Below are positions 1-40,529 of a DNA stretch of 40,529 nt, in pieces. The translations under genes and the position numbers were made by a program. The stretch's first letter is position 1. Every line of letters starts with the position of its first letter. The notes beneath the pieces are model-generated. The model was given only the letters and a program-made list of their open reading frames with translations, did no database searches and was not told the DNA's origin. The DNA is from Alphaproteobacteria bacterium (lineage in GTDB: Bacteria; Pseudomonadota; Alphaproteobacteria; Rhizobiales; JAJRRF01): positions 1 to 40,529 of the forward strand of contig JAJRRF010000124.1 of the NCBI GenBank assembly GCA_024279735.1. The letters are read 5' to 3'.

Positions 1-137
1 ATGGGCTTGATAAATTACGGCAATTGCTCATGCACCAAAAAGATGAAGCAATCCGCCTGCTTAAAAAGTTCCTAGCCCCACAAACGAAAAAACAGCCCGT
101 CCAAAAGGCTTTAGCCTGAAGAGAGTCGTGTACTATG
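1..137 (+). mobile_element. Right end of an insertion sequence (IS4-like), partial
   Basis: The segment ends at 124-137 with AGTCGTGTACTATG. This is the exact reverse complement of the 14 bases at 40391-40404, where another IS copy begins. The two ends therefore look like the inverted terminal repeats of one IS type. An open frame (3-119) that ends just inside this repeat looks like a transposase C-terminus. Both IS copies read left to right. The rest of this copy lies outside the window, so its target duplication cannot be checked. Confidence 0.6.
3..119 (+). CDS. Transposase C-terminus (partial, probably IS4 family)
   Basis: Frame 3 is open from the window edge to a TGA at 117-119 and encodes 38 residues, beginning GLDKLRQLLMHQKDEAIRLL and ending in a lysine-rich tail. 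A short GLD-x-LR-x-LL stretch near the C-terminus followed by a basic tail fits IS4-family DDE transposases as I remember them. The stop lies 5 bases inside the terminal repeat at 124-137, the usual place for a transposase stop. The catalytic core is outside the window, so the family call is an inference. The alternative is the tail of an unrelated host gene. Confidence 0.45.
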   Translation, partial: GLDKLRQLLMHQKDEAIRLLKKFLAPQTKKQPVQKALA

Positions 138-182
138 ATATCAATCACAAAAATGTGAACTGTGGAATTATCGCACCAATTA

Positions 183-656
183 TCAGTCCTTACCCTGCCC
201 AAACCGTTCAAGCCGTCTCTTTTGTAAGACAGCAACTTCCTCGTCAAACTGGCTTTTTGAACGTACCGACATCCTGAATGTCAGAATACTGGAAACGATA
301 AAATAGAAGATCCCAAACCCCATTATCACAAAATGCAGCTTGCCTGTCCCCAGGTCATTGCCCATAGCCATATAAAGCAGTGCAGCCACCAAGATCATTT
401 CCAGCCACATATTTCCAAAGATCCAGCGCAATGGACGGCGTGCTGCCAATATCTTGCCCCAGGTAACAGGAAAATAGAATGCCCCATCATGCCCGCCAAA
501 CTTTTGCACAAGTTCACTGCGATTCCAAATACCAGTAAGCTGGCGCAGGACACCTGCATGAATCTTTTTTGAAAAGAAGGATCGCAAGCCAGCCATCTTG
601 CCAAGCAGTCCATGTAGGATCAGGACACTGATCACCAGCGCAGCTATTTTCAACAT
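183..656 (-). CDS. Small hypothetical membrane protein, paralogue of its upstream neighbour
   Basis: This 157-residue protein has three likely membrane spans: an N-terminal segment (residues 1-20), one at about 85-97 and one at about 108-127. The C-terminal tail is charged. It shares an ordered set of motifs with the gene just upstream (656-1174): an N-terminal hydrophobic segment, R-x-x-TGI followed by x-KFGG or x-IFGS plus D, then RPxRWIFGN before a hydrophobic stretch. The two genes overlap by one base (TGATG at 654-658), which implies translational coupling. I do not recognise the family and infer no function beyond a membrane location. Confidence 0.6.
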   Translation of the reverse strand: MLKIAALVISVLILHGLLGKMAGLRSFFSKKIHAGVLRQLTGIWNRSELVQKFGGHDGAFYFPVTWGKILAARRPLRWIFGNMWLEMILVAALLYMAMGNDLGTGKLHFVIMGFGIFYFIVSSILTFRMSVRSKSQFDEEVAVLQKRRLERFGQGKD

Positions 657-1174
657 CAGTTGTCCCCACCCTCCCCTTTCTTGTCACTCGTGTTTTCAGT
701 CCCACTCCCCAAATGGTCAAAGCTGAATCCTGTCTCACTTTTAGGGCCGTATCTTTTCAGCTTTTCATGGACAAACTGATAGTGAACCTTTTTGGCTTTT
801 GAGGCATAGATCAGATAACCAACCAGATAGTAGCCAATCACCAAGCCAAAACCAGGCCAGCCATATTCTGCCCCGTTCCAGGTCATTTGCCACAGGACAA
901 TAAATAGGAAAAACTCTATAAGCTTGTTTCCAAAAATCCAGCGCACAAACGGGCGCACCTTCAGGATTTGCCAATATGATACAAAAAACACCAGTCGATT
1001 GTCAGGGGAGCCAAAAATCTGGATCAGGGTCATCTTGTCAAGAATACCGGTCACAAGCCTCAGAGAATCAAGCGAAACTCTCCTCCCGAATACTTCCTTC
1101 CAGGCCAGCCCTTCCCAAATAAAGGAAAAGGCCATCAGCAACATCAGGATATTGGAAAGCAGAAAAAGGATCAT
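656..1174 (-). CDS. Small hypothetical membrane protein, first of a tandem pair
   Basis: This 172-residue protein has an N-terminal membrane span, two more spans around residues 80-95 and 105-125, and a hydrophilic tail rich in Lys, Glu and Gly. RLVTGILDK and RWIFGN correspond to RQLTGIWNR and RWIFGN in the downstream gene, so the two are tandem paralogues. It begins 75 bases downstream of the secA stop, just past the secA terminator. It probably needs its own promoter or readthrough from secA. I do not recognise the family. Confidence 0.6.
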   Translation of the reverse strand: MILFLLSNILMLLMAFSFIWEGLAWKEVFGRRVSLDSLRLVTGILDKMTLIQIFGSPDNRLVFFVSYWQILKVRPFVRWIFGNKLIEFFLFIVLWQMTWNGAEYGWPGFGLVIGYYLVGYLIYASKAKKVHYQFVHEKLKRYGPKSETGFSFDHLGSGTENTSDKKGEGGDN

Positions 1175-1189
1175 GAAGACAGGATATAC

Positions 1190-1226
1190 CCCAAAAGCAA
1201 AAAAGTGATGCCCAAGGCATCACTTT
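1190..1226 (-). terminator. Rho-independent terminator of secA
   Basis: A perfect 11-bp stem pairs 1202-1212 (AAAGTGATGCC) with 1216-1226 (GGCATCACTTT) around a 3-base loop. Read on the minus strand it is followed by a T-rich run (complement of 1191-1204). It lies 23 bases past the secA stop. Confidence 0.85.
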
Positions 1227-1248
1227 CAGTAGGTTTACAAAGCAAAGG

Positions 1249-4032
1249 TTAGCTGAGCTTACCATGACAATGCTTGTATTTCTTGCCTGAACCACAAGGG
1301 CATGGCGCATTGCGCGGAACCTTGCCCCAGCTTTCAGGATTATCTGGATCAATATCCGCACTGGCCTGGCGTGTCCGCACAGGTTGTCTCGGGGCTTCAG
1401 GCATGGCATTCGGATCATAATTGGCATCAACCACATCATCAACACTGAAGTCATCAAAGCCGCCACCAGAAGAGTCGTGATGTGCCTCCATCTCCGGCAA
1501 TTCTCCCATATCCATCAGCTCATCAGGGTCATCCGCCAGCTCAATATGGAACAGGTGTCCTGTCACATCCTTACGCATACTGGCCAAAAGGCTGCTGAAC
1601 AAGGTAAAGGCTTCTGTCTTATATTCATTCAGGGGATCACGCTGGCCATAGCCACGCAGCCCGACGGCCTGGCGAAGATGCTCAAGTGTGACAAGATGTT
1701 CACGCCAGAGATGGTCAAGTGTCTGCAACAGGATAGACTTTTCGATCTGGCGCATGACTTCAGGGGTGAAATCAACAGCCTTTTTGGCATAGGAGACATC
1801 AACCGCCTCAATCAGCCTGTCATATATCTCATCATCCGCAATGCCTTCTTCCTCTGCCCAGTCTTTGACAGGCAACTGCATTGCAAATATTTCCTGGACA
1901 TCACTGTCCAGCCCGGAAATATCCCACTGCTCGGCAAAGGCCTTTTCAGGTATATGCAGGCTCACCAGCTCCTCAACAACATGATGACGCATATCCTGAA
2001 TGGTCTCCGAAACATCCTCAGATTCCATCAGCTCAATACGCTGCTCAAAAATAACCTTGCGCTGGTCATTCATGACATCATCATATTTCAGCAAATTCTT
2101 ACGGATATCAAAGTTATGCGCCTCAACCTTTTGCTGTGCCTTTTCCAAAGCCTTGTTAATCCAGGGCGAAACAATGGCCTCGCCTTCCTCCAGACCAAGC
2201 TTGAGCAACATGCTGTCCATACGGTCAGAACCAAAGATACGCATCAGGTCATCCTCAAGCGAGAGGAAGAACATTGAGTTTCCGGGATCACCCTGGCGGC
2301 CTGTACGGCCACGCAACTGGTTGTCAATACGGCGCGATTCATGGCGTTCTGTACCGACAACATAAAGGCCTCCTGCTTCCAGTGCCCTCTTCTTGTCCTG
2401 ATCCACCTTTTCCTCTAGCTTGCGGGTCAATTTCTTTATTTCCTGCTCGTCCGTGACACCTGTAAGCTTATCCTCAAGCATCATGTCAAAATTGCCGCCA
2501 AGCTGGATGTCAGTACCACGGCCAGCCATATTGGTCGCAATCGTTACCGCTTCAGGCACACCGGCCTTAGCAATAATCTTGGCTTCCTCTTCATGAAAAC
2601 GGGCATTCAGAACCTTGTGTTTCACGCCCAGTTTCTTGAGCTGGTCGGCAAACATTTCAGACTTCTCAATAGAGGTCGTACCCACCAAAATAGGCTGTCC
2701 CCGTTTCTGGCAATCCTTGATCAGCTCAATGATGGCTTCATATTTCTCTTTGGCCGTGCGGTAGACAGCATCATTTTCATCTTTTCTCAAGACAGGACGG
2801 TTGGTGGGTATATCAATAACCGCCAGGCCATAAATATCCATAAACTCGCCAGCCTCGGTCATGGCAGTGCCTGTCATACCCGACAGTTTTTTGTAAAGCC
2901 GGAAATAGTTCTGGAACGTAACCGATGCCAGGGTCACATTTTCAGGCTGGATGCTGACACTTTCCTTGGCCTCCAGTGCCTGGTGCTGCCCTTCTGAATA
3001 ACGGCGGCCTTCCATCATTCTGCCCGTAAACTCATCAATAATGACAACCTCATCATTCTTGACAATATAGTCCTTGTCCTTCTTGAATATTTTATGGGCA
3101 CGCAGAGCCTGGTTGATATGATGAACAAGGGAAACATTCTCAATATCGTAGAGGGATTCTGTTCCCTCTTTCAGCATTCCCGCATCAGTCAACATCTGCT
3201 CAACATGGATGTTACCTTCTTCTGTCAGGGTCGCTGTCTTGTGCTTTTCCTCTATCTCGTAATCTTCCTCAACCAGTTCAGGGATAAACTTGTCAATTGA
3301 GATATAGAGGTCTGCAAGGTCATCAGTCGGCCCTGAAATGATCAGCGGTGTCCTGGCCTCATCAATCAGGATGGAGTCAACCTCATCAACGATGGAAAAG
3401 AAATGGCCGCGCTGCACCATTTCTGCCATCTCAAACTTCATGTTATCGCGCAGATAATCAAAACCGTATTCATTATTTGTGCCGTAAGTCACATCACAGG
3501 CATAATTTTTCTTGCGTTCATCATCTTCCATATTATTGGTAATTACACCAACGCTCAGGCCAAGGAACTTATAGACCCGTCCCATCCATTCCATGTCACG
3601 GCCAGCCAGATAGTCATTGACGGTGACAACATGAACGCCTTTCCCTGCAAGGGCATTGAGATAAACCGCCAGTGTCGCCACCAGCGTCTTGCCCTCACCA
3701 GTCCGCATCTCGGCAATCTTACCATCATGAAGGGTCATGCCACCAATCAGCTGAACATCATAATGCCTCTGGCCAAGTGAGCGTTTTGCAGCTTCCCTAA
3801 CAGTCGCGAAAGCTGGAACGAGAAGTTCATCCAGTTTTTTGGCAAGCTCCTTCTTATCTTCAATCCCTTCAAGCTGGGCACGAAAATCATCTGTCCTGGC
3901 ACGCAGTTCATCATCAGAAAGCTTTTCTATCTCTGGCTCCAGGGCATTGATTTCCTCAACCTTTGGGGCATAAGCCTTAAGGACACGTTCATTGGCACTC
4001 CCAAAGAATTTTTTGGCTATGGAACCCAGCAT
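1249..4032 (-). CDS. secA: Preprotein translocase ATPase SecA
   Basis: SecA is the cytosolic ATPase that drives unfolded preproteins through SecYEG. The 927 residues are close to the usual alphaproteobacterial length. Walker A MRTGEGKT is at residues 109-116, and [19 protein letters not shown] is the DEAD-type Walker B region. The preprotein cross-linking and helicase-2 regions follow ([32 protein letters not shown]). The C-terminal tail ends in [14 protein letters not shown], the zinc-binding SecB/ribosome-contact motif. The ATG at 4030-4032 is preceded by GAGG (complement of 4042-4045) at a suitable distance. It is monocistronic by position, with its own terminator downstream. Confidence 0.98.
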
Positions 4033-4396
4033 GTGGCAGAACCTCGTAAATATAATTTTTGATGTCGATAGACAAGGCAGTCCTGAAGCAACAGCCTTGA
4101 TAGATTTAAACCTTCAGAACCTTAATTTCATGTATGCCCCAATCAGTCAACCCTGTTACCAGAGTCAAGTGATGGATGCCTGCCTGTTATGGGCAAAAAA
4201 GTGATGATACTGGCCTATAATATGGTATCAGGCCAACAATAATCCAGACCTAACCCTGATACAAAGTTTCACCAAGGGTGTCTGCCAACAGGAATGATCC
4301 CCTGTCATTGGCACTATAAACCTAAAGACAGTACTTTTTGTAGAAAATTTATAAATTTTTTATATAGTTATCAGGGGCAAACAGGTCAACAAAAGT
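4033..4396. other. Intergenic region between glnD and secA
   Basis: These 364 bases hold the secA leader and the sequence downstream of glnD. I found no convincing gene. An AT-rich 8-bp hairpin (AAAAGTTT at 4391-4398 with AAACTTTT at 4405-4412) straddles the glnD stop and could be a weak terminator. A loose stem (TGGCCT with AGGCCA) occurs around 4212-4236. The secA promoter should be here but I could not pick it with confidence. Confidence 0.4.
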
Positions 4397-7231
4397 TTAC
4401 CCAGAAACTTTTTCAGAATTTGGTGTGTCATGGTCTTCCAAAAGGGTAACTGCGCCCAACAAGGACTTGTGGCTTTTTACAAGCCGTTCCTCTCCCGTTA
4501 TTTTACTGCCGGTCAGGTCTGTCACATAGAAAACATCGACAATCTTTTCTCCAAAAGTGGCAATATGTGCGGAATGGATATCAATATTCAGTTCATGCAT
4601 GGCTGAGGCAATCCTGAACAATAGTCCTGACCGGTCAAGACCCTGTATCTCAATGACCGTAAAACGTTCGGAAATGGCATTATCAATACGAACATCCGGT
4701 TCAACATGGAAGGCAGAAATTCTGCCCTTTGGCGGCCTGATCAGTTTCTCTATATCCTCCAGGGATTTTTCTCCACTGATAACCTGACCAATCAACTTGA
4801 TGATCCTGTCTGCCCGGCGCATCTCATCCTCATCCAGGTCAAAGCTGCGTTGAAGGATAATGTCATCCAGAGCCATGCCATCTCTTGTGGTTGAGATTTG
4901 CGCCCCTGAAATATTCGCGCCAACAGCGGCACAGGCCGCCGTTATAGTCATCAGGTGAAAGGGGTGGTCTACACGGTAGATTGTCACCTCAGTAGAATCT
5001 GTATAGCCATTAATCCTGAGCCTGGTATGAAGGGGCTGCGGGTCTTCCCTGGCCAGGTCAATCAGCGTGGCATGTTCAACCTGCTGCTCATGGGGGGTCT
5101 TTAGCCAGTAAGGTGAAGAATGAAGCTCTACAGCCTGGCTGATCCGCTTTTCATCCCAACCAGCCTTGCCCAGGGCGACCCCAAGCTTGGACTTTTCCTG
5201 GTCGACCCGTTCGCGAAAAGAACCGCCCGACATCTGCCCGGACAAATGAGACTCTACAGCATAGTAAAGGTTTCGCAACAATTGCCCTTTCCAGCCATTC
5301 CATGTGTCTGGGCCCACAGCCCTGATATCCACAACTGTCAGGATAAGCAACAGGTCAAGCCGTACCTTTGTCTGGACGATATTGGCAAAATCCATCAATG
5401 TCCTGCGGTCAGATATATCCCGGCTCTGGGCAAAGGTACTCATCTCAAGATGGTTCTCGACAAGCCAGGCCACAATCTCTGTTTCCGACCTGCTGAGGCC
5501 GAACCTTGGGCAAATCTGATGGGCAATCCTTGCCCCGGCGACCGAATGATCTTCTTTACGCCCCTTGGCAATATCATGAAGCAACACAGCGACATATATG
5601 ATGCGTCTATTGACATTCTGGATCAGGACGTAAGCCAAGGGATGCTCATCTGACATCTCCCCGCGATCCAGGGCAGCCAACAGCCCCACAGCCCTGATCA
5701 AATGGTCATCAACAGTGTAGTGATGATACATGTTAAACTGCATCATGCAGTCTATTGTGCCAAAGTCAGGTATAAACCGTCCCAACACCCCGCTGTCTGT
5801 CATGCGGCGCAAGGTTCCCTCGACATATTTGGGAGACATGAGCATTTCCAGAAAAAGGGCATTAGCCTCCCTATCTTCCCTCAAACTGTCATCAATCAGA
5901 TTCAGGTTTTCACGCACCAGACGGTAGGCCTTCGGGTGAAAGAAAGACCCTGACCTGACCGCCAGGGCAAAGATATGGATAAGGTTCACTGGGGTTTTGG
6001 AAAACACCTCCCCTGAAGATACATTCAGCCTGCCATATTCATAGAGAAAACCCTCAGGAAGCTGCACTGCTTTATCCTCTTCGGCAGTGCGTGAAGAAAG
6101 GCTTTTCAGGCGGGCAAACACCCTCTTGAGCATGGGCTGAGCCTTGAGATGCCGGACTTCCAGGGCAGAGCAGATGATACGTGTCAGGTCTCCTACCTCA
6201 CGGGCATTGAGGAAATAGGCCCGCATAAAGTTCTCGGCAGCCTGCATTCCCTCGGCATTTTTTGAATATTGCATCAGGCTGGCCATAGGCAACTGTATAT
6301 CAAAGGACAGGCGTTCATCAGGCCGTCCCCTTAAAAAATGCAGGTGACAGCGTGTTGTCCAAAGAAACTGTTCACATTTTTCAATGGCTCCTGCCTCAAT
6401 TTCATTGACCAGCGTGACCAGGCATTCCTTGTCTTCCCCGCTTTTTTCTATGGTATCGTCAAGGCTGATATAGGTGCTGAGCCAGTGCATCAGGTGCAAA
6501 TCCCTCATGCCGCCCTTATCCTCCTTCAGGTTCGGCTCAACCTGGTAACGGGTATCCCCTGAACGCTGGTGTCTGTCATCGCGTTCCTCAAACTTTGCCT
6601 GGACAAATTCCCGTGAATTTCCCCTGACCACATCATGGACAAACCTGGCCATATAACTGTCAAAGATAGCCTGCTGACCTGTGATAAGGCGTGAATCGAG
6701 CATAGCTGTACAGATCGTCATATCCGCCTTGGCCTCAGTTATGCAATCCTTCAGGGTTCTGGTAGCATGGCCGACCTTGAAGCCCAGGTCCCACAACATA
6801 TACAGGACATATTCCAGTATCTTGTTATGCCCTTCATTCTCAAGCGTTGGCATCAGGAACAAAAGGTCTATATCAGATTCCGGTGCCAGCAACCCCCTGC
6901 CATAACCACCCGTGGCAATGATGGTGACTGTCTCTTCGTCCACGTTGCTGCCCTGTTGCCCCGTGCCAGTATGCTGATGTTGGCAGGAAAAGTGGTAGAG
7001 TGCTGTAATCAGCATGTCCTGAAAATCACTCAGAGCCCGTGCACAGGCCTCACCATCATTGTCCGCAAGCAAGGTTTCTTTTGCCAACTCCCGCACCCGG
7101 TCAACATTATCCCTTAGAAACTTCTGAATTTCAGGCCGTGAATCCTCCCCCCTGGCATGGCTGTCATATATCGCGTTCATTTGTTCTGCCAGGCTTTGGC
7201 AGGAGATGGGGTTGGCTGAGGTAACAAACAT
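4397..7231 (-). CDS. glnD: [Protein-PII] uridylyltransferase / uridylyl-removing enzyme GlnD
   Basis: GlnD senses glutamine and adds or removes UMP on PII proteins, setting glutamine synthetase activity and nitrogen gene expression. The 944 residues show the family layout. A nucleotidyltransferase domain has GGYGR at 108-112 and the catalytic acidic pair D120/D122 in SDIDLLFL. A helical linker with KEDKGGMRDLH follows (about 237-247). The HD phosphohydrolase has the H552-D553 pair in LLHDIAKG. Two C-terminal ACT domains include EVTIYRVDHPFHLM and FTVIEIQGLDRSGLLFRIAS. No start-specific ribosome site stands out; the ATG at 7229-7231 gives a normal N-terminus. The stop overlaps a weak AT-rich hairpin. 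Confidence 0.97.
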   Translation of the reverse strand: MFVTSANPISCQSLAEQMNAIYDSHARGEDSRPEIQKFLRDNVDRVRELAKETLLADNDGEACARALSDFQDMLITALYHFSCQHQHTGTGQQGSNVDEETVTIIATGGYGRGLLAPESDIDLLFLMPTLENEGHNKILEYVLYMLWDLGFKVGHATRTLKDCITEAKADMTICTAMLDSRLITGQQAIFDSYMARFVHDVVRGNSREFVQAKFEERDDRHQRSGDTRYQVEPNLKEDKGGMRDLHLMHWLSTYISLDDTIEKSGEDKECLVTLVNEIEAGAIEKCEQFLWTTRCHLHFLRGRPDERLSFDIQLPMASLMQYSKNAEGMQAAENFMRAYFLNAREVGDLTRIICSALEVRHLKAQPMLKRVFARLKSLSSRTAEEDKAVQLPEGFLYEYGRLNVSSGEVFSKTPVNLIHIFALAVRSGSFFHPKAYRLVRENLNLIDDSLREDREANALFLEMLMSPKYVEGTLRRMTDSGVLGRFIPDFGTIDCMMQFNMYHHYTVDDHLIRAVGLLAALDRGEMSDEHPLAYVLIQNVNRRIIYVAVLLHDIAKGRKEDHSVAGARIAHQICPRFGLSRSETEIVAWLVENHLEMSTFAQSRDISDRRTLMDFANIVQTKVRLDLLLILTVVDIRAVGPDTWNGWKGQLLRNLYYAVESHLSGQMSGGSFRERVDQEKSKLGVALGKAGWDEKRISQAVELHSSPYWLKTPHEQQVEHATLIDLAREDPQPLHTRLRINGYTDSTEVTIYRVDHPFHLMTITAACAAVGANISGAQISTTRDGMALDDIILQRSFDLDEDEMRRADRIIKLIGQVISGEKSLEDIEKLIRPPKGRISAFHVEPDVRIDNAISERFTVIEIQGLDRSGLLFRIASAMHELNIDIHSAHIATFGEKIVDVFYVTDLTGSKITGEERLVKSHKSLLGAVTLLEDHDTPNSEKVSG

Positions 7232-7715
7232 TTTATAAACGAATCCTGTGTTTGGAGATCACTGAAAACTGGCACTATCTCAAAATAACATAACTTTTAA
7301 ATTATTATGTCTACTGATGAATCAAAGCTTATTGAGAGCTTAACAACAGGCGAAATATAAATTTTAAAAAGGCTTTGTCCTGAAGACAAATTAACCCTGC
7401 CTTAATGCTGAAAAGACTATAGTACACATGTCTTCCTGACCCTAGAAAATTCGTCAGTGTCAGGTGACTGTCACACAATGTAATGTGTTGAGTATTGCTG
7501 ATAGTTATGCGTTGTAGTTGAGTAAGTTGAGTAATCCTGGGAAAGAAACACCCCCCACCATATTAGAATTGACCTGTAATTAGGAAGCCAACCATTTTTT
7601 GAATGCGAACTGGCTCGTTAAATTTTAATACAGGTTCAGCCATAAGTCATGGGGCGAGTTTTAGGGAATGTATTTTCGTGAGTAATGCAACAAAGTATTG
7701 AGTATTGGAGTAGTT

Positions 7716-7847
7716 ATGAAAAGCGTAGTTTTTTATCTTATATGTAGCTTTTCTTCCATTTCAGCTTCACTTCTAATGGAAGATAGTGCGACCTCGAAGT
7801 ACAGTTATAGTATTGAAAAACAATATGGCCTTCTTGATATGCAATAG
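7716..7847 (+). CDS. Possible small exported peptide (43 aa)
   Basis: An ATG at 7716 has GGAG at 7707-7710, 5 bases upstream. It opens 43 codons beginning MKSVVFYLICSFSSISAS, which reads like a signal peptide with an SxSA-type cleavage site. The mature part, about 26 residues, is polar. A strong terminator on the same strand follows at 8044. An overlapping frame (7786-7992, 68 codons) has no comparable start signal. I know no family for it. The alternative is that the transcript is a non-coding RNA. Confidence 0.35.
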   Translation: MKSVVFYLICSFSSISASLLMEDSATSKYSYSIEKQYGLLDMQ

Positions 7848-8043
7848 GTTTTGCATCCAACTAACAGCCATAGCTTACAGTCAATATTATAAATATCTTT
7901 TGGGGGAGATATGTCTTGCCCTGTTTTACCAAGGCAATGCCTTGCTTTCCATTTCATATAGAAACAAGAAATGGTTAAGTCCTGAACAGTAAGGTTTACC
8001 AGGTCATCAGTGTAATTCATAAAGTATTGTAAGTAAACTTATT

Positions 8044-8086
8044 ACAGCCTGCTTTCTTTTCATAAGGAAGCAGGCTGTTTTGTTTT
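8044..8086 (+). terminator. Rho-independent terminator of an unassigned plus-strand transcript
   Basis: A 13-bp stem pairs 8044-8056 (ACAGCCTGCTTTC) with 8066-8078 (GGAAGCAGGCTGT), with one T-G wobble and a 9-base loop. TTTGTTTT follows. Nothing large precedes it on the plus strand, which argues for a small RNA or peptide transcript ending here. Confidence 0.75.
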
Positions 8087-8307
8087 GTAATCATGTCCCA
8101 GAACCTAGAATTTATCATTTTTCCCAATATACTGGATTGCCATTATTTGGTATTTGTAAATTATTTATAGCCATGAAGGCTTTACAACAGCACCAACCCT
8201 ATTTATAACTAGGGTTAACTTGTTCTATAAACAAGAGTTAAATATTAATAAAAACACAGGAACAACAAGTTCCATCCAAAAATCAAGAGACCTTGAGGGG
8301 GAAAATA

Positions 8308-8493
8308 ATGAGGATCAGCTTTTTTCTAATTTCACTGATATTGGGCATCCTGTCTATTGTCATGCATTTCAGCGGCATGATTTCCGACATTTCAGGCTTT
8401 AATATCGGCAGCTATACAGGTATGGTGCCTGTCAGCCAGTTTTGGCTTGCATTCATTGCCTGGTTTCTGCTGATTATCCGTTACCTTAAATAG
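8308..8493 (+). CDS. Small two-span membrane protein (61 aa)
   Basis: The ATG at 8308 follows AGGGGG (8296-8301) at 6 bases, so I prefer it to an in-frame TTG at 8293. The product has an N-terminal span (residues about 4-24), a short polar loop with GSYTGMVPVSQ, and a C-terminal span ending in RYLK. The positive charges at both ends suggest both termini are cytoplasmic. A terminator begins 23 bases after the stop. It is a self-contained monocistronic unit convergent with mutS. I do not recognise the family. Confidence 0.65.
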   Translation: MRISFFLISLILGILSIVMHFSGMISDISGFNIGSYTGMVPVSQFWLAFIAWFLLIIRYLK

Positions 8494-8516
8494 CCAGCGA
8501 ACCTAACAGTAGCACC

Positions 8517-8573
8517 AAAATAACCACTTTGTCCTCGCTTCTGGTTTTGGACAAGTGGTTATTTTATTTTTTC
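8517..8573. terminator. Bidirectional terminator between the 61-aa gene and mutS
   Basis: AAAATAACCACTTTGTCC (8517-8534) pairs with GGACAAGTGGTTATTTT (8549-8565) with a single bulged T, giving about 17 paired bases and a 14-base loop. On the plus strand it is followed by an A/T stretch rich in T. On the minus strand it ends in four Ts. The mutS stop codon (8559-8561) lies inside the right arm. Confidence 0.8.
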
Positions 8574-11474
8574 TTTAAGAGTATAAAGGGTTTCCAGTGC
8601 CTGTTTTGGGGTCATCTCATCAGGTTTCAAGGCTTCAATATTGTCTTTGACAGAGCGTAAGACTTTTGTTTCTGCCTGTGTCAGACCTGTATTTACAGAT
8701 GATACATCTTCTTCAGCTAAGGGTATTCCCTCCTGGGCTGTATCACTATCAATAACGGCAAACAGTGGCAGGTCTGCCAGCAATGTTGTTGGCCTAGACT
8801 GGCTACCGTCACTTTCAAGTCGGGACAGGACTTCATTGGCTCGCCTGATGACTGTTTCTGGAAGGCCTGCCAGTTTGGCGACCTGAATCCCGTAGGAACG
8901 GTTTGCCGCACCAGGAATGACCTTATGAAGAAACACAATATCATCCTGCCACTCCCGTACATCTATGGTGGCATTGGCTACATGGTCAAGCTGCTCTGAA
9001 AGAATTGTCAGTTCGTGGTAATGGGTGGCAAACAGTGCCCTGCAACAATTGACCCTGTTCAAATGTTCCACAGTCGCCCAGGCAATCGACAGGCCATCAT
9101 AGGTTGCTGTGCCCCGCCCTATCTCATCAAGTATCACCAGGGAACGACTGCCCGCCTGGTTCAATATACCTGCTGTCTCAATCATCTCAACCATAAAGGT
9201 TGAGCGACCTCGTGCCAGATCATCAGATGCCCCGACGCGGGAAAAAAGCCTATCAACCACTCCGATACGGGCATGGCTGGCAGGTACAAAGCTTCCTGCC
9301 TGAGCCATGATGGCAATCAGGGCATTCTGGCGTAAAAAGGTTGATTTTCCTGCCATGTTTGGGCCAGTCAAAAGCCAGAGACGACTGTCACCTTTTGCAG
9401 GATTGTCCTGCCCAGACCCATCAGCTGCACCCTGCTCAAACCCAGGCGGGTGCTGACCTGCACCATATTGATAATCCATATCATTACAGGCCAGGATGCA
9501 GTCATTCTCAATAAAATTTCCCGCAGAATTTTTAGCCAAGGCCTGCTCCACTACAGGATGACGGCCATCTTTAATGTAAAAAACCACGCTATCATCAACC
9601 TTCGGACGGCAATAGTTCTGCCGGACTGCCAGCTCCCCGAGCGCACTGTAAAGATCTGTCTGCCCTAACGCCGCTGCAATTGTCCCAAGCCCGCCACGGG
9701 CTGCCAACACATCCCTGACCAGTGCTGCAAAAATTTCCTGCTCAAGACTGAGCGCGCGTTCAGCAGCTGTCACAATGCGTGATTCCAGTTCTGAAAGCTC
9801 AGCAGTGATAAAGCGCATTGCACTTGCCAGGGTCTGGCGGTGTATAAACATATCACTGGCTTCCCCCTTCTCCATCAGCGTCGCATGGCTGGGCGTGACC
9901 TCAATAAAATACCCAAGGACATTGTTGTTCTTGACCTTCAGAGTCCTGATCCCCGTCAGCTCCCTATATTTTTGCTGCAAGGCCATAACAACCTTGCGGC
10001 TTTCATCGCGCAGCTTCCTGCTCTCATCAAGCTCACTGTGATACCCTTTCCTGACAAATCCGCCATCACGGCTATGGATGGGCAGCCCTTCCCCAAGGGC
10101 TGCTGTCAGGGTATCCGCCAGACAACTGCCCAACTTTTCCAGCCCAGTAGCAAGCCCTTCAATAATGGCAGGCATTTCAAGGCTGTTATGACCATCACGC
10201 AAAAGGGTCGCAACTGCCCCAGCAACACCCAGGCCTGCAGCAATCATGCCAAGGTCTCTTGGCCCGCCCCGTCCCAGGGAAAGCCGTGACAAGGCTCTTG
10301 AAATATCTGGGCTACCGCGCAACACTGTCCGGAGTCCTTCACGCAGACCTGTTTCATCAGCCATAAAGGAAACACATTCCAGCCTGTTATTTATCTCGGC
10401 AATATCGAGCAATGGGGAAGTCAGGCGTGCAGCCAGTTCCCGCGACCCCGCCCCTGTCACACTCATGTCCAGTGCGCCAAGCAGGCTGGTCTGCCGATCC
10501 CCCTTGACCGAACGCACCAGTTCAAGATTGATCCTGGTCGCACTGTCCATCACCATGACATGACCAAACCCCTGTTTTTTAGGAGGACGGACAGAGGGGT
10601 TCTGACCAATCTGGGTCAGTTCTATATAGGTCAGAACAGCTCCAATAGCTGACATCTCTGCCCCTGTAAAATCACCAAACCCCTGAATTTCCCTGACCCC
10701 TAAATATTTTTTCAGAATGTCTGCACCAGACCTGGCCGAAAAACTGCTGGCAGGCACGGGAGAAAGCGATGTACCAAGATGTTCCAGGACAGGCTGATAC
10801 TTGTCATGGTCAAAGGCGTTGTCGGCAATCAACAGTTCACGCGGCCCAAGACGCACCAACTCCCCCTCCAGGTCTTCCTCCCCGACTTCAAAGACAAGAA
10901 ACTCTCCTGTCGAGAGGTCGAAAGAGGCCAGTGCATAACCATTTTTATTTGATTTTTTCAGCTTTCCTGTTGTTTGCGAACTGATGTCTGCGATATGGCA
11001 CTGTATCAGGGCTGTCAGAAAATTATGGGCAGCGTTATCCAGCAGGTTATCTTCTGTAATCGTGCCAGGGGTGACAAGGCGCACCACATCACGGCGCACG
11101 ACGGATTTATAGCCGCGCTTTTTTGCGTCTACAGGGGATTCCATCTGCTCACAGACCGCCACCTTGAAACCGGCAGCTATCAGTTTTTGCAGATAGTCCT
11201 CTCCCTTGCTGACAGGAACACCACACATCGGGATGTCCTTGCCTTCATGCTTACCGCGATGGGTCAGGTGGATGCCCAGGGTCTGGGATGCCTGGACAGC
11301 ATCATCAAAAAACATCTCGAAAAAGTCGCCCATACGGTAGAACAGGATTGAATCGGCATTAGCCGCCTTGATCTCCATATATTGAGCCATCATCGGGGTC
11401 AGGCTTTTTGCCTTTTCCTGACCTGAAGCCGAAGATTTTGCTGGTTTTTTTTGAACAGACTGTTTGGAAGGCAT
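8559..11474 (-). CDS. mutS: DNA mismatch repair protein MutS
   Basis: MutS recognises mismatches and small loops and recruits MutL for strand-directed repair. The mismatch-wedge motif is FYRMGDFFEMF, with F51 and E53 as the Phe-x-Glu pair. The ATPase shows Walker A in TGPNMAGKST, Walker B in LVILDEIGRGT and ATHYHEL downstream. The C-terminus is a coiled tail ending LKEKIK. At 971 residues it exceeds the roughly 850 of E. coli. The extra length is an N-terminal Lys/Ser-rich leader and a Gly/Gln/Asp-rich insert just before Walker A. It lies 78 bases downstream of the TPR gene on the same strand, so cotranscription is possible. Confidence 0.97.
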   Translation of the reverse strand: MPSKQSVQKKPAKSSASGQEKAKSLTPMMAQYMEIKAANADSILFYRMGDFFEMFFDDAVQASQTLGIHLTHRGKHEGKDIPMCGVPVSKGEDYLQKLIAAGFKVAVCEQMESPVDAKKRGYKSVVRRDVVRLVTPGTITEDNLLDNAAHNFLTALIQCHIADISSQTTGKLKKSNKNGYALASFDLSTGEFLVFEVGEEDLEGELVRLGPRELLIADNAFDHDKYQPVLEHLGTSLSPVPASSFSARSGADILKKYLGVREIQGFGDFTGAEMSAIGAVLTYIELTQIGQNPSVRPPKKQGFGHVMVMDSATRINLELVRSVKGDRQTSLLGALDMSVTGAGSRELAARLTSPLLDIAEINNRLECVSFMADETGLREGLRTVLRGSPDISRALSRLSLGRGGPRDLGMIAAGLGVAGAVATLLRDGHNSLEMPAIIEGLATGLEKLGSCLADTLTAALGEGLPIHSRDGGFVRKGYHSELDESRKLRDESRKVVMALQQKYRELTGIRTLKVKNNNVLGYFIEVTPSHATLMEKGEASDMFIHRQTLASAMRFITAELSELESRIVTAAERALSLEQEIFAALVRDVLAARGGLGTIAAALGQTDLYSALGELAVRQNYCRPKVDDSVVFYIKDGRHPVVEQALAKNSAGNFIENDCILACNDMDYQYGAGQHPPGFEQGAADGSGQDNPAKGDSRLWLLTGPNMAGKSTFLRQNALIAIMAQAGSFVPASHARIGVVDRLFSRVGASDDLARGRSTFMVEMIETAGILNQAGSRSLVILDEIGRGTATYDGLSIAWATVEHLNRVNCCRALFATHYHELTILSEQLDHVANATIDVREWQDDIVFLHKVIPGAANRSYGIQVAKLAGLPETVIRRANEVLSRLESDGSQSRPTTLLADLPLFAVIDSDTAQEGIPLAEEDVSSVNTGLTQAETKVLRSVKDNIEALKPDEMTPKQALETLYTLKEKIK

Positions 11475-11551
11475 CAGGGATTACTTTACTCACTGCGTTT
11501 GTCTTTGGGATATTAATCTTTGCACGTTCATTTACAGTGACCTACAGTATC

Positions 11552-13324
11552 CTAAAACAGCCAATCAAAAATGCCCTTCTGCTTCCTCCTTGACCTTCTT
11601 CTCCTTTTTCTTTTTCTGGCCTGCCTTTGTGCCCTGGCCTTTGCCCTGGCTTTGGGTGAAGCACGGAAACCATTTGTGCCAATATTATCAGAGGAAGAAG
11701 CACCTGAAGCAATCCGAGATTTTCTTGCCTTCTTTAGGAAGACCTCACTTGATATACTGTCAGGGTCAGTAACAACAACTGAAACCTGCCGCCAGCTCCA
11801 CTTCGCAGTCTTATCACCCCATTTGTAGGGCTCCACAGCAACCAGACTGTTTGCCCTTATATTGACGATGCCAATATATTCCATGGCAATCTGGTTATCT
11901 TCATCCTGATACCCAGCAAAATAACGCAGCAGTCCAAAGCCCTGTAATGGTTTTTTCAGCATTGTCCACTCAAGCAGGCGCGGCACTCCCTTGCCATACA
12001 TCTCAACAGGGGCAGAAAAGTTGGGATAATCAGGATTGACCAAAGTATAGCGCGGACTTACTTGTGGGACAGTTCCTGTCTTAGGGGTTTTGGCCTCTTT
12101 GTCCCTGACAGAAATATCCAATATTTTCCATTTCCCCAGGTTTTCACCAATCTGCTTGCCATTTATCGGGGGCAAGGTTCCAGTCAAACGCTTGATATTG
12201 TCCCGGCACTCCCCAATAAGCGGGTCAAGCTCAAGGGCACGCCTGTAATGGGAAAGGGCTTGCTCGTCTTCCTTGTTGGCTTCAGAAACCTGGCCTAACA
12301 GTTTATATATTTCTGCATTTTTTGGGTCAAGCTCCTGGGCAGTTTTCAGGTCAATAATTGCCTTTTCCAACTCTCCCTGACGTTGGTAGATTCCTCCCCG
12401 GCGAATATATGTTTCTGTCCTGTCAGGATCATCCTCAATCGCCAGGCTGAGATCCTTTAGGGCAGCCCTAAATTTTTTAATCTTGCCATATGCCATACCG
12501 CGCACGATAAAGGCATCGACAAAACCCGGTGCAATCTTGAGAGCCTTCTGGGCATCATTAATGGCAGCATAATATTGCTTCTGCCCAAGACGAAGACGCG
12601 CCCTCTTGATCAGTATGGTATGGTTGTCAGGGTTATTCCGGATTGAGACCGACAGGTCTTCCAAAGACTTTTGCGGAAAATCCAGCTGGTCATAGACCTT
12701 GCTCCTGTTAAACAATGCTGAACTATATGATTTATTCAAAATCAGGGCACGGTTCAGGTTACGCAGGGCAGCATATTGGCGGCCAAGAGCAATATTTGAC
12801 AGGCCGCTGCCATGGTAGGCGATGGCCTGGGTTGGCAACAGACGCATTGCAGTCTGAAAATCAGCTTTTGCCAGTGTAAAATTCTTGGCAAGGTAATAGG
12901 CATTCCCACGGTTAATATAGGATATACCGTAATCTGGTGCTAAAACAGCGGCCTTGGTGAAGTCATTTATGGCTTCCTCAAGCTTTCCCATTTCCAGATA
13001 AACATTTCCACGGTTATTGAGAGCCTGGGGATATTCAGTCTTGTTTTCAAGTGAGGTGGTAAAGTCAGCTATCGCATTGTCATAATCCTTGAGCCGCCAG
13101 CGCGCCACGCCCCTGTCACTCAGAATAGCTGCCCGTTTTTCCCTGGAAAGCTCCTTAAGATCCAATGCCACACTGAAGGAACGGATTGCCTTTTCAAACT
13201 GGTTTCTCAGAAGATAGGCATGGCCTTGCCGAACATGATGGGCAGCACCACTCATTGATATTTGGGAAAAGGCCAGGCTGTTATATGTCAACAGGAAAAC
13301 CAGACCAAAAATAATCCTGATCAT
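11552..13324 (-). CDS. Secreted TPR-repeat protein with Arg-rich C-terminal tail
   Basis: A signal peptide (MIRIIFGLVFLLTYNSLAFS) is followed by ten or eleven tetratricopeptide repeats to about residue 380, for example LNNRGNVYLEMGKLEEAIND. A unique domain of about 150 residues follows with GFGLLRYFAGYQDEDNQIAM and EYIGIVNIRA. The protein ends in a 30-residue Arg/Lys-rich tail with a final GIFDWLF. I start at 13324 rather than 13336 because GAGG (complement of 13331-13334) sits 6 bases before the later ATG and nothing fits the earlier one. This gives 590 residues. TPRs imply a protein-binding scaffold, probably in the periplasm. Partner and function are unknown. Confidence 0.8.
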   Translation of the reverse strand: MIRIIFGLVFLLTYNSLAFSQISMSGAAHHVRQGHAYLLRNQFEKAIRSFSVALDLKELSREKRAAILSDRGVARWRLKDYDNAIADFTTSLENKTEYPQALNNRGNVYLEMGKLEEAINDFTKAAVLAPDYGISYINRGNAYYLAKNFTLAKADFQTAMRLLPTQAIAYHGSGLSNIALGRQYAALRNLNRALILNKSYSSALFNRSKVYDQLDFPQKSLEDLSVSIRNNPDNHTILIKRARLRLGQKQYYAAINDAQKALKIAPGFVDAFIVRGMAYGKIKKFRAALKDLSLAIEDDPDRTETYIRRGGIYQRQGELEKAIIDLKTAQELDPKNAEIYKLLGQVSEANKEDEQALSHYRRALELDPLIGECRDNIKRLTGTLPPINGKQIGENLGKWKILDISVRDKEAKTPKTGTVPQVSPRYTLVNPDYPNFSAPVEMYGKGVPRLLEWTMLKKPLQGFGLLRYFAGYQDEDNQIAMEYIGIVNIRANSLVAVEPYKWGDKTAKWSWRQVSVVVTDPDSISSEVFLKKARKSRIASGASSSDNIGTNGFRASPKARAKARAQRQARKRKRRRRSRRKQKGIFDWLF

Positions 13325-13460
13325 GCTGCACCTCATAAGTCATTGGAGCCGGATTGTAAAATATTTTCGCAGCGAAGGCAGCCCAAAACTGATGACTGCC
13401 CCATAGCCTAAGCCAAGCATACCCCATATTGAGATAAAAAGCAGCCACCTTAGTCATCAC

Positions 13461-13847
13461 CTAAGAAAAGTTACCTACAGCATCTGCCGACATAGGTGTA
13501 ATCTCGACAGACTCACCGCAACCACAGGCACTGGTCTGGTTTGGATTGTTAAACACAAACTGTGAAGAAAGTTTTTCCGTCACATAATCCATCTCTGTAC
13601 CAAGCAGAAAAAGGAACGCCCTGGAATCAATATAGATTGTCACGCCCTTGTCTTCCACAACCTCGTCAAGGGGTTCAGCTTCCCTGGCATATTCCATGAC
13701 ATATTCCATTCCTGCGCACCCCCCCTTTTTCATGCCAAGGCGCAGGCCTGTAATATTTTCTTCAGACCGCGCCATGATAACCTTGACCTGCTCCGCAGCG
13801 CGGTCTGTCAAAGAGATAGCCTTCGGTTTTTCCTGAATGTCTGACAT
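13461..13847 (-). CDS. sufA: A-type iron-sulfur carrier SufA (HesB/IscA family)
   Basis: A-type carriers accept Fe-S clusters from the SUF scaffold and pass them to apoproteins. The 128 residues carry the family's three cysteines: one in KKGGCAGMEY and two in the C-terminal ACGCGESV. A strong ribosome site (GGAGGA) precedes the ATG at 13847 by about 7 bases. It is the last gene of the SUF operon as read leftward, about 100 bases after sufT. ErpA or IscA would look similar; the operon context favours SufA. I saw no terminator after it, so readthrough into the TPR gene is possible. Confidence 0.93.
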   Translation of the reverse strand: MSDIQEKPKAISLTDRAAEQVKVIMARSEENITGLRLGMKKGGCAGMEYVMEYAREAEPLDEVVEDKGVTIYIDSRAFLFLLGTEMDYVTEKLSSQFVFNNPNQTSACGCGESVEITPMSADAVGNFS

Positions 13848-13946
13848 TTCCTGTTCCTCCAGCCAACCGCCAAGGTTGGTTTGTTAAATAGTTTCCTGAC
13901 AATAGCATCCCAAAAGGACAACAGTAAGACTGTAGCGGCAAACTGG

Positions 13947-14387
13947 CTAAAACATGTTCAGTTCAACCCGAGCCTCGTCTGACATCATGCTCATGTCCCA
14001 TGGCGGTTCAAATGTCATGTTGACCCCCACCTTGTTGATATAGTCAACTTTAGAAATCGCATCATGCACCCAGCGCGGCATTTCCCCTGCCACAGGACAG
14101 CCTGGCGCGGTCAGGGTCATGTCAATGGTGACATTCTTTTCATCACTGACATCAATACGGTAAATCAGGCCAAGCTCATAAATATCGACAGGGATTTCAG
14201 GATCAAAAACTGTCTTGATGGCCGTAACAATATCGGACCGCATCCTGTTAAGCTGCTCCTTGCTCAGGTCTGACCCTGGTACAGGCGTTCCGCCCTCTGC
14301 CACAGACGGCTCGTCCAGAACCATCTTTACTTCTGGCTGCTTTGCTGCTGTTTCTGTTTCCTGGTTTTCCATAATTGTCTCACTCAT
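13947..14387 (-). CDS. sufT: SUF-associated MIP18/DUF59 protein SufT
   Basis: DUF59 proteins help Fe-S cluster assembly or delivery. The conserved DPEIPVDIYELGLIYRI is followed by DMTLTAPGCPVAGEMP with the family cysteine, and FEPPWDMSMMSDEARVELNMF at the end. The open frame extends to 14453, but that would overlap sufS. AGGA lies 6 bases before the ATG at 14387, which gives a 146-residue protein 16 bases after the sufS stop. The N-terminal 45 residues are acidic and probably disordered. Confidence 0.92.
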   Translation of the reverse strand: MSETIMENQETETAAKQPEVKMVLDEPSVAEGGTPVPGSDLSKEQLNRMRSDIVTAIKTVFDPEIPVDIYELGLIYRIDVSDEKNVTIDMTLTAPGCPVAGEMPRWVHDAISKVDYINKVGVNMTFEPPWDMSMMSDEARVELNMF

Positions 14388-14403
14388 CATCTGTCCTAAA
14401 ATA

Positions 14404-15654
14404 TTACCCGAAAAAATTTCGTGCCTTGTCCAGTGCCGTGACCAGCGCGTCAATATCTGCCCTGTTGTTATACATCGCCAGGGACGCGCGGCAGGTTGAG
14501 TTCACGCCATAACGCTGCATCAAAGGTTCAGCGCAGTGATGCCCAGCCCGTACAGCAACCCCGGACCTGTCCAATATTGTACTGATGTCATGGGCATGAA
14601 CACCTTCCATCGTAAACGAAAAAATACCGCCCTTGTCCTTGGCAACGCCAATGCGCTGCAACTTCCTGACCTGGGACAACTGGTCTTCGGCATATTGCCC
14701 CAGTTCATGTTCCCAGGCTGAAATCTTGTCACGGCCAATATCCATCATATAGTCAAGGGCTACCCCCAGGCCAATGGTCTGGACAATGGCGGGTGTGCCT
14801 GCCTCAAACTTGTGCGGTGCCTTGCCATAAGTCACCTTGTCAAAACTGACACATTCAATCATTTCGCCGCCGCCGCGATAAGGCGGCATGGCCTCAAGAT
14901 GCTTCTTCTTGGCATATAGCACACCAATACCGGAAGGCCCGTAAAGCTTGTGGCCTGTCATGATATAAAAGTCAGCATCCAGATCCTGGACATCAATTTT
15001 CATATGGACGCTGGCCTGCGACCCGTCTACCAGCACAGGAATATTTTTGCTGTGACACAGCGCAATCACCTGTTTCATCGGTACAATAGTGCCAAGCACA
15101 TTCGACATATGGGTCAGGGCAACCAGTTTGGTTTTGGGGGTAATCAGCTTTTCAAACTCATCAAGCAGAAAATCACCTTCATCCGAAACCGGAGCCCATT
15201 TCAGGACGACCCCATTGCGCTCCCTGTGAAAATGCCAAGGCACAATATTGGAATGGTGTTCCATCACAGAAAGGAGAACTTCATCGCCCTGCCCCAATAC
15301 CATCCCGCCAAAGGATTCCGCAACCAGGTTGATGGCATCAGTTGCACCGCTGGTCAGGATTACCTCATCGGTTGACGGCGCATTAATAAATTTGGCAATG
15401 GTTTTGCGCGCCTGCTCAAAATTATCAGTCGCCTTGTTACTGAGATAATGCAGGCCGCGATGGACATTGGCATATTCATGGGAATAAGCCTTCATAATCG
15501 CATCCAGCACAACCTGCGGTTTTTGCGCAGAAGCCCCGTTGTCAAGGTAAACCAAGGGCTTGCCATGCACCTCACGGGTGAGGATCGGGAAATCAGCCCT
15601 GATCTTTTCAACATCAAAAGCAGCAGACTTTATGTTATCATCTATAAGTGTCAT
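14404..15654 (-). CDS. sufS: Cysteine desulfurase SufS (class II)
   Basis: SufS uses PLP to remove sulfur from cysteine for Fe-S cluster assembly. The PLP lysine lies in TGHKLYGPSGIGVLYAKK. The active-site cysteine lies in NSTCRASLAMYNN, the class II arrangement without the longer class I loop. ATHMSNVLGT and RAGHHCAEPLM are further family signatures. The 416 residues match the family. It lies between sufD (19 bases upstream) and sufT (16 bases downstream). I see no SufE or SufU in the window, so its sulfur-transfer partner is either elsewhere or not needed. Confidence 0.97.
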   Translation of the reverse strand: MTLIDDNIKSAAFDVEKIRADFPILTREVHGKPLVYLDNGASAQKPQVVLDAIMKAYSHEYANVHRGLHYLSNKATDNFEQARKTIAKFINAPSTDEVILTSGATDAINLVAESFGGMVLGQGDEVLLSVMEHHSNIVPWHFHRERNGVVLKWAPVSDEGDFLLDEFEKLITPKTKLVALTHMSNVLGTIVPMKQVIALCHSKNIPVLVDGSQASVHMKIDVQDLDADFYIMTGHKLYGPSGIGVLYAKKKHLEAMPPYRGGGEMIECVSFDKVTYGKAPHKFEAGTPAIVQTIGLGVALDYMMDIGRDKISAWEHELGQYAEDQLSQVRKLQRIGVAKDKGGIFSFTMEGVHAHDISTILDRSGVAVRAGHHCAEPLMQRYGVNSTCRASLAMYNNRADIDALVTALDKARNFFG

Positions 15655-15673
15655 TATTGTCAGTTACCACTTT

Positions 15674-16990
15674 CTAGGAAGCCAGCCAATTTTGGGCCAA
15701 TCCTGTCAAGGCATCCCTTATCTCTTCATTCTCAATCTTTTCAATCGCCTCACCGACAAAAGCCTGGATCAGCAGTCCCCTGGCCTCAATATCGGGCAGC
15801 CCCCTGGATTTTAAGTAAAACAACAGGTCTTCGTCAATCTGGCCAGAGGTTGCGCCATGGCCGCAGATCACATCGTCGGCATAAATCTCAAGCTCTGGCT
15901 TGGCATCAAACTCGCAATGCTCAGACAACATCATGGATTGCATCATCTGGTGGCCATCTGTCAACTGGGCGTGTGGGCGGACAATCACCTTGGCCTGAAC
16001 CACAGCCCGCGCAGTATCATCCAGCACACATTTCACCATCTCACGGCTCCTGCCTTCAGGCAGCTTGTGGTCAACCAACAAGGTCGCATCACAATGTTGC
16101 GTCCCGCGCATCAAGGTTGCGCCGCTCATGTCAAATTCAGCCCTTTCGCCGTCAAACACAACAAAATGCTGGTGACGTGATAGGGCGGCCCCGATATTAA
16201 ACTGGTGCTCATGGTAGATCGCCTTGTCATCCAGCTTCAAATTCAGGGTTGAAAGATGGGTTGTTTCCAAATTTTCGGCCTGATACTTGATATGGTTGAC
16301 TTCAGCACCTTCTGCAATGCCAAGATTGGTCAGGCTGTTGACCTGAACCCCATATTGACCAAGACCGATATAACTTTCCAAAAGGGTTACCTTGGCAGAT
16401 TTTGCCACGCTGATATGGTTGTGCAGTGTCACCAAACCCTGTTGCTCGCCAGAGCTGACAAAAACAAGGTGGATCGGCTTTTCAACATCACCCTCAATAT
16501 GCAAGGCCGCACCATCCGCCATAAAGGCCGTATTCAGCGCAACAATGCTGTCATCCAAATCAGGCTGTGCCTGTTTCATTACCTTGGAAAAGGTTTCCCC
16601 TGACAAGGCCCGGGAAAGCGGCATTGCCTCAACATTCTTCATGGTAGAAAAATCAGCAGACAGCTCCGCAGAAAAATAGCCATCGACAAATACCAGGCGG
16701 CTTGCCTCAATATCCCCCAACGCCCCCAAAGCCTCATCCAGTTTGGCAGCAGTGACAGACCCTGCGCGTTCCAGCGGCGCGAAGGCATCCTTCAGGATAA
16801 AGCGCAAGTCTGTATAACGCCAGTTTTCCAGCTGGCGAGTTGGCAGGCCTTTTTCGTTAAACTGGGCTATTGCGTCCTGGCGCATCTGCGTTATGGTGCT
16901 GTCACCGGGCAGGTCATTGCCTACCTTATCAAAATGCCCTGAAAATCCGGTCTCGGCATCAGTCTTCTGGATGTTTCCTGTGTTACTCAT
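15674..16990 (-). CDS. sufD: SUF scaffold subunit SufD
   Basis: SufD forms the SufBC2D scaffold that builds nascent Fe-S clusters. The beta-helix core shows HISVAKSAKVTLLESYIG and the C-terminal region HGATSGQIDEDLLFYLKSRG, typical of SufB/SufD. I prefer the ATG at 16990 (438 residues) because AAGGA lies 9 bases upstream. The earlier in-frame ATG at 16999 touches that sequence directly. The sufC stop is 12 bases upstream of the start, so the two are tightly coupled. Confidence 0.95.
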   Translation of the reverse strand: MSNTGNIQKTDAETGFSGHFDKVGNDLPGDSTITQMRQDAIAQFNEKGLPTRQLENWRYTDLRFILKDAFAPLERAGSVTAAKLDEALGALGDIEASRLVFVDGYFSAELSADFSTMKNVEAMPLSRALSGETFSKVMKQAQPDLDDSIVALNTAFMADGAALHIEGDVEKPIHLVFVSSGEQQGLVTLHNHISVAKSAKVTLLESYIGLGQYGVQVNSLTNLGIAEGAEVNHIKYQAENLETTHLSTLNLKLDDKAIYHEHQFNIGAALSRHQHFVVFDGERAEFDMSGATLMRGTQHCDATLLVDHKLPEGRSREMVKCVLDDTARAVVQAKVIVRPHAQLTDGHQMMQSMMLSEHCEFDAKPELEIYADDVICGHGATSGQIDEDLLFYLKSRGLPDIEARGLLIQAFVGEAIEKIENEEIRDALTGLAQNWLAS

Positions 16991-17002
16991 CTCAAACATT
17001 CC

Positions 17003-17749
17003 TTACGCTGCATTTACAATATCGGCATAACCGTTTTTCTCAAGCTCAAGTGCCAAATTTTTGTCACCTGACTTGATGATCTTTCCATCAGACAGGACAT
17101 GCACCTTGTCTGGCACAATATAGTCCAGCAAACGCTGGTAATGGGTAATCACCAGCATGGAACGCTCAGGACTGCGCAAGCTGTTGACACCATCCGACAC
17201 AGTTTTCAGGGCATCAATATCAAGCCCCGAATCAGTCTCGTCCAGCAGGCAAAGGCCGGGCTCAAGCAGCACCATTTGCAGAATTTCCATGCGTTTTTTC
17301 TCGCCGCCGGAAAAACCGACATTGAGCGGGCGGCGCAGCATATCCTTGGATACGCCCATAATCTCGGCCTTGGCATTAATCAGCTTGATAAAATCAGGTG
17401 TTTTCATGGGCTCTTCACCGCGCGCCTTGCGCTGTGAATTGATCGCGGTGCGCAAAAAGGTCATGGTCGCCACGCCAGGCACTTCCATTGGGTACTGGAA
17501 TGCCAGAAAAACCCCCGCCGCAGCTCGCTGGTCAGGTGTCATGGCCGTCAAGTCCTGCCCATCCCAAAGAATTTCACCCTTGGTAATGTCATAACCAGGC
17601 TTGCCCGCAATCAGGTAGGACAAAGTGGACTTGCCTGCGCCGTTTGGCCCCATAATAGCATGAACTTCCCCTTTTGGGATTGTCAGGTTCATCCCCTTAA
17701 GAATTTCCTTGCCGCCAACTGTAGCGTGAAGCTTTTTAATTTCTAACAT
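17003..17749 (-). CDS. sufC: SUF complex ATPase SufC
   Basis: SufC is the soluble ABC-type ATPase of SufBC2D. Walker A GPNGAGKS is at residues 34-41, the signature is FSGGEKKRMEI at about 148-158, and Walker B is LCLLDETDSGLDID. The 248 residues are normal. AGGA precedes the ATG by 9 bases. It is unusual that sufC does not follow sufB directly: about 1.25 kb with a small ORF, a broken TPR gene and an inserted element separates them. It may therefore depend on a secondary promoter or readthrough. Confidence 0.97.
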   Translation of the reverse strand: MLEIKKLHATVGGKEILKGMNLTIPKGEVHAIMGPNGAGKSTLSYLIAGKPGYDITKGEILWDGQDLTAMTPDQRAAAGVFLAFQYPMEVPGVATMTFLRTAINSQRKARGEEPMKTPDFIKLINAKAEIMGVSKDMLRRPLNVGFSGGEKKRMEILQMVLLEPGLCLLDETDSGLDIDALKTVSDGVNSLRSPERSMLVITHYQRLLDYIVPDKVHVLSDGKIIKSGDKNLALELEKNGYADIVNAA

Positions 17750-17830
17750 TTTTGTTTGTTCCTAGTTACTTGCGGCACATGTCCACTTTACTTTTAATTT
17801 TTACTGTTTTCATAATTTTCAGAACTACCG

Positions 17831-17894
17831 ACTGTCATACTGCGCCCTAGAGAAACATCACGGCATGGATACCGCATTTCTGTGGTATGACAGT
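17831..17894. repeat. 64-bp nested inverted repeat upstream of sufC
   Basis: ACTGTCATAC (17831-17840) is the exact reverse complement of GTATGACAGT (17885-17894). Inside, AGAAA pairs with TTTCT and CGG with CCG, so a long interrupted hairpin is possible. It lies 82 bases upstream of the sufC start. It is not followed by a T tract on either strand, so I do not call it a terminator. It could be a leader structure or a tiny insertion element. Confidence 0.5.
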
Positions 17895-17999
17895 GAGAGA
17901 TATGCTCTATTTGGTATGCCCTAAATACACCAGCATGCAAGGACACGCTCCTTGACCGACAAATTTGAGAATACAGTACAATCCATCAAAACCTTGAAT

Positions 18000-18862
18000 C
18001 TATGACTTTCCACACTGTTTCTTTGTAATACAATAAATCCGAAACCTAAAATAATCCTGATCAGATTTATCTTTTGATAATGCAATAGCTTTTTTGGTAA
18101 CTCCCCAGCTTGTTTTAGGTGTATTAACTAATTGATAAATAACGATAAAAATAAATCGTTATTTTTAAAACCACTAAAATATGATCATTTTTCCATTAAA
18201 AAACAGGATTTTTAGACTGTATTCCGCTTGAAAACGCGTATTTACGTGAAAAAAGAAGCTGGGGAGTTACCTTTTTTGTACATAACCACGGCCTCATCAT
18301 TTCGGTTTAAGTTATCCAAAATAGTAGCAACCCCTCTATAATGGTCTGGATTTTTAGAATCTAGACCAATCAATTTTCTAAACTCAACCAAAGCCTTCTT
18401 CTTTTTTCCTTGAAACGAATAAACATATGCAATTAAGTTATAAGAAGTGAAATCTTTTGGATTATTATCAATTGCCTTACCGTAATCCTCTATCTTTTTA
18501 CGATAATTCGTTGCATTTTTTTTAATCTGTGCTTTCGTTAATGGAGCTGCCAAGGCTTGGGATATTTTGTAGGTTCCAGCCCGCCACCGATAGATTTCAC
18601 CACGTCGAATCTTTGACAACCCTTTTTGTTCCAACAAAAGATTACAAGATTCAAACGATTCTTTAAAAGAACCATTTTTACACATCGTAGAGGCTCCACG
18701 GTAACACGCAGCCATTGCTTTTTTCTCATCTTTTTCTTCTTTACAGATTTTTGTATCTTTTTTAACCTGTAATTAAGTCAGTCAACCACTGACTTGCCTG
18801 AACTGAGTTGATAGAGACAACCAACATAACAAAAAACTAAGAAGAATTTTAACTGAACCCAT
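18000..18862 (-). pseudogene. Exported TPR protein gene, disrupted by an inserted element and two frameshifts
   Basis: The surviving open part (18242-18715, 157 codons) encodes TPR-like helices such as DFTSYNLIAYVYSFQGKKKK and a Cys-rich start (MAACYRGASTMCKNG). It ends abruptly in KKGNSPASFFT, which is encoded by the element at 18096-18271. Past that element the reading continues in frame as KKAIALSKDKSDQDYFRFR and stops at TAG 18000-18002, giving a normal TPR helix. Upstream, an ATG at 18862 opens a signal peptide (MGSVKILLSF). One missing T in the T-run near 18833 and one extra base near 18767 shift the frame. With both repaired, a signal peptide ending SINSVQA joins SQWLTDLITG and then the TPR part. 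The gene is probably inactive. Confidence 0.75.
18096..18271. mobile_element. 176-bp MITE-like element with perfect 16-bp terminal inverted repeats
   Basis: GGTAACTCCCCAGCTT (18096-18111) is the exact reverse complement of AAGCTGGGGAGTTACC (18256-18271). Both ends are flanked by TTTTTT (18090-18095 and 18272-18277), consistent with a 6-bp target duplication or insertion into a T run. The interior is AT-rich, has no ORF and holds a 10-bp hairpin (AAATAACGAT with ATCGTTATTT, around 18137-18164). Removing the element plus one T6 restores the reading frame of the surrounding TPR gene. The element looks non-autonomous; the mobilising transposase is not in the window as far as I can tell. Confidence 0.8.
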
Positions 18863-19048
18863 TACCTTGTCACCTTTTACCCTAATCTATACACAGACAC
18901 ATTCATCTTTATTGACTTCACCCACGTCATAGTTGGACTTGTTCCAACTATCCATGCTGTGAACGCTCATCCCTAAAACCAATTTATCAACCAAGACCAA
19001 AGCCTTCAGAATGGATCATTGGATATCCAATGATGACGGCTAGAGGGA
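18863..19048. other. Gap between the broken TPR gene and the small membrane ORF, with palindromes
   Basis: It contains a perfect 20-bp palindrome at 19015-19034 (half-site ATCATTGGAT) and a 7-bp stem (AGTTGGA 18931-18937 with TCCAACT 18943-18949). No T-rich tail follows on the minus strand. The palindrome lies 14 bases past the stop of the small membrane ORF. Confidence 0.5.
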
Positions 19049-19225
19049 TTATCTCTTCATTCTATATTTCTTCCAGCCCCATAAAACACTAAAAACAACG
19101 AGAGCCAGCCCAAATACAACGCCATAAATAGCAACCTGAAGATCTATTGTTGCCATCAAATGAGACTGGAGTTCCCATTTAACACCATAGTCTCCAAAGC
19201 AATTTATGATTCCCAGTTGCATCAT
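19049..19225 (-). CDS. Small single-span membrane protein in the SUF operon (58 aa)
   Basis: It starts at the ATG at 19223-19225, one base after the sufB stop (19227-19229), with GGGG just upstream overlapping the end of sufB. The longer frame to 19258 would lie inside sufB. The product has a polar N-terminus of about 26 residues, one hydrophobic span (VAIYGVVFGLALVVFSVLWGW) and a basic C-terminus KKYRMKR. That charge pattern predicts an outside N-terminus and cytoplasmic C-terminus. I know no SUF component of this kind. It could be a real accessory protein or a chance ORF in inserted DNA. Confidence 0.45.
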   Translation of the reverse strand: MMQLGIINCFGDYGVKWELQSHLMATIDLQVAIYGVVFGLALVVFSVLWGWKKYRMKR

Positions 19226-19226
19226 C

Positions 19227-20720
19227 TTACCCCACACTTCCCTCAAGGCTAATGCCAATCAGCTTTTGGGTTTCGGCCATGAACTCCATTGGCAGATGTT
19301 GCAGTACATCACGGACAAAGCCGTTGACGATCAGGGCGACGGCCTCTTCCTCGTTCATGCCGCGCTGCATACAGTAAAACAGCTGCTCTTCTGAAATTTT
19401 TGAGGTGGTGGCCTCATGTTCAATGGTGGTGCTGGCATTCTTGGCCTCAATATAAGGCACAGTATTGGCACTGCACTGGCTGCCAATCAACAGACTGTCG
19501 CACTGGGTAAAGTTCCTTACGCCCGTTGCTTTCTTGTGGGACGAGACAATACCGCGATAGGTGTTGGACGATTTTCCAGCACTGATGCCTTTGGAAATGA
19601 TACGGCTGGAACTGTTCTTGCCCAGATGGATCATTTTTGTACCGCTATCGACCTGCTGCATCCCGTTGGAAATCGCAATTGAATAGAACTCACCGCGTGA
19701 ATTTTCGCCGCGCAGAACGCAAGACGGATATTTCCAGGTAATCGCAGACCCCGTTTCCACCTGAGTCCAGGAACATTTGGAGTTCTTGCCACGGCAATCA
19801 GCCCGCTTGGTGACGAAATTATAAATCCCGCCCTTGCCATTGGCATCGCCAGGATACCAGTTCTGCACTGTTGAATATTTGATCTCGGCATCATTCATCA
19901 CCACAAGCTCAACAACTGCGGCATGAAGCTGGTTCTCATCACGGCTTGGCGCAGTGCAGCCTTCCAGATAGGACACATAGCTGTCATCTTCGGCAATGAT
20001 AAGGGTGCGCTCAAACTGGCCTGTATTCTGTTCATTAATCCGAAAATAGGTGCTGAGTTCCATCGGACAGCGTACGCCCTTGGGAATATAGACAAAACTA
20101 CCATCAGAAAACACAGCCGCGTTCAGGGTGGCATAAAAGTTATCACTGGTCGGCACAACCGTGCCCAGATATTTACGCACCAGTTCAGGGTGGGTCTGCA
20201 ATGCCTCAGAAATTGGGCAAAAGATCACCCCTGCCTTGGCCAACTCCTTCTTAAAGGTGGTTGCTACAGAAACGGAATCGAACACAGCATCGACGGCCAC
20301 CCTAGGCCTTTCGGACGGCTCAACGCCTGCCAGAATTTCCTGTTCTGCCAGGGAAATACCCAGTTTTTCATAGGCTGCCAAAAGCTGGGGGTCAACCTCG
20401 CCCAGGCTTTTCAGCTTTTCGATATCCTTCGGCTCGGAATAATAATACAAATCCTGAAAATCAATCTTGGGATAGTTCAACAGTGCCCAGTCAGGCTCTT
20501 CCATCGTCAGCCAACGGCGATAGGCCTCCAACCGCCATTCCAACATCCATTCCGGCTCATTTTTCTTGGCAGAAATATATTTTACAATATCTTCGCTCAG
20601 GCCTTTTGGAGCCTTGACAGACTCAATGTCAGTGGAAAAGCCATATTTATACTTATCAACCTCAATGCCCTTGACGGCATCAACGGTATCCTGGTCAATG
20701 TTCTCTTTTACATCTGTCAT
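19227..20720 (-). CDS. sufB: SUF scaffold subunit SufB
   Basis: SufB is the core scaffold on which the cluster is assembled and receives sulfur. Signatures include [36 protein letters not shown], the catalytic-type cysteine in [15 protein letters not shown], and [22 protein letters not shown] near the end. The 497 residues are normal. GGAG lies about 7 bases before the ATG at 20720. It follows the NifS-like desulfurase by about 95 bases. The separation from sufC by an insertion-scarred region is atypical. Confidence 0.97.
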
Positions 20721-20815
20721 GGTCTACTCCACCTTGTCATACTAAAGACTTGCCTCATGATATCCAGGCTGGCTACAACCCAAGATATATAATATTTTTC
20801 TGCATATTCAACTGG

Positions 20816-22018
20816 TTATGCTGCCGCATGATGTTTTTTATGCTGCAAAAACATATCAGCATAAACAGACAGGAATGCGGTCACATCCTGCTTTTCTGAC
20901 TGCCACCCGAAACTGACGCGAATGGCACTGTTACACAAATCATCTTCATATCCCATAGCCTGCAACACATGAGAAACGGTTACCTTTCCTGACGAACAGG
21001 CTGACCCAGAACTGACCGCGATCCCGGCCAAATCCAGCGTCATCAACATATTTTCTGCCCTCAAACCTTTCGATAAAAAGCACAGTGTATTGGGCAACCT
21101 CTCACCCTTCCGGGCAACAATGACGATTTCATCATTGATCTGCCCCAAACCTTCTTCAAGCATGTTGCGCAAGCCTTCCAGCCGACTTCTTTCCGTTTCC
21201 AGCCTGCCTGCACATATCTCAGCTGCCAGCCCAAAGCTGACAATACCCGGCAGGTTTTCCGTCCCACCGCGTCTGTTCCTTTCCTGGCCGCCGCCCCTGA
21301 CCAGGACATCTTTCAAAACCAGGTCAGGATCCTTGGCAATCAGGGCACCAACGCCCTGCATCCCGCCAATCTTATGAGCCGAGACAGACATAAAATCGAC
21401 TGGCAAAGCCTCAAAATCCAAATTCATCTTTCCTGCGGCCTGCACTGCATCGACATGAAACAGCCCGCCAAACCTATGAACAATCTCGCCCAGGGCTGCA
21501 ATGTCCTGCACCTGCCCGGTTTCATTATTGGCCATCATCACCGATACCATAAAAGGCGTAGCTTCAGCTCTTCCAGCTTTCCTGTCCAGTGTTTGGCCAG
21601 GTAATTGCCCCTCCAGGAACTGCTGCAAAACGTCCCCTGTAATCTGGCCTTCGCGACCTACCGGAATGACAGACACCTGGCCTGAAACAAAGCGTCCACC
21701 AGCAAGAACCGAAGCATGTTCTGTTGCACCAACAAAAAGTCTGGCACTGGCAGCATGACCTGCTGATATAATCTGCGGACTCAGCACCAAGTTATTGGCC
21801 TCCGTTCCGCCGCCAGTAAAAATCACCTGGCTATCTTTTGCACCAACCAGCCCTGCCACCTGCTGCCGCGCTTTCCTTAAGACTGCCTTTGCCTTGCGTC
21901 CTTCACCATGTATTGAGGACGGGTTGCCTGGTTTCCGCAATAGCGTCACAACCGCCTCCCAAACCTCTGGCATCACTGGGGTCGTCGCATTATAGTCCAG
22001 ATAAATCCGCCTATTCAT
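20816..22018 (-). CDS. Class I cysteine desulfurase (NifS/IscS-like)
   Basis: This PLP enzyme releases sulfur from cysteine. YLDYNATTPVMPEV is the family N-terminus, VSAHKIGGMQGVGALIA holds the PLP lysine, and SSGSACSSGKVTVSHVL is the flexible loop with the sulfur-carrying cysteine, the class I type. At 400 residues it is the length of IscS. It lies 13 bases after the iscR stop and before sufB. This place is usual in alphaproteobacterial SUF operons, which then carry two desulfurases (this one and SufS). I cannot separate iscS from nifS by sequence alone, so I give no symbol. Confidence 0.94.
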   Translation of the reverse strand: MNRRIYLDYNATTPVMPEVWEAVVTLLRKPGNPSSIHGEGRKAKAVLRKARQQVAGLVGAKDSQVIFTGGGTEANNLVLSPQIISAGHAASARLFVGATEHASVLAGGRFVSGQVSVIPVGREGQITGDVLQQFLEGQLPGQTLDRKAGRAEATPFMVSVMMANNETGQVQDIAALGEIVHRFGGLFHVDAVQAAGKMNLDFEALPVDFMSVSAHKIGGMQGVGALIAKDPDLVLKDVLVRGGGQERNRRGGTENLPGIVSFGLAAEICAGRLETERSRLEGLRNMLEEGLGQINDEIVIVARKGERLPNTLCFLSKGLRAENMLMTLDLAGIAVSSGSACSSGKVTVSHVLQAMGYEDDLCNSAIRVSFGWQSEKQDVTAFLSVYADMFLQHKKHHAAA

Positions 22019-22031
22019 GAGCTATAAAGTC

Positions 22032-22547
22032 CTAACCCGCTTGTTTACTAGAGTTAAGGTAATCCTTTACATAATCCGTTGCAGGCGCATCTTCTGCCTG
22101 CGTGATAACTGGCGTTACTATTGTGTTGTCCAGAACATCCTGCAAGGTGACCTGCTCCAAAAAACTCTCAATATGCCCCCCTAACGATGACCAAAGATCA
22201 TGGGTGATACAATTGCCACCGTCCAGGCATCCTTCTGAATTATCCTCACCCTGGCAGCGTGTAATCTTGAAAGGCTCACCTACTGCAATCATTATTTCAG
22301 AAATCAGGATATCCCCTGAACTCTTGGCCAGGGCGTAGCCCCCACCGGGGCCGCGCATACTCTTGGCCAGTCCTGCGCGCCGCAACTTGACAAAAAGCTG
22401 CTCCAGGTAGGAGAGAGAAATTCTCTGGCGATCCGATATTTCGGACATGGGAATACTTTTGTCTTTGCCATGTTTTGTGTCTTTGCCATGTTTTGCCAGG
22501 TCTGCCATTGCCATGACGGCATACCGTCCTTTAGTGTTCAAACGCAT
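22032..22547 (-). CDS. iscR: Rrf2-family Fe-S regulator IscR
   Basis: IscR binds a [2Fe-2S] cluster and regulates Fe-S assembly operons. The start is at 22547 (MRLNTKGRYAV), with GAGG (22553-22556 complement) 5 bases before the ATG. The longer frame to 22616 adds 23 unlikely residues. The winged helix shows QRISLSYLEQLF and MRGPGGGYALAK. The ligand set is C98, C107, C113 and H116, with three extra residues between the first two cysteines compared with E. coli. Residues 20-30 contain a duplicated KHGKDT/KHGKDK, produced by an 18-bp tandem repeat. It heads the SUF operon, so autoregulation is expected. Confidence 0.93.
   Translation of the reverse strand: MRLNTKGRYAVMAMADLAKHGKDTKHGKDKSIPMSEISDRQRISLSYLEQLFVKLRRAGLAKSMRGPGGGYALAKSSGDILISEIMIAVGEPFKITRCQGEDNSEGCLDGGNCITHDLWSSLGGHIESFLEQVTLQDVLDNTIVTPVITQAEDAPATDYVKDYLNSSKQAG
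22461..22496. repeat. 18-bp tandem duplication inside iscR
   Basis: GTCTTTGCCATGTTTTGT (22461-22478) is followed directly by the same 18 bases with only the last base changed (22479-22496). It adds six codons in frame to the loop after the first helix of IscR. Confidence 0.9.
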
Positions 22548-22831
22548 AAAAACCTCATTTTTCCAAAGCCCAGCCTGTTCCGCCTGCGTGACCATTAACA
22601 GAGGGTCTTCAGGCAACCAAAGGATACAAAGACACCCCTTGTCGTCCCTATCCTGAAATTCAGGCTATAATTTTAAATTTACCTTAACACAAAAAGTATA
22701 GAACCTTGAATTTAGGGCTATGAGTGTGTATCTCTACCCAATAGGCCAAACCCAACAAAACAGTCGACAGCGCAAAAACGCGGAAAACCTAATGTTTGGT
22801 GGGTTATGCATTATATCCTATAAATAAATAT

Positions 22832-22850
22832 CTTGAGTAAAAAAGTCAAG
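22832..22850. promoter_or_regulatory. Candidate IscR operator between iscR and the alpha/beta hydrolase gene
   Basis: CTTGAGTAAAAAAGTCAAG is an imperfect palindrome. It matches the core of the E. coli type 1 IscR site (YYGACTRwwwYAGTCRR, from memory) at all but two positions. On the minus strand it contains TTGACT, followed after 17 bases by TATTTA, a possible iscR promoter. On the plus strand TTGAGT is followed after 15 bases by TATAAA, a possible hydrolase promoter. The site sits in the 421-base divergent gap (22548-22968), where I see nothing else clear. Confidence 0.45.
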
Positions 22851-22968
22851 AACTATAAAAAGAGATCCTGGACAACCCCAAGCCTGGCCAGACTCAATAA
22901 TTATACCCATAGTTATTACAAGTAAGCTGGCTGCAATTTATGAACTTTAAGGGTGACAAAAACCTACC

Positions 22969-23637
22969 ATGCCTGAAATCAATATTAATGGCCCGACTGG
23001 CCGTATCGAAAGCCGTTATCACCATGACCCCTCTGGAAACAGCCCGATAGCCCTGATACTGCACCCCCATCCACAGTTTGGGGGCACGATGAACAATCCG
23101 GTTGTCTATAACCTTTACCACAGTTTTGTTGACAGGGGTTTCTCGGTTCTGCGCTTTAACTTTCGCGGCGTTGGCAAGTCACAGGGTCTGTTTGACAATG
23201 GCCAAGGTGAACTGGCTGACGCGGCTGCGGCTCTGGACTGGATGCAGGGGCATAACCCTGAAGCCAAGACTTGCTGGATTGCAGGTGTCTCCTTTGGGGC
23301 CTGGATTTCCATGCAACTGCTGATGCGCCGCCCGGAAATTGAGGGCTTTATCTCTGTCGCCCCGCCTGCCAACCTGTATGATTTCAGTTTCCTCGCGCCC
23401 TGCCCGTCTTCTGGCCTGATGGTTGGCGGCGGCAAGGACAGGGTTGTGCCAACAGAGGCCGTTGCCGACCTGGTCAAGAAACTAAAAACCCAGAATGATA
23501 TCCTGATCACCAATGAGGTCATTCCTGATGCCAACCATTTCTTTGAGGACAAGGTTGATGAACTGATGGAGGTGATTGACGACTATATGGACAATACCCA
23601 CGGCTCTGCTCGCCAGCGCATGATTGGTGGTTTCTAG
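22969..23637 (+). CDS. Alpha/beta hydrolase next to the SUF operon
   Basis: The 222 residues have the hydrolase fold. ALILHPHPQFGGTMNN is an oxyanion-region HPHP motif. GVSFG (106-110) carries the nucleophile S108, and KDRVVP gives the acid D157. H190 in DANHFF completes the triad. The closest family by eye is the small KANL3/Tex30-like or dienelactone-hydrolase-like bacterial group; the substrate is unknown. It is divergent from iscR and may share the operator at 22832-22850. A GGTGA ribosome site lies about 11 bases before the ATG. It is followed by a structured repeat and a strong terminator. Confidence 0.85.
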   Translation: MPEININGPTGRIESRYHHDPSGNSPIALILHPHPQFGGTMNNPVVYNLYHSFVDRGFSVLRFNFRGVGKSQGLFDNGQGELADAAAALDWMQGHNPEAKTCWIAGVSFGAWISMQLLMRRPEIEGFISVAPPANLYDFSFLAPCPSSGLMVGGGKDRVVPTEAVADLVKKLKTQNDILITNEVIPDANHFFEDKVDELMEVIDDYMDNTHGSARQRMIGGF

Positions 23638-23736
23638 TGCATAGTGCGAGCAGGTTCGGTCAGCCGACCTTGCTCTAGCCCTTTAATTGCGCATATCTTA
23701 ACCCGCAAATCGTAACGATTTACTCGCACTATGCAC
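23637..23736. repeat. 100-bp element with perfect 14-bp terminal inverted repeats
   Basis: GTGCATAGTGCGAG (23637-23650) is the exact reverse complement of CTCGCACTATGCAC (23723-23736). The interior holds an imperfect stem (AGGTTCGG with GCCGACCT) and a near-palindrome AATCGTAACGATT. The left arm starts on the last base of the hydrolase stop. The tip CATAGT is shared with the IS ends at both window edges, so it could be an IS-derived miniature. Alternatively it is a REP-like or RNA structure. Confidence 0.65.
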
Positions 23737-23769
23737 AAGCCTGTCAATATGACTGGCTGACTTCTCTAA

Positions 23770-23810
23770 AAAAAACCCTCCTGAACTGGTTAAGTTCAGG
23801 AGGGTTTTTT
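23770..23810. terminator. Strong bidirectional terminator
   Basis: An 18-bp perfect stem pairs 23770-23787 with 23793-23810 (AGTTCAGGAGGGTTTTTT) around the loop GGTTA. It has six Ts after the GC-rich part on both strands, so it can serve both the hydrolase gene and the lipoprotein gene convergent with it. Confidence 0.92.
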
Positions 23811-23847
23811 GTTGAAGAACGAAAACTGCCCTTGACGAGAAGCCAGG

Positions 23848-24063
23848 TCATTTATTTGTTTTTTGCTTTGTCCTGGTCACTGCCCTGACACCATCAACAG
23901 CAGTTCCGACCACAGCACCAGCCACCTTGGCAGTTGTTTTTACAGCGACAGACGTAATTGTTACAGCTGTATCAACAACAGCTATTGCAGCGCATCCTGA
24001 CAAACTGGCTGCCAAAATTGCTGAAATAACAACCACCCTATACTTCCGTTTCCACATCTGCAT
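23848..24063 (-). CDS. Small lipoprotein (71 aa)
   Basis: The product has a basic N-terminus (MQMWKRKYR), a hydrophobic stretch and a lipobox LSGC at about residues 21-24, so it is probably lipid-anchored after cleavage by signal peptidase II. The mature part is Ala/Val/Thr-rich (VVDTAVTITSVAVKTTAKVAG) and ends in a basic tail. AGG lies 9 bases before the ATG at 24063. Residues after the lipobox do not show the Asp inner-membrane retention signal at position +2. The bidirectional terminator lies just downstream. Function unknown. Confidence 0.7.
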   Translation of the reverse strand: MQMWKRKYRVVVISAILAASLSGCAAIAVVDTAVTITSVAVKTTAKVAGAVVGTAVDGVRAVTRTKQKTNK

Positions 24064-24193
24064 TGAATGTGCCTGACATAAATTAGTTTCATGATACCTC
24101 CAGCGTAAGAAATTTTCATCACAGTACCAATAGATATATTCTGTAGACAGTTATTTTTATTCTTATTGTTACCCCTGAACCACAAACCTCTGG

Positions 24194-25174
24194 CTAGGCA
24201 ACACCTGCCCTCAGCAAGTCATGGATATGGACAATTCCCACTGGCCTGTCTGCCTCAACCACAAACAGGGCGGTAATATTGGATGAATTGATAATTTCCA
24301 GGGTCGCACTGGCCAAGAGGGAAGGCTCAATCGTTTTGGGCGAAGCTGTCATCACCTGTCCCGCCGTACTATGGATAATATCACTGCCCATCTTGCGGCG
24401 CAAATCACCGTCTGTAATGATACCTGCAAGCTTGCCGTCACCATCCAGAACCCCAAGACAGCCGAGACTTTTTTCCGTCATGATCACCAGAGCCTCACTC
24501 ATCAGGCTGTCCTGGTTTACCAATGGCAGGTCGTCCCCCTTATGCATCAGGTCAGACACATGGAGCAAATTGGCTCCCAGCTTCCCACCAGGATGAAAAA
24601 CCTTAAAGTCATGGGATGTAAATCCCTTGGCTTCCAGCAAGGCAATGGCAAGGCAATCAGAAATAACCAGTTGCATCGTGGTTGAGGTCGTTGGTGCCAG
24701 GCCATGGGGACAGGCCTCCTCCGCCTTAGGCAAACCAATCAAATAGTCAGAGGCGTTGCCAAGGGTACTGTCCATTCCCGAAGTGATGGCAATCAGGGGT
24801 ATCTTAAACCGCTGTGTATAATTCAGTAGACTGCCAAGCTCAACGGTCTCGCCAGACCATGAAAAGGCAATCACCACATCATCTGTTGTAATCATGCCCA
24901 GGTCACCATGGCTGGCCTCCCCAGGATGCACAAAAAAGGCCGGGGTGCCAGTCGAGGCCATTGTCGCTGCCATTTTAAGGCCAATATGGCCGCTCTTGCC
25001 CATACCCGTCACAATAACCCGCCCGCTACTTTCATGAATGGCTTTCACAGCCCCAGCAAAAGCCGCAGATAAATTTCCCTCCAGGGCTGTCCTTATCTGT
25101 GCCAGCCCCTCGGCCTCAATTTCCAAAGTCCGGAACGCCGAATCCAAGGCCTGTCTTGTCATGTCACTTGTCAT
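24194..25174 (-). CDS. kdsD: Arabinose-5-phosphate isomerase (KpsF/GutQ/KdsD family)
   Basis: It converts ribulose 5-phosphate to arabinose 5-phosphate, the first step toward KDO for lipopolysaccharide or capsule. An SIS domain shows GMGKSGHIGLKMAATMASTG and VHPGEASHGDLGMI. Two CBS domains follow (DLMHKGDDLPLV and VMTASPKTIEPSL). The start is uncertain: a TTG at 25189 and ATGs at 25174 and 25162 are all possible and none has a well-spaced ribosome site. The ATG at 25174 gives 326 residues, normal for the family. Its neighbour on the plus strand is a beta-barrel outer-membrane protein, which fits an envelope context. Confidence 0.93.
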   Translation of the reverse strand: MTSDMTRQALDSAFRTLEIEAEGLAQIRTALEGNLSAAFAGAVKAIHESSGRVIVTGMGKSGHIGLKMAATMASTGTPAFFVHPGEASHGDLGMITTDDVVIAFSWSGETVELGSLLNYTQRFKIPLIAITSGMDSTLGNASDYLIGLPKAEEACPHGLAPTTSTTMQLVISDCLAIALLEAKGFTSHDFKVFHPGGKLGANLLHVSDLMHKGDDLPLVNQDSLMSEALVIMTEKSLGCLGVLDGDGKLAGIITDGDLRRKMGSDIIHSTAGQVMTASPKTIEPSLLASATLEIINSSNITALFVVEADRPVGIVHIHDLLRAGVA

Positions 25175-25244
25175 TTCCTGAAATTCCAATCCCTAAATTT
25201 TCGTTTTCAGAAGGTCACTGATACCCCTTCATGTCCCTGCCCTA

Positions 25245-25401
25245 AGGACACCCGCAAAAACAATCGTTACGTTTAGCTTGATCTTTTACCCGTCAGCGTC
25301 GTTTCAAAAATGCTTGTATAGCCTGCTATACGCACATTTTTGGCCTAACTGACAAGAAAAATTTCTACGCTATCCTAAGCACTTGTTTCTGAGGGTGCCC
25401 T
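25245..25401. repeat. 157-bp imperfect palindromic element between kdsD and the beta-barrel gene
   Basis: The outer arms are 25245-25263 (AGGACACCCGCAAAAACAA) and 25383-25401, complementary at 16 of 19 positions. Nested inside are GTCAG 25292-25296 with CTGAC 25349-25353, CAAAAATG 25305-25312 with CATTTTTG 25335-25342, and GTATAGC 25316-25322 with GCTATAC 25325-25331. The remaining bases of the 365-base gap (25175-25539) show no gene. This looks like a miniature mobile element or a large structured leader. Confidence 0.6.
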
Positions 25402-25569
25402 AACAGGCCTTTACCATGTGTCTAATTTCGGTTTACCCCTGGCCGCCCCATAATAATACAGATGATAATTTGTTGTTAACCTATTCAGCCTAACCTTTGA
25501 AGCGTTATATTGCCATGGTTGCCCCCAGATTATCTATAGATGCCCCAGGCTGAGCGAAAAAACAATAGA

Positions 25570-27351
25570 ATGACAAAAATGACGAACACGACTTATCATA
25601 CCCTATTGATTACCGTTCTCTGTTTTGCAGCTTGCTTCGGTGCGCCAGCTTCTGCCCAGGAGATCGAACGCCAGGAACAGCAAAACCCGATAGACACTAA
25701 TATAAACAACAATGATCCTGCAACTGGGATATCTGATCTTGAAAGTAATCCAGACACTATCAGGCCGCAACAACAACCCACCCAGGCTCAACAAAATGCC
25801 GCACAAAACAACCAGGGTGATTTGCCCAATATAAGGCAACGCCCTGCCGAGGAAACAGACCCTTTTGCTTCACAGGACAACACTGGCGAAGCTGATTTTA
25901 ATGACGGGGAAACCAACAATAATCCAAACAGGACACCCCAAAGGGGACCAAGAATTCTGCGCAATGATGAAAGCTATGACCTGTTGCCTGATCCACAGGA
26001 CAGGGAAGATACACTTGCGCCTGTCATGAGGGACAGCGACCTTGAGGTACAGCAAGACCTGCCACCCCTTGCCCCCATCCGTAACAGACAGGGCAGAAAC
26101 CTTGATCCTTCGGGACAGCCCATCAGGATACCGCTTGAAAACGGGACTGTGAGCCGCCAGAGGGTGGATGGCAGGACACCACAACAGCGCACAGCGAATA
26201 CACGTGAAGAAATCATGCCCTATCAGGCACTTGGTATGCCTTTGGGTAGCTTTTACCTGTTTCCGTCCCTGACGATCCGTGAAAGCTATACTGACAATGT
26301 TTTCATTTCTGCCACCAGCAAGAAATCTGATGGCGCGCTCATTGTTGCCCCTGGATTTGTACTTGAATCAAACTGGGACAACCATGCCCTTGAATTTAGC
26401 CTGAACGGCGTGGCAACCTATCATCACAAATTCAGGTCACAGGACACCAAAAACCTTAATGCCCTCCTGAGGGGCAGGATAGATGTCACCAACCGAACTT
26501 TTATCCGTCTTGGCACAGGCTATCAGCTGAACCAGGAAACAGGATCGTCTCCTGATTTCCCGACCAATGCCGCTGGACCGTCAGATGTTGAGACCAAAAA
26601 TCTCTTTGGCGAACTCAATCACCGCTTCAACAGGCTTTCAGTCCAGTTCAGGGGAGAACATAGCCAGCTTGACTATGGGGATGCCACCTCTGTCAATGGG
26701 CAAGCCATCGACAATAACAACAGAGACCGCAACGAGGATGCAGCATTATCACGCCTGACCTATGAGTTTTCACCGCGCCTGAGCGTCTTTATGGACAATA
26801 ATTTCAGGTGGACCAATTATGATGCCGCCGAGAGTGCCACAAATATAAACAGGGACAATTTCCAGATGCTGAACGCAGCAGGGTTCAGGGCTGAAATAAC
26901 GCCCCTGGTCAATGGAGAATTGCGGGTTGGCAACGTGATGATTGACCCCAAAAGTGCCCGGCTTTCCAAAGAAAACGCTGTTGTGGTGGATGCCTCCCTT
27001 GTCTGGACACCAACAGAACTGACAACCCTGCGTGCAAGCCTGGCCACCACAATAGCAGAAACTACTGAAATTGGCGGCACTGCCCTGAAAGAAAATCTTT
27101 ACACCCTGGCTTTTGAACACCGTCTGCTGCAAAACCTTATCCTCAGCGGTGGGGTGAGCCTGAATGTACAAAACACCCTGGGAACTGACCGCGAAATCTT
27201 GACCTACCAGACAACATTTGGCACTGAATACCGCCTGAACAGGAATATTTACCTGACCTCCCTGCTCAGCTATACGCACTATAACAGCTCTACAGCCAAT
27301 TCAGATTATGAGATCAAGAGTGCCACAATCGGTGTGCGGTTGCAGCAATAG
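25570..27351 (+). CDS. Outer-membrane beta-barrel protein with long disordered N-terminal region
   Basis: A signal peptide ends at APASAQ (about residue 30). A Gln/Asn/Pro-rich low-complexity stretch of about 180 residues follows. About 390 residues of alternating strands come next, such as FYLFPSLTIRESYTDNVF, NHALEFSLNGVATYHHKF and FTRLGTGYQLN-like repeats. The product ends in SATIGVRLQQ. The TDNVF start of the barrel is typical of the BBP2-like or polysaccharide-export-associated outer-membrane family. The frame is open from 25540; I use the ATG at 25570 because it gives a shorter n-region, but no ribosome site supports either. The neighbour kdsD and the fold suggest a role in surface polysaccharide, an inference only. 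Confidence 0.75.
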   Translation: MTKMTNTTYHTLLITVLCFAACFGAPASAQEIERQEQQNPIDTNINNNDPATGISDLESNPDTIRPQQQPTQAQQNAAQNNQGDLPNIRQRPAEETDPFASQDNTGEADFNDGETNNNPNRTPQRGPRILRNDESYDLLPDPQDREDTLAPVMRDSDLEVQQDLPPLAPIRNRQGRNLDPSGQPIRIPLENGTVSRQRVDGRTPQQRTANTREEIMPYQALGMPLGSFYLFPSLTIRESYTDNVFISATSKKSDGALIVAPGFVLESNWDNHALEFSLNGVATYHHKFRSQDTKNLNALLRGRIDVTNRTFIRLGTGYQLNQETGSSPDFPTNAAGPSDVETKNLFGELNHRFNRLSVQFRGEHSQLDYGDATSVNGQAIDNNNRDRNEDAALSRLTYEFSPRLSVFMDNNFRWTNYDAAESATNINRDNFQMLNAAGFRAEITPLVNGELRVGNVMIDPKSARLSKENAVVVDASLVWTPTELTTLRASLATTIAETTEIGGTALKENLYTLAFEHRLLQNLILSGGVSLNVQNTLGTDREILTYQTTFGTEYRLNRNIYLTSLLSYTHYNSSTANSDYEIKSATIGVRLQQ

Positions 27352-27363
27352 CATGACACCCCA

Positions 27364-28239
27364 TTACCGCGTTGGCACAGGCTGTTCACCGCTATAGTCA
27401 TAAAACCCCCTGCCAGTCTTGCGACCCAGCCAGCCTGCCTCAACATATTTGACCAGTAATGGACAGGGGCGGTATTTGGTATCCGCCAGCCCTTCATGCA
27501 AGACCTGCATTGCCGCCAGACAAGTATCCAAACCAACAAAGTCAGCCAGTTCCAGCGGCCCCATAGGGTGATGGGCTCCATATTTCAGAGCTGCATCAAT
27601 ATCCTTGACCGTCCCCACCCCCTCATAAAGGGTATAGATCGCCTCATTCATCATTGGCAACAAGATCCTGTTGACCATAAAGGCCGGGAAATCTTCTGAT
27701 ATGGCAATTCTCTTACCAAGGGACGCAACAAATTTTTGCGATATATCAAAGGTCTCCCTGTCCGTCACAATACCCCTGATCAGTTCAACCAGCTCCATGA
27801 CCGGAACAGGGTTCATAAAATGCATCCCAACAAACTTTTCGGCTCTATCTGTCGAGGCCGCAAGGCGGGTTATGGATATAGAAGATGTATTGGAGGCAAT
27901 TAAGGTGTCAGGACGAAGCAATGGACAAAGCTGGGAGAAAATTTCTTTCTTGAGTTTTTCATCTTCACTGACAGCCTCTATCACCAGGTCAACATCCCTA
28001 AGGGCAGCAAAGTCTTTGCCATAAGACAGCCGTTGCAGGGCATCCATACGCTGCTGCTCTGTGATAAGCTGTTTGGCCTGTTGCCGAATCAGGTTTCTCT
28101 GGATGGTCTTGACTGCCTGGTCATACCGGTCACGGTCAACGTCTGTCAGGATCACATCATAACCGGACAGGGCAGCAACATGGGCAATACCGTTTCCCAT
28201 CTGCCCAGCCCCGACAATACCTACTTTTTTAATATCCAT
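27364..28239 (-). CDS. hbd: 3-hydroxybutyryl-CoA dehydrogenase
   Basis: It oxidises or reduces 3-hydroxyacyl-CoA with NAD(P)H in short-chain fatty acid or butanoate metabolism. The Rossmann motif [20 protein letters not shown] is at the N-terminus. [12 protein letters not shown] and the catalytic His in [13 protein letters not shown] follow, and the C-terminal dimer domain has [19 protein letters not shown]. The 291 residues are normal. It overlaps the 3' end of the etfA homologue by 11 bases, so translation is coupled. It is convergent with the beta-barrel gene, with 12 bases between the stops. Confidence 0.95.
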
Positions 28240-29203
28240 GATGGTTATCCCAGTCCTTTAGCAAAGCTGTCAATTTTGGCACTATTTCACTGACATCACC
28301 AATAAGGCTATAATCAGACATCTTTATAATCGGGGCTTCACTGTCCATGTTCACCGCAATAATAATATCTGCGCCCTGGACTGCGCCAAGATGGTGCATT
28401 GAGCCAGAAACCCCCAGAGCCAAATACACCTTTGGCGAAACAGCCTTGCCGCTTTGCCCTATCAAGGCAGAGGCAGGCAAATATCCCGCATCTACTGTCA
28501 TCTTGCTCGCCCCCAAGGCAGCCCCAAGCACTTTTGCCAGCTCCTTTGCCAGCCCAAGACTTGCCGTGCTGTCAACACCTGCCCCACATCCAATAATAAT
28601 CTGCGCACCCGCAAAGTTGTCATCCCCTGAACCATTGCCATGAGAGGCTTTTATAGTCGCCAGCCCTGCCCTACCAGTCCTCGCAATCAGCTTTATCTTT
28701 GGGTTTTCAGCCCTCACGTCAGCCAAATCCCCTGCCCCATCAACCACGCCCACACCAGGAGCTATCGTGATGATTTTTGGAACAGCCTCTGAATAAACAG
28801 TTTTCAGGATGGTATTGTTATAAGCCTGATATTGCAGGGTATTTTTGTCAATTATTTTGGTAATGCCTAATAACGGCTCTCTCCCCAATGAAGCAGCACA
28901 CCGAGCCATGACCTGATCCATCAAATGCCCCTTGCCTGCAACAACAAGGTCATATTCCTTGGCCAAACCTTCAATAGCAGAAGACAAGTCTTCAGGTGAT
29001 ACCGCCCCAACCTCAGCGACTTCCCCAACCAGAACCGAACACAACCCATCAAGAACGCTTTGTGGCAACGAAAAAGACCAGTCACTTTCCAGAGTAATGA
29101 AAAGGTCAACAACCGAACTTTCCTGCCCCAACTGATAAAAAGACTGGACACTGGTCTGGTCAAGCTGACCATTATCTATCCTGCCAACCAATAAGACTTT
29201 CAT
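28229..29203 (-). CDS. etfA: Electron transfer flavoprotein alpha subunit, divergent
   Basis: ETF-alpha with EtfB carries electrons from acyl-CoA dehydrogenases. The C-terminal FAD domain is clear: [40 protein letters not shown] and [20 protein letters not shown] start at 29203 ([10 protein letters not shown]), 10 bases after the corC stop; the frame to 29254 would overlap corC. The length is 324. Two FAD-contact positions differ from the usual: K234 replaces the conserved Arg of GASR, and S251 replaces the Thr of GQTGK. H271 (HHL) is kept. No etfB is adjacent; the upstream gene is corC. It may be a specialised or relaxed paralogue. Confidence 0.85.
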
Positions 29204-29213
29204 CACCCCATCA

Positions 29214-30191
29214 TCAACTTTCTTGCCGTGTCTTGGACAGACTGCCTGTAACACTGACCCTGAGTTTCTTTATTTTTCTCGAATCAGCCTCCAGCACCTC
29301 AAACTCAACCCCTTCAGGATGGGAGATAATTTCACCGCGAACAGGAACGCTTCCTGACAGAATAAAGACCAATCCGCCTAGAGTCTGTGGCTCTTCCTCA
29401 TTGTCTGGCAATGCCAGGGACAGGTCAAGAACCTGCTCCAGTTCCTCAACTGAAACGCGAGCAGAGGCAACCAGCCCATGATCATCCTGACGCTCAATCA
29501 GGTCTTTTTCTTCATCATCATGTTCATCCTCAATCTCGCCGACAATCTCCTCGACAAGATCCTCAATCGTGACCAGGCCATCAGTGCCGCCATACTCATC
29601 AACTACCAAAGCCATATGGTTTCGGGTTGCCTGCATCCTCAGCAAAAGGTCAACAGCGACAAGAGATGCGGGAATATAGGGCACCTCACGGGTAAGCCTG
29701 GCCTTTTCAATAGTGAGCAACAGGTCAACCTGTGAAAGGTTAAACCTGGCCTTGACCTTCCCACTGTCTTCCTTTTTGTCCTGCTTCCTGGCAGCCTGGG
29801 TCAGCCAGTTGAGAAAATCCTTGATATGGACAATACCGACAATATCATCAAGCGTCCCGCGATAGACCGGAATGCGGGAATGCCCCTCTTCCTCAAACAG
29901 AGACATCAGTTCTGTCAAAGGGCTGTCGACCTCAATCGCGATTATATCGGCGCGCGGAATCATCACATCCTCAATACGGGTACTGCCAAAACGCAACGTA
30001 TTACGAAGCATCAGGCGTTCCTGTTTGGAAAATTCCTGTGTCTCTTCATCAGTATTGGCCAACACCTGCAAAAGGTCTTTGCGTATGCTGCTTTTGTCAC
30101 TGGAAAAACCAAGCCTGGCCTTTATCCGTGACAACCCCCCAGCAGTATCCTTCTCGCCTGCCTGGCCTGAATCGTCAGATACATCACCCAT
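29214..30191 (-). CDS. corC: CorC/HlyC-family CBS-domain protein
   Basis: The 325 residues comprise an N-terminal linker and a tandem CBS pair. The first CBS domain has [20 protein letters not shown] with [20 protein letters not shown], and the second has [22 protein letters not shown]-terminal CorC_HlyC domain holds [16 protein letters not shown]. It lacks the DUF21 membrane domain, so it is the short cytosolic form found with ybeY. The family is tied to magnesium and cobalt transport, but function is uncertain. It follows ybeY by about 60 bases. In many alphaproteobacteria lnt comes next; here etfA does. Confidence 0.92.
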
Positions 30192-30251
30192 GATAATTCT
30201 TTAACCTCATTTTTCTTTTAGCCCCTATACGCAAAACTGAGTGACCTAATT

Positions 30252-30791
30252 TTATGTTACAAAATTCTCCGCATAGGGATCGGAAATCCCCATCCCCAGA
30301 AGAATATCTCGTTCCAGATTTTCCATTTCCACGGCTTCCTTTTGCCTTATATGATCATATCCAAGCAAGTGCAGGACTCCGTGGATTGCCATATGAGACA
30401 GGTGGTCTGCCAAAGGAAGGCCTGCAACCTCGGCTTCCTTGCTGATGGTTTCAAACGCCAGGATAACATCTCCCAGCTCACTGTTTTCCTCAGCCAACAC
30501 TCCTGATATAGTAGGAGTGTCAGTATTTGGAAAGGACAGCACATTGGTTGGCCTGTCCCTGTTCCGGTAATCCCTGTTCAGCGACTGGACAAAATCATCA
30601 TCTGCCAAAACAAACCCTGCCTCATATATCACAGGCCTCCCTTTCAGGCCGCTTTGATAGTCAAGTTTGTCCAGAACCCTTGAACCAAGCAGTTCCCATA
30701 CCATGTCCACTGCCTTTTGAACCACCGCAGGTGCTTCCTGACAGCCCTTCCAAAGCGGTGAATTATGATGGATATTGAGAAGAATTGGCAT
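30252..30791 (-). CDS. ybeY: Endoribonuclease YbeY (rRNA maturation factor)
   Basis: YbeY is a zinc-dependent RNase for 16S rRNA 3'-end maturation and ribosome quality control. The metal motif H-x3-H-x5-H is seen in HGVLHLLGYDH, with RDRPTNVLSFP upstream. The 179 residues are normal. It starts 6 bases after the phoH stop, the usual phoH-ybeY-corC arrangement. Confidence 0.96.
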   Translation of the reverse strand: MPILLNIHHNSPLWKGCQEAPAVVQKAVDMVWELLGSRVLDKLDYQSGLKGRPVIYEAGFVLADDDFVQSLNRDYRNRDRPTNVLSFPNTDTPTISGVLAEENSELGDVILAFETISKEAEVAGLPLADHLSHMAIHGVLHLLGYDHIRQKEAVEMENLERDILLGMGISDPYAENFVT

Positions 30792-30797
30792 GAAAAA

Positions 30798-31829
30798 TTA
30801 CTTCTTCTTTTCATAGGCAGTAATAATTTTGGCAACCAGGGGATGACGCACCACATCCTTTTCATTAAATTTGGTATAACCAATATCTTCAATGTCCTTC
30901 AGTAGGGAAACTGCCTCAATCAGGCCAGACACTTCACCCCTGGGCAAGTCAACCTGGGAAGGGTCACCTGTGATAATCATCTGGCCATTTTCACCAAGGC
31001 GGGTCAAAAACATTTTCATCTGCATGGATGTGGTATTTTGTGCCTCATCCAGAATGATGACGGCATCAGAAAGGGTTCTGCCACGCATAAAGGCCAATGG
31101 CGCAATCTCAATCACCTCCGTCTCAAGATCCTTTTCAACCTTCTCTGGCGGCAACACATCATACAGCGCATCGTAGAGAGGCCGCAAATAGGGATCGACT
31201 TTCTCTTTCATGTCACCAGGCAAAAATCCGAGCCTTTCACCAGCCTCCACAGCGGGACGGGTCAGGATGATACGCTTGATCTCGCCGCGTTCCAAACGGC
31301 CAGCCGCATGGGCAACAGCCAGATATGTCTTGCCGGTGCCAGCCGCGCCTGTGGCAAAGATCAGTTCCTTATTCATCATGTCCAGGATATAGCGGCTCTG
31401 GTTTGGCGAACGTGCCGTGATATGCTTTTTGCGGGTACGCAATTGCGCGCCCCTGGCCTGGCTGTCCACTTTCTTGCCATCATGACCGCCACCCGATAAG
31501 TCTCCCTTACCAGAGGTCAGATGGTTATCTGAATTAAAATTTGACATCGCATGTCTCACAGCTCCCTGAACATCACCAACAGCAATTACTTCACTTCTTT
31601 CAAGACGGCGGTACAGGTGTTCCAAGACATCCCGTGCCATATCAACCGTTTCGCCAGTCCCGTTCAGCGTCAGGACATTACCCTGCGGAATAATCTGGAT
31701 TCCCAAACGATCCTCAATGATAGACAGATGACCATGGAACGACCCAAACAACTCAGCAAGCAGCCTGTTGTTGTCAAACTCAATGGTCAAGGAACCTTCC
31801 TTGTTATCTGCCGTTGTGGTTGTTGCCAT
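30798..31829 (-). CDS. phoH: PhoH-like ATPase (PhoL/YbeZ)
   Basis: This RNA-associated ATPase works with YbeY. An N-terminal KH-like region (about residues 15-80) precedes the ATPase domain. Walker A is FATGAAGTGKTYLAVAHAAG and Walker B is VIILDEAQNTTSMQMKMFLTR, followed by ITGDPSQVDLP. The 343 residues and the location before ybeY are typical. GGAAG lies about 9 bases before the ATG. It is about 100 bases downstream of miaB. Confidence 0.96.
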   Translation of the reverse strand: MATTTTADNKEGSLTIEFDNNRLLAELFGSFHGHLSIIEDRLGIQIIPQGNVLTLNGTGETVDMARDVLEHLYRRLERSEVIAVGDVQGAVRHAMSNFNSDNHLTSGKGDLSGGGHDGKKVDSQARGAQLRTRKKHITARSPNQSRYILDMMNKELIFATGAAGTGKTYLAVAHAAGRLERGEIKRIILTRPAVEAGERLGFLPGDMKEKVDPYLRPLYDALYDVLPPEKVEKDLETEVIEIAPLAFMRGRTLSDAVIILDEAQNTTSMQMKMFLTRLGENGQMIITGDPSQVDLPRGEVSGLIEAVSLLKDIEDIGYTKFNEKDVVRHPLVAKIITAYEKKK

Positions 31830-31928
31830 GCAAACTGTCTTCCTGTTTCAAATTTTACTCCTGATTACCCAGTCCTGATTTTGTCAGCCTAACTCATGTC
31901 GCCCTGACACATATAGCAAAGCTTACTA

Positions 31929-33278
31929 TTATGTCTGGGGCATGACAAGATCACCCTCAAGGCTGTTTGGCCCTCCTGAGGTCACCAGGACATCGTGGAC
32001 ACTGCCAATCAAACGCGGACTGCCCTTGACATGCACAGACTGCAAATATGGTGTTTTTCCCAAGATTTGCTGATCCTTATAGCCTGTCCTGTCAAATAAC
32101 ACAGGTAAAACCTTACCTTCAGAGTTTTTATTAAAGTTGGCCTGCTGCTGGTTGAGCAGGGCTTGCAAGGTCTGCAACCGTTCTGACTTAATATTTTCCG
32201 GTATTTGTTGCGCAATGTCGGCTGCCGGAGTGCCTGGCCTTATGCTGTACTTGAACGAATAGGCCGTGGAAAATGTCACCTTGCGCACCATCTCAAGGGT
32301 ATCTTCAAAATCCTGGTCGGTTTCACCAGGAAAGCCAACAATAATATCTGTTGAAAGGGCAATGCTGGGACAGGTTTTCCTCACTTTTGCAATAATGTCC
32401 CTGTAAAATTCCCCAGTATGCTTTCGGTTCATTGCCTTTAGAATTTTATCCGAACCGGACTGGAATGGCAGGTGCAGATAGGGCATTATTTTGGGCTGCC
32501 CTGCAAACAGGCCGATTAATTCATCTGTCATTTCACGCGGATGGCTTGTAGTATAACGCAGCCGCTCCAGCCCATCAATCTGCGCCATCTGTTCCAGCAG
32601 CCTTGCCAGTGACCAGTCCCGTCCGTCCAGACCTTCCCCATGATAGGCATTGACATTCTGCCCAAGCAGGTTGATTTCCCGCACGCCGCGTGACACCAGG
32701 TTTTCAGCCTCTGTGAGCAGTTGCGCTACAGAACGAGAATATTCCCCGCCCCTGGTATAGGGAACAACGCAGAAAGTACAGAACTTGTCGCACCCTTCCT
32801 GTACTGTCAGGAAAGCAGAGGCACTCAGTTTTTTCTCACCACTGGAGAAAATATCAAACTTGTCCTCTTCAGGGAAATCTGTATCGACAACTTTTTTGCC
32901 TGCAACCCGTTGTTTCATGAATTCTGGCAAACGGTGCAGGCTCTGGGGGCCAACAACCATATCTACAATCGGCGCGCGCCTGATAATTTCCTGCCCTTCG
33001 GCCTGGGCAACACATCCAGCAACCACCACAGTGGTCTCCAAGCCTTTTTCAGACCGCTTCTGCTTGAGCAGGCGAATCCGTCCCAGTTCAGAGTAAATTT
33101 TCTCGGCAGCCTTTTCACGGATATGGCAGGTATTCAGGATGATAATGTCGGCATCATCCATCTGGCCTGTCTCATTATATCCCTCATGTCCCAGACTGTC
33201 AGACATCCGCGTACTGTCATAGACATTCATCTGGCAGCCATAACTCTTGATGAATATATTTTCTTTATCAGTTTTCAT
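31929..33278 (-). CDS. miaB: tRNA-2-methylthio-N6-dimethylallyladenosine synthase MiaB
   Basis: MiaB is a radical-SAM enzyme that adds a methylthio group at A37 of tRNA. The N-terminal cluster cysteines are in YGCQMN, LNTCHIRE and VAGCVAQAEG. The radical-SAM motif is CDKFCTFCVVPYTRG, and a TRAM domain follows from about residue 370. I use the ATG at 33278 (449 residues). A TTG at 33296 and a GTG at 33293 are alternatives with AGG at a reasonable distance, so the first six residues are uncertain. It uses two Fe-S clusters, a client of the SUF system in this window. Confidence 0.97.
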   Translation of the reverse strand: MKTDKENIFIKSYGCQMNVYDSTRMSDSLGHEGYNETGQMDDADIIILNTCHIREKAAEKIYSELGRIRLLKQKRSEKGLETTVVVAGCVAQAEGQEIIRRAPIVDMVVGPQSLHRLPEFMKQRVAGKKVVDTDFPEEDKFDIFSSGEKKLSASAFLTVQEGCDKFCTFCVVPYTRGGEYSRSVAQLLTEAENLVSRGVREINLLGQNVNAYHGEGLDGRDWSLARLLEQMAQIDGLERLRYTTSHPREMTDELIGLFAGQPKIMPYLHLPFQSGSDKILKAMNRKHTGEFYRDIIAKVRKTCPSIALSTDIIVGFPGETDQDFEDTLEMVRKVTFSTAYSFKYSIRPGTPAADIAQQIPENIKSERLQTLQALLNQQQANFNKNSEGKVLPVLFDRTGYKDQQILGKTPYLQSVHVKGSPRLIGSVHDVLVTSGGPNSLEGDLVMPQT

Positions 33279-33367
33279 CACTTCACTTTTCACCAAACCA
33301 AACCTAAAATCCTGTCAGCCCCTTATATCATACCTAGCGTAACTGTCTAATGCCAAATGGTGCAGCA

Positions 33368-34204
33368 CTATTCTGGGCTGTTAAATTCATTGACCAACAA
33401 GTCCGAAACTGTCTTTTTTATCTCAGCTTCTGTATGACGACATAAATCTTTCCTGTCACGGAACTGATCCAGCAATGCTGGCTCCCCTATCTTTATAAAA
33501 ACATCCACCGTCCCAGACTTCAGCAGTGACCACATATGCGGCAGCAGGGCTGCGTCACCGACCCAGGCCACCTTGTACCTGCGCTGCCGCCCAAGTGGCA
33601 AGCCTCCCAGCCTGGTATAGGCGACAGAGACAGTCTGCACTTTCACATCATGCTCATTAAAACTGATATTTTCTGCCTCAAGCTGTTTCAGTTGCTTTGG
33701 GGTTGGCTTCACAGCGGCAAACAGGGCAGACTTAAAAGGCAGGACGCTATTGCCATCACTGCTGGTTCCTTCCGGAAAGAACACCACATTACCGCCCCCT
33801 GCCAAACGCTGTAAAATCGCATTGGAGACTGAGTGGGTTTCTGAACGGCGCGCCCTGTTGACAAAAATTGTTTTTTGCAGCCTGGCCAGCAGGTTAAAGA
33901 AAGGCCAGCTGTCTATCTCATGCTTGGCCACAAACGAGACCGGGGCAAGCTGGCTCAAAACAGTAATGTCCAGCCAGCTGGCATGGTTGGCAACGATCAG
34001 GACAGGGTGGGAGTTATCTTGAATTTCCCCCCGGACATGAAGCCTAAGACCAAGCAACTTTCCTATTTTCCTGTGATACCAGAGCGGCAAGGTCTTTGAC
34101 CACGGCATCTTAAACAGCAAAAAAACAGCCTGCACAAGCATCGTTGGCAGGGTCAAAAGGATATAGGCACATAATATATAACAGGCACGGGCAGTCTGCA
34201 TCAT
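33368..34204 (-). CDS. plsC: Lysophospholipid acyltransferase (PlsC family)
   Basis: It acylates lysophosphatidate or a related lipid at the membrane. The HX4D motif is in VANHASWLDITVLS, and VFFPEGTSSDGN holds the second conserved block. A hydrophobic N-terminal segment (about residues 5-30) is a membrane anchor. The frame opens at a TTG (34213), but ATGs at 34204 and 34201 are more likely; none has a clear ribosome site. The 278-residue form is a little longer than E. coli PlsC. An ornithine-lipid acyltransferase (OlsA-like) is the main alternative. It sits between fur and miaB. Confidence 0.9.
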   Translation of the reverse strand: MMQTARACYILCAYILLTLPTMLVQAVFLLFKMPWSKTLPLWYHRKIGKLLGLRLHVRGEIQDNSHPVLIVANHASWLDITVLSQLAPVSFVAKHEIDSWPFFNLLARLQKTIFVNRARRSETHSVSNAILQRLAGGGNVVFFPEGTSSDGNSVLPFKSALFAAVKPTPKQLKQLEAENISFNEHDVKVQTVSVAYTRLGGLPLGRQRRYKVAWVGDAALLPHMWSLLKSGTVDVFIKIGEPALLDQFRDRKDLCRHTEAEIKKTVSDLLVNEFNSPE

Positions 34205-34238
34205 CGTTTGCAAAACAACTTTCCCAAAATTTAGGAGT

Positions 34239-34679
34239 TTAGTTTTTACCCTTTTTCTTTATCGGCACGCCATAAAGTTCCATCTTATGGCCTGTCAACT
34301 TATAGCCCAGGGATTCGGCTATCGTGACCTGGAGTTTTTCCAGCTCCTCATTATAGAACTCTATCACTTCTCCAGAAGCAGTATTTATCAGGTGGTCATG
34401 ATGCTTGCGTCCTACCTGCTCGTAGCGGGCGCGGCCATCGCCAAAATCATGGCGTTCCAAAATACCCTCTTCCTCAAACAGCCTGACAGTCCGGTACACC
34501 GTAGACAAGGAGATATGCTGGTCAACCGCACTCGCCCTGCTATAGACCTCCTCAACATCAGGATGGTCATCAGCATCAGACAACACCCTGGCAATCACAC
34601 GGCGTTGTCCTGTCATCCGCAAACGTTTTGCCTTGCATAATGCCTCTACATCTGGAGCGTCATCTTCTAAACTGGCCAT
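34239..34679 (-). CDS. fur: Ferric uptake regulator family protein Fur/Mur
   Basis: It is a metal-dependent repressor. The winged helix is at about residues 15-85 (LRMTGQRRVIARVL, HISLSTVYRTVRLFEEEG). The metal-binding HHDH lies at 93-96, followed by LINTASGEVIEFYNEELEKLQ. The CxxC zinc pair present after HHDH in enterobacterial Fur is missing; the only cysteine is C15. This is common in alphaproteobacterial Fur/Mur, which often respond to manganese. It has no Irr-type haem motif that I can see. AGGA lies 10 bases before the ATG. Confidence 0.92.
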   Translation of the reverse strand: MASLEDDAPDVEALCKAKRLRMTGQRRVIARVLSDADDHPDVEEVYSRASAVDQHISLSTVYRTVRLFEEEGILERHDFGDGRARYEQVGRKHHDHLINTASGEVIEFYNEELEKLQVTIAESLGYKLTGHKMELYGVPIKKKGKN

Positions 34680-34817
34680 AAGGCAATTTTCCTATACGTG
34701 TTTTTACGAATAACTCGGACAATATCATTAAGCATGAACAGCCAGGCCAAATCAATATTGCTAAAGGAATAATCCAGTAAAATGAAAGATTTACACATAA
34801 CCCTATGTCTGCAATTA

Positions 34818-35324
34818 CTAAAACTGGTCAACCAGATAAGATACTGGCTCAAACTGGAATTTTGCAGTCTGTATATCAAGAGACATCCGCAAGGCATCTT
34901 CGCGCTGGCCGCCCTGCCTTGCCCCATAATATTTGGGCCGGACACCAACCCTCTCAAACCCAACCTTTTGATAAAGCCGTATTGCCCTCAAATTTTCAGT
35001 ACTGACCTCAAGGTGAACCTTTTTGATACCCTGCCCTGATAAACAGCGCAGCGTTGCATGGCAAAGCCCGTAGCCAACCCCCCTGTTTTGTAGCTCAGGG
35101 GTAACGGCCAGCGTCAATATATCAGCCTCGCCAGCAACAAACCGGGTCATGACAAAACCCAGAATATCTGGTCCAGGAGGCTGGAGTGCCAAAAAAGACA
35201 ACACTGTCTTGTCCTCAACAAAGCCCCTTATGGCCGCCTGATCCCAGGGCAACGGAAATCCTGTTGCATGAATTTTTGCCAATTCACTGGCCTGCCTGCC
35301 ATTTGCCTTGCTTATCCTAAACAT
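34818..35324 (-). CDS. rimI: Ribosomal protein S18 alanine N-acetyltransferase RimI (GNAT)
   Basis: It transfers acetyl from acetyl-CoA to the N-terminus of a ribosomal protein, or acts on another small target. The acetyl-CoA loop is LAVTPELQNRGVGYGLCHAT, and LEVSTENLRAIRLYQKVGFE is the typical RimI motif. The 168 residues exceed the usual 150 because of a C-terminal extension (AKFQFEPVSYLVDQF). tsaB lies upstream, as expected, but 292 bases away rather than overlapping. GNAT specificity is not certain from sequence. Confidence 0.85.
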   Translation of the reverse strand: MFRISKANGRQASELAKIHATGFPLPWDQAAIRGFVEDKTVLSFLALQPPGPDILGFVMTRFVAGEADILTLAVTPELQNRGVGYGLCHATLRCLSGQGIKKVHLEVSTENLRAIRLYQKVGFERVGVRPKYYGARQGGQREDALRMSLDIQTAKFQFEPVSYLVDQF

Positions 35325-35616
35325 CCGTACACTTTATTTTTTCTAGGTTATACTCCCCCAACATCAAAACCCCGATTTTCAGTTGGCTCTTTTGCACTCT
35401 GGAGTCGTTCCGCTCTTCTCCCAATGCTAAGGCATTGCAGCGAAGAACGCGCCTATCCAGATCACAAAATTTCTCACCTGAAAAAACCAGGTTTCCACGT
35501 CGTGTGAGTATACAAAGAGCCTGCCCCTGTTATCATACCCAATATTCTTTTCCCTATAACTACCGCTTTTGGCCATGCGTTACAAGCCATCAAGTCATTC
35601 AAGACACCTTCGCGCG
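35325..35616. other. Long gap between tsaB and rimI with a hairpin
   Basis: Here the two genes are 292 bases apart, although they are usually adjacent or overlapping. I see no gene. A 6-bp hairpin (CAATGC 35422-35427, loop TAAG, GCATTG 35432-35437) is flanked by a further partial pairing of TCTTC with GAAGA. The gap could hold an inserted element or a decayed ORF; no long terminal repeats were seen. Confidence 0.4.
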
Positions 35617-36339
35617 CTACTTTCTGGCTATCGCCTTGCCTGACTGGGTCTTGGCATCAGCTGCCCGAAGATAAAGCGGCGAGATTTTTCCTTCAGAAAC
35701 TGGCAACTTTTCAGCTATAACTGACAAGTCACGGGCATCTGGCAAGAACAGGCTATCTTTCCAGAATTCACTCCCCAAAGCATCCGCCTGAAGCAGTCCC
35801 GCGCCGCTTCCAATCATCAGATGCTGAGCACACCCACCCCGTTTTTTGAGATAACCGGCTACGTCCCGAACAGATAAAATTTGCACATCATCCAAAGGAA
35901 GCCCTTTGGAGGAGAAGCATTGCAGGTAAACATCGCCACGTCTGGCATCCAGAACAACAATAATTTCACTGTCATCAGCAGAAAATTGCTGCTGGCTACT
36001 ATCTGCCACCTGGCGCAACCACCCCAAGGCAATGACATGAAGGCTGGTTGTAGAAACAACAGGCTTTTTGGAGGCCAATGCAAGACCCCGCGCGGTTGCC
36101 ACCCCAATGCGGACACCTGTAAAGGTTCCTGGCCCCGCTGTTACAGCAATCCGGTCAAGATCAGCAAAGCCAAGACCACTTTTATCCAGCATAGCCTTTA
36201 TCATTGGCAAAAGCTGCTCGGCATGCCCCTTGTTCATGACCTCAAAAGTTGCGAAAAGATCAACCAGTGCGCCATCTTCCAGATGTGCAACGGCAGCAGA
36301 GCAAGCCCCAACTGATGTATCAAATGCCAATATTTTCAA
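35617..36339 (-). CDS. tsaB: tRNA threonylcarbamoyladenosine biosynthesis protein TsaB
   Basis: TsaB dimerises with TsaD for the t6A modification of tRNA. The ASKHA N-terminus MKILAFDTSVGACSAAV and ITAGPGTFTGVRIGVATARGLA-like block (here AVTAGPGTFTGVRIGVAT) are clear. The 240 residues are normal. It starts with TTG at 36337-36339, preceded by AAGGG about 8 bases upstream, so the rare start is supported. The nitroreductase stop is 23 bases upstream. Confidence 0.95.
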   Translation of the reverse strand: MKILAFDTSVGACSAAVAHLEDGALVDLFATFEVMNKGHAEQLLPMIKAMLDKSGLGFADLDRIAVTAGPGTFTGVRIGVATARGLALASKKPVVSTTSLHVIALGWLRQVADSSQQQFSADDSEIIVVLDARRGDVYLQCFSSKGLPLDDVQILSVRDVAGYLKKRGGCAQHLMIGSGAGLLQADALGSEFWKDSLFLPDARDLSVIAEKLPVSEGKISPLYLRAADAKTQSGKAIARK

Positions 36340-36362
36340 GGAGACTGCCCTTTGCTGTTAAG

Positions 36363-36953
36363 CTAGATAATTTCTGCAAATTCATCAAAGCTAAAGCGCG
36401 GTGACCTTGGAAACAACCCTTCTGGGTCGCCAAACCCAATATTGCACAAAAAATTACTCTTATAGCCTGTGTCTGCGAAAAATTCCTTATCCACAGCCTC
36501 ATTATCAAAACCGGACATTGGCCCACAATCCAGCCCAATCGCCCGCGCAGCCATAATAAAATAGGCTCCCTGCAACGTACCGTTCCGAAAAGCTGTCTCC
36601 TCAATCAGGGCATCATTCCCCTCAAACCAACTTTTGGCATCATCATGAGGGAAGAGTTGGGGCAAATGCTCATAAAATTTCATGTCATGGGCGAGAATGG
36701 CACAGACAGGAGCAGCTAACATTTTCGTCTGGTTACCTTCCATAAGGTGCGGCTTCAGGCGTTGCTTGCTTTCCTCTTTCTTCACGAAGACAAGGCGCAG
36801 CGGGGAACAGTTTGCACTGGTCGGAGCCCATTTGAGCAGATTGGCCAACTCTTTCAAAGCCGTATCTGAAATTGGTTTGTCAAGCCATTGATTATGGGTT
36901 CGTGCCTCAAAAAAAAGTTGGTCGAGTGCAATTTGCGATATTTTGTCAGCCAT
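36363..36953 (-). CDS. FMN nitroreductase, RutE-like (malonic semialdehyde reductase family)
   Basis: The 196 residues closely resemble E. coli RutE as I remember it. The shared features are [74 protein letters not shown] and [16 protein letters not shown]. RutE reduces malonic semialdehyde in pyrimidine degradation. No other rut genes are seen here, so the true substrate is open. It is located between nfuA and tsaB. Confidence 0.88.
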
Positions 36954-37083
36954 AGTCAGGCGGGCCTTCTCAAGGAATTAGGTAAGCTTTATAGTCCACA
37001 AAGCATGGACTGATCGTCAGGTTATAGGGGCAAGGCAAGGGAATGTCAGTAACTATTGTCACCCCATCCCCTACATCATCTTC

Positions 37084-37650
37084 CTAACCCATCGTCTGCT
37101 GGACTTCCTTGACAGACGGTACATAATGCTTGAGCATTTTTTCAACGCCGTTTTTCAGGGTCGCAGTAGAGGACGGGCAACCGGAACAGGCTCCGCGCAT
37201 TTCCAACATCACAATACCGTCCTTGAAACCACGAAAGATAATGTCTCCGCCGTCTTGCGCAACAGCAGGGCGTACCCGGGTATCAAGCAATTCCTTGATT
37301 TCCTTGACCAGGTCAGCATCCTGTTCGTCGAAGGTCTCATTTGCAATTTGTTCAGGAACCTCTTCGCCCTCTACCACTGGCAGGTCAGACATATAGTGTT
37401 CCATGATCGTACCCATAATTGCAGGCTTGATACTGGCCCATTCTGTGGCACTGTCCTTGGTCACAGAAATAAAGTCCGTACTCAAAAAAATACCGCCAAC
37501 CCCCGGGATACCAAACAGGGTCTTCGCCAATGGGGACTGGCCAGCATCTTCCGCCTTCTTATAGTCCAGCATCCCGCTTTTGAGCACAGGCTTGCCTGGG
37601 ATAAACTTAATGGTGGCCGGATTTGGGGTTTCTTCTGTCTGGATAAACAT
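37084..37650 (-). CDS. nfuA: NfuA-type Fe-S carrier (Nfu_N plus NifU domain)
   Basis: It receives and passes Fe-S clusters to client proteins. The N-terminal Nfu_N domain (IQTEETPNPATIKFIPGKPV) is degenerate and binds targets. The C-terminal NifU domain has CSGCPSS, the cluster CxxC, within DIIFRGFKDGIVMLEMRGA-type context. I choose the ATG at 37650 because AGGA lies 7 bases before it; the open frame begins at a GTG one codon earlier. The length is 188. Together with the SUF operon and MiaB it forms a client and carrier network, although they are not in one operon. Confidence 0.94.
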   Translation of the reverse strand: MFIQTEETPNPATIKFIPGKPVLKSGMLDYKKAEDAGQSPLAKTLFGIPGVGGIFLSTDFISVTKDSATEWASIKPAIMGTIMEHYMSDLPVVEGEEVPEQIANETFDEQDADLVKEIKELLDTRVRPAVAQDGGDIIFRGFKDGIVMLEMRGACSGCPSSTATLKNGVEKMLKHYVPSVKEVQQTMG

Positions 37651-37796
37651 CACACTGTCCTTAATGTTTTGGAATCTGAAGCCGTAAAGGCCACAAGACT
37701 AAAATGCCTTGGCCTACAACTCTTTATTTAAGTCCCAACAAACTAAACCCTAGCAAAACAGTCAAGATTTATCTTGGCTATACATGTTATTACCCA

Positions 37797-38555
37797 TCAT
37801 TTCTGTTCTGACTGGCCCTTAAGGCCAAAACGCAGCCTGAAGGCATCCGGAGTTTTGTAAAAGATATGTGACCCGACCTGCCCAAGATGGCAAAACCTTC
37901 TTGCCCAGGATGGCCTGACGGCTTCTGTATGGAAATAGGTCGCATTGGCAATATTATCCAGCCAAATATTACCGCTGACAAAGTTGCGCACCACCATTTG
38001 CGCCTGCTCCCAGCTGTCTGGGTCTACAGCCGGCCTCTTACGCTTGTCACAGGCAAAAGAGAACTGGCATCCCTTTTTCCTTTGATAGACAACGCCGCAC
38101 ACCGTATCAGGAAAATCATCACTGATAACCCGGTTGATAATCACCTGGGCAACTGCAATCTGTCCCTTAAGGTTTTCCCCCCGCGCCTCATAATAGATAG
38201 CCGTTGCCAGACACCCCTGCTCCCTAACGCTGAACACATCCCCTTTCTTCTTCAAAAGCTTGTGCCTTGAGAGGAGATATTCCATCGGGGTAATATGCGG
38301 GCCATGCAATGCGCCATGAGCATAAAATTTTTGGCTGCGTTGCCCTGCCTTGAAACACACAGTCTCAATATCCAGGCTCTTGTCTCCCAAAGACCTGACT
38401 GGCCTGTGCCCATTACGCTTATTGGGGATCGTTTTATGACGTTCAGGAAGCGGGTCAACAAGGTTATCCTCCCCTGATTTCACGGCTCCAAAACCCGCAG
38501 AAATACTGGTTGGCATAACCAGCAACAAAACACCAAAAAGGAAAGGGTAACGCAT
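37797..38555 (-). CDS. Exported SleB/CwlJ-type cell wall hydrolase
   Basis: A signal peptide (MRYPFLFGVLLLVMPTSISA) precedes a spacer of about 95 residues. The Hydrolase_2 domain follows: EQGCLATAIYYEARGENLKG with the catalytic Glu, AQVIINRVISDDFPDTVCGV, and CQFSFACDKR. ANATYFHTEAVRPSWA closes the domain. Such proteins cut peptidoglycan glycan strands. The 252 residues are normal for alphaproteobacterial members. It sits between trpS and nfuA. A short inverted repeat (ATACTGTC 38583-38590 with GACAGTAT 38616-38623) lies just upstream of its start. Confidence 0.9.
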   Translation of the reverse strand: MRYPFLFGVLLLVMPTSISAGFGAVKSGEDNLVDPLPERHKTIPNKRNGHRPVRSLGDKSLDIETVCFKAGQRSQKFYAHGALHGPHITPMEYLLSRHKLLKKKGDVFSVREQGCLATAIYYEARGENLKGQIAVAQVIINRVISDDFPDTVCGVVYQRKKGCQFSFACDKRKRPAVDPDSWEQAQMVVRNFVSGNIWLDNIANATYFHTEAVRPSWARRFCHLGQVGSHIFYKTPDAFRLRFGLKGQSEQK

Positions 38556-38652
38556 ATTTGTCTCTTACCATCATCACTCAAAATACTGTCATACAACACG
38601 AAACAGTTGCATAGAGACAGTATAATAAATTTTTATGGTAAAATTCACTATC

Positions 38653-39696
38653 CTAAATAAAACCAACAATGCCTTTCACCGCCTTCATGACAGGCTGAGA
38701 AATTTCTCTGGCTCTTACAGCCCCATCGCGCAAAATTTCATCTATATGGCCAGGATCATCCATAAGACGGTTCATCTCATCGCCGATTGGCTTCATTTTG
38801 GCGACTGCCAGCTCTGAGAGGGCTGGCTTGAAAGCAGAAAACTGCTGGCCGCCATATTGTTTCAGGACATCCTCAACAGTGCTGTCACTCAGAGCTGCAT
38901 AGATATTGACCAGGTTACGTGCCTCTGCCCTGCCCTCAAGCCCCTTTTCTTCAGACGGCAGCCCGTCAGGATCCGTCCGCGCCTTGCGGATTTTCTTGGC
39001 AATGGTCTCTGCGTCATCACTCAGGTTAATCCGCGACAGGTCGGAAGCAGCGGACTTGCTCATCTTTTGCGAGCCGTCCTTTAGCGACATCACGCGGGTG
39101 GCTGTCCCTGCAATCAAGGGGTCAGGCTGCGGAAAGAAACCGTCAGCAAAGCCAGCCTCTGCGATTGGCTCTGCAAAGTCCTTATTGAATTTTTGGGCAA
39201 TATCACGCGCCAGTTCCAGGTGCTGTTTCTGGTCTTCACCAACAGGAACATGGGTGGCGCGGTACAGCAAAATATCGGCGGCCATCAACACAGGATAGGC
39301 ATAGAGACCAACAGAGGCATTTTCCTTGTGCTTACCAGCCTTTTCCTTGAACTGGGTCATGCGGTTGAGCCACCCCATCCGCGCCACACAGTTAAAAATC
39401 CAGGCCAGTTCAGCATGTCCAGAGACCTGAGACTGGTTAAAGATAATATGCTTTTTGGGGTCAACCCCAGAAGCAATAAAGGAGGCCGTCACTTCCCTGA
39501 TATTTTTGGTCAGCTCGGCAGGGTCTTGCCAAACTGTAATGGCGTGCATGTCCACAACACAATACAGACAGCTGTCAAACTTTTGCTGCAAGTCTACAAA
39601 TTTCCTGATTGCCCCCAGATAATTTCCCAGGTGCAAGTTTCCAGTAGGCTGCACCCCTGAAAATACCCGTTCTATCATACCGTCGTTCAGTGCCAT
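38653..39696 (-). CDS. trpS: Tryptophanyl-tRNA synthetase TrpS
   Basis: It charges tRNA-Trp. The class I HIGH motif is in [14 protein letters not shown], and KMSKS is in [20 protein letters not shown], with [19 protein letters not shown] between. The 347 residues are normal. GAGA about 9 bases before the ATG supports the start at 39696. It is the last of the housekeeping block before the toxin-antitoxin pair on the other strand. murJ, a common upstream neighbour, is not in the window. Confidence 0.97.
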
Positions 39697-39875
39697 TTCA
39701 AAAATCTCTTATATACTGGTTGAGTGTGGGGCAGTTATGGCGCAACTGACACAATGGCGCAAGGGGCGCGGCCTGATATTCATAAAGAACGGTTCTTTTT
39801 GCCCAACCCCCCAGCCTGTGATATAGTCAAAAGGTGATAGGTATTAACTCATTTACCAACATTGAAAGCACCAAA
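39697..39875. promoter_or_regulatory. Divergent promoter region between trpS and the toxin-antitoxin pair
   Basis: This region should carry both promoters. I note a direct repeat ATGGCGCAA (39737-39745 and 39754-39762) and a small palindrome AAAGAA with TTCTTT around 39784-39798. No -35/-10 pair could be picked with confidence. Palindromes ahead of an RHH antitoxin are candidate autoregulatory operators. Confidence 0.3.
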
Positions 39876-40097
39876 ATGTCTGACCAAACCATAGCCGCAA
39901 ATATTGATGCCAAAATTGTTAAGGAAATAGAACAGATTGCCAAACAGGAGGGTCTGTCTGTAGAATCCCTTGTCGCTGAAGCCCTTGGGGATCTTATTAC
40001 AAAAAAACAAAAAGACAAACCCCGTAGCCATGTCATGTCCGCCTATCAGGACAGCCATAAAGACTTTGCACCCCTTTATAAAAAACTGGCACAATGA
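39876..40097 (+). CDS. Ribbon-helix-helix antitoxin of a Doc-type toxin-antitoxin pair
   Basis: The product (73 residues) has an N-terminal RHH-like region (TIAANIDAKIVKEIEQIAKQ) followed by SVESLVAEALGDLI. A C-terminal tail, YQDSHKDFAPLYKKLAQ, is of the type that binds Doc toxins. The stop overlaps the toxin start (ATGA at 40094-40097). The frame is open from a GTG at 39834; I use the ATG at 39876, with a weak GAAAG 8 bases before it. It probably represses its own promoter. Confidence 0.8.
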   Translation: MSDQTIAANIDAKIVKEIEQIAKQEGLSVESLVAEALGDLITKKQKDKPRSHVMSAYQDSHKDFAPLYKKLAQ

Positions 40098-40423
40098 CAG
40101 ACTACATTACCCTGGCTGAAATACTGGCTATTCATAAAGACCAGATCATCCGCTATGGCGGGGCAGAAGGTATGCGAGACCAAAACCTGCTTGATTCGGC
40201 ATTATTCAGGCCACAATCGGGCTATTATCCTGATGTGATCGCGGAAGCTGCTGCCCTATGGGAAAGCCTGTTACAGAACCATCCCTTTATAGATGGCAAT
40301 AAACGTACAGCCTTTGCTGCCATGTTTACCTTTTTGCATATTAACGGCTGGAAGCTTACTGCAAATGCAGACGAAACCTATGCTTTTCTCCATAGTACAC
40401 GACTAATTTGCATAAGACATTGA
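40094..40423 (+). CDS. doc: Doc-family toxin, 3' end replaced by an IS
   Basis: Doc toxins are small Fic-fold kinases that phosphorylate EF-Tu. The motif HPFIDGNKR is intact, with H63, F65, D67, N69, K70 and R71. GGAEGMRDQNLLDSALFRPQ is the family N-terminal block. The IS begins at 40391, exactly at codon 100. The last ten residues (HSTRLICIRH) are therefore IS-encoded, and the usual 25 or so C-terminal residues are missing. The toxin is 109 residues against about 125-130 normally. It may be unstable or inactive, although the catalytic core remains. The antitoxin overlaps its start. Confidence 0.85.
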   Translation: MTDYITLAEILAIHKDQIIRYGGAEGMRDQNLLDSALFRPQSGYYPDVIAEAAALWESLLQNHPFIDGNKRTAFAAMFTFLHINGWKLTANADETYAFLHSTRLICIRH

Positions 40424-40529
40424 AAAAGCGTTAAGATTTTCTGATTTGTTTCACGACATAATGAGGAAACCTTATGAAACACTTGATCAATGCCCTGCAA
40501 GGAAGCCTAAAAGAATATATTCCACTTCG
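40391..40529 (+). mobile_element. Left end of an insertion sequence (IS4-like), partial
   Basis: It starts with CATAGTACACGACT (40391-40404), the exact reverse complement of 124-137. A 69-base leader separates this repeat from a transposase ATG at 40474. It is inserted in doc after codon 99. The right end is outside the window. Confidence 0.65.
40474..40529 (+). CDS. Transposase N-terminus (partial, probably IS4 family)
   Basis: The ATG at 40474 has AGGA 6 bases upstream and opens MKHLINALQGSLKEYIPLR to the window edge. The pattern of a short N-terminal helix with LxxxLxxYIPL fits IS4-family transposases as I recall them. Only 18 complete codons are visible, so the family call depends on the match with the frame at 3-119, which is the presumed other end of the same protein type. 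Confidence 0.5.
   Translation, partial: MKHLINALQGSLKEYIPL

What the first reader, a model, noticed from the sequence alone, without database searches (positions are those of the whole stretch)
18000..18862. TPR gene split by an excisable-looking element; reading frame is restored on removal
Removing 18096-18271 plus one T6 joins MYKK to AIALSKDKSDQDYF in frame and gives a natural stop at 18000. The mature TPR helix pattern makes chance unlikely. This reconstructs an ancestral exported TPR protein inside the SUF operon.
Basis: partly seen in the sequence, partly recalled or inferred. Interest (0 to 1): 0.75.

Follow-up and report, generated by a model that had tools for sequence, protein, structure and literature searches.

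The report
IS66-type MITE interrupting decaying TPR gene
A short non-coding jumping element, one of about 60 near-identical copies in this bacterial genome, has landed in an already damaged TPR-repeat gene between two iron-sulphur-assembly genes; the insertion is real and cleanly readable, but it is an ordinary kind of event.

Summary
A 174-bp element (18097-18270) with 20-bp inverted ends sits in a reverse-strand TPR ORF, flanked by an exact 8-bp duplication, CTTTTTTG. Removing element plus one duplication joins MYKK to AIALSKDK...CGKS and a TAG at 18000-18002, and restores the last TPR repeat. The current tail GNSPASFFT is read from the element itself.

The element is a MITE with about 60 copies. 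The nine complete ones are 1-4 bases from consensus; eight have perfect 8-bp duplications. The same termini bound a resident IS66-family element (ISBst12-like; about 17 right ends), the likely transposase donor.

Nothing shows excision. The gene is broken a second way: its signal-peptide start lies behind stops and frame changes, so removing the MITE does not restore an exported protein. It is not an ancestral SUF gene: none of 29 relatives' sufB-sufC gaps contains it, and no specific homologue turned up in 385 genomes of the class or in GTDB contigs. It is a low-GC orphan. The MITE family seems undescribed but is a known kind of thing.

The parts
18097..18270 (.). 174-bp MITE, no gene, 20-bp terminal inverted repeats with one mismatch (GTAACTCCCCAGCTTGTTTT / AAAAGAAGCTGGGGAGTTAC)
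   Evidence: nine complete copies in the genome share exactly these edges; this copy is 1 base from the consensus
18089..18096 (.). 8-bp target duplication, left copy (CTTTTTTG)
   Evidence: perfect 8-bp duplications at 8 of 9 complete copies
18271..18278 (.). 8-bp target duplication, right copy (CTTTTTTG)
18279..18763 (-). TPR-repeat coding part upstream of the insertion (listed ORF 18242-18715 starts at an internal ATG and ends with 9 codons read from the duplication/MITE, GNSPASFFT)
18000..18088 (-). remaining 3' end of the TPR gene, AIALSKDKSDQDYFRFRIYCITKKQCGKS and TAG stop at 18000-18002 (first base of the first codon lies in the duplication)
18764..18862 (-). 5' part: ATG with a ribosome-binding-like AAGGTGACAAGGTA and a signal-peptide-like start, cut off from the TPR frame by stops and frame changes
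17003..17749 (-). sufC
   Evidence: TIGR01978, 351.9 bits
19227..20720 (-). sufB
   Evidence: NF008773, 888 bits

Best explanation
A miniature inverted-repeat transposable element of the IS66 family (ISBst12-like, single-transposase group) was inserted into a lineage-specific TPR-repeat gene lying between sufB and sufC. The transposase of resident IS66 copies recognises the ends GTAACTCCCCAGCTT, which the MITE shares, and inserts it with an 8-bp staggered cut that duplicates CTTTTTTG (inferred from ends and duplication; transposition not observed). The 182-bp net gain shifts the frame and ends the protein inside the MITE with GNSPASFFT, deleting the last TPR helix and the C-terminus (shown by sequence). 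The gene also carries an independent break at its 5' end, so it is best read as a pseudogene (inferred).
For: Exact 174-bp length and 8-bp duplications in 8 of 9 complete copies; 60 MITE left ends in a 3.04-Mb genome; complete copies 1-4 substitutions from consensus. IS66 transposase C-terminus (PF03050) runs into the same terminus on contigs C87 and C233, and the transposase N-terminal region starts just inside the same terminus on C253 and C55, where up to 23 bp match the MITE's right end; 17 IS right ends. ISBst12-group ISDge4 has end GTAACTGCTCAGCA, an 8-bp repeat and one ORF (PMC12898284). The joined frame restores a TPR repeat. 5' break seen directly.
Against: No empty site or uninterrupted homologue was found, so the joined reading rests on the duplication and the TPR pattern alone. 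No complete copy of the IS66 element is assembled; only its two ends are, on different contigs. One complete MITE copy (L008) lacks a duplication. The 5' break could in principle be an assembly error.
Confidence: 0.9

Rival explanations
1. The truncated TPR protein ending in the MITE-encoded tail is a functional, domesticated gene product translated from the internal ATG at 18715.
For: The ORF is open for 157 codons and keeps strong TPR matches; a signal is not needed for an internal role.
Against: It lacks the original start and signal peptide, the last repeat is cut, the tail is the one any gene would get from this MITE in that frame, and no homologue was found by which to test selection.
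Confidence: 0.08
2. The element excises precisely and reversibly, switching the TPR gene on and off.
For: Exact removal restores the downstream frame; IS66 transposase fragments are resident.
Against: The gene would still be broken at its 5' end. No empty site was found. The published ISBst12-group mover kept its donor copies and was called copy-and-paste by its authors (PMC12898284). Every insertion with a target duplication is frame-neutral on removal of element plus one duplication, so restoration is no evidence of excision.
Confidence: 0.03
3. The MITE sits in a non-coding spacer and the TPR reading on its two sides is chance.
For: An open run of 29 codons is found in 14% of shuffles of this AT-rich DNA.
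Against: Several Pfam TPR models pass their cut-offs upstream, the repeat is completed across the junction with the canonical alanine and hydrophobic residues, and both together occur in 0.2% of shuffles.
Confidence: 0.02

Closest known systems
ISBst12 group of the IS66 family (for example ISDge4 of Deinococcus geothermalis, PMC12898284)
   Same: End sequence GTAACTGCTCAGCA against GTAACTCCCCAGCTT here; 8-bp direct repeat; transposase with PF03050 and no separate tnpB-type gene found in the genome
   Different: The window element is a 174-bp derivative without a transposase; the internal about 130 bp do not match the assembled IS ends
Bacterial MITEs such as MITEPsy1 of Pseudomonas syringae (PMC3189936) and MITECca01 of Cardinium (PMC9769881)
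   Same: Short, no gene, ends shared with a resident IS, high copy number (MITECca01) and gene-disrupting insertions with frame change and target duplication (MITEPsy1)
   Different: Those derive from IS5-like and IS982 elements (4-nt duplication for MITEPsy1); this one shares ends with an IS66 element and makes 8-bp duplications

Membership tests
MITE (non-autonomous IS derivative) | Short, non-coding, with terminal inverted repeats | tested here: met
   174 bp, 20-bp ends with one mismatch, no gene
MITE (non-autonomous IS derivative) | Dispersed near-identical copies with target duplications | tested here: met
   60 left ends, 96-100% identity in the copies scored, 8 of 9 complete copies with 8-bp duplications
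MITE (non-autonomous IS derivative) | Ends shared with an autonomous IS in the same genome | tested here: met
   15-23 bp shared with both ends of an IS66 element; whether any IS copy is intact is not shown
MITE (non-autonomous IS derivative) | Mobilised by that transposase | not testable with these tools
   needs a transposition assay
IS66 family, ISBst12 group (parent element) | DDE transposase of PF03050 | tested here: met
   PF03050 C-terminal fragments over the cut-off; DUF6444 match in the N-terminal region
IS66 family, ISBst12 group (parent element) | 8-bp target duplication and GTAA ends | tested here: inconclusive
   met for the MITE; parent copies are split across contigs, so both flanks of one parent copy could not be compared
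IS66 family, ISBst12 group (parent element) | Single transposase ORF without tnpB | tested here: inconclusive
   no PF05717 match in the genome and the transposase start lies close to the left end, but no full copy is assembled
Conserved SUF-operon gene (the TPR gene) | Present between sufB and sufC in relatives | tested here: not met
   0 of 29 relatives

The most novel reading that the evidence does not exclude
The MITE, which as RNA folds into a stem far more stable than shuffles, now acts as a processing or attenuation element between sufB and sufC and tunes the sufB to sufCD ratio, so the insertion was kept for its effect on Fe-S assembly rather than as neutral junk.
Probability: 0.06. 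Interest if true: 0.5.

Novelty: new member of a known kind. Interest (0 to 1): 0.27.

Why it matters
It shows an IS66-type MITE at about 60 copies in one genome, where single insertions can be recognised and their original sites read, and it explains an odd protein tail and many contig breaks. MITEs of IS66 origin seem little described: none was found in the papers searched, though those searches were narrow. For the SUF operon it means only that an extra, broken gene lies between sufB and sufC in this lineage.

Tried and rejected
Rfam search of the region: nothing above any cut-off. GTDB-wide scan for relatives of the TPR protein: none confirmed. GTDB-wide scan for the terminus GTAACTCCCCAGCTTNTTT: five unrelated genomes, with no IS66 transposase next to the matches. 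MITE in 398 genomes of the order: only this genome, apart from one marginal 40-bp hit. Looked for gene disruption by the other MITE copies as a positive control: most lie outside long open frames, and the longest open runs were judged by eye to look antisense or spurious, so they gave no control. Promoter-like and terminator-like matches in the region include none in the MITE. A first shuffle test started one base out of frame and was replaced. Gap sizes were wrong for reverse-strand loci and were redone.

Full report
What is there. On the reverse strand, between sufB (19227-20720) and sufC (17003-17749), lies a 1477-bp low-GC stretch (36% against about 50% for the two genes). It contains a TPR-repeat reading frame interrupted by an element with 20-21-bp inverted ends. 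The DNA of the element folds far better than shuffles (z = -5.8).

Edges and duplication. Nine complete copies in the same genome fix the element at 174 bp, beginning GTAAC and ending GTTAC; the base just outside varies between copies. Eight of the nine are flanked by perfect 8-bp direct repeats, all different. In the window the repeat is CTTTTTTG, so the element is 18097-18270.

Frame. Undoing the insertion joins MYKK to AIALSKDKSDQDYFRFRIYCITKKQCGKS and a TAG at 18000-18002. The joined last repeat is recognised as TPR (18.8 bits) while the interrupted one is not. A 29-codon open run alone occurs in 14% of dinucleotide shuffles; the run plus TPR-compatible residues at the junction occurs in 0.17%. 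The present tail GNSPASFFT is the MITE end read in one frame, so any gene struck in that frame and orientation would end almost the same way.

What the element is. The genome (3.04 Mb, 308 contigs) has 60 MITE left ends, and many contigs end inside a copy. The complete copies lie 1-4 substitutions from their consensus, the window copy 1, so the spread looks recent. The same 15-bp terminus bounds a transposase gene: the PF03050 C-terminal part stops at the terminus on C87 and C233, and the N-terminal part begins just inside it on C253 and C55, where up to 23 bp match the MITE's right end. There are 17 such right ends. The end sequence, the 8-bp duplication and the apparent single-gene layout fit the ISBst12 group of IS66, described for ISDge4 with end GTAACTGCTCAGCA and an 8-bp repeat (PMC12898284). 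No tnpB-type gene was found. Mobilisation of the MITE by this transposase is inferred, not shown.

What the gene is. The reading frame with an ATG near 18862, a ribosome-binding-like site and a signal-peptide-like start does not run into the TPR part: stops and changes of frame lie between them. The gene therefore has at least two independent kinds of damage and is most likely a pseudogene. Which came first is unknown.

Is it an old SUF gene? In 29 relatives with an assembled sufB-sufC gap, the gap held no TPR match; about half the gaps are 24-125 bp, and others hold unrelated DNA. The N-terminal half of the TPR protein matched nothing in 385 genomes of the class except this one, and a GTDB-wide scan confirmed no relative. 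The best matches elsewhere in the order are generic TPR proteins, about 33% identical over one or two repeats. The gene is an orphan of this lineage as far as these collections show.

Verdict. The claims of excision, of export restored by one removal, and of an ancestral SUF component are not supported. It is a new family of a known kind of element making an ordinary insertion.

Noticed in passing
17859-17900; relic 18949-18962: REP/REPIN-like palindromic repeat CACGGCATGGATACCGC, 119 sites in the genome with up to 2 mismatches, often as inverted pairs about 64 or 100 bp apart; a copy and a partial inverted copy flank the TPR gene.
   Followed up: partly
L092, L094, L096 (C54, C107, C145) and L091, L093, L098 (C119, C70, C177): Two other repeated sequences, ending in AACTGTCC(G/A)AACTATTG and AAAGTCCACAGATCAGGTTGCTTTATC, abut MITE or IS66 copies at different internal positions near contig starts: nested insertions or assembly joins.
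   Followed up: no
G000:C206:115-160: Two MITE/IS right-type ends lie head to tail with no spacer.
   Followed up: no
19049-19258 (-): Small ORF with one hydrophobic stretch overlapping the end of sufB; no Pfam or NCBIfam match.
   Followed up: partly
L112, L113, L124, L126 (relatives): In several relatives the sufB-sufC gap holds unrelated extra DNA, including cupin-like and Uma2-like reading frames by eye, so this gap tolerates cargo.
   Followed up: no
L008 (G000:C234:13375-13553): The only complete MITE copy without a target duplication, perhaps after recombination between two copies.
   Followed up: no
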